A program made the translations under genes and the position numbers. This document shows, piece by piece, positions 1-64,000 of a stretch of 64,000 nt of DNA (within the stretch, counting starts at the first letter, position 1; each line of letters starts with the position of its first letter). The stretch lies in contig VFIW01000105.1 of the NCBI GenBank assembly GCA_006386115.1, positions 124,001 to 188,000 of the forward strand. Reading direction: 5' to 3'. Source of the stretch: Globisporangium splendens (taxonomy: Eukaryota > Oomycota > Peronosporomycetes > Pythiales > Pythiaceae). Below the pieces are notes generated by a model, which saw nothing but the letters and a program-made list of their open reading frames with translations, did no database searches and was not told the DNA's origin.

Positions 1-278
1 TCGTGGTCGACTCGAACGATAGAGACCGTGTGGACGCTGCACGCGACGAACTCCACCGTATGCTGAACGAGGACGAGCTGCGCGACTCGATCTTGTTGGT
101 GTTTGCCAACAAGCAGGATCTGCCGAACGCGATGAGCGCGGCGGAGATGACGGACAAGCTCGGTCTCCAAGGTCTCCGCCACCGCCAGTGGTTCATCCAG
201 GCGTGTTGTGCGACGACGGGCGACGGTTTGTACGAAGGTCTGGACTGGCTGTCGGCTACCCTCCAGAAGCGATCGTAG
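1..278 (+). CDS. ARF1: ADP-ribosylation factor 1, 3' partial (tandem copy A)
   Basis: C-terminal 91 residues of an ARF-family small GTPase that recruits coat proteins to Golgi membranes. The window edge cuts the gene; the reading frame starts at base 3 (VVDSND...) and ends at TAG 276-278. The guanine-specificity motif NKQD and the C-terminal CCATTGDG loop are visible. It is almost base-for-base the same as the end of the complete copy at 1304-2130. Differences include Gln for His after KLGL and a C-terminal end of QKRS instead of QKKK. This points to recent tandem duplication or gene conversion. Confidence 0.93.
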
Positions 279-1303
279 ACGTGGAGAGCAGCACTCTTCC
301 TGGCAGATATAGACATCGACGACTATGAATCGACCACTAGCGCAGCTGTAATTTTTGCATTTTTCCATTAATACCTCTCTTTTTAACAGTCTGTTGTTGT
401 CAATTCTGTCAATGCCAAGGCTGCCATTGACCACCATCGTACAGATTGCTCCTCTTCATTTTGTGTTCGTGCTCTCATTTATGTCTTATTGATTCGCGTG
501 GCATGGATACGCGTGGCGACATGCATTTGTTCTGTGTGGGTGCACTTTTGGCGAGAGCTACGTTGGTGTGGGGGAGGGTTGAGAAGAGGTCCATGTGACT
601 GTGCGGTGCCTTCATTAAGTGCGCTTTTGTGTTCATGTTGGGACCTGAACCGAACTTAAGAGCGTTCTGGAATACAAGTGCAAAATGCCCAGCTCTCATT
701 GAGAGCAGAATGGAGAGAAAGAAAAAAACGGTCGAGAAAGATCGTAAATTCGTGAATGGAGATGCAGGGCATGGCATCCTGCCACGTCATTCCCAGTGGC
801 ATCTGGTCGGCACACACTGCGAGCTACAGCTGTTTAACTACAAGTGCATCCTGGGGTTGTTCATCCACAGTATCCTCTGTTCGAGCTATAATAGCCCTGC
901 ACCGACAGCAAGGAAACTCTGACGATGGGCAAGAGAGCGAGGTGCAGCATGCCGTTATAGAAAAGGCACTAAGCAAACGTCCAATCTCCTACTGCCAGCG
1001 CACATTTCGTGGATCCATTTGAGTCCGCCTTGTTGATCCTTTAAACTGCCTGCTTTCGTGCTAATTTGAGGACAGATGTGATGGGATCCGAACTTAGCGA
1101 CAGGTGTACAGTTAGCGGGGTGTCCCCCCTCCTCGTCCCTCCCGCTTGCTGCCCCCTTGTAGGATCGACCATTCCCACATTCGAGGCGTTTCCACGACAT
1201 TCGACCTGATTTCGTTCGCCGCGCGCGCCGCCGAAGAGAAGCCACCGCATCCCAGAAGCACTGCTTTAACAGTCCGTATTAGTGAGAAGAGCAGCCAGCA
1301 ACC
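279..1303. other. Intergenic, between tandem ARF genes
   Basis: About 1 kb with only short overlapping ORFs on both strands that look like nothing known. It should hold the 3' UTR of ARF copy A and the promoter and 5' UTR of copy B. I see no repeat, RNA gene or clear core-promoter motif. Confidence 0.6.
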
Positions 1304-2130
<827 letters not shown>

Positions 2131-2663
2131 ACGCGAGGTGACATGGATGAACGAAAAAGAGAATAGACACTACGCGGACACCAGCACAATTTCCATGACA
2201 CGAAGGGCACCTTCGTGCCAGTAAAGTGCTTCCATGCAGCGTCAGCACTTTTCTTTAGGGTGCATGCGGGCGATTGGGTTCATTTGGATATGTGCATTCC
2301 TTTCAATGAAAGCACGTGAATGTTTACTTCCTTTTACCTTCATTTTGTATGTTGATTGACACAACGATGCAACGCGACTCGCATATAAGCGTGATTCAGC
2401 TTTCTCACGCTGCAGTGTAATTCATCCATGAGTGAAAAAGGTATCTTATCTTGCCATCAAGGCTACACATGTCGTTCCGACTTTTGTCGGTTGACTGAGA
2501 TGTTGACTGTGGAATAACTCAATACTAGTACGACTAATCTGTTAAAATTACAGTAATAAGCATTTCAATTGAGGTAATTACCAGTCAAAGGTCATGAAGA
2601 ATCACTGAGATTGCTTCGGCATGTCAGTCGGAACTTTGCAATCGAGATGGCGCGAAGCAAAAG
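2131..2663. other. Intergenic
   Basis: About 530 bp, AT-rich, without a convincing gene. It holds the 3' UTR of ARF copy B and the region upstream of the Crinkler-like ORF. I see nothing else in it. Confidence 0.6.
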
Positions 2664-3374
2664 GTGTGGTTTCTTTTGGTGGATGCAAGAGGCAATGCGC
2701 TGACGTCAACGGACAGTGTGACGTTGGAGGGTAATGCACAAGTTGTTTATTTGCGAGACGCAGTGAAGACCAAATATGCTGCAGTCACCTCGCGGGAATC
2801 GCTCCATCAGATCTCACTGTCTACTCGGACCGAGCGACATTTGACGAGAAGCAATAGCAAGATGATGAAAGACTTGGTAGACAGACATACCGCACAGATT
2901 TCACAAGCAATGGCGGAACTTGTCGCAGCGAATATGAAGACTGCGGAAGAGATGCCAATGATCCTGCTCAGTAATTTGAATCGGAACTTGATTCTCATGT
3001 GGATCGGAGAAAGGGGTATTCGCTCGTTGATGTTAAAGGAACCTGCCAACGCATTTCTTGCTTTGAGAGAAGCTCTTATCAAGTGGAGTGATTCCGGTGG
3101 GGTTGTTCGTATCCCATTCCTCGGAGGCGGAAGACCATATAAGCGGATCAAAATCAATGAAGTGCTTCCTCCATGTGGAGATGAAGCCGCGGATACGCTT
3201 CGTGAAATGGTGGAGAGATACCGATCAATTGAAAGCGAGCTAGGTACATATACGAGTATGGCGCGTGAAATTGGGTGGCATGTGGTTCGTCACTCAGTGC
3301 CTGCATTTGATAGCATGTGTACTCAAGTTTCTAATGTGCATTCTGCTTTGTTATACTGTGTGTGTAAGCGTTAA
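2664..3374 (+). pseudogene. Crinkler-like N-terminal domain protein with broken start
   Basis: An open frame of about 236 codons. Its first residues (WFLLVDARGNAL, then YLRDAVKTKYA) follow the pattern seen in the N-terminal domain of many oomycete Crinkler (CRN) effector-family proteins. There is no ATG in this frame before position 2664, where the codon is GTG. An ATG lies 17 bases upstream at 2647 (ATGGCGCGAAGC) but in another frame. One extra A in the AAAAG run just before 2664 would join that ATG to the ORF. The rest (helical segments, MWIGERGIRSL, a Gly-rich loop GGGRP) I do not recognise. No LFLAK motif and no signal peptide are seen. It may be a frameshifted pseudogene, or its true first exon may lie upstream. 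The CRN assignment rests only on the N-terminal pattern. Confidence 0.45.
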
Positions 3375-3597
3375 TACACCAAAATGCCAATTTCGATTAT
3401 TTTCAGCTCTAGCAACTCTCTAGGCGATGGATATCGAACGATGAAGAGTTGGAATGCACAAAGAAGCGGTATGACTGAAAAATCCGAGTAAAGGAGTAAT
3501 AAAGTTCATGGTGTCTTACGCCATTGAAGATTCTACATGACGAACTTGCGACCCAAGTGCAGCACCTAAATGGAGTACATTCGTTTTTTTTCTTAGC

Positions 3598-4256
3598 CTA
3601 CGAACCTTCGCCAAGCATCATGCCAACGCGCTTCATGATGTAGTCCTTTGACGGGTCGTACGGCGAGTCCTTGCTCGGGATCTCCAAGATCGTCGGTATT
3701 GTCTTCTCGTACGTGTTGAGCAGGTGACGGATCTCTTCCGCGATCTACGAACAAGCACGAGTGCACATTCAATAGCATACACAGGTGTGCGTTAGTACTG
3801 TTAGATTGCACGTGCTTGTCTATACAGTCGGTTCTCCATGTACAAATTGGCGCAAATAGGCAATGAATTGCTTGGGAACGTACATGCTGGTTGATCAGGA
3901 TAATCGCAATGTCGTCACGACTCGTCAGAGTGCGGAACGTTTCCTCAATCGCAGAGATCGGTGTCGCTGCAATAGCAAATAGCGCACGCAACCACGAGCC
4001 ACACACGCACACATGTCAGTTACTGGATTTCTGCATCCATTCTCAATGGGCGAGCATGTTGTCATTATACGTGCACGACGCTTGCACGATCTACCACGCA
4101 AGAGCTCCTGTGACAAAGCGCAAAATGAAACGTACTGGACTTGACGACGAGGAAGTTGGTTCCTTCAGCTGTGCGGTGGCCCACTCCCGCGAGGATAAAG
4201 CCCGTGACAGTGTCTTCGTCTCCGATCACGCCGATCAGCTTCGTTCCGTCGCTCAT
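3598..4256 (-). CDS. VMA7: V-type H+-ATPase subunit F
   Basis: Three exons on the minus strand (4256-4136, 3966-3884, 3744-3598) give a 116-residue protein, close to the 115-125 usual for V1 subunit F. Donors are GTACGT at both introns and acceptors are CAG and TAG. The protein begins MSDGTKLIGVIGDEDTVTGF, continues to LAGVG and FLVVKSTT, and has the conserved core DIAIILINQHIAEEIR followed by PTILEIPSKDSPYDPSKD. Known role: central-stalk subunit of the proton pump that acidifies vacuoles and endosomes. The next gene (4505) is divergent, so the 250 bp between them is probably a shared promoter. Confidence 0.96.
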
Positions 4257-4504
4257 GCTTCTCTTCTCTTTCCTCTTGCTTGTGCTTCTTGATCTGAAGT
4301 AACACGGCAAAAGATCAACATCGTCCCGTTAAGTACGACTTTCCCTGCGAACTTCGAGTCTCGCACTTACCTTAGACATTCTTTAAAGCAGGATACGAAA
4401 TGCGTACTTACGAGATAAATTCGTACTTTGACGAACGACGAAGGTTGTACACCAGTTGTGTCCGACAGAATCTGACTTGGTTCCAGTATGCTCGAGACGC
4501 GAAC

Positions 4505-6180
4505 ATGGACAGCACAAAAAGAATGAGCGCGAGCATGATGTCTGGTGGCACGACGCAGCATTTGCAGGGCCTCGTGACGCGCAAGACCCCGAGCGACGAG
4601 CCCAAGACCCACGCGCAGTACTTCAACCACGTCGCCGACGTCGTGCGCGCCAACGACGACCTCACTGCGCTCCGGTACGCTTCTCCCAACATGCGTTTCA
4701 TCCAGGCCGAACAGGGAAACTCACATTGCGTATGCGTGCTACTAGGACGTACAATCTCAAGCGCAGACGGCAGGTCGCGTACCAGGGCTACGAGGCTGTG
4801 CTCAACAGGAAGAAGCGAAGCGCTGTTAAGTGCGTAATTGCATACTTATCGCTGTCGCCCTCTCCATTCGCCTATTGACTGACTGTTTAAATACTCACGT
4901 GGCAACAACAGACCGACGACGAATGGCAGCGCTGCGTCCGTGCTTCTCGCGCGCCTTCCGGTAGCGAATACGAACGCAAGTGTAGCAGCCGCCGCAGCGG
5001 CGCTGGCGGCACAGGCGTCAGCTGCGTACATTAGTCCCTTCCAAGCGGCAACTGCAGCAGCAGCACCGAGTCGTCCGGCACCCGTTGCGAAGTCGCCAAA
5101 GCCGATTCTCGCGGCACCTGCGCCTGCCGCACCCCAAGCAATCGCACCAGCGCCTGTATCAGCACCGACGCCGGCGCCTATTGCTGTTGCGCCTGTAGCA
5201 AAGCCGCAATCAGCAGCAACAGTTCCGCCACCTGTGATTGCGCACGTGCACGCGCGAGCTCAACAGCAACAGCATCAACAACAGCAACAGCGCAAGCAGC
5301 AGCAACCGCTACAGCAACAAAAGCAGCAACAGCTGCTTCAACAGCAGCAACAACAACTGCAGAAGCAACAACAGCAGCATGCGACGCAGCAAAACCACCA
5401 ACCGGCTCCTGTTCAAGCAGCGCCGGTGGTGCCCAAGCGATCGGACTTTGTGGTCGGCACGAGTGTTCTCATTCGGGTACGTGGGCAATGGAACTTGCTG
5501 GGAGAAAATGCTTGTATTGACTTGTGCCGCTTACTGCTCTGTGGCGCGCAATGCTTTGAACAACAGCACACAGCCGATCTCGTCGCGTGCGGCGCGCGCA
5601 ACCTCGCTGGGAAAACGGTACTTTTTTTTCTTTTTGTAGCTGCTCAGAAGTCTGTACTGATTGATGATTCTCTGGTATTTGCCTCTTCTCTTTTCTATAG
5701 GGACGCATCGTGTCGGCGCCTCAATTGTATGGTCAAGAGCTCTACTCGGTGTACATTGATGAGCACGAGACAGTATTCCAGGTTCCGTTCAATGCGCTCA
5801 CGCTCATTCGGCAAAGTACAGCGATGCATCACCAGCAACAACAGCAAGCCATGATGAAGGCCAATGGCGCCACGCTGATTCCCGGCATGATCGCGCCGTC
5901 ATCGGCTCCAATGGGGACTCACAATAACAACCCGGCAGCACTGCGACCCTCGCCGACTTTGGAGCAGATCAAGATGGAGCACTCGGTGCAGCTGCATCGC
6001 CTCATGCAGCAACAGTACCGCGAGATCCAAGTGCTGCAGCAGCGGTACGCGGAATGCCGACTGGTAAACCCCGCAGCGCTCACGAGCATCCAAAACGAAC
6101 TCTCGAAGCTGCGACTCGTGCATTTGTCGCAGGTGCAGACCCTGAAAAGCAAACAAGCACTCGATTTACTTGGCAAATAA
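4505..6180 (+). CDS. Unknown protein, Ala/Pro- and Gln-rich with SH3-like segment
   Basis: Five exons fit in frame: 4505-4674, 4746-4829, 4912-5476, 5567-5617 and 5701-6180, giving 449 residues. An in-frame ATG at 4400 is an alternative start. The N-terminal 85 residues are charged (YFNHVADVVRANDDL, then NLKRRRQVAYQGYEAVLNRKK). An Ala/Pro stretch and a long CAG/CAA-coded Gln tract follow (about residues 185-245). A compact region then runs from FVVGTSVLIR through GRIVSAPQLYGQELYSVYI, which looks like a small beta-barrel of the SH3/Tudor/KOW kind. The C-terminal 75 residues are a probable coiled coil ending QALDLLGK. I do not recognise the family. A nuclear chromatin- or RNA-linked role is only a guess from the composition. 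Confidence 0.8.
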
Positions 6181-6494
6181 AAGCAACAAATAGGAAAAAG
6201 CAGGCACCCGTTTTCTTGGGAACTGGTGTTGCAGGTTTGCGATTTTGTCGGTCGAGAGGTGATGGCGGCAACAATCCTACAATAAAAACACGAAATGCAT
6301 ACATCCACCCACAGTCTTTTTCTTGTTTTCCACCTTCTTGTTTGATTCGATTCAATAAGAGAATACCTTTCTCTACTCCAATGGTCGATCTCCAATTCCC
6401 GCATTCGTCCAATGTCAGTCTACAAACGACGATCCGATGACAACTCTCTCTAGGCGAAAAAGATCGCCGAGAAACAAATGCGCGGATTTGTCGT
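6181..6494. other. Convergent 3' region
   Basis: About 310 bp between the ends of two convergent genes. It holds their 3' UTRs and AATAAA-like tracts on the + strand. No gene is seen. Confidence 0.6.
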
Positions 6495-9166
6495 CTAGCG
6501 CTGCGCTTGCTGTTGGTAGTAGGCTGCGTACTGGGCTTGGGTGTACGCCTGACCGTACGCCGCAGGAGTAGCCGTAGCAGCGGTCGTCGTATCTGCTTGA
6601 GTGTACGCTTGCGCTCCATATCCCTAGATTTTGCAAAACAATCTCATAGGTTAGTGGTCCAAACTGGCGTTTTCCAACAACGAAAGAAAAAAATAAAAGA
6701 CATGCAAACATGCAATAAAGCTCCGATCGCCCTCCAAATGCTCCGTCGTGCGCGGCGACTTAACTACACGCAACGTGCAGAGGAACCACCCGTCCAATGG
6801 ATCTCACTCTTGTACAGGAGTTTCCCTCTTTTTTGGTACGTCACCCAATCATTTTTGCAGGCAAGCAAGACAAAAAGAAAAGCAGAAATGAAAGGAAAAG
6901 CGTTACCTGGTAGCCTTGGTAGTATTGCGCGTAAGCTGTCGAGGTGGGGGCTGCGACTGGTGCCACCTGAACCGGAGCTGGTACGGCAGCCGGGGTGTCG
7001 TATCGTGCTCGCTTCACGCCGGTTGTTGCGCCATTTTCATACCCCGAGTACCCGCTCCCCGAAGCCTTGGATTCGAGCGTCAAGAGCTTCAGCGATCGCT
7101 CCCGCGGCATCCCGTTCTTGCGCTTCCAGGTAATCTCGCTCTCCAGCACAGCTCGAACGTCGGCAGCCTTTGCCGAGAACGTTTCCATAAACTCAGCGTA
7201 CTGGAACCACAGGTCGCTTTTCTCGTCGTTCGACAGCTCTGAGCTCTCAGCAACCGCATTCTGATAGATCTTTTCCACGCGTTCAACGAAACCTTCACCG
7301 ACAATACTAGTCTCAAAATGGATGTAGTTAAGCCACAGAGGGAACGCACTTGTTGTTGTCTTGAGCGCATTCTGGAAAACCGATCGCGCTTGCTCGACGT
7401 CAGAGAGGTGCTTGTGCACAAAGGTCGCATAGGACGTCGCAACATAAGCAAGCACATCTGGTTGAGCAGCGAATGTATCTACTCCGCGTTGATACCACGT
7501 CTTCGCCACTTCAAATCCCCCACGCCGTCTCTCGAAATTGCAATAGCGGATAAACGCTTCAGCGAGCGTAGGAGCGACTTCGTTTAGCAACTTCATGTAC
7601 GTGGTTTCCGCGAGCTCGAGCTTGCCATGCGTCTCCAAGAAAGTGGCGTATTCGAGGTAAATACTGCCGCGATACTTCAGGAAAATGGTCACGGCGCGCG
7701 ACAGCACTTCGTTTGCGGCATCGAACCCTTTGACTTTTTCTTTGACTTTTTCCTTCCAGTTCGCGTATCGGACCCAGAACTCCTCGTAGTTGGCACACGC
7801 GATCAGGCAGCGTTCGTACAGTACTTCACAACGTGCGTCATCCCCTGCGACTTCTTCATAGTCCAGATAGTTGTGCCAGTTCTTGAGCGCAGCATCGGTG
7901 ACATGAGTGACGTGGAAGTAACTTCGGTCGATCCCGGCTTCAAACGCCTGGCGACGATACATGCCTTCCACGGTTTTGTTCTTCACGGCTTCGACGCTGT
8001 TGACGACTTTGACGCGAAGCAGCCCTTCGTCCATCAACTCCTCTTCTCCCGCGAGTGCATTAAGCTCCTCCGTGGTCGCCAAAACGTGTAGTTGCTGCGC
8101 CAGGACAAACTGGTTGTACTTTTCCCAGAACTCCTCCACATTGCTCAGCGGCTGGTGCATGATGCGCTTGAACACCTGGTTGAGACGAATCATATCATTC
8201 TACACAGCGGCAAATACAACACACAGTAGCAGTGAATAGTCAACAACCTTAAGCCAATAATAATATCAGCGACAGCGACATTAAGTAGCGTACATTGACG
8301 GTCTCGAGAGCAATGTAGGCGTCCCACAATGGACCTGCCATGGGGTCGCTTCCGCAAGTCGCAACAGCATTTTCCAGAGTGCTGTCACATAGAAATCACC
8401 ACAGTCAGTATTGCTGCCTTCCAACACGCATCAGAAGCGCTATATCATCACAAAAGACTCACGCTCGTGCTTCATCGACTGGGACCTGGAGCGTCTGGAT
8501 GAGGAACTCGCAGTACTTCACCCACATATCCACACTGTACCGGACAGCGACCACACCGCGCTCGTACACCTCGCGCGCTCTCTTCGCTGCGATCTCTGGT
8601 GTCACAACAGGAGCGCCCTCCGCATTCACTTGCTTGCTCAGCGCGTACTCGTATTGCGCATACTATCATGCAAATGCATTCAGCAAAGCAAATGACATTG
8701 AGTGGATGACCACAATAGCGCATAGAGTAGAAATGTGTGGTGGAGAGCAAATAAAACGCACCTTGTTCCAATACCCAAAGCACAATGGGAACTCCGTCAG
8801 GAAGCGGTCAAACGTCGCTTCGACGGTCTCCTGCGCAATCGATGACTGTCATCACAAACACACACATAAACGAGCGCAACCACATCGGTTAGTGCACATA
8901 TTCGCCCCGCCATGTCCTCCATCATACAGAGAATGGTCCTCATTCATTCAACGTCGCACCTCGGCTTCGACGAGCGCGAGCAACTGCACCCACGAGTTGA
9001 AATCGAGCGGATTCGCGTCCACCGCCTCGCGGAAGCGGTCGATCGGCGTCTTCGCGACCTCCGCCGCCGTCGCGTCCGCACCGTCAGGCGCGCCGTTCGC
9101 ACCACTCGCCACTGCGGCGCTCTCGTTCTCCGCCATGGCCACCGTCGACGCCTGCACTGCGTCCAT
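6495..9166 (-). CDS. PRPF39: Pre-mRNA-processing factor 39 (HAT-repeat protein)
   Basis: Six minus-strand exons: 9166-8960, 8845-8762, 8662-8463, 8381-8294, 8199-6907 and 6623-6495, encoding 666 residues. HAT (half-a-TPR) repeats run through most of the protein: FNSWVQLLALVEAE, FPLCFGYWNKYAQYEYAL, DMWVKYCEFL, LWDAYIALE, EEFWVRYANWKEK, GSIYLEYATFLE, AFIRYCNFERR, FPLWLNYIHFE and LWFQYAEFMETF. A segment similar to the PRPF39 middle region (YRRQAFEAGIDRSYFHV, LKNWHNYLDYEE) is diagnostic. The last exon is Tyr/Gln/Ala-rich low complexity. Known role: U1 snRNP-associated splicing factor in the nucleus. The start chosen is the first ATG giving MDAVQAS, which leads straight into the first repeat. It looks intact. 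Confidence 0.94.
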
Positions 9167-9594
9167 TTCGACCTTTTGCTGCTGAAGTTTCCGTCGAAAA
9201 AAAGATGGCGCTCTTTTGTTTTCCAGCCAAAAATGTGGGCTCGACACCGAGAGTTCTGTAGATGGTCGGGAGTTCCCGACATCTGTCCCAACTAGATCTA
9301 AAATAAATAGATAAACGGATTTCATGAAGGGATGTCATGCATATGCACGACGGAGTAACACATGACGACACGTGGTCCACATGAAAACTATACAAATGAC
9401 TGAATGCTCGGTTGTGACAGAAGAGAGGTTTTTGCTTCAACTCAACACCCAGTCTTGCCAGCCACCAGCCACTTGCTGTCGCTCGACGACTATGAGAGCC
9501 TCAGCAGAAGTCGAATATGAATAAATACACATAGCAGCAGCCGATGACACACTGCACCCTCCTCGCTCACGGCTCCCATTAACGCCTACTACGT
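9167..9594. other. Intergenic
   Basis: About 430 bp with the PRPF39 promoter on the minus strand and the 3' end of the transporter gene. No gene is supported. An open frame extends upstream of the PRPF39 start but is not needed for the protein. Confidence 0.55.
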
Positions 9595-11507
9595 CTAATA
9601 GTATTGACTCATCTTGGTGCGGAAGCACCCGACGTGGGGGCCGCGCCGCGAGCACGCTTTCCGCGCCGAGAAGAGCAGTCCGACGAGCAGCAGACCGCCG
9701 CAGAGCGCGGCTGGGAACGTCCGTCGACACGTCTGCACGATCACGTAGCCGAGCACGACGAGCGGCAGCATCGAAACCACAAAGATGAGCGGCATGCCTC
9801 CCGGTACTACATTGTATGCACAAAACAGCATGTGTGTGAGTGCGCGACTATCTATCTGTGCAGATAATGATGTGCTTTGACGTACCTTTGGCTGGTCGTG
9901 GCATGAATGGCAGCGAGTGGCGCAGCTGCAGAGCCGCAGAGATAACGGCGAGCTGCACGAGCGCCGAGAACGTGTTTACGATCTGCAGCAGGTCCGGAAA
10001 CGAAAAGATTGACACAAGCAACGTGACCACGAGGCTGAAGAGGATCGAGACGTGCGGACTGTCATATCTCTTGTTTTGACTGCAATATCGATAAGGCACA
10101 AAAAGAAACGGGATGGTTGGTGAGGAAAGCGGGACAGACACATTGTCAAGAGCTTAAGACGATACCTTCGCAGCACCTCTGGTACGAGCCCGACTTCGGC
10201 CATGCCGCTCACTTGGTAGCCCTCGCAAAATACCTGGGCGATGTCCATGCCCGCGAGGCCGCACGCGCTCGCGAACACGATCACGACGTGCAAGGCCGTG
10301 CCGCCGATCGTGTTCGCCAGATGCACAAACTCCTTGTCTTGGAGCACCAGCCAGTGAGTGCGCGTCGCACTGTAGGACGCCAGCATTGGCAGCAAATAAA
10401 GCATGACGACGATCAGGTACGTGAAGTAGATCGCGTGGGGAAATGCGCGCGCTGGATTCCGCACGCGTCCACCGACTGTGGACACCCAGAAGAACCCGTT
10501 GTAGCTCCAGTACAGAGTGTCGATGAGCTGGACCCAGTCCGTTGGCTTGTCCATGTCTGTGGTTCGCACATCTCGACTCACGACGGAGGCCTCCGAGAAC
10601 CCCCACGCAGTCAGCATGCCAAAAGGCAGCAACACACACAGCAGCATGCATACCAAGAGCGTCCTGGACAGCACGCGCGAGCCTAGGAGACTTGGCACAG
10701 CGAAGAAAATCCCGAGCCCAGCTTTGACGAAATACTCGGCAACACCGGGTAAAGACACATCCGCTGTCTTTGTGACGAGGTCGTAGAGGAGACCGATGCG
10801 GAGCACGCGACCAAAGATCCCTGCAAGCCAGCCCCAGTACCCAACCTGGAGTGCCACGAACGGACCGAACGCGCTCAGCGCCCATACGACGTACCCGCCG
10901 TCTTCTGGAAGTGCTGAGCACAATTCTGCGATGATGTACGCGAACGGACCACTGCAGAGCATCGGGAAGAGGATCATACTGATCGTACCCGTGACAGGAT
11001 CATCGGCGATGATTTTCTCTGGACCAAGGGGGCCGCTGCATACCTGTATGGTTCATCAATCTGTTAGCTCAGCAAAAAACAAGTGAGAACGACAAAGAAG
11101 ATGAAGGACATGGTGGCACGTACGCTGAAGAAGCAAATTGTCAAGACGCTTGTGGTGTCGAGTACGCGGTACCATGGAGATTCAAATGGCATGCGCGGTG
11201 GTTTGTTCGTCCTGCGCTGGTGTCTCCGCGCCTCTATGCAATCCATGGACTCGAGATCGTCCAGCGAAAACCGCGGGTCTGAGAGAAAGAAGCTGGATTT
11301 GACGCGAAAAGCAACCGCGGATGAGCAACAATGCACAACACGAATCACGAGCATCAATCATCCAGCTACACAGAGAGAAGCTTACCGATCGATAGGAATC
11401 TCGTCCGACATGATGGCGACCTCGTCGTCCTCCGGGATTGTCTGAGAGACGAGCGAGTCAGGGAACCGTCGCTGTTCGTTGCTCGCGGGATGCATCATAT
11501 TCGCCAT
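9595..11507 (-). CDS. APC-superfamily amino acid/polyamine transporter (PUT/LAT type)
   Basis: Five minus-strand exons: 11507-11386, 11292-11124, 11043-10166, 10067-9886 and 9806-9595, giving 520 residues. After a polar N-terminus of about 80 residues there are about 12 hydrophobic segments. The first carries the APC signature region VCSGPLGPEKI. SALPEDGGYVVWALSAFGPF then matches the hallmark of plant and protist L-type/polyamine uptake transporters. YNGFFWVSTVGGRVRNPARAFP and RRYDSPHVSILFS are further family blocks. Known role: secondary transport of amino acids or polyamines across the plasma or an inner membrane. Substrate cannot be told from sequence. The exon 3/4 junction is placed so that RRYDSP stays whole. 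Intact. Confidence 0.93.
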
Positions 11508-12367
11508 GGCTCAGAGACGACGAAAGCCGCGACAGAGCAATTCGATATTGAAGCGAGCGCTGAGGCGGAGACTGGAGTGAGTGGGGCGCGTCGAATGAGC
11601 AGCTGGGGGAAGGGAAGGACGACGGCAGCGGAGACCAAGGGCGAGAGGCTCACTCCCACACGTCAGGCGCAAGGTGTTAGTCGCATCTTATTTGGCGGCC
11701 AACATGGAGGTGGCGAGAAGAAAACGAAGGAGCTCAGAGACCGGCCATTTTGAATCTTCGACGGCCATAGCGGCTGACGAGAAAGGGCGACATGGCCTTT
11801 CACATTGCGTTTTATCAAGGTTAATGATTATTACGCGTTCTATAAAGGTATATTATATTGTGTAATGTATTATATGCATTTTTAAAAGGGTTGAAGTGGA
11901 AATTCTTCGAGAGTAGTACAAAGCGGACGTCTTGGTGACATCTCGGACGCTATGATCTGCTTCCCCACTTGTAACATGACTTGGTCAGGTTTGGCTCAAC
12001 CTTTCCAACATCAATTTGCAAAGACTAGACAGACCATATTCAAAACCATAGTATCATTTATAAGCAAAGTCTTACGATGAGTTCATGCATCATTGGAAGG
12101 TTTGGCAAACTTCGAACTGTCCATCGGAAAACTGAATGCGTCACGTCGCCCTTCATCTCGCTCCTGCGTGTGCACAGTGGTCTGCAGTGCACAAGCGATT
12201 TCTGTTTTCACCATTTAGCCCCTTGTGATGGGGGAATTGCAGCCGCTTCTGGAAGATGGGGACACCTCGCGACTCGGTCGTTTCAGAGCGCTACACTCGA
12301 CGCGTTCCGCTTGTCAGCTCGGAACCCCTGCGTCAGTTGCTCCTACAGTGTCCAGATGCCCACACAC
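11508..12367. other. Intergenic
   Basis: About 860 bp. The first 250 bp is the transporter promoter and 5' UTR, and the rest is AT-rich around 11810-12070. Plus-strand open frames here and across 12077-13153 are antisense to the next gene and look spurious. No RNA gene or repeat is seen. Confidence 0.55.
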
Positions 12368-15300
12368 TCAACGCAAATTGCCAGTGGACACGTGCTGACA
12401 TGGTGGTCGCATGCCTCGCGGGGTCGCAACTGGGATCTGTCCCAAAACTGCTTCGGGGCCGCGAAGCGCGTCGTCTTTGCCGGAGTCACCACCTGCAAGG
12501 CGCCATACTGCTCCGGTTTCGCAATGCGGCGGCGTACGCACTGTGTGGCTGCGCTCGAATGCCGTCCGGAACGTGCCAATAGAGCGCAATCCGTTAGTCG
12601 CGGTGCCGCTGCCATCCACTGGAGGGAACGTGCTTTGTCGCTGGTGGTTTCTTCCCAGCACTTGGTCCCCTCGTTTCGGCTGCAGTGGACGCAGCAGAAC
12701 GAACGAGGACGACGGTGGATGTCTCACGCCATGCTCCACGTATTGGCGCGTCATCTCGAGCGCGAGTTCCCTGTCGTCAAGAATGTCATCACCTTCGTCG
12801 TACACGCTGGCGCCCATGTAGTCTTCGTCCTCATCACCCGGTATCTCGCCGTCGACACTTTGCTTGCGGGTGAGCATTGTCTGCTTGGAGTCGTTGCCGC
12901 GCGAGTGCCACGTGTGGAACAACTGCTCGACCTGGTTCATGGTCGGACCCTTAAGCAGCAGCTTCTCTTTGGCCTCGATCGCGATCTCGGGCGTCGACGT
13001 CACGACGCCGTCGATGCCCGTGAGCTGCAGCAGCAGGATCTCGACGATCTGCAGGTCTCTCTCCATCGCGCGCTCCTTCTCGGCTGCCGCCTTGGCGAGC
13101 ATGCCGGCGCCACGGAACGCACTGCTGTTATTGAGGTGCTGTCTGCTGAATGAGACTCGTGGACTGGACGTTGTTAGGTTGCGTGTGCTGGTGCCTCGTC
13201 GATGATGGTCATCTGCATTGTGATTGCTGACACTTGTACTGTTGCCCACCCCTCGATTGCTGTTCTCATCTCTCGCGACAAAGATCTTGAGGCCAAAGTA
13301 GAGAGCTTGCTGGAAGAGCGTCTCGTTCTCCTTGGCTGAATGGCTCAGCAGCGTATCTTGGCCAAAAAGCAGCACATCGGCGTACCGCGCGTACCAGCTG
13401 ACGCGTTTGATGTGATGTCGAGGCGGAAGCACACTTGAGGATCGACGACAGTCCTTCATGAACGTCCACAGCGGCTGCCGTCTCCGGAAGTAGTCCAGGA
13501 TTATCGTCTGCCGCGTGAGAATGCACACGCGGCTGTCCGATACCTCGTTCACGCGCAGTGCGGCCACCAGACGCACCCACAGCTCGCGAAGCTACTTGTG
13601 GGACTTCTGCTGCAGTTGGTGAAAATCGTACTCTTCATCGGCAAACTGGAACACAAGCATTGGTGCTGCAATCACAGGAACCTGGAGCTGCTTCTTCTCT
13701 GTCGTTGCTGCCGTTGAACTGCTCGTACCCAGGCTGGCATTCACTTTCACGAGCTCACTTTGATACTGATCCAGTGCCTCCGAGAGCGTCAGGACCTCGA
13801 TCCCCGAGCTTTTCAGGCGCTTAGTCACTGGTGGCGGACGCTTACGAGAGCCATTCAGCAATGCTGCATCACGAGGCGTGCCGTTGCTACTTGAATGAGA
13901 AAGTGCGGTAGCAGCAGTCAAAATACCTGGAAGCGCGGTCGCGCTCTCGTGCTGCGGAAACGCGGCGCTGCTGCTGGGCTTCAATATCGGCAATTGAATA
14001 GACATGTTGAGCGCAAAACCTCCTCGTTTGCTCCCATCCCTGCTATTGCTCTTGCTCTCGTTGGACGTAATGGACGAGGATGAGTCGTGGTGGAGCAGCA
14101 CGAGTTTCTGGTCGCGTAGCGTGTGCAGTGAGAGTAGCAGCTCTTCGTGACCGTGGCTGTTGCGGCGAAGTAATCCGTTGGCTGTGGTCGAGTGCATGAG
14201 CGACGGGCGTCGACTCTCGCGGATCTTGTGCTCGTGATCGAGGAGAAACGCCTCGAGCTGCGCGCCTAGGACCACGAGGTGGCCACCCATGGCACTGCGG
14301 ATACGTGTCAAAATGGATGTCACGCCTCTTGTCGCTGCAGTCGTGCAAATCGATTCTTCCAGGTTCTTACAGTCCACTGGGTGGTTCAGCATTGCCACAA
14401 TGGCCATGGCGCTGTCGCTTCGACAAGTTTTGATATCAGGTCCAGCAGCTCTCTGCGTGGCCTGGAAATGATCCAGAACCGCGTGCGAGATATCAGTGAC
14501 GTCCAGCAGTCGCCTCTTCTCCTCGAGCGCCAGCACAGTCTCAATTACACCCACCCGACGTGCAGGTGGAGGTTGCTGCTTCCCCTGGGGGTTGAGTGGA
14601 GCGCTGAACGAACTGTCCTCCGAGATGGACGCTTTCCACAGAGGAGGAGGGACAGTAGCAGCGCTGCTCGTCTGATGGTGGCGCTTGCCGCGGCCGTAAA
14701 GCTCGCCCATAGTCTCAAATACGGACGTGCCGCACTCTGGAAACCCGTCAAAGAGAGCACATACTTGTCCTTGAAGCACGACACGAACGACCGGTCCAGC
14801 GAGTGCCAGATCTTCATGCCGCGCGGTGCGAAATCCATCGAGCGCACGAACTCGCCATGGAGGTACTTGATCCCAACGTACTTGGTCTTCGAAGGCGGCG
14901 ACGTTCGTATCTTGTGGTGGCCGTTGCTGCTGACATCTTTCGGATTTCGTTCCAAGACCGTCGGATCGAACAGCTTGGAGTCCAATACGTTCCACCCGTC
15001 TTCCCACTCGCGGTGACCGCACTTGGCACCGAGTGCCTCGGCTAAGACGACGTGTCCGAAACCGAGACCTGCTAGTCCTGCTCTCTTGCTGTTGTAGATC
15101 AGTCGAAGCACTTTGTGGAGATTCTTGCGCCAGGGACCATGGGATTTACTGAAAGACCGAGCGCGTTGGACACATGACGAAGGTGACAGATCGCCTGGGT
15201 TCTCAGCACTAACGGCTGCCTCAGATGCTTGGCTATCCGTGCTCTCGGAAGTGTCTGGACGAGCAGCTCCATTGCCACCATTATGGTGATGGGGTTGAGC

Positions 15301-16881
15301 TCCGTTGTTGGGTCCACCGGCGACGAGAAAGCCATCGAGTACACGCTGCAACGCAGCCGTCGGGAACTCGGACTTGAGGCAGTTGAAAAACTGCCACTCG
15401 ATCGCAACATGCTTCTCCTTGGCAGCCTTTTCCAAAAGCCGCTGATAGAGGTCTATGTATTTGACGCCAAAGTGGGCATCACAGAGCAGAATCCCGATGC
15501 GCAGGTGCTGCTGTTGAGGGGAAATGTCATCGCGGGCACCACCACGAGCTTCGTGCGCTACTTGCGGCTTCAGAGGCATGATACGAGCATTTGCTGTGGT
15601 TGCGTCCATATTCGAAGCGCACAGCACGCGGCTGAGCCCACGCGCGATGACTTTGGCGACAAACTGACGAGTGAAGCTACGGTGCACGGCGCTTTTCATG
15701 AGCGTCGGCGCTGACGTTAACAGCGACGACGATGACGCCGAGAGCCCTCGATGCAGACCCGAGTGGCTTCGCTTTTTCTGAAATCGACGAGCGCTCGGCG
15801 GCATCCCCATCACGTGCCGTGAGTTTGCTTCTTGAACAATCTGGATGGTAGTTGTGGCGCTTGTAGTGAGGGCAGGAGGATCGTCTGGCGACGCGCTTCG
15901 ACCCGCGACCAGATCTCGGAATTGCTTTCGTCGCGATGCAAGCGCAGCAGCCGCCCCGTAAAGTACCTCCACCGACGACACGCGTTCTCGTACTGGCGTT
16001 TCTTCTGGTAATACTGCTTCTTGTGCCGATCTTCTTGCTCGCGGTGTTCCCGCTCGAGACGCAGCCGCTGCTGCTCAACAGCTCGCTCGCGCGCCTCGAC
16101 CCGCAGCCGGAGCTCCTCTGCGTACTTGTCGATTTGCAATTGGAGCTCCTCGTGGTTGACTTCAACCTCGGCTGTGGTCAAGTCGCCGCGGGTGGGCGAG
16201 CTCCTTTCCTTTGCCATTCGTTCTTGTACTTCGGCGAGCAGTGGGTTGGAGTTTGCAAACTCGAGTGGCTCCAGACGATGGGTCGCAAACCGCTGGCAGC
16301 GCCACGTCGCCTGGATGCGCAACGCATGGGCGTGCAGGTTCGCTTTGTCGACAGCACGCTGTGCGCGATGGTCGGTAACTCGCTGTAGCAACGCATCCCG
16401 GCTGCCGTGGATGTTCAAGTAGTTGACACCATAGGTCAGCAAGACCAAGATATCGTCAAGCAGCCGGGTACTATGGGGACATCACGTTAAGCAATCCAAG
16501 TTATGCGAGTATTTCTATGAAGCGCAGCAGCAATTGCACCTACCTGATGTGCGGCGATTCGGCATTCTCTCGAGCGTCGTGCAGCAAATGTACGGAACCA
16601 TGGTGCAACGGAGCTGAGAGACCAACGCGAGCATCTGCGTGGGTCCACAACGCGAGCTTGGAGCCTATATGCAGCAAGTGGAGTGCGTTGGCACCGCTAG
16701 CTGCCACAGTCACTGCCGTCGGATTGCTCGCAACACCATTGCTGCTGTTGTCACCGCGGTCATTGGCTGTGACACGATTCATTACTGCCGACGGTCCCGA
16801 GAGTGTGCAACCGAGGATGGAAGAAAATAGCCAACGCAATTCTGCGACTTGTGGCGGGACCAGCGTAACGGTTTGCGTCAC
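12368..16881 (-). CDS. IQ/coiled-coil protein with degenerate class-I glutamine amidotransferase domain; interrupted frame
   Basis: A long minus-strand gene read in pieces. Exon 16881-16544 joins exon 16470 onward by a clean 73 bp intron; the true N-terminus is uncertain because the first codon is GTG and no upstream ATG is in frame. An IQ motif (IQATWRCQRFATHR) and a charged coiled coil (to about 15970) follow. The frame then changes, possibly by a short intron near 15966-15896. Next comes a GATase-1 fold: RIGILLCDAHFGVKYIDLYQ, FLVAGGP, then GLGFGHVVLAEALG where family members have Gly-x-Cys-x-Gly-His. The nucleophile Cys is Gly here. At 14746-14740 the frame shifts by -1 into a 380-codon ORF starting GFPECGTSVFETM, the place of the family's HPE motif. 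That ORF meets an in-frame TAG at 13594-13592, after which the same frame stays open to 12368. The product may be catalytically dead, and the locus may be a pseudogene. Confidence 0.6.
14740..14746 (-). promoter_or_regulatory. Candidate -1 ribosomal frameshift heptamer GGGTTTC
   Basis: On the minus strand the zero-frame codons read G GGT TTC, the X XXY YYZ layout of -1 slippery sites. A -1 slip gives GGG TTT CCA GAG, so the protein continues as TGFPEC into the downstream ORF without losing a residue. No strong stem-loop is obvious in the first 10 bases downstream. A lost T in the genomic T-run would give the same picture. Confidence 0.35.
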
Positions 16882-17351
16882 GTGTGATTGCCCTCAGGTT
16901 GCTGAAACTCAGTCGAAGGACCTGTCCGTACGAAATGACATAATCTGTGCGAAATGACGCCAGATTGCCGTCACAGGTTGTGCCACTGTTCTGCTTCGTT
17001 GCGCTGTCGAAAGCCGATCGTGTCGTGGCCCGAACACCTTGAGGGCTATGGAGGTTGCCGCGGTCTTGCCAGTTCGAGAATCTGTGACGTGTGCGAGACA
17101 GGCATTGGTCCTTCTCCTTTTTTCAACGAATCACATTCGCGTAAACTGAATTGCAACCAATTGTAGCTTCAGCTCGAACGCTGTTCCACGAATAGCGTGG
17201 GCCACACTATTCCCATAGGCTTGCTCGCTCGCCAATGCTTCTGCGCTCAAAGCCAAACGTCGTCGTGGCAAGCAATCTCAAGAGCTTCATCTTCTCCTCG
17301 CACAGAGAGAGAGAGAGAACGCGCGCAGCTATCACATAAGCAGACAGCAGC
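16882..17351. other. Divergent intergenic region
   Basis: About 470 bp between two divergent genes, presumably their promoters and 5' UTRs. A short GA-rich microsatellite lies at about 17303-17320. No gene is seen. Confidence 0.6.
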
Positions 17352-18050
17352 ATGCGCTACCTCCGCGCCAAGGGCATCCGCAAGGCGCTGCGCCAGTTCC
17401 ACTTTCTCTGCGGCATCAAGCCACCGTACAAGGTGCTGCTCGACGGCAACTTCGTGGCCATGTGCATGCAAATGAAGGTGGACATCCACGAGCGCCTGCC
17501 CAAGTTCCTGCAGGTCAAGCCGCACGAGGTGCAGTACTTCATCGCGCGCGCCGCACTCAACGAGCTCGAGCTGCTGGGCGACGCCATGCGGCCGGCGTTC
17601 GAGGTCGCGCAGTCGTTCACAGTCGTCGAGGACAATGCTGCCGATGACAAGACCGATGGTGATGCGCCCGTGGACGTCTCGGCTGTGATCCGCGGTATCA
17701 TCGGCGACCGCAACGACCGCAAGTTTGTCGTCGCGACCCAGGAAGTCGAGCTGCGCAAGGTGCTGCGTGAGGTACCCGGCGTGCCACTCGTGTACCTGAA
17801 CCGCTCGGTGCTCGTGTTCGAGGACATTTCGCGCGCGACGCTGGCGATCGTGCGCCAGCAGGAGAAGGCCAAGTTGGCCAAGCTCGACGAGAACGAGAAG
17901 CGCAAACTCGACCGCGCGACTGAGGGAAGTAGCGACAACGAGGAGGAGAAGCGGCGACTGAAGAAGAAAGCCAAGGGTCCGAACCCACTGTCTGTGAAGA
18001 AACCCACCAAGAAGAAAGTGCGCGCACCCAAGAAACCCAAGCGCGCATAA
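17352..18050 (+). CDS. UTP23: rRNA-processing protein UTP23 (PIN domain)
   Basis: Single exon, 232 residues. It begins MRYLRAKGIRKALRQFHFLC, then KPPYKVLLDGNFVAMCMQMK, the UTP23/FCF1 PIN-domain opening with the first Asp in LLDGNF. LNELELLG, FVVATQEVELRKVLREVPGVPLVYL and the SVLVFED end of the PIN fold follow. The last 50 residues are Lys-rich (KKKAKGPNP, KKPTKKKVRAPKK) and suit rRNA binding and nucleolar targeting. Known role: small-subunit processome component needed for 18S rRNA maturation; UTP23 is usually not an active nuclease. The FCF1 alternative is less likely because of the RxxRxxKA start and basic tail. Intact. Confidence 0.93.
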   Translation: MRYLRAKGIRKALRQFHFLCGIKPPYKVLLDGNFVAMCMQMKVDIHERLPKFLQVKPHEVQYFIARAALNELELLGDAMRPAFEVAQSFTVVEDNAADDKTDGDAPVDVSAVIRGIIGDRNDRKFVVATQEVELRKVLREVPGVPLVYLNRSVLVFEDISRATLAIVRQQEKAKLAKLDENEKRKLDRATEGSSDNEEEKRRLKKKAKGPNPLSVKKPTKKKVRAPKKPKRA

Positions 18051-18137
18051 GGTAACACAAGCGCGTCTATTATAATAAAAAAGAGGGGTGATGGTGATGG
18101 AAAAGAATGGCTACTACTTATATGAAATACATGACAG

Positions 18138-20406
18138 TTAGAAATCCTTGTCCCAGTCGCTGCCGTCGTCACTGTACGGCGCGCTTTCATCGTTGCTGTC
18201 GGCCACAAAGTCAAACTTGGACGTGTCGAGCGCGCTCGCCAGTCGCGGCTTGTACGGCGCCGGCTCGGTCTTGTTGTACACCTTGTCCCAGTTGTGGCCG
18301 CTGAACCACGGATGCGCGCGCGTGACGTTCGCGCCGCCGTGCGTGAGCCCCAGACGCTTGGTCAGATCGTGCTCGAGCAGCTTGGAGATGATGTCGCGGC
18401 ACGGCTCGCTCACCCAGGGCGGGAACATCACAGGCTCCTTGACGATGTTCCGGCAGATCTGCATCTGGTCCGACTGGTTCGAGCCAGCAAAGGGTGAATG
18501 GCACACAACGAGTTCGTAGATCAAGATGCCGAGTGCCCAGCAGTCGACACCCTTATTGTGGCCCTTACCGAGCACGAGCTCCGGCGCCAGGTACTCGGGC
18601 GTGCCGCACAGCGTGTACGTTCGGTCCTCGACGATCTTGGCGAAGCCAAAGTCGACGACTTTGAGGTACCCCATGGGGTCAATCAGCAGGTTCTCGGGCT
18701 TGAGGTCGCGGTAAACGATGTTGCGGTTGTGGAGGTACTCGATCGCCATGGGCACGTGGCTGGCCAGGAATCGCGTGTGGTCGTTTGAGAGCTTCCCCGG
18801 TGAGTTTGGTGAGCAATGCAAGTACGTGAACAGCTCGCCGCCCTGGACGAACTCAATGAGCAGGTACAGGTTCTTGCTATCCTTGTACGTCTGGTGCGAC
18901 TTCAGGGTGAACAGATGGTTGCACATCCCTATGATCGATTTCTTGTTCATGACGTTCTGCTGCTGCTCGTAGGCAACGATCGTGGCTTTGCTCAGCACTT
19001 TCATCGCGTACGGCGTGCCCGTGGTCTTGTGTCGAACCAGTTTCACGCGACCAAAGGTGCCTGAGCCCAGCGTGTGCAGGATCTCGAGGTCGCTCATGGG
19101 GATACCAAGATTGTTGACATTTGTGCCGCGCTTAGTGAGTGCGCTCTTGCGCTCGTCGGCTTCGCGGTTCAGGATCGCTTGCAAGGGACCAAGCAGCTCG
19201 ATGAACTTGGCCTGGTTCAGCGACAGGCACTGCAACAGACCCTGAGCGATGATATCGGCGACCCGCGGTTCGTCGCGCAGCAGCGACATCTCGCCGAAAA
19301 AGTCGCCCGTAGACAGAGTCGCAACTTTGTCGGCCGACGGATTCTTCTGCTTGACGACTGCCGTGCCGCTCTGTATGATGTAGGACGTTGTGCCTTTGTC
19401 GCCTTCTCTGATGACGTCGGTCGCGGCAGTGACATTGGTGGCGCGAGGCTCGTGGGTCATGAGCGCGCGCTCGCCAAAGTAGTCGTTGTCGCTCAGACGC
19501 AGCGACTCGCGATCGCGCACGGTGTCGACCATGTCCGTGCAATCGACCGTGCCTTTCTTGATGATGTAGAGCACCTTGCCGCGCTCGCCCTTCTTGATGA
19601 TGCGCTCGCCTTTCTTGAACGTCACGATCTGTGCGGCCTCGGCGAGCTGCCCCAATTGCGCATCAGTCAGCGGCTTGAGGAGCTCCACTTTTTGGAGCGC
19701 AGACTTGCATTCATCGATCTGGTCCATCTGGTTGCGCGCCACGAGGCGACGGAACGTGACGCGGTCAAGTGCCCAGAGCCGCCCGGCCTTGGCGCATGCG
19801 ATCGTGGCCTGGCGAGGACAATTGTACACGAGTGCCAGCTCCCCGAAGGCGGCACCGCGCTGCGCAACGCCCACGACGCCATCGTTCGCCGTGCTGCTGC
19901 TCACGGTGATGTTGAAGACGCCGGACTCGACGACGTAGAAGAAGTCTCCCGAGTCACCCTCCTTGATCACGACGTCGTCTACTTGGGTCGTTTTCTCAAA
20001 CATGAGCTGCACGATGAGCTCGATGTCGCTTTTGTCGATCGTCGAGAAGAGGAAGTTGCTTTGCAGCGCCTGCAGGATGATCGCCTTGGACTCATCGGAC
20101 TTGGGGATCTTGACGATCTCGAGCGGCTCCTCGAACGACACGCTCTCGGCGAAAATGTCGCGGCGGCGCTTGTTTGCGGCTCGCTTTTCGCGCATCACGA
20201 CGGCCATTTTGGAGTCTGGCATCGACAAAATGACAGAATTTGACAAGGTTCAGCCCTGATTCCGTTCCAAGAGCTACAATCGCTGCATGAAAGCAAGTAC
20301 CTGCAGACGAATCGGAAGCCGCAGTGGCGGAAGTCGGAGACATCACGACGGGGTCGAACTCACCTGACGCCGTCTGCTTCGTTGGGACCGAGTTGATGCA
20401 GCCCAT
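18138..20406 (-). CDS. cGMP-dependent protein kinase with fused third cyclic-nucleotide domain
   Basis: Two exons, 20406-20301 and 20215-18138, joined by an 85 bp intron; 727 residues. The start MGCINS offers Gly2 myristoylation and Cys3 palmitoylation for membrane anchoring. CNB1 (about residues 90-195) has the phosphate-binding cassette FGELALVYNCPRQAT. CNB2 has FGERALMTHEPRATNVT. It runs directly into IREGDKGTTSYIIQSG and FGEMSLLRDEPRVADI, the second half of another CNB, so a stretch of about 60-70 residues is missing between them. The AGC kinase has LGSGTFGRV, YAMK, YRDLKPENLL, DFGFAK and the activation loop TLCGTPEYLAPE. The alpha-C Glu expected in VMNEK is Lys (VMNKK, codon 18944-18942). 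Known role: cyclic-nucleotide-activated Ser/Thr kinase. Activity of this copy is doubtful. Confidence 0.9.
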
Positions 20407-21143
20407 GGTGATACCGAGTGTATTGCCGTTTTAATAAGATGGTGTGCAACGACTCGCGTTGTGGGCAGTGCGGGACGTTCGTCGCAAAGCGAATAATGGA
20501 CGAACTCGGATTGATTGATTTGCTGCTTGGGGGGCAATGCGAACCATTCTGCCCAGACATCGAAGGCAGCCTGGGTATAATCAATTCGAGTTTCTGATGC
20601 AGAGCTTCGGCATAAAAGACCGCACCGAAGTCCTAAGACTAAGCTGTTTTGGCGGCCAAGACCAGAAAAAGAGACTCTCAGGTCGCAGAAACAAGCTCTC
20701 AGGATACATTTAGATGCTGACTATTTCAAGACGGCAAGCCACCGCAATCGATTGCGCTGGGGAAGGTGCTGTGACGCCTTTGCACCTCTCTTTTAGCACT
20801 CATTTGCATTGCCCGGGAAGATGGATCGATGAGTTTGCAAGGAGCAGTGGGAGAGTAAGCAGATGGAGAGAGATCGGTCGCCTCACAGAGTGTATTGCAC
20901 GGTAGAGATCGACGCCAGGCATCACTGGCAGGATCAAATCCCTTGTCATACTCGAGTTGACTCGAGTTTTGCATGGACATTTTAACGAGTAGCAGTTTCG
21001 AAACGATTCTTTCAGCGTGTCTTTCCTCTTAACGTCGCCTAACAAGAAATACAGTCTGCCTCTGCTTCTTGCTTGTGGTTATCTTCCTCCCTGTGAGCAT
21101 TGCTGTTCGTTTCTTTCGATTAGAGTACTAGCACAGAGAGAAT
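20407..21143. other. Divergent intergenic region
   Basis: About 740 bp between divergent genes (PKG on minus, coiled-coil protein on plus). It carries both promoters. Only short unlikely ORFs are present, and I see no repeat or RNA gene. Confidence 0.6.
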
Positions 21144-22884
21144 ATGGATGAAGACAAGCGCTCTGCGATCTCGCGCACGACAATCGCAAGCAAGTCAGCG
21201 TACCTGAACGAAGACGAAGCAGACTGTCGTGATAAGCTGGACGCTACTGTCGTCGGTGGCCCGCTGTCGCCATCGTCTCATGGAGGTGCGCGGCTCTTGA
21301 TGGACTGGGACGACGTCGTCGATCGCTCAGGGATGGCCGAAATGTGCCAATACGTGCAGCACCTGGAGGCCGAGAGCCACGATTTGCAGGACCAGCTGCA
21401 TTTCCACAAGGAACAAGACGCCAAGCAGCTTGCGGCCGCAGCGAGCCGCATCGAAATGCTGCAGAGCTCACTACAGCAGGCGCTTGACGCCAGTGAGCCG
21501 CATCGCGAGGAGAAAGATGTAGCAGTGCACCAGCAATCGATGGAGCGCGAGCGCATTGCGTCGCTTGTTGCGCTCATGGAGGAGGCGCAGAAAAAGTACG
21601 AGGATGCCGAGCGCGCACGGCAGCACGCAATCTTCAAGCTCAGCGCGCTCCAGGCATCCGTTGCCGAAGCGGATACCCACAAGATCCTTGGAACTCCATC
21701 CACAACAGCTAGCACTGGTGGCAGTACACCACTCGCAATCAGTTGCGACAGTGACCTGAGCCTCAGCTTCGGAGAGCGCATGGAAAAGTACAAACGCGGG
21801 CTGGAGCTGCTGCGACAGACGCTCGAGTTGAAAGACGAGCAAGCCCACGAGAAGCAGCGCATCGCTGTGGGGCTCGCCCTACGCAGTGCGCACAAAGAGC
21901 ACACGGCGCTCATGGACAAGCTCCGGTTGGAGTGCGACCTGCGGTTGAGCGAGTGGCGTCATGCTGAGACTGTGCGCGCCAAGGAGACCCAGGCTGCGAT
22001 GGATGAGGACCGATACAGCATCCGCCTCAAGATGAGGCACGCACTGCAGCGTGCACAGATCGAGCAGTGTGTGTCGCACCTGCAAGCCCAGGCCGCTCTC
22101 TCGTCGTCATCATCGTCATTATCCTTGGCGTCAAACTACAACCGATATCACCATTACGGCGAGAGCGATTTCTCCTTTGGCACACTGGACGAAGTGTTCG
22201 TGCGCATGCAACTCAAACAACTGCGCGCGCGGCGCTTGGAAGCACTCAAGAAAGTGCTGTTGATCCGCCAGGCTAAGCTGTTGCAGATGGCGAAAGATCT
22301 CGTGTGCCGATGGCGCATCCAGACCACGCACGCGCGGATCCCCAAACTCAACGCTGTACTGCACATGCATCGCGTCGTATCGCACCTCGGACTGCGCACA
22401 AAGCGTTCGTTCTTTAACCGCTGGAAGGCGCAGACACGACTGCTGCGTGTACACGAGTATCAGAACCAGGCACTAAGTTGTTGGAACCGCATGCTTGCAG
22501 TCGAGCGCATCAGCCACGTCATCCACCAACGCACGGTACCGTTCTTCATTAGATTGCAAGCGAAACGCGATCGTTGTAAGCTGATTTTGACTCCATGCCT
22601 TGTTGCTATAGGTGAAGCGCGTTGCGCTGTTCTTCCATCATTGGTGTCTAGTCGTGGCGTCTAGCAAGATGGCTACACTTTCCGGAGATGAGGTGGCGTC
22701 GCCAGCTAGTGATGATGAGACCGATGCGTCCTCCTCGTCGTCCGTCTCAGCAACTGGAAGTGAGGTCCCTACGAACGACGTGCAGGCGCTGCAACAGGAG
22801 ATCAAGAAGCTTCACGACCAGCTCGCGGCGTCGAAATCCGAAGCGTGGCGGTACAAACGGCAACTGCTCAAGCAGTTTTTGTGA
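21144..22884 (+). CDS. Coiled-coil protein with SFI1-like Trp repeats
   Basis: Exons 21144-22535 and 22612-22884 (76 bp intron, donor GTACCG, acceptor TAG) encode 554 residues. The frame in exon 1 is also open past the donor, but splicing keeps a repeat intact. The first third is acidic and heptad-rich (MCQYVQHLEAESHDLQDQLH, LVALMEEAQKKYEDAERARQ). A Ser-rich linker near residue 320 is followed by repeated basic helices with a central Trp: LVCRWRIQTTHARI, FFNRWKAQTRLLRV, ALSCWNRMLAVE and LFFHHWCLVVASSK. These resemble the centrin-binding repeats of SFI1. The C-terminus is an acidic Ser tract and a short coiled coil ending LLKQFL. A centrosome or basal-body role is inferred from this pattern only; the repeats are few. 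Confidence 0.8.
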
Positions 22885-23089
22885 CTTTTATAAATGGTTG
22901 GCTTACCACCAACCATTTATATATACAGTTCCAATAAAGATACTTTTTCTTGATATCTGATGACAGCAACAACAATGGCTACATCCAGTAGGTACGACAA
23001 GAAATGGATGAGGTCATAAGTCAATCATTAAATGCGGCTAATAAATAAGTTGTGGTTTCCGTTTTTTTTTCCTCGATGTAGGGTCGTAC

Positions 23090-24736
23090 TTAGAGCCGAA
23101 GCACCAGCGACGGCGACAACGACGGTCTGCGATCGACATTCATTACACCATGGGGACTGCTGATGGGCGGCAGTACTGGTGCGTGCGTCTCATTCTCTCT
23201 CTGGTGCATGGACAGCGGTGGCCGCAAGAGCGGATCTGACAGGCTCAAGTGACTTTCAAGAGGAGCCGATGGCTCGAGGCTTCTGGGGCTGGCGCGTCCA
23301 TAGAATCCCGAGATGCCGTGATGGCCATTCTGCTGGTGCGAAGCAGGAGACAGAAGCGCTCGCGGCGGTGGCGACGACACTGTCTCCTCCACTGCATAGT
23401 GATCACGTTGTCGCGGCTGAAGCTGAAGTTGCGGTGGCGGGGGTCCAAAGTGACAGAGCGAGTCGATTCGCGGCAGCGGCCAGTCGCAGATCAAATGGCG
23501 GATCGAATGCTCCACGCGTGACTGGAATCGCCGGATGAGCGACCGCGAGAGAGCAGTCGACACCGCTGCCACGTACTTGAGCTTCGAGCGCACGAGCAGG
23601 TCCACGATCTCCTCGTGGCTCATGAGGATGCCCAGATCGGCGCGCGCATGGATCACGCGCACGATGCCGGCTTCGTCCTCGAACGGGATGTAGTTCTCGA
23701 GCGGCAGTGCGGCTTCTTTCTGGCGCGCGCGCTTCTTGATGCGGCGATGCAGCGCTGCAAAGTGCACGCCGTAAGCCTTGGCGGCGTTGCGCAGACTCAT
23801 GCCGTGGATCTCGACGGCGTCCATGGCCTTTTCCCACGTCTCTGCTGAGACCACGTTGCTCTGGCGGGAGTTGTGCTTGCCATTGCCTGTGGTGCCGTCA
23901 ATGTCGTCATTCATGATCGAGTCGCGGGTGTTCTCGCTCTCGCTTTCGGACGTGCTGTCGTGCACCATCTGGCTGTCGTCGTCATCGTTGCCATAGTAAA
24001 CTCCTCCGTTGCTATTGCAGTGCGAGTGGTTTCTCGGTGCCGCCGCATACCCGCGACTCAATTGCTGTTGTTGCTGTTGCTGTGGAGGCGACAAGGACGC
24101 ATACGTCTGGCCGGGACTGGCAGCCGATAAGCTCTGGCGGCTGTTGGTGATCGAGTGCATTGCATTTGCTGCTACTGGGAGTCTGCTGCTACTGTTGATT
24201 GCGCCATCGCCTCCTTGTTCGGCGGCACTGGACGTGGTGCTCGACTGCAGACTCGAGCCGTTGTCGCCATGTTCCCTAGCATTTGACCCCGCTGCCGCTC
24301 CTGTTGCCACACTAGTGCTAACGGGCTGTACGAAGCCGTGGACGCGCTTCGACGCGGCGATCCAGCGGTTCGGCGGGAAGTCGGAGGGCAGGTCGCGGTG
24401 GCCGCTCTGGCTCGCGATCGTGCGCACCACGCAGCGCACGTCGTCGGACGTGACCTGGTGCTCGTGGAGGAACTGCTCGCGCAGCACGAGCAACGCCTCG
24501 TCCTGTTCGGCCCTCGAGAGCGCAAACTCGTCTGCCACAGAGATGTTGTTGTTGTTGTTGTTGTTGCTGCTGCTGCTGGCGGTGGCGCCCAAGTGCCGGC
24601 CGCGCACGCGGCGATGCAGCGACATGTGGTGCACGCCGTAGAGCTGCGCGGCGCGGCGCAGACTCATCTTCTGCACGCTCACGGCGTGGATCGCCTGCGC
24701 CCACACCTTCTCACTCACGGCGCTGGCACGCGGCAT
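23090..24736 (-). CDS. Psq-type double helix-turn-helix protein (left copy)
   Basis: 548 residues from the ATG at 24736 (MPRASAVSEKVWAQAI). A longer frame reaches an ATG at 25105, but an intron-like acceptor (CCATTTCAG) sits just before the MPRAS start and the extension looks non-coding. Two HTH units are present: KMSLRRAAQLYGVHHMSLHR near residue 25, and GMSLRNAAKAYGVHFAALHR near residue 315. Each matches the pipsqueak/CENP-B-like pattern of fungal and oomycete DNA-binding proteins. Between them are Asn, Gln and Ser tracts and an acidic stretch. A helical region (YIPFEDEAGIVRVIHARADL) and a Pro-rich tail with PPISSPHG follow the second HTH. A DNA-binding regulator or a domesticated transposase-type protein is likely; no catalytic domain is seen. 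The duplicate at 34527 differs by a few residues. Confidence 0.85.
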   Translation of the reverse strand: MPRASAVSEKVWAQAIHAVSVQKMSLRRAAQLYGVHHMSLHRRVRGRHLGATASSSSNNNNNNNISVADEFALSRAEQDEALLVLREQFLHEHQVTSDDVRCVVRTIASQSGHRDLPSDFPPNRWIAASKRVHGFVQPVSTSVATGAAAGSNAREHGDNGSSLQSSTTSSAAEQGGDGAINSSSRLPVAANAMHSITNSRQSLSAASPGQTYASLSPPQQQQQQQLSRGYAAAPRNHSHCNSNGGVYYGNDDDDSQMVHDSTSESESENTRDSIMNDDIDGTTGNGKHNSRQSNVVSAETWEKAMDAVEIHGMSLRNAAKAYGVHFAALHRRIKKRARQKEAALPLENYIPFEDEAGIVRVIHARADLGILMSHEEIVDLLVRSKLKYVAAVSTALSRSLIRRFQSRVEHSIRHLICDWPLPRIDSLCHFGPPPPQLQLQPRQRDHYAVEETVSSPPPRALLSPASHQQNGHHGISGFYGRASPRSLEPSAPLESHLSLSDPLLRPPLSMHQRENETHAPVLPPISSPHGVMNVDRRPSLSPSLVLRL

Positions 24737-25832
24737 TGCTGGACCAGCTGAAATGGGTACAGACGCAGGGTTACGTTGCGACTTGCGCGTTACAAATGGG
24801 GTACGTTTGTTGCTTGTGGGACTTGCTGGTTTGCGGGCGGCAAGTTGAACCAACAAGGAGTCGAGTTGGATTGTGGCTGCCGACGACAACAAAGTCTGCA
24901 GGTGGCAAGAGCACACACAGGAGGAGGAATGACGTGGAGAGCACGCCGACCAAGTGCAACACAAAGAACCGTCGCCACGACGGGTTTGCAGCAGTCGCGC
25001 GCATGCAAAAGTACAGTAGAGAGATACGATTGCAACCCACCGAACGCGACGGAACAGAAAAAGGAACAATAGTGGGGTGACAGCACGGCGGGGCGACATC
25101 TTCACCCGACTCCACTATGCACCTTCTTTGGCAGTCGGACGCCGCTGATTGGCTGATGCGAGGAGTCGGCCCCTCTCGCTCACACGAGCATCGAGTCGGA
25201 CCAGCGCGCCAGTTGATTGGGATGCAGGACATGAAACTTTCCGCTTTTGCTATCTCTGCTGATCGGTTGCTTCCTTATCTGACGACAGCGACTTGAGAGT
25301 TGCGTTTTGGATGCTTGCATGCGATTAAGTAGGACGCTTGATGCACGGGACAAATGATGTCGCTGCTTGCAAATCTTGCTGCACAAGAATGCAAGATTTT
25401 GCTGCCTTCCTCGCGATCACGAGGAGTCAAGGTTGGCAGGGAGTTGCCTCTTGCCTCTCGGTTGTGTTTCAATCTGACACTGTTGCGTGTTTACTAGCAT
25501 TAATTTCCCAAGTGTAACACGCAATGTACAAGACAATACATTTCAATCCATGGAAGCTACATACGCACATCGCATCGGGGTAGGGATGCAAGTCCACGAG
25601 TTACAAAAATCTTTCACAGTCGCGGTTGCTGAGAAGTGTGCTGTACCCTGCAAACGCAAACGAGAGACCCGTCAAAGCTTCGACATTTTGTTCTGCGTGC
25701 CAGTTTGGAACAAGAGCGTGATGCATTTTCCGACAGACCGCCAGCGAGACAGTCTGGAACGAGTCAAGTGAACCGACCGCACTGTCGAACGGCCCCTCCC
25801 AGCACAACGGACTGTACCAGTCGGTCTTTCCA
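24737..25832. other. Upstream region of left HTH gene
   Basis: About 1.1 kb inside the left arm. It holds the probable 5' UTR and its intron, a small perfect hairpin at 25372-25398 (AATCTTGC/GCAAGATT) and another palindrome around CCTCGCGATCACGAGG. No further gene is supported. Confidence 0.5.
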
Positions 25833-26330
25833 CCTGTATCCTCCGCCACAGCGGCCAATCAGCGCGCACAACAACTAAAACTCACTGCAACAACTCATGC
25901 ACACAACAGATGCGTGCCTTGCAGATGCCATGCGTTTTGTATTTTAATGCTCGCTGGGTGCATATCTACACTCCATTTTATCGCATGCGTCTACAGTAGA
26001 CTGGATCGATTTTGCTTGTGGCAAGGATCTCACGAAATTTTGTAGCACCTTGTGAGGCACCCGCATTGCGTGCGACTAAAGCGTGTTCTCTTTGTGCTGG
26101 TGCAAAGAGGACGTGGATACTTCAACAAAGGACAAGGACGAATACCGGCTGCATGGGAGCGCGCAAGTTTTGCCAAGACTCATCAAGCTGCATGCAAGAA
26201 AAAAAAAGCATGTTCGCGTCTCAAAAGGTTTGCTGTGCGTCCCCTCACGCAAAGACTGTTTGTTGCACTGTAACAAAAAAAAAAAGCATGGTAGGTGTTC
26301 GTGTATATGCAATCTGCGAGGCTAAATTGA
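25720..26330. repeat. Repeat unit A (partly inside left arm)
   Basis: Shares blocks in order with 26745-27300 at an offset of about 1.0 kb. Shared landmarks include AGTCAAGTGAACCGAC, GTCGAACGGCCCCTCC, CCAATCA and GCGTGCG..AAAGCG..GTTC. Identity by eye is near 75% in the best block. The inner boundary of the inverted duplication (25832) falls inside this unit. Confidence 0.55.
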
Positions 26331-27823
26331 AGTTTATCTGTAACATGAACTCGACTTGTAACAACTGTTAGACCTAGATTGAAGGTACAGAGAAGGACCG
26401 AAATGCGCTTGAAGGTTTGCTGTGTCTGATTGATACACGCGAGTGTGCAACATGATGGCGAACACAAGGCTCGAACACAAGACCAGAACAGGCAGCCTTG
26501 CGGACGACTCGCTTGAGTAAGTCGGGTAGTGCGGGTGGAGCTGCTGCTGGCCATGACTTGTCTCTACCTGGCTACTGTTCATTTTAGAGAGATCGCCAGA
26601 CTGAAATGTTATCAAGTCACCGTCACATTGGAGCAAAGAGGCTGCTGATGATAAAGAGGATCTACAATGTTAATTCTCCAGAGATCGCAAGGAGTGACTC
26701 GTCTTCCTTCGAGAGTGCGTTCTTCAATGAGACGGGAGGAAGGGTGGAACATGGGCGAGGTTTTCTCCGATCGATCGTCAGTGAGACAGCCTTTGAACAA
26801 GTCAAATGAACCGACAGCATGTCGAACGGCCCCTCCAACAAAACTGAAGGAACCAATCATGATGCGAAACAATTAAAACAGAGCCCCACAGCTGCAACAA
26901 CTTGTATTTCATGCGCACTGCGGATGTGTGGCTTGCGCGCCTCCATCGTCCATTCGTCCCTTTGCGCACAGCAACTGATGCTGGTGATGACGGATCTTGC
27001 TGTACCTAGGCTTCCTAATTTCCACAGTTTTATCATCTTTTCGCACCCAACACACCTCACTCAAAAGCACACATGCGTGCGGCCAAAGCGCGTTCGTTCT
27101 CGGTGTGTTTCTGCAATGTGTACTTGAAGCGCAACAAACTGGCTTGGGTGCGTGGAGCCGGGTCTCGCTTGAAACGCTTTGTCTCGTGACTCGCTTTCGC
27201 TTGCATGCAGACGCCACCGCAAAATATGGACTTGCTGCCGTAGAAGGCGGTTTTCGCTTAACGTGAGCAATTTTGGCGAAGAATAGGGTAACAATGCAAT
27301 GAACTAATAGGTGTAGGGTTATCAATATTTGAGCCACAGAAACACACAGAGCGGAGCATAACGGGGTATAAAAGAACTGGAGAAACACGGCGCACTAATA
27401 GGGAAATCTCGCTCTGGTGCCATCTGCCACTTGCGCAAAACCGATTTTTTAGGTTTTATTATTGAAAACGAAGTTGACAGCTGCACCAGTGCAACTACGG
27501 TTGGCCACACGTGCGATCGGGTAAGTTACGACAATTTTGAAAAATTGCCGTAATCATTGTATTACATGAAAATTATCTTTGACTAATGAAAGCAACCCTT
27601 TAATTCGCCTTTAGAATGGCTTCGACTCAATACATTTGAATTCAATGCTTGCGAGATTTTGGGCGTTCCGACATCCTGTTGCGGCGCCAGCAGGGAACAT
27701 GCTGAGGACTCCCCACCGGCCAATCCACACTGTATGACCGCTGCTGGCAGTGTGTCCGGGGAAATTCATTTCATTTGAGTCGCCATCAAGGTAAGAGTCG
27801 ATAGCAAGACCTGGCCGGGAAAA
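25906..27823. other. Repeat-rich spacer, no gene
   Basis: Outside the two repeat units this stretch has two A-runs each followed by GCATG (about 26201-26212 and 26274-26288) and short unsupported ORFs. I see no gene, LTR pair or RNA gene. Confidence 0.45.
26745..27300. repeat. Repeat unit B (diverged copy of unit A)
   Basis: Carries AGTCAAATGAACCGAC, GTCGAACGGCCCCTCC, then AACCAATCATGATGCG and CATGCGTGCGGCCAAAGCG in the same order as unit A. No coding function is recognised, and it may be a transposon fragment. Confidence 0.5.
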
Positions 27824-28300
27824 TTGCGCGTCGTGAACAGCTGGCTGAAGTCCGTCGTGGGTGTGACACACAGCTGCGAACGATGGCGGTCAAGACCGTG
27901 GCGGATGCCCGGGCATCGCAGAGTGCCAACTATGCTGCTTGCCATTGGACAGCGTGATTTTGGTGTGCAATCATGCAACTCGCCGCCAACCGTATCACAG
28001 GAGTGTGTACTGGAAGCCCATGTGTGTAATGCCAACTGCGCCAACTGCCGACGACCAATTGAAATCGACGAAGATGTTCTTGTTGTCGGCTTTACATCAG
28101 CCCCTGCGAGGTATGAAGTATGCGACGACGTTATCGAAAGTACATCGTTTGATGGCACCCAAAACAATCGCATTTTCTATCTTCCGTGCTTTCAAGCATG
28201 CAATGCCCAGTATTTGGAGATAACGATTCCCAGCAACTTCAAGCAACCCAATGCCGTTATCCTTTTCTGTAATGTGCCAAAACCAGCTATTACACGATGA
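27824..28300 (+). CDS. Small Cys-rich ORF, zinc-finger-like (doubtful)
   Basis: A 158-codon frame. Its middle reads CNANCANCRRPIEIDEDVL and later FYLPCFQAC. The spacing of CxxC and a later PCFQAC resembles the start and end of PARP-type or LIM-like zinc-binding modules. The flanking residues look random, and no introns or neighbours support a gene. It lies in the repeat-rich spacer of the inverted duplication and could be a fragment of a transposon or dead gene. I cannot name a family with confidence. Confidence 0.3.
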   Translation: MRVVNSWLKSVVGVTHSCERWRSRPWRMPGHRRVPTMLLAIGQRDFGVQSCNSPPTVSQECVLEAHVCNANCANCRRPIEIDEDVLVVGFTSAPARYEVCDDVIESTSFDGTQNNRIFYLPCFQACNAQYLEITIPSNFKQPNAVILFCNVPKPAITR

Positions 28301-29123
28301 CTGTGATGGGCTAAAACGAGCCATTACATGAAGGCGGATCTGTTCCCAGATCTAGTGTACCACACACCACCTTCAGCGTGCATTGTGGAGACACAAATGA
28401 CAAAGGGATTACAGTAATACAGTCCCCACATGCACGTGTGACGTCATTCGATGACGTCACGAGTGTTCTCTGTGCTGATCAGTGCAGATGTTGTTCTCAT
28501 GTACTAATCAGTACTGAGCAATGACATCCATGTACTAATCAAGTACTGAGTGATGGTTCCTGCTTGGGAAACTGCACTGGCGACGAGACCGACGTGTCTC
28601 TGCCACCTGGAGTGAGTGGCGCGAGCCAATCACTTTGCAGGGATCTTAAACAAGACTTGAAGTTCAAGCTTCTAGAAGATCCCGTAGGTTCAACCTCAGT
28701 GCACCCAAGGTTTTATATATCAGATTCATAGGTTTTATTGTGTATGTTTAGGTTTTAGTTATAAAACGTGTAGGATCCCTTGGGGTTCAATTGTGAGTAG
28801 CGACAGGAACCATAACTACATGTTCAATTCAATTGCAGTTATTCTTCCAAACTCTCATGTCATCCTTCCTCCCTCCAAGTCGGGAGATTGCTCCCTCATT
28901 CACACAAGCGTGTGTGATGTGTTTGAGGGACTGTTGTGAACAGCGCCATTTTACACAGGACAATCGAAATAACTCCTAATGAAGTGCCTCGACACTGAAA
29001 TAAAGTGCATTGACACTAAAACTATCCCGTTCCACATCAGTAGTTTTCAAATGTTTCTTTTTGTTTTCGGCCAATCAGAGGTTGCTGCACGAGGGAAAGA
29101 AGGTAAACGCGTCTATACCCAGA
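28301..29123. other. Non-coding, possible solo-LTR-like sequence
   Basis: About 820 bp with clustered promoter-like features: bZIP palindrome, paired TGTACTAATCA/GTACTGAG blocks, a TATAAAA at about 28760, and imperfect direct repeats near 28980-29020 (AAGTGC..GACACT.AAA). The layout resembles a retrotransposon LTR, but I cannot find matching ends or a target-site duplication. Confidence 0.25.
28438..28460. repeat. Perfect palindrome with two TGACGTCA sites
   Basis: Ten-base arms GTGACGTCAT and ATGACGTCAC flank a 3-base centre. Each arm contains TGACGTCA, the consensus for CREB/ATF-type bZIP factors. It sits in non-coding DNA upstream of near-duplicate blocks TGTACTAATCA-GTACTGAG at 28500-28550. 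Confidence 0.6.
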
Positions 29124-29191
29124 CTGTAACAGGAGCTGAAACACCAACTGCAACAAACATGTTGCAATCTGGTGTTTGAGCTCTGTTACAG
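29124..29191. repeat. Long imperfect hairpin
   Basis: Arms of about 30 bases beginning CTGTAACAG..GAGCT and ending AGCTC.TGTTACAG pair with few mismatches around a short AAACAT loop. It could be a miniature inverted-repeat element or a small-RNA precursor. No flanking duplication was identified. Confidence 0.5.
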
Positions 29192-29809
29192 AACCAAGTT
29201 CAAGTTACCAAAAAGGATGTTTCCAATCGAAAGCCTTGTGATTGCTCGCTCAGTTGGATGGAGTATGTGACTTCGTTGTTCAACGCGAGCACGAGTCCTT
29301 ATTAACTAACGCAGGTTCATGTCGATTGTAAAATTACCTGGTTATTTCTATTTTGAGCTATGGTTTTAATGTGATTACCGTCGTGCAACCTTGCAATCAC
29401 AGCCACATCCACGCATCATACATTCAACCAGCAGTGCACTATTTTTGGGCACACACACCCTTAGCATTTGCATGTGGCATGCGACAACCTTGATGCAGCA
29501 TGCTGATGGCCCACAGGTGCGCGTGCTGGTTCTGGACACAAGCCAGAGCCTATCTGCAGCATACTCGCAATCCGTTTCAAAAGAGAGCATCCAGTTGATC
29601 CAAGCAACACCCAAAATGCTACAATCAGGACCAAGCATCGCTGCTTGGCATCGGTGCAAGCAAGTGAACCAGGCAGGAGAGAGAATCAGTCATTGTTCTT
29701 TTTTTCAGCTGCACATAGGAAAAGCACCTTCCTATTCCAAGCACTACATCCGTGACATATTCAGTGCGACACGTTCACATAGAACTACGCTCTCGTCCAT
29801 GCGCACCTT
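29192..29809. other. Intergenic
   Basis: About 600 bp downstream of the copine gene. It has only a weak 143-codon frame without recognisable motifs. Nothing else seen. Confidence 0.5.
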
Positions 29810-32409
29810 TTATCTGCGATAGCCTGGGTATCCTGGTGCAGCTCCGCCGTGAGGTGGTGGCTGGTGCAGAGGGTAACCCTGCGGGGGGTATCCTGGCTGA
29901 CCTGGATACCCCCCTTGTGGAGCATAGCCACCTTGGGGTGGGTAGCCCTGATATTGACCTTGCGGAGGATATCCTGGGTAACCGTGCTGGCCATGTGGAG
30001 GGTATCCTGGTTGACCTTGAATTGGGTAACCTGGCTGGCCATGCGGTGGGTAGCCAGGTTGACCGTGTGGTTGTCCTTGCGGTGGGTAACCGTGTTGGCC
30101 ATGCGGTGGGTAGCCTGGTTGACCTTGCGGTGCATTCGGGTCATGAGGCGGCACTTGTTGAGCTGGAGGTGCCGTTGGGTCATGTGGAGGCTGTTGCGTT
30201 GGTGGCATTTGGGAAACAGGCGTAGCACTTTGCTGTGGTGGGACCCCAGGAGCAGCTGCTGCAGGTGCATCCACGCCATGGACCAACGCCGCAGTATCCA
30301 TAGCAGGCTGATCAAACGCCTTGAAGCTCGGTGTGATCGCCGGGTTGGGGTTGATGCCGCGCACGCGCATGTACTGGCAAAGCTGGTTCGGGATCTCAGC
30401 CAACGTTTCACGCGTCAACAAGGACGGATCGTGCGCAAATCGGTTGTACGGCACGAATTGGACACTGGACAAAAAGAAAAACATTGCAGCGAGTCACAGA
30501 ACCAATCAGTTCAGTTGCCAAAGTATCAGGTTTTCACAGGGAGACCAGCAGTACGCACATATCGCGGGTCGAGGGGCGGCCGCGCGAGTCGCGCAGCACT
30601 TTTCCATCGCCATCCAGCGCGTTCATGGACGAGAAATCCGCAGGGCCAACACCGATGATCACAATCGACAGCGGCGTCGTGTTCGCTGCCTGAACAAGCG
30701 TATCGATCGTCGCTGGCATGTCCATGATCGCACCATCTAACAATACACAATAACAAAACAACAGAATGCGGTCATGCATCCATTCATAACAACAACAGCA
30801 ACAACGCATGTTCCACGACACGCATACCTGTAACGATCAGCAGAACAAAGTACTTTTGCTTGCGCGGATCCGCCGATGACTGCGCAATCGCCATCGTCTG
30901 CCGAATGATCCTGTTAGAAGTTCAAACAAACAAATCAGCGAACATGTCAGCATCAATACGAGCATATACACATATCAAAGCAGCAATCACTTTTGACTTA
31001 CGGCGCAAAGCACGTGGGGCCATGCAGACGGATGTGGGGGAGCGACGACGTGTACAGCTGGAGCACGCCCTGCGCGCCAAACACTTCGGGGTTGGACGGG
31101 TTCAAGTTGAGCGGGAAGCAGTGGTCAACCGAGTGGGCGCCAGGCGGGATCCCGCCAAAGCCGTACACGGGGATCATCTTGTCCGAGTCGTACTCTTGCA
31201 GGATCGACGCTGTCGCGGAGATTGCATGTTGGTACTATGTGGATTTGAAACGAATTGAACTCAACGACCACAACAACAAAGATTGGACAATGGCGCCACC
31301 AAACAGCATACCTGATTCGGTCCACGCGGGTCAAGAAAGTGGAGACTGCGAGGGTCCGAAATCGCTCCGTTCGACGCCGTGTAATCAATCCCGATAATCA
31401 GACTCATCTCCAGCCCACCACGAACTATAATACACCACAAGCAAAACTCCATGTGAGCAATTTACAGCACAGAAAGCATATCACACAGCACAGAACGTGC
31501 GAAATACGTACGGAATTCAACAAACGAGGGCAAACGCATGACGTCAACGTCGTGCGCGATGAGGAGCCCCGCATTCGTGTACTTTTTGCCCTTCTTGCGG
31601 TGTAATTCTTCGTTATGGAGCACATAATTGGTGCCGCGCTTGGCGATCAGTTCTTCCAGACACGTGTCGACGGATCCGATAAGCTCGTGTTTGCTCCCGC
31701 GATCCTGGTCGAAGACTTGCAGTTGCAGCGGACGACGGTAGTCGCCATTGCAGAGCTGCTGCAACGGGAGCTCAAACACGCGCCAGTTTGGGTTCAGGTT
31801 GTTGTCGATCACCTCGGTCTTGTGCACGGGCATCCACGACAAGTTGTCTTCGCGGAGCCTCTTGATCACGAGGAACGGGTCACTCTTGCCGAACATGCCG
31901 TCCATGTTGGGGAGGTTCGATCCCGCGAACCGCAAGCGCACGACCTCGTTCGTGTTCTTCGCTTCCTCGGCTTTCACGAGCAGCGAGCCGCGGTGGGAGC
32001 CATGGTGCTTGCCGCGCGTGAGCAGGAACGAGCCGCTCTGTCCCGGGGCACCCATCACTTGGCCGAGCGTAAACCTCGTGCCGCCAATGTAGTCGTGCTC
32101 CGAGAGCTTCTTCGACGACGAGTCCTCGTCATAGATGTCCACTTTGAGCTGCTGCTGCGACTCAAAGTAGTAGTCGACGAGGAAGAGCTTCGTCCACGCG
32201 GGGCTCAGATTGTCCTTGAGTGACTCGGTGCGGCCGATCTCGATCCAGCCGCGGCCGTCGAACTGCGACAGCACGGCGAACGGGTCCGACTTGGAGAGGA
32301 CATCGCGGTCCTTGAGGTTCTTGGCGCTCAGCGAGAGCTCCACGCGGGACGTGGGCGTCGGCACGCGCGGCGACACGCCGTAGGCAGTGGGGGCGGCGGC
32401 AGCGTACAT
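29810..32409 (-). CDS. Copine
   Basis: Six minus-strand exons: 32409-31512, 31424-31312, 31234-31002, 30910-30828, 30736-30559 and 30464-29810; 719 residues. Two C2 domains come first ([24 protein letters not shown], then [20 protein letters not shown]), both with Ca-binding Asp residues. The copine A domain (vWA-like) follows: [70 protein letters not shown] and [10 protein letters not shown]. The tail is a long Pro/Gly/Tyr-rich tract with GYPPQG and GQPGYPPHG repeats. Known role: Ca-dependent phospholipid binding and membrane signalling. The gene lies in the spacer of the inverted duplication and is not itself duplicated. All splice sites are GT-AG and in frame. Confidence 0.95.
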
Positions 32410-33429
32410 GCGAGTGAGGGAGGGAGTGGGGGAATGCGCCTGCCTCTCTTTGTCTTCTTTCCTCTTCTTCGTTCTTCTTCGCTTGGCGGAGGTCGTCGGA
32501 TTTCAATAAAAAAAAACAGTGGCAGATGTATGATGATGATGAGTCATTGGGTTGCACAAGAATAAACCCTCGGGAGTGATGGTCGTTTTGGATTTTCCTG
32601 TGAAGAAGGTTATGTGGCCAGGTGGGAAGATGGGTGCATACCCAAAGTAATGGGAGGTTGTGCGAAGGCACACATGTCGCGGAAGAGACGATGATGTTGC
32701 GCGAAAGTGAGCTAAAATAGAAACTCAGCAGCATACCTCTGATCAGCAAGACCTTTATAATCCGATCTATTGACCCTCCAAAAAATAGTCCCATTTTCGA
32801 CTGGTAGCATTCGGATTGTTAAGAACTCGTGGCAACAAAGACTTGTGTCGAGCATAAAACAGAGCAAGCACCAGTGAGCAATTGCCTGTGGTGTTTTCTT
32901 GCTGCTCCAAAATGACGGTGGCCTTGTAGCGTATGCAGGCTGACGATCTGTCTCAATGGAACGAAGAGGTTCGGGAACCGCATGTCGTGGCAGCATCGTG
33001 GTCCACCCGCACCTGACCGACTTGCGCAGACGAATGCGGCAGCTTCGTCCGCCAGTCGGTCTGTCCTGGTCTTTTGTTTGCTTTTCCATGTTCGCAGTCA
33101 TGTTTTGCGTACAACGCGTGCATCAATCAGCCATCATAGACATCTGAGTGGAACGCATTCCAGTCCATTTAGTAACTTCAACCTAATCCAGCCGTTGCAG
33201 TTGAACTGCTGCTGCACTGCAAAATTCTCTCAGGGTATTGCACCAACACCAGTCACATCCAGCGCTCTTGCACAAACAAACACAAGGAGACCACGCTTTA
33301 GTTGCACGCAGGCAGGACACTTTTTTGCTGGCCATTTTTGCAGTTGGATCTGGTCTTTGAAAGAACTCAAAATGTCGGCATAAAAAGTGCAGCCTGTGTT
33401 GATGTCAATGAAAGCCTTGTAATTGGTGG
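32410..33429. other. Intergenic up to right arm
   Basis: About 1 kb holding the copine promoter and 5' UTR and then unique sequence to the inner edge of the right arm. Open frames here have no recognisable motifs. Confidence 0.5.
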
Positions 33430-34526
33430 TTGGAAAGACCGACTGGTACAGTCCGTTGTGCTGGGAGGGGCCGTTCGACAGTGCGGTCGGTTCACTTGAC
33501 TCGTTCCAGACTGTCTCGCTGGCGGTCTGTCGGAAAATGCATCACGCTCTTGTTCCAAACTGGCACGCAGAACAAAATGTCGAAGCTTTGACGGGTCTCT
33601 CGTTTGCGTTTGCAGGGTACAGCACACTTCTCAGCAACCGCGACTGTGAAAGATTTTTGTAACTCGTGGACTTGCATCCCTACCCCGATGCGATGTGCGT
33701 ATGTAGCTTCCATGGATTGAAATGTATTGTCTTGTACATTGTGTGTTACACTTGGGAAATTAATGCTAGTAAACACGCAACAGTGTCAGATTGAAACACA
33801 ACCGAGAGGCAAGAGGCAACTCCCTGCCAACCTTGACTCCTCGTGATCGCGAGGAAGGCAGCAAAATCTTGCATTCTTGTGCAGCAAGATTTGCAAGCAG
33901 CGACATCATTTGTCCCGTGCATCAAGCGTCCTACTTAATCGCATGCAAGCATCCAAAACGCAACTCTCAAGTTGCTGTCGTCAGATAAGGAAGCAACCGA
34001 TCAGCAGAGATAGCAAAAGCGGAAAGTTTCATGTCCTGCATCCCAATCAACTGGCGCGCTGGTCCGACTCGATGCTCGTGTGAGCGAGAGGGGCCGACTC
34101 CTCGCATCAGCCAATCAGCGGCGTCCGACTGCCAAAGAAGGTGCATAGTGGAGTCGGGTGAAGATGTCGCCCCGCCGTGCTGTCACCCCACTATTGTTCC
34201 TTTTTCTGTTCCGTCGCGTTCGGTGGGTTGCAATCGTATCTCTCTACTGTACTTTTGCATGCGCGCGACTGCTGCAAACCCGTCGTGGCGACGGTTCTTT
34301 GTGTTGCACTTGGTCGGCGTGCTCTCCACGTCATTCCTCCTCCTGTGTGTGCTCTTGCCACCTGCAGACTTTGTTGTCGTCGGCAGCCACAATCCAACTC
34401 GACTCCTTGTTGGTTCAACTTGCCGCCCGCAAACCAGCAAGTCCCACAAGCAACAAACGTACCCCATTTGTAACGCGCAAGTCGCAACGTAACCCTGCGT
34501 CTGTACCCATTTCAGCTGGTCCAGCA
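33430..34526. other. Upstream region of right HTH gene
   Basis: About 1.1 kb of the right arm, the mirror of 24737-25832. It holds the probable 5' UTR with an intron acceptor at about 34514 and the mirrored small hairpin. No other gene. Confidence 0.5.
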
Positions 34527-36170
34527 ATGCCGCGTGCCAGCGCCGTGAGTGAGAAGGTGTGGGCGCAGGCGATCCACGCCGTGAGCGTGCAGAAGATGAG
34601 TCTGCGCCGCGCCGCGCAGCTCTACGGCGTGCACCACATGTCGCTGCATCGCCGCGTGCGCGGCCGGCACTTGGGCGCCACCGCCAGCAGCAGCAGCAAC
34701 AACAACAACAACAACATCTCTGTGGCAGACGAGTTTGCGCTCTCGAGGGCCGAACAGGATGAGGCGTTGCTCGTGCTGCACGAGCAGTTCCTCCACGAGC
34801 ACCAGGTCACGTCCGACGACGTGCGCTGCGTGGTGCGCACGATCGCGAGCCAGAGCGGCCACCGCGACCTGCCCTCCGACTTCCCGCCGAACCGCTGGAT
34901 CGCCGCGTCGAAGCGCGTCCACGGCTTCGTACAGCCCGTTAGCACTAGTGTGGCAACAGGAGCGGCAGCGGGGTCAAATGCTAGGGAACATGGCGACAAC
35001 GGCTCGAGTCTGCAGTCGAGCACCACGTCCAGTACCGCCGAACAAGGAGGCGATGGCGCAATCAACAGTAGCAGCAGACTCCCAGTAGCAGCAAATGCAA
35101 TGCACTCGATCACCAACAGCCGCCAGAGCTTATCGGCTGCCAGTCCCGGCCAGACGTATGCGTCCTTGTCGCCTCCACAGCAACAGCAACAACAGCAATT
35201 GAGTCGCGGGTATGCGGCGGCACCGAGAAACCACTCGCACTGCAATAGCAACGGAGGAGTTTACTATGGCAACGATGACGACGACAGCCAGATGGTGCAC
35301 GACAGCACGTCCGAAAGCGAGAGCGAGAACACCCGCGACTCGATCATGAATGACGACATTGACGACACCACAGGCAATGGCAAGCGCAACTCCCGCCAGA
35401 GCAACGTGGTCTCAGCAGAGACGTGGGAAAAGGCCATGGACGCCGTCGAGATCCACGGCATGAGTCTGCGCAACGCCGCCAAGGCTTACGGCGTGCACTT
35501 TGCAGCGCTGCATCGCCGCATCAAGAAGCGCGCGCGCCAGAAAGAAGCCGCACTGCCGCTCGAGAACTACATCCCGTTCGAGGACGAAGCCGGCATCGTG
35601 CGCGTGATCCATGCGCGCGCCGATCTGGGCATCCTCATGAGCCACGAGGAGATCGTGGACCTGCTCGTGCGCTCGAAGCTCAAGTACGTGGCAGCGGTGT
35701 CGACTGCTCTCTCGCGGTCGCTCATCCGGCGATTCCAGTCACGCGTGGAGCATTCGATCCGCCATTTGATCTGCGACTGGCCGCTGCCGCGAATCGACTC
35801 GCTCTGTCACTTTGGACCCCCGCCACCGCAACTTCAGCTTCAGCCGCGACAACGTGATCACTATGCAGTGGAGGAGACAGTGTCGTCGCCACCGCCGCGA
35901 GCGCTTCTGTCTCCTGCTTCGCACCAGCAGAATGGCCATCACGGCATCTCGGGATTCTATGGACGCGCCAGCCCCAGAAGCCTCGAGCCATCGGCTCCTC
36001 TTGAAAGTCGCTTGAGCCTGTCAGATCCGCTCTTGCGGCCACCGCTGTCCATGCACCAGAGAGAGAATGAGACGCACACACCAGTACTGCCGCCCATCAG
36101 CAGTCCCCATGGTGTAATGAATGTCGATCGCAGACCGTCGTTGTCGCCGTCGCTGGTGCTTCGGCTCTAA
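34527..36170 (+). CDS. Psq-type double helix-turn-helix protein (right copy)
   Basis: 547 residues from ATG 34527. It has the same domain order as the left copy: HTH near residue 25, Asn/Ser/Gln tracts, acidic stretch, second HTH, helical block and Pro-rich tail. Compared with the left copy it has one Asn fewer in the Asn run. It also has REQF>HEQF, SSAAEQ>SSTAEQ, DIDGTT>DIDDTT, GKHNSR>GKRNSR, ESHLS>ESRLS and ETHAP>ETHTP. No lesion breaks either copy, so both may be expressed. The two genes point away from each other's downstream sides, with their 5' ends facing the copine spacer. Confidence 0.85.
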   Translation: MPRASAVSEKVWAQAIHAVSVQKMSLRRAAQLYGVHHMSLHRRVRGRHLGATASSSSNNNNNNISVADEFALSRAEQDEALLVLHEQFLHEHQVTSDDVRCVVRTIASQSGHRDLPSDFPPNRWIAASKRVHGFVQPVSTSVATGAAAGSNAREHGDNGSSLQSSTTSSTAEQGGDGAINSSSRLPVAANAMHSITNSRQSLSAASPGQTYASLSPPQQQQQQQLSRGYAAAPRNHSHCNSNGGVYYGNDDDDSQMVHDSTSESESENTRDSIMNDDIDDTTGNGKRNSRQSNVVSAETWEKAMDAVEIHGMSLRNAAKAYGVHFAALHRRIKKRARQKEAALPLENYIPFEDEAGIVRVIHARADLGILMSHEEIVDLLVRSKLKYVAAVSTALSRSLIRRFQSRVEHSIRHLICDWPLPRIDSLCHFGPPPPQLQLQPRQRDHYAVEETVSSPPPRALLSPASHQQNGHHGISGFYGRASPRSLEPSAPLESRLSLSDPLLRPPLSMHQRENETHTPVLPPISSPHGVMNVDRRPSLSPSLVLRL

Positions 36171-36275
36171 GTACGACCCTACATCGAGGAAAAAAAAACG
36201 GAAACCACAACTTATTTATTAGCCGCATTTAATGATTGACTTATGACCTCACCTCATCCATTTAGCAGTTGGCGT

Positions 36276-36666
36276 TCATGAATTGCCGTGTGGCTGCGTA
36301 TCCTTTCGAAGAAGCGCACGAAGCTGCTCGTCCGAGACGCTCGTCTCAATCAGCACAACATCCTCGTCGCGCAGCACTGCGTGCGGGTATCTCCCCAGCG
36401 GCGTCACGAGGCGCGTCGCGCCAAACAGACTCTGCTTGGCGTTTGGCACCAGCGCATTCGCGTGGACCATCGTCCTGAATCAATCACACAGACAGCGTCA
36501 GCTCAGTCGCATGCAATAGAGAGAGATGGGGGTGCGTGCACGCGCATGTAGAAACACACCGCTGGGTCGTGAGGATGGACGTCGTTGATGCGTCGCTCTC
36601 ACTCGCATTCGCGCTCAGTGCCAGCCACAGACGCAGCATCCGCGCGCGGGCTTCGTGCGCATCCAT
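36276..36666 (-). CDS. Small Sm-fold protein, possibly Gemin7-like
   Basis: Two exons, 36666-36560 and 36474-36276, encode 101 residues. The N-terminus is helical (RARMLRLWLALS). The C-terminal half reads FGATRLVTPLGRYPHAVLRD followed by EDVVLIE. In Gemin7 the corresponding strand region has a V..F.ATD....L.TPLG...AALLR..D pattern, so an Sm-like fold of the SMN-complex protein Gemin7 is plausible. The match is short. The stop codon lies only 13 bp outside the right arm of the inverted duplication, so the duplication edge abuts this gene's 3' end. Unknown small protein is the alternative. Confidence 0.55.
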
Positions 36667-36803
36667 CTGCCTTTGCGCTCTGCATAATGAGCAACATGCA
36701 AGAATGTCCAGCGTTGATTGGTTATATCTTTAACCGATTCATCGTTTGATTGGATGGAAAACATGCAGCTCTATAACTACGAAATTCGAAATTCGAAAGG
36801 CTA

Positions 36804-38895
36804 TTATGCTGATGTGCCATCATGGTCAACCTCGACATGACGCAGCACTTGCTCGGCGTCGTTGGACAACTCGCGGCGCCGCGCCTGCTTCATCGTGTCG
36901 CCCTGCGGTCCGAGGAATCGGAGCGTGTCGAGCTCACGCTCGGCGATCGCGACGATGTCGACCAGGTCGCGTTTCGTGATGAGCTGCTTCTGGTGCGCGG
37001 CCAGCGCTGCGCCAGCGTACGTCGAGAAAAAGTCCACGCCCTCGCTGGAATCACAACAGACAAACAAGCAACGAATGTTAACCAGCACAAAAGGAAACGC
37101 GCAAAGGATAGTTGCGTACTTACGCTTGGTAGATGGCTTTTTGCTGGCCATCGCCCGTGGTTGACGAGCCTGGGGTCACGTCGTGGATGAATGTGCCCAG
37201 CACGCGGTCAGGAAACGCGTGCAGCAACTTGGACGCCAGCAGCGCGTCACCCTGGCCCGAGTCGCCAAAGAACACAAACTGGAACTCCGGGTACAACGCT
37301 GCAAAGCGCGTAAAGTTTTCCAGCTTCAAGCTGCTCAAGTACAGCAAAACATGAGCACAGTCCCAGTAAATCGGCAAATTTGTCGACCCACAAGCACACA
37401 AAATGAAAGCTGGTGGTTCTTTACCTGGCGATCTTCTTGCTGCTCACCAGTCCTTTGACGGAGCCGTTGAGCACCGTGGCATTCGGGATCCCGAGGCTCT
37501 TGAGGTGCTGCACCGTCATGTAGCGTCCGACGCTGAGCCATCCGCGTGGACGTGCCGTGAGAAACGTGATCGACGGTGGAAGCTTCTCGATTCTGGCTTC
37601 GTGATACGCCAACCCGCGCGAGATGCGTGCAAACAAGTCCGAGACGCCAGGATACGGGATGTGGAGCGGATAGCGCCGATCAAGCCATCTAACGTCAAGG
37701 CGAAAAAAAGAAAGAAAAAGTTCGTTAATGCTCGCAACGCATCAAGCAACTAATTACATGCATGTGGACATCAGAACAACAAGCGTACCCTGGGAACAGT
37801 GTGTCATCAATATCGCTGACCACTTTGACGAGGTTCGGTGCGTCTTGCTTGACTTTCAGGGCTTCGACTGCGATATGCTGCATGACCTGCACGACTTCAG
37901 TCAGATTCTTGTTTTCAAAGATCAAGTGGCTCAGATCCCCCGAATGCGGCGGTTCTTCTGCTGGTGCCGTGTCGTCGCGGAGTGGTTCATCGATGGTGAT
38001 ATCACTGGAAGAGTTTTGGCGCTGCTGCAGCTCGCGAACTTGTTGGCTTTCATCCACAGAAGAAGACTGCGGATCAATGGACTGTTCACACGCCAAGAGC
38101 TCGTCGCTGGTGTGAACCTGGTCCTTTAACAGCGTCAAGTCCTTCCCGTACGTCCCGCGCAGCACATTGCACGCTGCGGTGTGTAAAACCGCCTTCTCCG
38201 TGTGCAATGGCGACAGCAGGCAGTGCTGAATCGCACGAATAATCACCGCGCGGTTCGTGATACTAATGCCAAACAAACAAGAGTTGGTCTCGATTAATAC
38301 ACGTATTACCTCACTTCAATGACGCACTCGCAAACAAGAAACGCACCTGATCTCCTCGAGCCGCTGGCGCGTGATCACGTCGAGGATCTGCGCGCGCATG
38401 GCCGGTGAACACGCGTGCAGCATGAAGCCCGTCATGGTCTTGACAAACTGGCTCGAGTCCTCGGGTGATGTCGCGCCTAATATCCCATTCAGACTCGCAG
38501 CAGATACCCGCGCGAGCACGTTGTGGCACGCCAGCGGGTCGTCTATCTGCTGGTTGCGCGGCTTGATATGCACCTCCTTCTCCTTCTGGTGGTCGGCCGA
38601 GAACACGATGAGCGTGTTCTTGTCCTTGAGCGTCTTGAAGCGCCACGCCGTGCGCTGCTTGATGCCCTGCCACTTGCGCTGCAGCCCGCCCTTGGCGAGC
38701 TTCCACGTCGACACACTCCGCCATTGCTGCAGAAAGAGTTGCCATACACATCCACACATTCAGCACATTATTGGCGAGAAACATCAGTATGCTGCCTTTT
38801 GTTGAAGGGACATTTCCGCTTCGTACCTGCTGCTGTGGCACGCATGGCTTGGTGGGACGCATGCACAGCTGCGTGCTTTGCCCAAACCTACTCAT
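36804..38895 (-). CDS. App1/LNS2-type phosphatidate phosphatase with PH-like N-terminus
   Basis: Six minus-strand exons: 38895-38827, 38726-38347, 38262-37789, 37688-37425, 37330-37124 and 37044-36804; 544 residues. An in-frame ATG at 38964 is an alternative start. The N-terminal 80 residues (WRSVSTWKLAKGGLQRKW, then NTLIVFSADHQKEKEVHIK) look like a PH domain. A middle helical region is followed by the catalytic App1 fold: VVSDIDDTLFPGWLDRRYP with the DxDxT nucleophile loop, SITFLTARPRGWLSVGR, LNGSVKGLVSSKK, FVFFGDSGQGDALLA and GTFIHDV. Known role of the family: Mg-dependent removal of phosphate from phosphatidic acid, linked to endocytosis and actin patches. A GAGCAG tandem acceptor at 37331-37336 could add one Ser. 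Intact. Confidence 0.9.
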
Positions 38896-39702
38896 ACCAA
38901 CCGCCTGGACGCCTCGCGGCGGCGTCGTCCGCGCCGTCGATGCGCATCGAAGGTGGCGCCGCATTCCTTCTTGCCAAATACTGACATGTCAGGAACAAAA
39001 ACAGTGACGTCACTATTTAAATGTACATTTTAGTGACATGCGAAACGTTGAGCAAGTGTCCAACCTGAGCAGACACTAATGCTGTCACCGCCAAAAACGG
39101 CTGCATGCCGCAGTTGTTGCTGCTTTATGAGCACGGAATGCGCGCCAACCCCACGATCAACGGCATCTTTGTGAGCTGCAAGATCTCTTCGCTGCAGTTG
39201 GCACCCCTCAATGACACGACAGGTAGAATTTGTGGAGACGACGGAGCAAAACGAGTACATTCACACCTCGTTCTCTCAGTTTTCGGATTTTGAACCAAGC
39301 GAGCAGGTTGAAAATGGTTTGCAAGCTCGCAAGTGTGGACATATTCGTGTCGATGGAGAGTAAACTGGTTGAGCCTCCTGTTCGTAGTGCCTCATTGACT
39401 TAGGCAAACAGACGCCAACAACAGAAGGCTAACCAGATCGGACTCGACAAGTCGTTTATTCGTTGGTATGATGTGCGTTCTCGACTCGGACATTTCAACT
39501 GACGGCTACTTGACAAACATAATCACCAATCCTTGTTTGCTTTTCCTGCTTGTTGCTTATATTTAGTGAATGAGTCCCAGTTTACAAAAATGTAGTCTGT
39601 TATTTTGCTTCCTCGCTTCTCGCTCTGGTGTGTGTGAGAGTGCGTTTCCTCTCCTTTCTGTGCTTGCTTATTCACTTGTTTGTCGTCTGTATTTGTGTGT
39701 GT
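38896..39702. other. Intergenic
   Basis: About 800 bp between two minus-strand genes. It includes the App1-type promoter and the 3' end of the EEP nuclease gene. Only short ORFs; nothing recognised. Confidence 0.55.
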
Positions 39703-41547
39703 TCATGCGGATGTGTGGTCTGCCGTCGTCGCCTCGGTGTTTGTGCGCAAAAATTCAAATTCCGCCATGATCGGCACATGGTCACTGCCAAACTTGGAGT
39801 TTGGAATTCCATTGTGGTTGCCGTGGAGGCCGCTAGGCAAGCGTCCCGACTTGTTGTAGCTGTCCGAGAGCGCGAGTCGATTGAGCCAATTCGGCGGACC
39901 TTCTTCGCTGCGCAGGACGCTTTCGTCGGGGATGTCGAGGATCTTGGCCGGTGCGAGACTGCTCTGCGAGTACCAAATGTAGTCGATCGTCCAGCAGCGA
40001 CGGTAGTTCACCGTCGTGTGCGGAGGCTCGTCTTTTTTGCCTGCTTTAATATGAAGCGATGTTTCGTCGTGAACACCACTAGCGATCGCGTTCTGTTTGT
40101 ACTTTGCGTATGCGCTCTTGAACGTCTCAGTTACGCCCTCCAGGTTGGGCTTCTGCATGAACGCCGTCTCCATGTACTCGTAAATGGCCGATTCCGGCGA
40201 GTTGTTGAAATCACCACACAGAACGATCTGCATCAACGACAGATAGTAGAGAAAGAGAGAATGAATACAAGCACAGTCATAACCACAAGCACTACATAAC
40301 AGCGATGGACTGCTGACAAACCACGTACCGGGAGATGATTCTTGCCCGTGACCGTGTCCGCCATGTCGCGCTCGTACTTGTCCATGACGTCACTAGTCAT
40401 CCGTATCACTTCCTCTTCTAGCTCAAACAACTCAGACATCTGGTGATCGACTTTCCTATAGACAAAAAGGCAAAACGACGATTAGAAAGTGTCATTGAGC
40501 AAAATTACTCATACTATCACAGAGTCCAACGCAAGGACAACGTACTTTGCATTCCACCACAAGTGCGTGCATCCAACGAGCACAAATTGCGCAAAGTGGC
40601 GCATCTTCAAGAGCGCGAGGATCGCCACGCGGTCGTGCGGGTCGTGAAAGTTGACGGATTCACATTCCTTCAACTCAAACTTGTCTTTCCTTTTGGCATA
40701 ACAACAAACAGAAAAGGCAAGCATAATGTTAGCCAGAGCGTACAGAGTCCCCAATAAGCAATGAAGTATAAGCCAGCCGCACATACTTGAAGAAGATACC
40801 GCAGCCGTCGTGTTTCTTCTCGCCCGACCAATTCGAGACGTGGATAGATGGACGCTTCACAAACACGCTGTCATAACCTCGGTCACTCAACTCGGGCTTG
40901 AAAAACCTGTGCACAAGCCACAAACGCAACAGACAACACAATAACGTGCAAATCAGAATACACACGCCACACGCACAGCAAGCACCATAATGCCAGCATA
41001 CGTCCAGTAGTCGCTCAACTCCTCCAGGCACACGACATCGGCGTCGAGCTCCTCCAGCTGCCGCAGCAACACCATCTTTCGATTCTCCCAGTTCAGACTC
41101 GAGTCGACAACGTACGGAAAGTGATTGCGCGTCGCTAAATTGCTCGCGAGGATATTCAACTGTATACACACAGGACAAATACATCCATCGCCAGGTCAAC
41201 ACAACAAATTGCTTCGCATCCAAAACGCCATTGCCCACAAAGAGCAAGTAATCATAACGCACCTGCACGACGGTGATAGTCTCCCTCGACAGCTTGTCCT
41301 CACCGACTTGCTGCAGCTGCTGTGCGCATTTCAGGAACCGCTGCGTGCTGCTGCCCGTTCCATCTTCCGCCGCGCCACTTGAAGAGAGCGATGTGACGCC
41401 GCGCCGTCCTCTGCCGGCCGCGCTGCTGCTGCTCAGCCGCTGGAGCGACTTCCACACGCGCTGGTTGTGGCGGCCGATGGACACGGACGCCAGCAGCGCG
41501 ACGCCCATGCCCACGCACACCGCGAGGGGTTTCGCGGAGCCCGCCAT
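39703..41547 (-). CDS. CCR4-type EEP nuclease with N-terminal membrane anchor
   Basis: Six minus-strand exons: 41547-41263, 41159-41002, 40906-40787, 40689-40546, 40455-40329 and 40227-39703; 452 residues. The N-terminus has one hydrophobic segment (AVCVGMGVALLASVSIG), a likely membrane anchor or mitochondrial presequence. The exo/endonuclease/phosphatase fold then shows LNILASN, VVCLEELSDYWTFFKPEL (metal-binding Glu), GCTHLWWNAK, IVLCGDFNNSPESA, WTIDYIWYS and GSDHVPIMAEF with the catalytic Asp and His. These are the CCR4/Angel/nocturnin-type deadenylase motifs. No leucine-rich repeats are present, so it is not canonical CCR4. Function is probably 3'-5' RNA or nucleotide phosphodiesterase. 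Intact. Confidence 0.92.
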
Positions 41548-42033
41548 GCCGTTTCTTCCGTGCTCACTCCTGTTTCCAGCACGATGTGCGCAGTAAATTA
41601 GGCAAAAACGCAACATCAAAGTGCCGAAAATAAGGGATCGATTGAGGACACCGATCCTGATTTCAGAACCTTAAACTAGAGTATATGGTGCTTTAAAAAC
41701 CTCGGGTGTGCAGTGGAGGCGAGGTTATTTAGGAGTGACACTCGTGAGGTTATTTGTGTAGTGGCGCGGGTCCAACCAAACGGCTCGAAGCGCAAATGGT
41801 GGCGCTCATTTTTGGATTCAGGTTACCGACAGTCCGAAAGCCAATTTTCTCTCTGGTGCGTTCCCCTTGGACTCTGCGTGTGTGTGTGTCTGTGTGTGTG
41901 TCTGTGTGTGTGTGTGGCTCTGTGGACGTGCACAGCGTGCTGTAGAAGCGACCGACCTGCAAGTAGAATGCGGCAATGGATGTGATTGACTGGTTTTGTG
42001 TCTCAATGCAATAATGGCAGCCCTTTATCCAAG
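41548..42033. other. Divergent intergenic region with microsatellite
   Basis: About 490 bp between the EEP nuclease (minus) and RPS20 (plus), likely shared promoter space. Contains the TG-rich tract listed separately. Confidence 0.6.
41877..41917. repeat. (TG)n microsatellite
   Basis: About 40 bases of TG repeats broken by single TC steps. A second short (GT)n lies in the RPS20 intron at 42193-42212. Confidence 0.9.
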
Positions 42034-42493
42034 ATGTCCCTCGTCAACAAGCCAAAGACCGTCGAAGCGGAGGAGACCCGTATCCACCGCATTCGTATTA
42101 CGTTGTCCAGCCGCAACGTCAAGAACCTTGAGAAGGGTGCGTACGATATGGAGTATATGACGACTGTGCTTGTAGTGCGTGTGTGTTCTGACATGTGTGT
42201 GTGTGTGTGTGTCATAATGCTGAATGGCAACAGTGTGCGCTGACTTGAAGCGTGGTGCCGTCGACAAGAACTTGAAGGTGTCGGGTCCAGTGCGTCTCCC
42301 AACCAAGATCCTGCGTTTGACCACGCGCAAGTCGCCATGTGGTGAAGGTACCAACACCTGGGACCGCTTCGAGATGCGCATCCACAAGCGCATCATCGAC
42401 TTGCACGCGCCTTCCGACATCGTCAAGCAGATCACGTCGATCTCCATCGAGCCTGGTGTCGAGGTCGAAGTGACCATCGCCGACTCGGCGTAA
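42034..42493 (+). CDS. RPS20: 40S ribosomal protein S20 (uS10)
   Basis: Exons 42034-42136 and 42234-42493 encode 120 residues, the usual size. The protein begins [20 protein letters not shown] and contains [39 protein letters not shown] and [20 protein letters not shown]. It ends [15 protein letters not shown]. The 97 bp intron (donor GTGCGT, acceptor CAG) contains a GT microsatellite. Known role: small-subunit head protein. No defects. Confidence 0.98.
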
Positions 42494-43433
42494 GCGTCTC
42501 GCACCATTCGTCTTTCGGTAGAGACACGTAATAGGGAGCAGCACGAAAGTTGTATTGCCTTGTGATGTTAACATGTCATAACAAAATAGAATTTCGTGTG
42601 TCCCCAGTCTTTGCGGGCACTACAAAGTAAATCACTTTCGTCTTGGATAATTACTTTTGCTTTTTGTGTCTTTAGGAATCGGAGACACTGGTGGTCGAGT
42701 GACAAAGCGAGCGTGCGGTCCTGGAGGCGTCCAGCAGCCCGAAGGGTCTCGACTTGATACGAATTTCTGTTCTGTGCCCCACTTTTGAGTGGCGCCGCCT
42801 CTCGCGGCGTCTTCCTGGTGAGCATTCCTCCCGAGTTGATTTCATCACACGGTTGGCGTAGAAGGCGTCAGTGTTGCACCCGATCGTGCATGCGTCGCGC
42901 AGCTCCTCTTCCTCAGAGAGGGAAAAGTTGCAGGAGCGCACTGCCGGCATCGGCATTCAAACCACGACGACCGCAGCGGTCTGCGCACAATCGGCGAGCG
43001 CAAAAGTATGCCGATGCAATGCAATAAAATACGAAAAAGATCGTGATAAATGCCGAGTACGATGACGTGCCCCATCTTCCAGCGTCCCGATCGCTTCGAG
43101 CGCCGAGATCGCCAATGCGATACTCAGCAGATCATCGCCACCCCTCGACCTCGGCGGATGCAGTCACGACTCGGCTCGTCAAGAAGGACACAGGACTTCA
43201 ACTCGCGAAATGGAGCATGCCGCGGACGGGTACAGGAGTGATGGTTTCCCTTTTGCAAGGCACCGGTCAAAAATAAGGCCAATTGCCCAAGCGCTCGAGG
43301 TACGGCGAGGATGCATGGCGGATATTCGCATGTGTATTGCTGGCGTATCGTGTGTCTGCTGTTTATCACGTGTGTGGGTGTGCTGTGTCCCAGGACCAAC
43401 CGCTGGACTTGATGCCTGGAGGTGGCAGCAGCC
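42494..43433. other. Intergenic
   Basis: About 940 bp between RPS20 and the kinesin locus, with short overlapping ORFs in all frames and none convincing. It should include the RPS20 3' UTR and the old kinesin promoter. Confidence 0.55.
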
Positions 43434-46400
43434 ATGGCGGAAAATGTGCAAGTCGCGGTCCGCGTGCGGCCGTTTAACGAGCGCGAGAAGCACTTGCAGA
43501 GCACGTCGTGCATTCGTACGTTGTCGTATAATGTGGGAACAAAGGTGACGGGGATGCTAACACACTCTGATTAACGGTAGGGATGACAAAGGAGACCCAG
43601 CAGACTGTCATTACCGACCCGGAGACAAACGCGGAAAAAGCGTTTACATTCGACTACAGGTGTGCATCGAGAGAGGCATACTGGGCTGAGATGATAGGGG
43701 TGCTGATGCGAGTGTTTACGTGTGTGTTTTGATCCTTGCAGTTATAACAGCTTTGTCGATCCAGATGACCCCGATCGCGCTTCTCAGGACACCGTGTGGG
43801 ATGGCATCGGCGTCAAGGTGCCTTCATGGCATGTTTTCAAATGATGATGCTCATTTAATCAGCTAATATGTATGCAAACGGGCTGGCAACGATGCTGCCA
43901 TAGGTGCTCGAGCATGCCTGGAATGGATTCAACGTGAGCTTGTTCGCGTACGGCCAAACAGGTTCAGGAAAGTCATTTTCCATGGTGGTGTATGGAAGCG
44001 AGAGAGGCATCATCTCACGTGCCTCTGAAGTCATCTTCGACGCATTGAAGCAAACACGATAGATATCTCGTTCAAAGTGGAGGCGAGCATGATGGAGATA
44101 TACAACGAGCGCGTGAAAGGTGGGATCAAAACATGAGCTTGTTGTTGACAAAATCAAATGCTAACCTTGCGGACTTTGGTCGTCCATGACCTCAGATCTC
44201 TTCAATCCGGCGCTCGATAATCTGAAAATTCGCGATCACCCAAGACAGGGACCTTATGCCGAAGGACTAATTCGAAGTGCAGTGTCAACACACAAGGAGA
44301 TCAGCCGAGCGAGTATTCCTAACTGAAAGCCTTCTTGTTTGATGTCCTTGTTGGATACCACTTACCTCATTTGTGTGCATTTTCTCTAAGCTTATGGATG
44401 CTGGGATTTTGGCAAGAACAACGGCTTCTACCAATATGAATGCAACAAGCTCTCGGGCACACACAATTTTTCAAATCATAGTCACCCAGTCTGAGCTCAA
44501 TCAAGCGAGTGGTAAGGTGCTGGAGAAAGTTAGCCGAATCAACCTGATTGATCTCGCCGGAAGCGAGCGCGCTGCAAGCACAGGAGCGACTGGGTCACGC
44601 TTGAAAGAGGGTGCAGCGATCAATCAAGTGAGTCTACTGGAGCTAGTACAAGCGAAAATGTTGTGGAGTTCTAAACTGCTTGCGTTTTCCATTAGTCCCT
44701 GTCTGCACTCGAAAATTGCATTTCTGCGTTGGCTGATCTCGCGAATGGCAAGAAAAAGGTCCTGGTTCCCTACTGAAACTCTAAATTGGTACGTAGAGTA
44801 TCAGCTCTTCATTATTTTGTGAGTACGGATATCGACGCATTGACCACATGTAGACGCATCTACTCAAAGACTCACTTGGGGGACATTCAAAAACGATCAT
44901 GATCGCAGCATTGAGTCCCGCGAGTGTGAACTACTCAGTGAGTTCATCCTGTTGCTACCTGCCAAAAAACAACTTTGCTCACCTAACCAATATTGTATTG
45001 AATGGAACAGGAAACCTTAAGTACGTTGAGATATGCTGATCGTGCGAAGCAGATAAAAAAATCAGGCTGTCGTGAACGAAGACCCAAATCAACTACTCAT
45101 CCGGCAGCTAAAAGAAGAACTAGAGGCATTGCGAAAAGCGATGATGGAGAACGCAGGCAGTCGACCAAATTCTCGAGAGTATGGAGACAGCGCAGTTGGC
45201 GAAGAAGGATTTCATCCTGCAATTCTCGACCCAGCACGAGAAAAAGAAGTCGCCAGCATAAAAGAGCAGCTTGAGGAACATCAACGTCTACTTCGAGAGA
45301 GCGAGGTTGGGCAGGGAGCAAGCATTGTGACGTAACTATGCGATGCAAAGAGTGCTTACGATGATATTGCTTTGGGGATGTAGAAAACGTGGACTGAACG
45401 CCTGAAAGAAACTGAAGAGCTTGCGAGAAATCGAGAAGAGCAACTGAAGATGCTCGGGCTTGTCAGTAATACAAACGATCTGAAATCCAAGTCGATGATG
45501 GTATGTTTTGTTGACCTTGCTGCCCTGCCGTATGGTCACTTGACTCTCTCCACATATCTCTTTAGGAGCCACACTTACTGAATCTCAACGAAGATCAGCT
45601 CACGGCAGAGAAATTGCTATATTTTCTCAGCGTTGGTGACAATAAAGTGGGCCGAATTGATGCCGAAGAAGAGCAAAGCATTGTGATTGGGGGGCTCGGT
45701 ATTTTGAAAGAGCACTGCGTGATTCTTCGGAAAAGAAGAGCGTCAGCTCACTTTCCGAGCACGAGGAAGAAAGTCAACTAGACGAAGCGATCGCGGAGCA
45801 AGATGTGCTCGTGCTCTGTGCTAGCCAGGGAGCGAAAGTATATATCAACGCAACCACGACCAATGAGGACAGCGAGGTTGAGCTCCATCATTGTGATCGC
45901 CTGGTTCTTGGCAATGCAAATGCTTTTTCGGGTAAAAAGAACGTTTTGGTCACCACTTACCAAGATTGTATTGGACCTAACACTTGAGGTGATGATAACC
46001 TTAGGTTGCGATTCCGTCGGCTCGCTCCAACAATGCTGACCCCGATGAGTTAGCGAATGAATCACTGTTCGACTGGCAACTAGCAATGAAGGAATTAAAC
46101 AGTTCTCAGATCAAAGCAAACCTCGAGCATGAAGAGATTGCAGAAAAGGAGAAGGCGGAAATGGATGCCCGCGTGAAGAAAATGGAGGAAAAGTAAGTGC
46201 ACGCGAGTTTATTGTATTCAAGCTGCTTGCTAATCGCGTATGTTATGGAGACAGAATGCAGCAGGAACAGAAGCTAGCAGAAGAAAAGCTTCTAAAGCAG
46301 CGGGAGGAATGGGAATTGCAGGTTCGAGAAATGAACGAGAAGATGCGAGAAAAGGAAGACGAGGTCAAAAATCAGATGCAGACGGAAGGAGACCTTGGCA

Positions 46401-47434
46401 AACGCTGTCTTGCAGAGCAACTCGCACAGCAGGAATCGAAACTAGCAGAGGAGCTGGCCAAAGCAGAGATTCTGTTTGAGAAAAAACAGCGTGAGCTGAT
46501 AGAGAAGCAACGTGAGCTCGAGTCTTCGTTGCAGAAGCAGATGCGTGAAGCCAAACAGTTGAGCCAACAAAAAGATAGAGAACACGTCGAACGAATTCGA
46601 TTCGATGATGTATTGCTGCAAACCATTCCTCTGGTCAGCGAGGCCAACTCCATCGGTGAAGAACTGCAACGGCAAACTTTGTTTGCACTAAAGCTTGTCG
46701 CTTGCTGGCCGGATGTTTCCGTGTTGTCGAAGCCGAACCTGACTTTAGAGGATGGAGAGTGCGCCATCGCGGAAGTCATTTCGGCTGACCTGAAAGTTCA
46801 AGTGAAATTTCAAGAATCTGGTACATTTCGAAGTGTTATGTTGGATACTGAGCAGTTCCATGCCAACATCTACATTATGCGAGAGATGTATCAAGTGTTC
46901 ATCGAGAACAATCGAACACTTGGCGCTGTTGCTGCATGGAAAGACTCTCAAGACTCGGACTGCGATCCATTCTATGACCTTCCGCAACCCCAGCTGATCG
47001 GAAAGAGTTACGTCTTCCTCAGCAGCATCGAGTTTGGCTGTAAGATTTCAGAAACCGTTCCGATTTTTGACCATCGCGGATTGACAAACAGAACGCTGAA
47101 ATGTGAAATCACGCCAACGGTTCTATCTCACGAGTGGCAAGCGCTTCAGCACAAGCTTGTTGAGAGCCGTCTGGAGGATTATTCGGAGGTGCAGTTGCCT
47201 ACGTTAGCCGATTTCATCGACTCGAATCTCCGCGTGAATATTTACGTCGATAGACTTCGAGGAATTCCAGGCAAGTTGTGCAAGGATGTCTACGTTGTTG
47301 TGAAATGGAGAGATGGTGCAAACAAAGAAGACGAAGAGCACTCTTCCCCACCCACTGCTGCTCCAACTGTGGACCCTCACATCGACTTCAGGATAGAAAC
47401 TCACCCACTGATTTTGAGGAAAGCGATCAGATGA
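43434..47434 (+). pseudogene. Kinesin-3 family motor protein, multiply disrupted
   Basis: Exon pieces in order encode a kinesin-3 (KIF1-like) protein. They cover MAENVQVAVRVRPFNEREK, P-loop [55 protein letters not shown], a neck/coiled coil, an FHA domain (VIGGLGILKEHC..HHCDRLVLGN), a long coiled coil, and a C-terminal beta-rich region (about 46720-47400). Lesions include a 1-base frame break after LKQ at 44054-44062 that creates TAG. TGA replaces the Arg codon in the conserved PYRNSKL motif at 44774-44776. The A-run at 45055-45061 has one base too many. There is a frame change at about 45724-45734, and the end is truncated or shifted near 47400. The first four introns (43516-43580, 43660-43741, 43818-43903, 44120-44190 approx.) are normal. 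The longest intact piece is 46256-47434. Known role of intact family members: plus-end cargo transport on microtubules. Confidence 0.85.
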
Positions 47435-47787
47435 AGTCAAAGTTGGCTGTCTCCGAAGCAACAGACCACCACCACCAATCAATGACGGACTTAGGAGCGG
47501 CCTCCACTCGTCTCAAGCAGAAGGGACTGTTCCATGCGGTGTTCTCACTCCAGCACAGGAACAAGAAGCATGGGTGTCCGGTTTCTTGAAAGTAAGTGAA
47601 TGACAGGCACGCAGTGGTTGCTGAGCTCACGGTCGTTATATTACAACAATATTCGAGAACTTGTTAAGCTAACTCGTGCGTGAATGCTCTTCCTATGAAG
47701 CACCACATCGTCGAGGACATGGAGTCTCGGGTCTTGAATAAATAGGTGAAGCTGCCGAACCTGGCGACATTGACGACTTGGGCACAC
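47435..47787. other. 3' remnant and intergenic
   Basis: About 350 bp. A plus frame continues to 47589 (MTDLGAASTRLKQKG) and may be the shifted tail of the kinesin. The remainder is convergent 3' space. No other gene. Confidence 0.45.
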
Positions 47788-48654
47788 TTAAGGGTGCGTG
47801 GACGGTACCGACGACGACCCATGGATACTAGCATGCAAGCGGCTGCCCAGCGCTATCGACGCTCGAAAGGACCTTGATAATGCCAGAGATTTGATTTTCT
47901 CGTGAGTGCTTTGACGGAAGCTTGATCGCTGAGATCGAAAGTCGTGCAACGTTCCGCGATACATGCTGTTTCGCGGCAAGTGCTGGACTTTGACTTCGAG
48001 ACTTGCGAAGTACGACTGGGTGCGTTCGGCAGCCTGTTCGAGCGCGGTTTCCCATCTGCGGACGACTTCTTTGTCGTTGCGGTCGTACAAGTGAAGCTCC
48101 ATTTCTTCGCCATTGGGATCGAACACATGGAAAGCGCCGTCCATTGAGCGACCCGATCGTTCCACGGCGATTTGGATGAGCGGGCCGGTATTGCGTCTCA
48201 TGGATTTGTGGCTGTCGCGGTATAGGAGCAGGAACTCGTTGCGCAGCACAGCGAACACTTTGATCACCGTCTGCTGGGTCTTTGGAGACTGGGGCTCGCC
48301 GTCGTCTTCGAGTGTAGGCTGCTGACCTGGAACCGGATCGTATCGCGCCCAGTACATCCAACCTTGCAATCGTAGGTTCAGAGGCCGCGGAGACGCATTC
48401 GAAGACATAGAGTTCGAAGACGTTGGAGAGTACACTGTATCATCCTCGCTGCTGCTGGATCTGGTGAACCTGCCGCCTCGAGGAGTGGAAGACTTCGCGC
48501 ACATGAAGGTCTGGCTGGGGGATTGTGGCACCTCTGGGACCGCGTCTTTGCCGGAACGATTTTTCAAAGACGTGACACTCTTGCATCGCTGCTTGATGCG
48601 TCTGGCGCGCGCGACGACGCTCGTGATCACCGCGTACCCGAAGGACATGACCAT
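47788..48654 (-). CDS. PH-domain protein (paralogue 1)
   Basis: Single exon of 288 residues from the ATG at 48654 (MVMSFGYAVITSVVARARRI). The frame is open further upstream to 48876, so the start is uncertain. A basic, Ser-rich N-terminal 95 residues leads to a PH-like fold: LQGWMYWARYDPV, KVFAVLRNEFLLLYRDSHKS, GPLIQIAVERSGRS, GAFHVFDPNGEEMELHLYD and VVRRWETALEQAA. The tail is basic. The closest relative seen is the protein at 62337-62921 with the same GWMYW..KVF.VLRNE.L.L and PLIQIAV blocks. Phosphoinositide or protein binding at membranes is inferred from the fold. No catalytic domain. Confidence 0.75.
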   Translation of the reverse strand: MVMSFGYAVITSVVARARRIKQRCKSVTSLKNRSGKDAVPEVPQSPSQTFMCAKSSTPRGGRFTRSSSSEDDTVYSPTSSNSMSSNASPRPLNLRLQGWMYWARYDPVPGQQPTLEDDGEPQSPKTQQTVIKVFAVLRNEFLLLYRDSHKSMRRNTGPLIQIAVERSGRSMDGAFHVFDPNGEEMELHLYDRNDKEVVRRWETALEQAAERTQSYFASLEVKVQHLPRNSMYRGTLHDFRSQRSSFRQSTHEKIKSLALSRSFRASIALGSRLHASIHGSSSVPSTHP

Positions 48655-50243
48655 GCTTTTTTGGGGGTGTTTTTCTTGGTCCGACCCCTGCGCCGAAGCA
48701 GCACCGCGCTCCACGCACGCGCTTTCAGGAATGACGTCAACCTGGCTGGGCCGCTCGCAATCGAACCCAGCGACTGGATGAGGCCAGAGAAGGGGGGTGA
48801 GTGTCTGGCCCCAACAGTGTCCAATTAGCCCACACCCCCTCGCGATATGTACGGTGTGCGGTTTCAACTGCTTCACCCCGAGGATGACCAGCGGCTACAG
48901 GGAACGCATCTGTCCAGGAATTGGCGCACGGGTTGTTAAATTTTGCGAGTAGTTTGATCGCGCATTCTCAGCCTCATTCCTGAAGCAGACCTTGTTCTCT
49001 CTCTCTCTCTGGCACTGAAAGGCTCCAAACCATCGTCGATGCGCACTTTCTGAACTCTTCTGAGACGACAAAGTGTGTAGTTTTGCGGCAAGAGTCGGGG
49101 CATTGCGTGCATCGACTCGTCTGGACCGAGCAGGGGTTGTGGAGATGGGGGAATGTCGTCAAGGTATCCATAGGTTTTAGCATAAAAAGGCCTGTAAGAC
49201 TGCTGCAACGATGCATTGCACCCCTCAACCAAAGTGAATGACTTGTGTGTCAAACCTGATTTGCGGTTCTTCTGACAGTCCATTATTCGTGTGCGGAGAG
49301 CGAGGAGTTTCGCAGCGACAGCTCAATCGCACCATGAAGAGGTCGCGCAGCAACGGAGCATGACGAGTGCAGGGTGTCCCCGGAGAAACCCTCGAGCGAA
49401 CTCAGCAAGCATATACAGACCCAGATCGTCCAATCTATTGTCTTCCCCTTGAGGAGGACAAGCACAGCGCTAGCGCTGTGCGCAGCGGGGTGAAGTACAG
49501 TCGCGACCGAGCGAGCGAAGCGAGGAGCAGCGTCCTCTGCTGCATTTGTGCAGATCGTGCAAAAGGTTGCTTTAGAGGCAAGGGTGCCGAAATCCCTTTT
49601 GTGGGTTTGTGCTTGAGGTTGCTTTACGGAGAGCCGGAGATGGGGAGCTGATTCGTTTCTCCAGTCAAGCGAGTGGCTCTTGGTCTGAGACTCAACACTC
49701 TGGAGAACAAGGACACAGCGCTGCCGCACTTCAGGACGATCGAGCTGAAATAGGGGTAGATGCCATATGCCGAGGAAGGTGGCGCCAAAGATGCAGTCGG
49801 CATTGGCTGGCTGGAGAGCGCTGTTCGATGCGGAGACATGTCCTGTCAAGTGAATCTTGACTTTTCCATATGGAGACTTGCTTCGTGGTGCTGATCCACC
49901 CAAGTCAGCAATCGAAAAGGACGGCTTTGGCGAGACCGACTCTTCTGCGAGGCTCCTCGATTGCATTTTCTGTAGGTCTGCTTCGGGCAATAATGGCGGA
50001 AAACATCAGTCAAGTCGTATAAACTCATTCGCTTTATCTCTCTTGCCGTTGTTTACCGAAACAGCGCCAGCTTCTACTGTCTGTCATATGAACGTTGGGG
50101 GAAAGGGTCTGAAAAATCGCAGTCAGCAGCAGCAAATTACCTTTGGCGACCCCTGCTCCAGCAACTGCGTCTTCACTGTCTGTCTTCATGCACGTCAAAG
50201 CTACCATATCGTTTCGACTAGGTCATGGCAGTCCCATCATCGT
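48655..50243. other. Intergenic with doubtful minus-strand ORFs
   Basis: About 1.6 kb. Two minus-strand frames, 49990-49283 and 49283-48936, abut at a TAATG but show no family motif or splice structure and may be gene debris. The perfect palindrome at 49463-49480 and the GAGCGAGCGAAGCGAG tract at about 49507-49525 lie here. Otherwise nothing recognised. Confidence 0.45.
49463..49480. repeat. Perfect 18-base palindrome
   Basis: CACAGCGCTAGCGCTGTG reads the same on both strands. It is followed 30 bases later by a GAGCGAGCGAAGCGAG tract. Possibly a short hairpin repeat; no function known. Confidence 0.8.
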
Positions 50244-53200
50244 CTATCTGCCACTTGAACCACCCGCGAGACTCAGTCGACCGATATGTCCGAGGTATTC
50301 CGAGTAAGAGTACGAGCCGCCATTGAAACTGGCTCGGTCTTCGACCAGTTTCCAGAAGAAACGGCCTTCGATCGGGTCTCCTTCGCGCATGACCACCAAG
50401 TTCATGTATGGACGACGATCTTGACGAATCGCGGTAAGAATGCTGTCAACGCGACGGCTAGTGTCATCATGCGGCGCCAAGAGCTTAACCTGGAAGCACG
50501 TAACGACATATTCGCATCAGTCTTTATCCACTTTTGTGCGCGAAAGCAGAGTGCAACTTACTTGTCGGCAATCAACACCATCCATGGTTGGGAAACCAAA
50601 CAAACTGGTTAAAAACGCTGCCGGTGCGGAGCGACCCACCCAGAGGTACAACGTCATCGAGTCTTCCAGCAAGAACACACCGTCACATTGCAAGCGTTCG
50701 ATCGACAGGTTGATCACTGGAGGCAGTACAATTCGGTTCGCGCCAGCGATAGGCTTCTCAGGTTCGCCAAGAGCTTGCTCTTCAGGAAGAGGGAGACCAG
50801 CCTCTGGCGGCATGTTGTGCAGCGAGAACATCCGCGGGTAAATGAACACTCGCGAATCAGGAACCGGCATATTGTTGAGCTAGAAAGAACAAACATGAAG
50901 CAGGATTAGTGTGTGTGTGTGTGCCTTCTGATTTTTGAATCATCACATATCTTTGTCTTTTCCTCCCCATACCTGGTACTGCAAAAAGACGCGCTCGTCT
51001 GGGTTGAGGTCGGTCCCGCCGCGAAGAGCCGAGTTTTTAAGCAGTGACATCTACCATCATGCACGAGTGACCGTAAGTTCCCGTCAAGAAGTGCAACCAG
51101 AATAACACAATCCTCATGCAAGTACTTACGACGTATAATGGAAGAAGCTGCAGCGATTCGGGCAACTGCACTTGGTATCCACCTCCTTGCTTGTTGGCAC
51201 CATACGCTCCCGAGTTTCTGTACGCGCGAACGATGTCGGCACACTGGTTCTGAAGTCGCAAACGGCCGCTATCTAAACCTGTCTTCAGTGCCACTTCTAA
51301 AGCGTTCTTTGCCATGATGTTGCAAAGCGCGTCCTGGTCCACCGAGCGGAAAACCTCTGCAAACACTGTACACAAAAACAGAAGTTGTGAGCAAAATGCA
51401 CCAACACCACAAAGTCCACTCTGAAGCAAAGCATACGTTTGGTGACAGGAATGCATAGTGTGTGGACACGAATACGACGTTCCCCTCCAGAGTTCGTGTA
51501 GAGCAACGCTGCCTGAACGGAAATTGTTGTCGAGCTCAGCAACGCATCACTGTGCGTAATCTCAATGGCAAACGTCGAGTCGGCATGACAGGTCGGCAAA
51601 GCCAAAAGGTCGGGGCCGCGAAGGAACATGTTGCCGTAAAAGTTCGCAAGACGCATTCCCTTCGTGCAGCGAACACGCATAACGGCTTCCCAACCAGTTT
51701 CTCGAACGAGACAGTGAGCAAGTTCGCTCTTGAACTTTTCCCCATCCTTTTCAGCCGTGAAAGCTGGGTAGTAGTACACCTGACCAGCCGAGAATTTCGA
51801 CAGGGCACCTACACAAAAGATTGTTAGGTTTTAAACAATATTGAAAAAAATGGACCTTGGTTCGCTTCCTACCAATCGTGGCAATATCTTGGTATTGCGA
51901 AGAAAAGAGGAAGGTGTCAACACTGACTTGCTGTCTGCAGAAGTCGATTGCGTTCGAACGGTAGAACCTTGAGCAGCACAATGCAAACCATAATGTCAGC
52001 TGACAACACACATAAAACTGCAGGCGTCAACCAAAGTAGCTTACGTGTCAGTTGGATTCAACAAGGTTTGCTCCTTGTCCGTTCCAAGCATGCGAGGGTT
52101 CTCACGGTTGCGAAGCGCTCCTTGTCCCGTCGATGGAAGCGACGATTGGAAAACAAGCATCTTGCCACCAATCGAAGACTGTGCACGGCAGTAGAAGAGT
52201 TCAGAGAAAGAGGTCAGTCGAAGCACATCACAATGCAATAAGCGTGCTGGTACGTACCATCAACTTGAACGCAACGCGGATGGCTGGACCCATAGCGGTT
52301 TCAGCAGACCGAGCATCTTGATGGATTGCTGGGAGGGTGTCCAGCAACGTCTCAACAATTTCACGCGAATCGCTCAAGTTGACCAGGAGCTCATCTGGAA
52401 TAGGAATGAACAATTCATCGAGGTCTGCGATCACCATCATTTGTGGGGCTTTCAACGTCGACTTCAGGTTGTAGAAGTGAATCGAGCTGTCATATGTCAC
52501 AAAACCAACGCGAGTGCGAGGTGCGCCAGGAAGGTTGTCAAGTTGCTCACGGATCGTTTGGACAGCGATCTGCACTGCTCCAGATTGCACAGCCGTCGCT
52601 GAAACATCAATCACAAACATGTAGCATGGAGGTTGAGGTGGACGCATCATGTACTCCGAAGGCGCAACGATTTCCACGCTTCCCGTGTTCAATTCAGGAC
52701 GCTGTAAAGTATCAATCGACCATCCATAAACGAATTAGCGCATGAATTCTGTGGTGAATCTTGGTAACATTGCAGTAATACGTACCTCTGCACGATCCTG
52801 GCGTTGCTGGCTAGCGTTGAGATGGCAAAAGTAGGAGCTCGCAACATCATTCGACACGCCACACAGGTTGCATCGCCAGCGTCGTCCATTGTCCACCCAT
52901 TGAACAAATGGGTTGACGTACGTTCGACAGTGACGGCAACGAACAACTCCAGTTGGACCGAAGTTCACAACATCTAGTTCTTCGTTATCCTCTGGAGGTG
53001 CCAATGGGCGAATGATCACGCCGATCGTGAGACCCGACTTGTTGGCGTGATCTTGCGAGTGTGGGATCGCGTTGACCGTCATACGCATGAAACGAGAGTC
53101 AGCTTGCGACGCCATCAGCTCGTCCGAGATTGGTGATTGTTGCAAAGGTTGACCATGTTGACCATATCCGCTATCTGCATATCCCACATTGCCAACAAAA

Positions 53201-54195
53201 CAACAAAGAAGATCAGCATCAGTCGCTCGCCGATAATAACCACATATAAAAGCATCGTGCGTACCCATCATATCCGCTGGCTGCTGGAAATTGCCACTTG
53301 GTGGAGCAGCATAGTTCGGACCCTGTGGTGGCTGCTGGTTCATTATTTGACCAGGACCGTTCATTGCGCCTGGACCAGGAGGGCCGCCGCGAGCAGGTCC
53401 ACCGGCGCCCATTGGCACAGGAGGTCCTCCCATCGGTGGCGCACCCGCAGCTGGAGGAGCGCCGAGCCCCATTTGCGAAAATTGCGCGTTGAGATTGTTC
53501 GCATTCGGAGGTCCTGTAGGAGGACCACGCAAACCCATGGCTTGAGGAGGACCACCAAGCTGCGCTCCAGGACCTGGAGGACCGCGAGTCATCGGGGAAG
53601 GCGCCGCTCCTGCGGATGGAGGACCACTCATCATCGGAGGTGGTCCACGGTTAAGTCCAGGTGCGCCCGCTGGTTGGAATCCGCTTGTCGGTTGCGACAT
53701 TGGATGGCTCTGGCGTCCTGGGAAGCCAGGCGCAGCACCTCCTCCGGGCGGCGCATTAAACTGCGGCGGCGCATTAAACTGTGGAGGCGCACCTCCTGGT
53801 TGGCTTTGCGGGCCGCTCGGATAGCCTCCCATCGCTGGTGCTCCGAGCTGTGGACCACTTGCTGGTCCGCTCGACGGTGCTCCCCCAAATGCGCGCGGAG
53901 GGCCTCCCATCACCATCTGCGGTGGACGGATGTTCATGCCCGGGTTCGCTGGCGGTCCCCCAAAGCCACCTGACGGTGCTCCAGGTGCCGACGGCGGTCC
54001 TTGCTGCGGTGGCGGCGCAAACTGCTGCTGCTTCTGAGGCGGTGCAAACTGCTGCTGCTGTGGCTGGTACGGCGTGTTCACCTGCTGCTGTTGCGCAGGG
54101 TTAAACGGGCGGAAGGAATTCGAGAGCGGCGCCTGCGGCTGCGCATTCGGCTGCGCCGGCGGACCGCCGTACGGCTGATAAGGCGGGTTGTTCAT
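50244..54195 (-). CDS. SEC24: COPII coat protein SEC24
   Basis: Ten minus-strand exons: 54195-53265, 53174-52786, 52701-52258, 52178-52045, 51967-51873, 51808-51437, 51365-51130, 51050-50973, 50879-50562 and 50489-50244; 1080 residues. The N-terminal 330 residues are Pro/Gly/Gln-rich. Then come the zinc finger ([22 protein letters not shown]), the trunk/vWA-like domain ([36 protein letters not shown]), beta-sandwich, helical domain ([16 protein letters not shown]) and gelsolin-like domain ([20 protein letters not shown]). Known role: cargo-binding COPII subunit at ER exit sites. All junctions are GT-AG and in frame. It complements the ARF1 and copine genes in membrane traffic. Confidence 0.97.
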
Positions 54196-54940
54196 CGTTC
54201 GCACACTGGCTGACGCTCCCCAACGCTGGCCTGCGGGGGGAGGCAGTAGACACAAAGAGATTGGTTAGCTTCCCATACAAACACCCACACATATTCGCAC
54301 ATCCACGCACTCAGCCTCTCGCTTGATGCCACGTTTAAGATACTCACGTCGCCGTGTAATTGCGCCGACGACCTGCCCCACTCCCCCCTTCTCTCTTTTT
54401 TCCCTTTACTGCCCACTTCGACGAGGTTTTTTAGAGCGACTGCGAGGTGTAACTTGTGTTAAGACACACTGATCAGCAGATACATGTTCGAATCGAACAC
54501 GAATCAAAATCGTCTTGGAGAGATGATGCTGCCTTGTTTTGATAATTGAAGTATTGAGAGGAAGAGGAGTGATGGTCGCTCTTTCGTTTTCTGATGGGAA
54601 AACCGTGTTTTAGATATGCCGGAAACAGTACACCTTGCTTTGGAAAAGCATATTTTGGAGATTTGCAGGATGTGACAGAGCACTAGCCTCTGCTTGGTGT
54701 CCATGCAGGACGCAAAAAGCACGAGAGAACCTGAAAAACGAACTCAACACACTGAAAATTGCATTAACACCGAAAACGCTAAGAATATGAAATATTGCAC
54801 TAAAATGGAGTGTTTTATGTCTCGGGGAAGGCGCGAACTCTTTATAATGTGAGGTATGTTTGGGTTCATCGTCGTGACCTACAATGTCCATTCTCCTACC
54901 TGATCTTCATTACGAATTTCATACAGGAGTGTAAATGTGT
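54196..54940. other. Intergenic, SEC24 promoter side
   Basis: About 745 bp between the SEC24 start and the 3' end of the LINE. No gene. No poly(T) tract marking a LINE poly(A) tail was found at its left end. Confidence 0.55.
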
Positions 54941-57900
54941 CTACAGCGCGGATTGCACTAGATCACTTCTAACTGCTAAATAATCTTTGACCAGGATGGC
55001 ATGTTCTCTTGGTCCTATGTGAGGCTGCCTTGTGTTGTCCAATGACCTTGGGTCTTCCGAACTTCGCATAAGCCAATGCATGACGTCGTTGTCAAGATCC
55101 TGGGTGAGATTGTTGAAAGCAGCTCTTTGAGTTGGGAAGTGAACCTGCGTTGAGGTTCTGGTGTCCATGGCTAGGTTGGCGGCTGAGTCCGCCATCTTGT
55201 TGAAGGCACGGTAGTGATGGTACCATCCTCGGATGCCGATGCAATCCGCGAGTCGTCGACTTGTCTGGTATAAACGTGCCAATCGGTGCTGTCGAGGGGA
55301 CCGATGCATTCGCTGTTGGGAGATAATGAGTGCACTGTCTCCAATCACGTACAACGGTTCGAAGTGACTGCGTTGGGCTTCTCGGAGTCCATGTATGAGA
55401 CCCCAGTACTCGGCAAAGTTGTTGGTCGTGTCCTTCCTGCTATAGCCATGCTGGCGGCCCAAATTAAACTGGCTGTGTGCGAGTCCTTATGGACACGCAC
55501 GATAATGGATCCAGTCCCTCCTGGTCCTGGATTGCCGCGTGATCCACCATCGAAAAACAACAGGTAAACGCCGCGAGTATCATTTGGAGTCAAGGGGATG
55601 GCGTCGGTTTGGCTGAGAAAGCAGTCGACATATGCCTTGAGAACTGCTGCAACCGTGTGACCGTCCGAGTCTCCAGCTTGCGCTTCAGCGAGTCGTGTGA
55701 GGTTTCACATTCCTGCCTCTAATCTGGTCATCATGATCGCCATCTCAGCGGTCGATTCGATTGGATCCGAATCCATGCGTCGCAGATGCGCACACCAAAT
55801 GGTCTGTATGAGCGACGCGCTCCTATATCGCCACAGCATGTGTGCGACGGGATAGAGATGATCTTGGAGATGTTCATTGGAGCACTTGTGTCCGATAATG
55901 TGTCTCTTGATCGTGGTCCATGCATGCCTTGGAGTATCTGGTAGATCCAGACTGAAGATCCAGATTGCGGGGTCGTGACCAGGAGTGATTCCGATCTTCG
56001 CCCATAGCGCATAAAAGTAGTTCCACACCAGTTTGGCTTTCGGACACTCCCAGAATAGATGTTGAACAGAAGATTGGACAACTTGGGAGCATTCGGGATT
56101 CGAGCAGGACAGATCAGCTTTCTCATAGTTCCACATGGAGAGTCGGTTGGCTTTCAGCCGGAGAAGAGTCTGAGCCGTATAAACCGTAATCCCTGGGATG
56201 TTGTGTAATTCGCTCCACTGGATTAATTGCAGTCCTGGCCACAGAGATCCTGCTGTTTGGACAACTTTGTTGACTGCTGCATCTCGAGTATCTTTGCCAA
56301 TTTGTGTCCTCGTTGCTGCAACTTGTTGCCGATAGAAAGATCTGGTCGTATTGTATCGTCCGTTGCCACCCCATAGTTGCACGATTCTTGTGAAGCGTGG
56401 ATGTGCATGGAACGACACCTTCTGCCCGTTCAAGTCTCTTGTTGCCATGATGTCACAGTCCATTGCGGAGTGAACTGTATGCGTAGCTTTGACTAGGGTC
56501 GTGTCGACGTGGGTCAGAGTTGCTTCGCTGGTGTGCAGATGCCATTCGTGGTTGTAATGACGTTGCCCGTTGTACAGCCAAAGCACATTTGTTTGCTGTG
56601 GTCGATACAGAAGCTGTGGGAAGTTGGATACCAACGTAGCACATAACCGCTCGAGCGCTCGAATAGACGGCCGGGAGAATCCGGAGATTCCACATGTTGG
56701 GATGAAGTTAAGCACTCCTGGTCTTATCCACTCCCATCGAAGTATGTCACCCAGTTGTGCTGTTCCAACTGATAATGATGAGTGAGCAAGCTTGTAAGGG
56801 GAGCCGTTGGAATCAAGAAGCCACCCATCTGCAGTCGAGGTCATGTATGGCAGCCATTCTGCACAGAATGTCCCACGTAGCTTCCGTCCTTCAGCGATGA
56901 TACCTGGAAGCCTGTCAGACATTTTAGAGCTGAGGTCGATCTGGAACACCTCGCCGTCCCATTGAGTCTGCACAATTGTCGACTTGAAGTGCTCGTAACA
57001 CCAACGTACATTATCACGTTCTCTGGGTTCATAGGGTCGAGAATGGAGCGACGCACATAATGCTGCGCCAGTTGTCCACATGTTATCACGAAGCTGGGTG
57101 GCCGCCTTGGAATTGCATCGAGCGGCGTGATGTACGTCGAAGAAGCCCTTGTGTTGTGCAGCAAGATTTCCCCGATGACCTGATCGATGTGAGAGGTTGT
57201 GAGTGACCATTTGGAGACTGCTGTGGCACTCATCGTCATCAGCTCAGTTCTGATGTTGGGTACTGACAAGCCTCCATTCATTTTTTTGAGCTCAGCTTGT
57301 TCTTCCTTCATCCACGGTTTCGCAGGCTTACCATTCCTTGAGCCCCAGACAAATTGTTTCACTAGGTCGTGTAGCTGATTGACAATAGCCGTAGAGGGCC
57401 AGGAGTGCTGGCCACATAAAGCACTTTGGGTATGATGACGGCACTGGCAATTGCTGCGCGTTGGGCGACAGAGTGAGTTTTGAGACGCACAAGTCGAAGT
57501 CTGACACGTAAGGCTTGGATGCACTTGGACCAGTTAATTGCATTCGAAGGCGTTTGTCCGACTTGGATACCGAGGTAGCGGCAATGTTCCTCACGTTGTA
57601 GCACATGAATGTCACTGACTGACTCTTCGGTGGGGCTATATTCCTTGTTCAGCGGTAATACTGCAGATTTGTGCCGATTGACTCGAAGCCCAGAAGCTGC
57701 TCCATATTTGTCCAGGATTGCAAACACGGCGTTAATATCCTTGGGATCGCTAAGATAAATGGTCGTGTCGTCTGCGTATCCTCCAATTCTGACTTCAGTT
57801 GCGCATCCTGCTGCCTGGAGTTCAACGCCGTGTATTTCGTCACTCGCTTCGATTTTCCGATAAAGAACCTCTAACGCCAAGATGAAGAGAAGAGGGGGCA

Positions 57901-58735
57901 GCGGACATCCTTGACGAATTCCGGATGTTACGTTGTACTTTCTCGACAGGAAGCCGTTGGCAATGAACTTGTACGTGGTTTGAGAGTGTGACACCTTCAC
58001 TAAGCGTACAAACTTCAATGGGAATCCAAGATGCTGGAGCGCTTGTGCCAGAAAGCTGCGATCGAGTGAATCATACGCTTTAGCAAAATCAAGGAACAAC
58101 GCGATCGCTCTGGACATGGCGGGGTCGCTCGTGGCCCGCTGTTGCGCAGCCAATAACACATCGATCGTCGTCGGGATTGCTCGCCCTGGAACGAAACCAG
58201 CTTGCATGTGGTGGATAAGCCAAGGGAGCACAGCTCGTAATCTGGTTGCAGATATCCGTGTGAATATTTTGTAATCCGAGTTGAGGAGTGCGATTGGCCT
58301 GTAGTCCAGCGGCGATGCAGCAGAGACGGACTTTTTTATGCAGTGAATATGTGCTTCACTGAACGAACTTGGTAGAACGCATTCGGGTATCCACAAGTTG
58401 AAAAGTCGCTCGAATAGACCGGTAATCTCGTCACAGTGGTCTCTGTACCAGTCGTTGCCGAGTTCGTCAGGACCGTGAGCTTTGCCTCTCTTGCATTTCT
58501 TCACAGCCTGTTTAATTTCACTCGAATTGATCGGTTTGAGCAGGAAGCCTAATCTGTCCGACGGAGGAATAGCTGTTCCTGGATCAAGGATTTGATCGAT
58601 GTCAGTTTGCAGAGTGGGCGCCTGTTGCATGATTGATTTCCATCCTTCTCCCATGTCGTCAGCAAGTTCTCGTGAACGCATGGGTCCGCAAGTAGCTGTG
58701 CCACCGAGCGTGAAGATAGTGTTGTCAAGGAACTT
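54941..58735 (-). mobile_element. Non-LTR retrotransposon (LINE), 5'-truncated and frameshifted
   Basis: Minus-strand order is reverse transcriptase, zinc-knuckle region, RNase H. The RT frame (58834-57362) has KKCKRGKAHGPDELGNDWY, YRPIALLNSDYKIFTRI, QAGFVPGRAI, ALFLDFAKAYDSLDRSFL, TSGIRQGCPLPPLLFILALE and the catalytic GYADDTTIYL. Frame breaks near 57410 and 57150 lead into a region with the CSNPECSQVV..HLFWECPKAKLVW knuckle (to 55705). RNase H begins LLFFDGGSRGNPGPGGTGS (frame 55593) and continues after another break as NNFAEYWGLIHGL, YVIGDSALIISQQ and KMADSAANLAMD, keeping all four acidic residues. No AP endonuclease precedes the RT, so the copy is 5' truncated. It is dead but still clearly readable. 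Confidence 0.9.
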
Positions 58736-59349
58736 GGTCGAAGGCGCGAACTCACCACCCAGACCCAACACCAACCAACCCTGACGACGTGTACAAACCC
58801 TAAGAACCCATCTACCTCCTCCAAGGCGGAGCACCTCACTACGCTTGGGAGGAGATGCTCTGCAAGCAGCGTATTTTGGCAGTCTGCAGCAGTGACCTCC
58901 TACACCCTGACCTTAAAAGCTAGGTTTTGCTTTTTGTCGCATCTTTCAGGGTTTTATTTTGCACTTTTCAGTTTGTGTCAAAGTGCACATTCGCCGTCCG
59001 TGTCAGTTGACAGAGCAGAGATGTGTCAGCGAGCACTCACAACACAGTCTATCCGCCATTTAGAGTCACAATAGTACCGATCAGAGACGACGGGGTATTG
59101 TATCTCGCTCATACTCCCATCACCCTTGATTACTGATTTAAGCTAGCACAGCAACCTCATCATCTCACTTCACTGATTTACACAGACGACTGCATTTTCC
59201 TCATGACCATCATAATCACCAAGTTCAGAAGTCCCACTTTCGTCACTATCGACCTACTTGTGTCTGATTCAATCGTATTGAACAGGGTACAAAGACACAG
59301 TGTTGGTTTTAAATGGAGGATGGACTGAACGCAGTTTGGTTTTCTCTTT
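58736..59349. other. Intergenic between two transposon fossils
   Basis: About 600 bp with no convincing gene. The lost N-terminal part of the Fanzor element would be expected here, but I cannot find a RuvC-I motif. Confidence 0.5.
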
Positions 59350-60097
59350 GAGCTCACGCATCGCTGCTCCTGCGCTCTCCGTTTAGCATCTAGGCATCCA
59401 TCTCATCGTCATCTTGCTGGAGTGAAGAAGGCAGCACACTGGCATGAGAATTTGAAACAGAGAGAGCCGACTTACTCGACTTTCTTGGAGGAACTGCCGA
59501 CCTTCAAGGTCAGCTCTTTCAACGAGTGCATCGAGCAGCTCGAGGTGTTGTGGAAACATTTGGATTTTTAGTTGAATTTTCGACAAACTATCCTTTTCGA
59601 AAGTGGCGTTTTTCCTTTTTTCCTAAAACGATTCGACCAAAAGGCTCGACGCAAACATCAAACATCGCAGCGCAATTGACCCCGACGCCGAACCCGCAGA
59701 TCTGCGTCGCTTTGGGAGACTGGAGCGACCCAAAACGCACTCGGGGAATGCGCATGGTCCAGTGAAGGGTGTATCTAAGGAGCTGGCTAAGCGGGCGACA
59801 GTCGTGCTCGCCGACGAGTACTGTACAAGTCAGCGATGTTCGAGTTGCTTGCAGATTCTCTCGAGCAGAAGATTTCTGACGACGAAAGAAGACGGCGCCG
59901 TGGCATACAATCCGTCGTACACTGTCCTTCGCAGCCCCAATCTGCAGTGCAGAACGACTTGGGATCGAGACGTCAATGCTGGAATCAACATCTATCAGCT
60001 TTGTAGGCACATGACATTCGGGTTGCCTTGGCCAGCAGAATTGAGCTGGAAGACAGTCCGCAAACACTCACTACAACGTACTGTGTGCATCCTATAA
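59350..60097 (+). pseudogene. Fanzor (eukaryotic TnpB-like RNA-guided nuclease) remnant
   Basis: Three plus-strand frames in succession cover the C-terminal half of a Fanzor/OrfB protein. Frame 1 (to TAG 59569-59571) has VKKAAHWHENLKQREPTYST, LEELPTFKVSS and LEVLWKHLDF. After an indel in a T-run, frame 2 continues FSTNYPFRKWRF and PQICVALGDWSDPKR. After another break near 59735-59760, frame 3 reads VKGVSKELAKRATVVLADEY, then the zinc-ribbon half-site TSQRCSSC. It ends with the RuvC-III motif DRDVNAGINIY. The second Cys pair is incomplete: LRSPNLQC has Ser where the family has Cys. RuvC-I is not found. Known role of intact members: transposon-encoded RNA-guided DNA endonucleases related to TnpB and Cas12. 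This copy cannot be active as read. Confidence 0.78.
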
Positions 60098-60220
60098 AGT
60101 GCGATTCCAAACACACATCAAAGAGCAACGAATCTGCTTTCTGCAACAGAAGAACAAAGTGGCTCCCATTCTTCAATCCGCACGCTCGACCACACATCAA
60201 GAGGGAAAGAGGGAAGAAGC

Positions 60221-61867
60221 ATGGCTGCGGGAGATCGCACGTCCACGCTGCCGCTGCTCGGCGCCGTCAAGTCAAGCGCCCACGCGCCGTCGAAGCGCAT
60301 CAAGCAACTGCCGATGCTGTTTGCGCTGGTGGGTGTGATCGTCGCGCCAATTTTGCTCTTTGTCGACATCCAAAGTGTCCGTTTGTCTCCTCAAGCGGCT
60401 CCGATTGAACAGGCAGCGCTTACGGAGTTGACGACGTCATCGTACGCTACGAACGCTGATGGCACGCGCGATTTGCTCAAGGAGTGTGAGGAAAAGTATT
60501 TCACCCAGACACTCGACCACTTTGGTACCGGCGCGCCAACGTACGAGCAGCGCTACTTTGTCTGCAACAAGCACGGCCGCAAGGACGGCGTGATCTTCTT
60601 CTACGTCGGCAACGAAGCTGATGTGGAGCTGTACCTGAACAACACGGGATTGATGTGGGAAAACGCCGAAGAATTTGGCGCGACGCTCGTGTTCGCAGAG
60701 CACCGCTACTTTGGCAAGTCGGTGCCATTTGGCAAGAAAGTGACCAAGCACATGCAGTACCTGTCGACCGAGCAAGCGCTCGCAGACTACGCGGTGCTCA
60801 TCACGCACATCAAGAACACGTATGAGTTGGATGTGCCAGTTGTCGGCTTTGGTGGTTCGTACGGCGGCATGCTCGGCTCGTGGTTCCGCATGAAGTACCC
60901 GCACATCATCGACGGCGTCATCGCCGGCTCGGCGCCGATCCTTGCGTTCTTGGGAGATGAAGAGCCTGTGGACATGGAGTCGTTTGCGCGCGTGACCACT
61001 TTCGACGCGTCTCCAGAAGCAGGCTCCGCTGCAAACTGCATCCCAAACATTCGCCGCGTCTGGAGCGCGATGACGAAGCTCGGCAAGACCAAGGAAGGCC
61101 GAAAAGACCTCTTCAACGCGTTCTCGCTGTGTGAAAGCGAAAAGCTGGAGAAGGAGAAGGACGTCGCGGCGCTGATCGACTGGGCCAAGTCAGCCATTGA
61201 CTACATGGCCATGGGCAACTACCCGTACCCGTCGCCGTACATCATGAACGGCCAGAGCGTACTGCCTGCGTACCCGGTCCGCGTCGCATGCGAGCACATG
61301 AAGGACGAGTACGCACCTGAAGACGACTTGGGTTTGCTGCGCGCGTTCCGCGACGGCATCGGCGTGTACTACAACAGCACGCTTGACCAGGAGTGCTTCA
61401 AGACGAGCGCGCCGTCCGAGGAATCAGCGAACGACGACAACTTCTGGCAGTACCTCTTCTGCTCAGAGCTGTACATGCCCGTGAGCATCGATGGCGTGGA
61501 CGATATGTTCTGGTCCGTGCCGTGGAACCAGACGGCGGACAACGAGAGCTGCATCGAGCAGTGGGGCGTGTCATTGCGTCCGACGTGGGCCATGACCCAG
61601 TACGGCGGCCGCAAGGCGCTGTACGCGGCCAGCAACATCGTGCTGAGCAACGGCAACTACGACCCGTGGTCCGGCACAGGCGTGCTCGAGAACATCTCGG
61701 ACTCGGTCGTGGCCGTGTCCATCGAGGGCGGTGCGCACCACTTGGACCTGTTCTTCAAGAACGAGCTCGACCCGCCGTCCGTGGTGGCTGCGCGCGAAAT
61801 CGAATTGGCGCACGCGCGCAAGTGGATCCGCCAATTCTATGAGCACCGCGCAAGCGTCGCGGCGTAG
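60221..61867 (+). CDS. S28-family serine peptidase (Pro-X carboxypeptidase/DPP-like)
   Basis: Single exon, 548 residues. A hydrophobic segment at about residues 28-49 (LPMLFALVGVIVAPILLF) is a signal anchor. The mature part starts YFTQTLDHFGTGAPTYEQRY, the S28 opening, followed by GVIFFYVGNEADVELY and VFAEHRYFGKSVPF. Nucleophile Ser is in GFGGSYGGMLG at about residue 213, Asp in SNGNYDPWSG at about 481 and His in GGAHHLDL at about 506. Several NxT/NxS sites suit secretion. Known role of the family: removal of residues next to proline, in lysosomes or secreted. Oomycetes keep several such genes. Lies 120 bp after the Fanzor remnant. Intact. Confidence 0.95.
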   Translation: MAAGDRTSTLPLLGAVKSSAHAPSKRIKQLPMLFALVGVIVAPILLFVDIQSVRLSPQAAPIEQAALTELTTSSYATNADGTRDLLKECEEKYFTQTLDHFGTGAPTYEQRYFVCNKHGRKDGVIFFYVGNEADVELYLNNTGLMWENAEEFGATLVFAEHRYFGKSVPFGKKVTKHMQYLSTEQALADYAVLITHIKNTYELDVPVVGFGGSYGGMLGSWFRMKYPHIIDGVIAGSAPILAFLGDEEPVDMESFARVTTFDASPEAGSAANCIPNIRRVWSAMTKLGKTKEGRKDLFNAFSLCESEKLEKEKDVAALIDWAKSAIDYMAMGNYPYPSPYIMNGQSVLPAYPVRVACEHMKDEYAPEDDLGLLRAFRDGIGVYYNSTLDQECFKTSAPSEESANDDNFWQYLFCSELYMPVSIDGVDDMFWSVPWNQTADNESCIEQWGVSLRPTWAMTQYGGRKALYAASNIVLSNGNYDPWSGTGVLENISDSVVAVSIEGGAHHLDLFFKNELDPPSVVAAREIELAHARKWIRQFYEHRASVAA

Positions 61868-62336
61868 GTGGACGTGCGATGATGTCATGAAGCGTAATGT
61901 TCGTATCCTCTAACAGGAAGGATGTCTCGTCAAGTGTCTCGTTGAAGTTGAAGTGACGGGGAAAGAAATGCGTTACACTCGAGTCCCTATTGCGTTGTTC
62001 TCGTCCACACATCAGTGGAGTGTGTGTGCCTGCTTATGAGAGAAGCTAATGTCACGACTACTTCACGTTATTACGCCGCGTCCTTCTTCCATTGCGTCTG
62101 TCGCAAACTTCAATAAACTCGCAATGTTCGATAAAGCAAATGGACACAGGATTGCTCTTCAAGAGTTTCAACACTTAAATAATCTTAATGACAAAGTGTA
62201 CTCGATGGAGCTAGTGTGGCACATATGCATGCATGCTCGGTCGAGTGAGGGTGTGTGGCTTATAAATATGGGGGTTCTGGCATGCGGGACTGATGCACGT
62301 GTCCGCTCCTTGATATCAGCAGATACTTGGCTCTCT
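61868..62336. other. Convergent 3' region
   Basis: About 470 bp between convergent genes, AT-rich near 62090-62280. Plus frames that run into 62337-62711 are antisense to the next gene. No other feature. Confidence 0.6.
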
Positions 62337-62921
62337 TCATTTCTTTTCGAGGCGATCGACGAGTCGATCCACGCGCTTCCGCCACGACTGGCGCAGTCTC
62401 GTCGCCGACAGCACGCTCTTCCACGGCGTCTTGGCTCTGTTCTGCTCTTCTTGGTACTCGACGAGCGTGCCTGCGTACACGATAGACGCAGCGCGTCGAA
62501 TGTTCTTGGGCACCGTTTCCTGCGCGATGGTCTCTTCCAGGTTCTTGGTGAGCGACGACGCCTCGATGAGCGCGTTGTACCATGGGATAGCCTGGTCCTG
62601 GTCGTACAGATACAGCTCCATCTTCTCGCCGCTCGTGCCCTGCGCGCAGAAGCCGCCGATGGCCGACATGGAGACCCAGGTGACGGCGATCTGGATCAGC
62701 GGCTTGGGTGAGCGCTCGCTGCGCGTGAGGAAGAGCAGCTCGTTGCGCAGCACCACGAACACCTTGAGCCAGCAGTTGGCGTCGCGTTTCCAGTACATCC
62801 AGCCCTCGATCGTGGACGTCGACGACAGCTCGGAGCCGAGGAAGGAGCCGCCGCGCGATGACTCGGTCGGCGCCTCCGACACGATGCTCCCGCTTCCCCA
62901 CGCAGACCGCTTGCTCGCCAT
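62337..62921 (-). CDS. PH-domain protein (paralogue 2)
   Basis: Single exon, 194 residues, starting MASKRSAWGSGSIVSEAP. After a Ser-rich 38-residue leader comes a PH-like fold: TIEGWMYWKRDANCWLKVFV, VLRNELLFLTRSERS, KPLIQIAVTWVSMS, SGEKMELYLYD and IPWYNALIEASSL. The tail is basic and helical (RLRQSWRKRVDRLVDRLEKK). It shares the GWMYW, KVF.VLRNE, PLIQIAV and GE.MEL.LYD blocks with 47788-48654 but is 94 residues shorter. Lipid- or protein-binding adaptor by inference. Confidence 0.85.
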   Translation of the reverse strand: MASKRSAWGSGSIVSEAPTESSRGGSFLGSELSSTSTIEGWMYWKRDANCWLKVFVVLRNELLFLTRSERSPKPLIQIAVTWVSMSAIGGFCAQGTSGEKMELYLYDQDQAIPWYNALIEASSLTKNLEETIAQETVPKNIRRAASIVYAGTLVEYQEEQNRAKTPWKSVLSATRLRQSWRKRVDRLVDRLEKK

Positions 62922-64000
62922 GGTCGCTACTATCTAATGGTGCCGTGGCGAATTGCAAAGTAACGATCGAAGGGAGAACTGGACTGGGCAGTTCTGAAGC
63001 GTAGAGAGAACGAGACACGCTGGGACGGATTGCCAGTCGGCCTGTCTGACTGGCTCCGCCTGCGCTCTATCTCCGTCGTTCAGGCGTCAACGTGGCCCTA
63101 GGCTTATTACGGCAGTTTGTGTCCCCCTTTTCTCTTGCAACGCGGCAAGAGACCAAACGGTTTGGCTTCGCACTGGATGCTGATGGCGTGGCCAGTCAAC
63201 GCCAAAAGTGAATGAGATCTTGCGCAATACTGCGAAAATGGATACCCGCTTGAAACATTCTCCCTGACAACGCTGGTCAGTGATGCGTTATAGTATTAGC
63301 AAGACCTGTTAGAATGCTTATTCTGTGAAGTTGGCGCACAGAAGGGCCAACGCAGATTTTTTGTGTGGATTTTTCTGGCTACATTTTTGCTTCTACAGTT
63401 GTCATTCAGTGGCAAAGTCGAAAGAGGGATGGGTGAGAAAACCAAACCAAACCAAAAACTGGCAAAAGATGCGTTTGTGTTGGTTTTTGTATGGAAGGTT
63501 AGAAAAATTTGGATATTTGGATAGAAAAAGAGTCCAGCGCGAGGTAGAAAAAAATCGAACTGCATTTCGTGGCGTCGTTGCTTACTAAAAAAACACAGGC
63601 ACTTGCCATCTTCACAGCCGGAGAGCAAATCATGCCGCTCATGGAACATGTGCACTGCTTGTCCACTTCCGCCAGTTGGCAAACGTGTCCTTTAAAAGCG
63701 TGGCCTCGTCAGTGTAATGGATCGCAAAAGATCACTTCTTTTTATCCTGATTTGTTTCCTCGGTGGCTCTATACTGTCTGGAGCGTGCGTGTGCTCCTGT
63801 GCTGCATATCTTCTTTCTCCACTTAAAGAGAAGCGCTCAGTGAGAACATGCGCCGCAAGTAAACGCACTTCAATGTGAGTGCTTTTTCTTTATGATAATG
63901 GAAGTTGGCTAACGGCGCCATGTCCGCGTGTCTTTGTGGACGCGTCCGCTGCGAGACACTTTTTGTCCATGAGAGGTAGGTTGGAGTTGGATGTGCGCAA
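62922..64000. other. Intergenic to window end
   Basis: About 1.1 kb upstream of the PH protein. Open frames at 63296-63826 on both strands lack recognisable motifs and splice support. No repeat or RNA gene seen. Confidence 0.5.

Follow-up and report, generated by a model that had tools for sequence, protein, structure and literature searches.

Fanzor1 proteins are eukaryotic relatives of the bacterial RNA-guided nuclease TnpB. According to Yoon et al. (2023, PMC10711439), the Fanzor fingerprint combines a DPG motif at RuvC-I with a glutamate located six residues before the first CxxC, and a three-stem fold is predicted for the guide RNAs of Fanzor1s. In SpuFz1, a 75-nt scaffold lies between the stop codon and the 3' repeat and a guide of 14–15 nt is taken from the flanking DNA, and "ghost" elements retain their ends without a gene (Saito et al. 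2023, PMC10432273). Within the oomycetes, Bao and Jurka (2013, PMC3627910) described six Fanzor1 families in Pythium ultimum, four in Phytophthora sojae, two in P. capsici, one in P. ramorum and two in Albugo laibachii, some of whose coding sequences were drawn as degenerate, with undetermined ends. No description of a guide RNA of an oomycete Fanzor was found in the literature searched.

The window, a 64,000-nt stretch of the Globisporangium splendens assembly (contig C10, positions 124001–188000), carries on its forward strand, at 59405–60047, a Fanzor1 coding remnant that comprises the RuvC-II region, the zinc ribbon and RuvC-III, distributed over three frames and lacking RuvC-I. We conclude with high confidence that this stretch is the C-terminal part of an oomycete Fanzor1 gene, in a copy that is dead and has lost its 5' portion; it encodes no working nuclease. 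Its limits are those of the DNA homology to other copies (about 59405–60047, reaching 60052 in one pair) and replace the extent of 59350–60097 given in the initial annotation. Since oomycete Fanzor1s, some of them degenerate, were published in 2013, the remnant represents a further example of a known family. It shares the protein family, the host group and the occurrence of degenerate copies with the elements of Bao and Jurka (2013), and differs from them in its host species, G. splendens, and in being 5'-truncated and frame-broken. The RuvC/zinc-ribbon architecture is also common to SpuFz1 of Spizellomyces punctatus (PDB 8gkh); however, SpuFz1 is intact and tested, whereas all inspected copies of the present subfamily are broken and show no inverted repeats that we could find.

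To identify the remnant, a profile of length 683 was built from 16 database Fanzor1-type proteins (10 of them named as oomycete, the window's own excluded) and searched against the 1350 window ORFs of at least 30 aa in six frames. Three frames over 59401–60040 matched it collinearly and with touching ranges: the first at profile positions 457–512 (E 8.4e-15), the second at 509–563 (E 4.1e-10) and the third at 547–677 (E 8e-24). These were the only ORFs of the 1350 below E 0.1, all lying in the remnant, and the next best reached E 0.12. The third frame also matched Pfam PF07282 (OrfB_Zn_ribbon / Cas12f1-like TNB domain) with an E value of 3.8e-8 and 33.8 bits, above the cut-off of 26.3, and the first and second frames alone matched no Pfam family at E 1. 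When the 16-protein profile was compared with solved structures, three of the four listed matches were Fanzor1s (SpuFz1, GtFz1 and PpFz1, at 1e-30, 1.2e-28 and 2.9e-19), the fourth being a ribosomal protein at E 0.35 that looks like a chance match; a phmmer search of solved structures with the third frame alone returned no Fanzor. Full-length homologues occur among the database proteins of Phytophthora, Nothophytophthora and G. ultimum. The initial annotation had proposed a fossil Fanzor and suggested searches with Fanzor and OrfB_Zn_ribbon profiles as its check; the three collinear matches and PF07282 bear the proposal out, which can be narrowed to Fanzor1, and the outcome set to speak against it, a lack of such matches, did not occur.

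The sequence landmarks named in that annotation were all recovered at their places on the forward strand: HWH (59437–59445, in the frame of 59329–59571), an in-frame TAG (59569–59571), CVALGDWSDP (59703–59732), the zinc-ribbon half-site TSQRCSSC (59825–59848) and the RuvC-III motif DRDVNAGINI (59963–59992), whose RD is kept. Its reading of GDWS as the catalytic RuvC-II position, by contrast, had to be abandoned. GDWS is a strand conserved in many relatives and is distinct from the repositioned glutamate of the published fingerprint, which is present in the window copy as the codon at 59816–59818, six residues before the first CxxC (first Cys at 59837); the GDWS strand presumably marks the place where TnpB keeps its own glutamate. 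The zinc ribbon and RuvC-III (59825–59992), recognised by translation, PF07282 and the other copies, retain three of the four ribbon cysteines, the third being serine in the window and in its closest copy (L010) and cysteine in another copy (L016), so that a complete C4 zinc finger is not present here. The RuvC-I segment with its DPG would lie upstream of the truncation and is absent, and the remnant is therefore described as a fragment of a Fanzor1 and not as a complete one; DPG is kept by two close sisters, L010 and L027, and also by L014, a member of another subfamily. The DPG and the full ribbon are thus two defining features found in sisters and not in the window copy. As for the HTH_OrfB_IS605 domain, the near-full frames of L014 gave no Pfam match, and the window copy retains no N-terminal part. 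The frame breaks, the internal TAG, the lost ribbon cysteine and the missing RuvC-I, taken by the initial annotation as signs of decay, were all confirmed.

The assembly (53.3 Mb in 195 contigs) contains further copies spread over several contigs. A DNA search with 58950–60240 yielded 27 rows, 15 of which fell in the Fanzor part and correspond to the window and 12 other loci (two loci in two rows each); 11 of the remaining rows came from a separate repeat at about 59045–59331, and one was a 35-base match. A PF07282 search of the assembly gave 18 rows, 17 of them above the cut-off and some representing two pieces of one gene, and 40 rows were obtained with a full-length database relative as the query, individual genes again being represented by several pieces. 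The closest copy, L010 (C10:191424–193588), is 9.5 kb away and differs by 5 mismatches and 5 gap columns over 641. It carries the stop, the frame changes and the lost cysteine of the window copy plus one more indel; these shared lesions indicate that the common ancestor of both was already dead before they separated. L010 extends upstream through the DPG segment, forming a broken gene about 2.1 kb long, and L027 likewise continues upstream. The genome search recommended in the initial annotation succeeded in finding related copies, at the 12 other loci, and no intact copy of the window's subfamily emerged among those inspected, none of which is an unbroken full-length gene. A second subfamily is represented by L014, matched by the G. 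splendens database protein FI667_g13414, as one long frame with two stops, and a third type by L040 and L041, with an open C-terminal frame of 395 residues. Several lineages of RNA-guided nuclease genes have thus died and broken up within one oomycete genome.

Some other ORFs were noted in the assembly. A conserved low-complexity ORF without a Pfam match lies beside both second-subfamily Fanzor1 copies (L013:2746–4044 and L014:6368–7306), in differing arrangement. On contig C175 (L018:1–1047) an ORF has a Hom_end-associated Hint domain just above the cut-off and is perhaps intein-like. On C58 (L022) two 532-aa ORFs in opposite orientation flank a broken HTH_OrfB/TNB-type gene, and one of these ORFs has a sub-threshold Bro-N match.

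Two other identities of the remnant were weighed. A fragment of a Fanzor2 or of a bacterial TnpB, acquired by recent transfer or through contamination, could account for the weak matches to NCBIfam TnpB models (E 0.0044 and 0.013), and a Fanzor2-like gene does exist in the genome: L023:3458–4768 and L024:3599–4909 (contigs C63 and C130) hold a 437-aa ORF that combines HTH_OrfB with DPG and a repositioned glutamate. Fanzor2s and IS607 TnpBs have a C4 ribbon too, and Fanzor2s share the repositioned glutamate and DPG as well (Yoon et al. 2023, PMC10711439). By profile and by sequence, however, the remnant is closest to long oomycete Fanzor1-type proteins of 600–800 residues; the solved structures matched by the profile are Fanzor1s, the NCBIfam matches stay far below their cut-offs, and the copies sit on several oomycete contigs, with that of the window adjoining an oomycete S28 gene. 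An N-terminal HTH_OrfB is carried by Fanzor2s and some TnpBs (Bao and Jurka 2013, PMC3627910), a type present here elsewhere in the genome, at L023/L024. We consider a Fanzor2 or TnpB origin very improbable. Scarcely credible, in turn, is the idea that introns or programmed frameshifting connect the frames into a live gene. The residue pattern is indeed well kept in all three frames, but these overlap on the DNA, so that introns cannot fit between them, and the breaks are therefore frameshifts; moreover, the in-frame TAG, the lost ribbon cysteine and the loss of RuvC-I argue against a functional product, and the sister L010 repeats the same lesions with an additional indel. A dead Fanzor1 copy thus remains our reading of the remnant. 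As a separate observation, the Fanzor2-like ORF of L023/L024 adjoins a LINE-type RNase H, and its best solved match is the TnpB-like protein L79.

The left edge of the window copy, at 59404–59408, is common within a few bases to L016 and L026/L032, whose upstream DNA differs. This shared edge raised the idea of a separate mobile unit with a boundary at 59405, which was rejected because the closest relative, L010, is not cut there; for the same reason the truncation is unlikely to go back to a common ancestor. The 60 bases just upstream of 59405 align weakly with coding sequence (3 of 200 shuffles being as good for L027 and 5 of 200 for L010), which is no more than suggestive of homology. Neither inverted repeats nor target-site duplications were found. 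A separate repeat lies directly left of the remnant, at 59045–59331, its 11 further rows being on other contigs at 68–80% identity.

On the 3' side, sister copies share a conserved tail. It starts 0 to about 22 nt beyond the conserved coding end and is about 72 nt long; homology stops after it, continuing only where whole regions have been duplicated. This tail follows ten coding remnants (L011, L012, L015, L016, L020, L021, L025, L026, L029 and L032). A tail search of the genome found 12 loci besides the window, namely these ten and two more, on C111 (L038), where few coding bases are left, and on C67 (L039), with a partial tail and no coding bases. L012 and L020, the two copies with an open C-terminal frame, have their stop codon 14–15 nt before the tail, which is therefore non-coding there. 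None of the 11 loci searched has a terminal inverted repeat that corresponds to the end of the tail, nor was a left element end found. Folding of five single tails predicted three hairpins in four of them and two in L016 (z -0.8 to -2.5), and in the 10 distinct rows of the 12 tails 95.7% of cells pair, against 21–55% in slid versions. None of the 17 pairs changes on both sides, shuffles doing as well, and RNAalifold detected no compensatory changes; without double-sided changes, covariation speaks neither for nor against a tail structure. The identities of coding part and tail core were compared over 36 pairs of nine copies. In all 14 deep-split pairs (L012 or L020 against the rest) coding identity is 70–76% and tail-core identity 87–96%, with nominal p of 0.0014–0.015 for pairs that are not independent; in the other 22 pairs the two identities are similar, except in the six pairs of L016, where that of the tail is lower. 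This pattern fits constraint on the tail while the elements were active and neutral decay afterwards. Rfam yielded no more than two sub-threshold matches, both at one tail locus (L015), and no viral contig contained the exact tail pattern. The tail model found nothing convincing in the 3' regions of L013 and L014 (best E 0.67 and 0.73), which fold in an ordinary manner (z 0.15 and 0.22).

In its place, size and sharp end the sister tail resembles known Fanzor1 scaffolds, and on this analogy we lean slightly towards reading it as an ancestral guide RNA scaffold. The working ancestor would most likely have been a transposon-borne RNA-guided DNA nuclease with a RuvC D-E-D site and a C4 zinc ribbon that presumably cut DNA; its scaffold would have resided in the approximately 72-nt tail directly after the ORF, and its guide would have been read from the DNA beyond the right end of the element. 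A mere transposon end, with hairpins recognised by a transposase or helicase and no guide RNA, is a somewhat less probable yet serious explanation. In its favour, the tail is found where homology ends on the 3' side, it occurs at L038 and L039 with little or nothing of the coding part left, and it shows no covariation; Bao and Jurka (2013, PMC3627910) also report hairpin ends for Helitron2 elements that carry Fanzor1. In known Fanzor1s, however, the DNA of the right end is also that of the scaffold, and both readings can hold. On balance, the tail with its three predicted hairpins may well represent the scaffold of an oomycete Fanzor1 clade, having changed less than the coding part in the living elements; L038 and L039, which lost the ORF, would then be "ghost" guide-RNA loci scattered through the genome. 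The 75-nt scaffold of SpuFz1 and the published "ghost" elements offer parallels to the tail and to L038/L039, respectively (Saito et al. 2023, PMC10432273); in the available text of Bao and Jurka (2013) no mention of such a 3' tail was found. The tail therefore provides a concrete candidate guide RNA for oomycete Fanzor1s, which the full-length relatives in Phytophthora and Nothophytophthora would permit to be tested directly.

Most of this tail is missing from the window copy, which may keep a scrap of it, hairpin 2 and the terminal octamer, at 60048–60072 on the forward strand. The tail RNA model R1, run unfiltered on 231 bases, placed hairpin 2 at 60047–60060 (E 0.027); the terminal octamer comes next, at 60065–60072. 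In a chained-match test framed after the match had been seen, 148 of 20000 random draws equalled the first match, 11 equalled the second, and no draw equalled both (draws falling in 59300–60150 were not scored). Plain local alignment of the scrap was at chance level (59, 59, 67 and 69 of 300 shuffles being as good), and the default search with R1 over 28 sources did not list it. A possible element end lies near 60072. The initial annotation had expected a guide-RNA-like end at 60098–60220; this interval turned out to be the leader of the neighbouring S28 gene and contains nothing tail-like above noise (best E 0.35).

The adjoining S28 peptidase gene, also reported in the initial annotation, is an unrelated host gene with an uninterrupted forward-strand frame at 60221–61867, identified by ORF, Pfam and homology; its first ATG is at 60221, and the encoded protein shares 96% identity with one of G. 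ultimum. The sister remnant L010 is likewise directly upstream of a host gene, encoding an anoctamin (L010:3617–6001, first ATG 3821). To the left of the Fanzor1 remnant, a reverse transcriptase ORF (RVT_1 by Pfam; 57362–58912, minus strand) is another unrelated neighbour and belongs to a LINE-like element at 55705–58912 that also has a weak, sub-threshold zf-RVT match. Farther away, the window contains a 2.8-kb inverted repeat of 99.6% identity (23009–25832 and 33431–36251), whose arms lie about 7.6 kb apart and carry ORFs of 671 and 670 aa.
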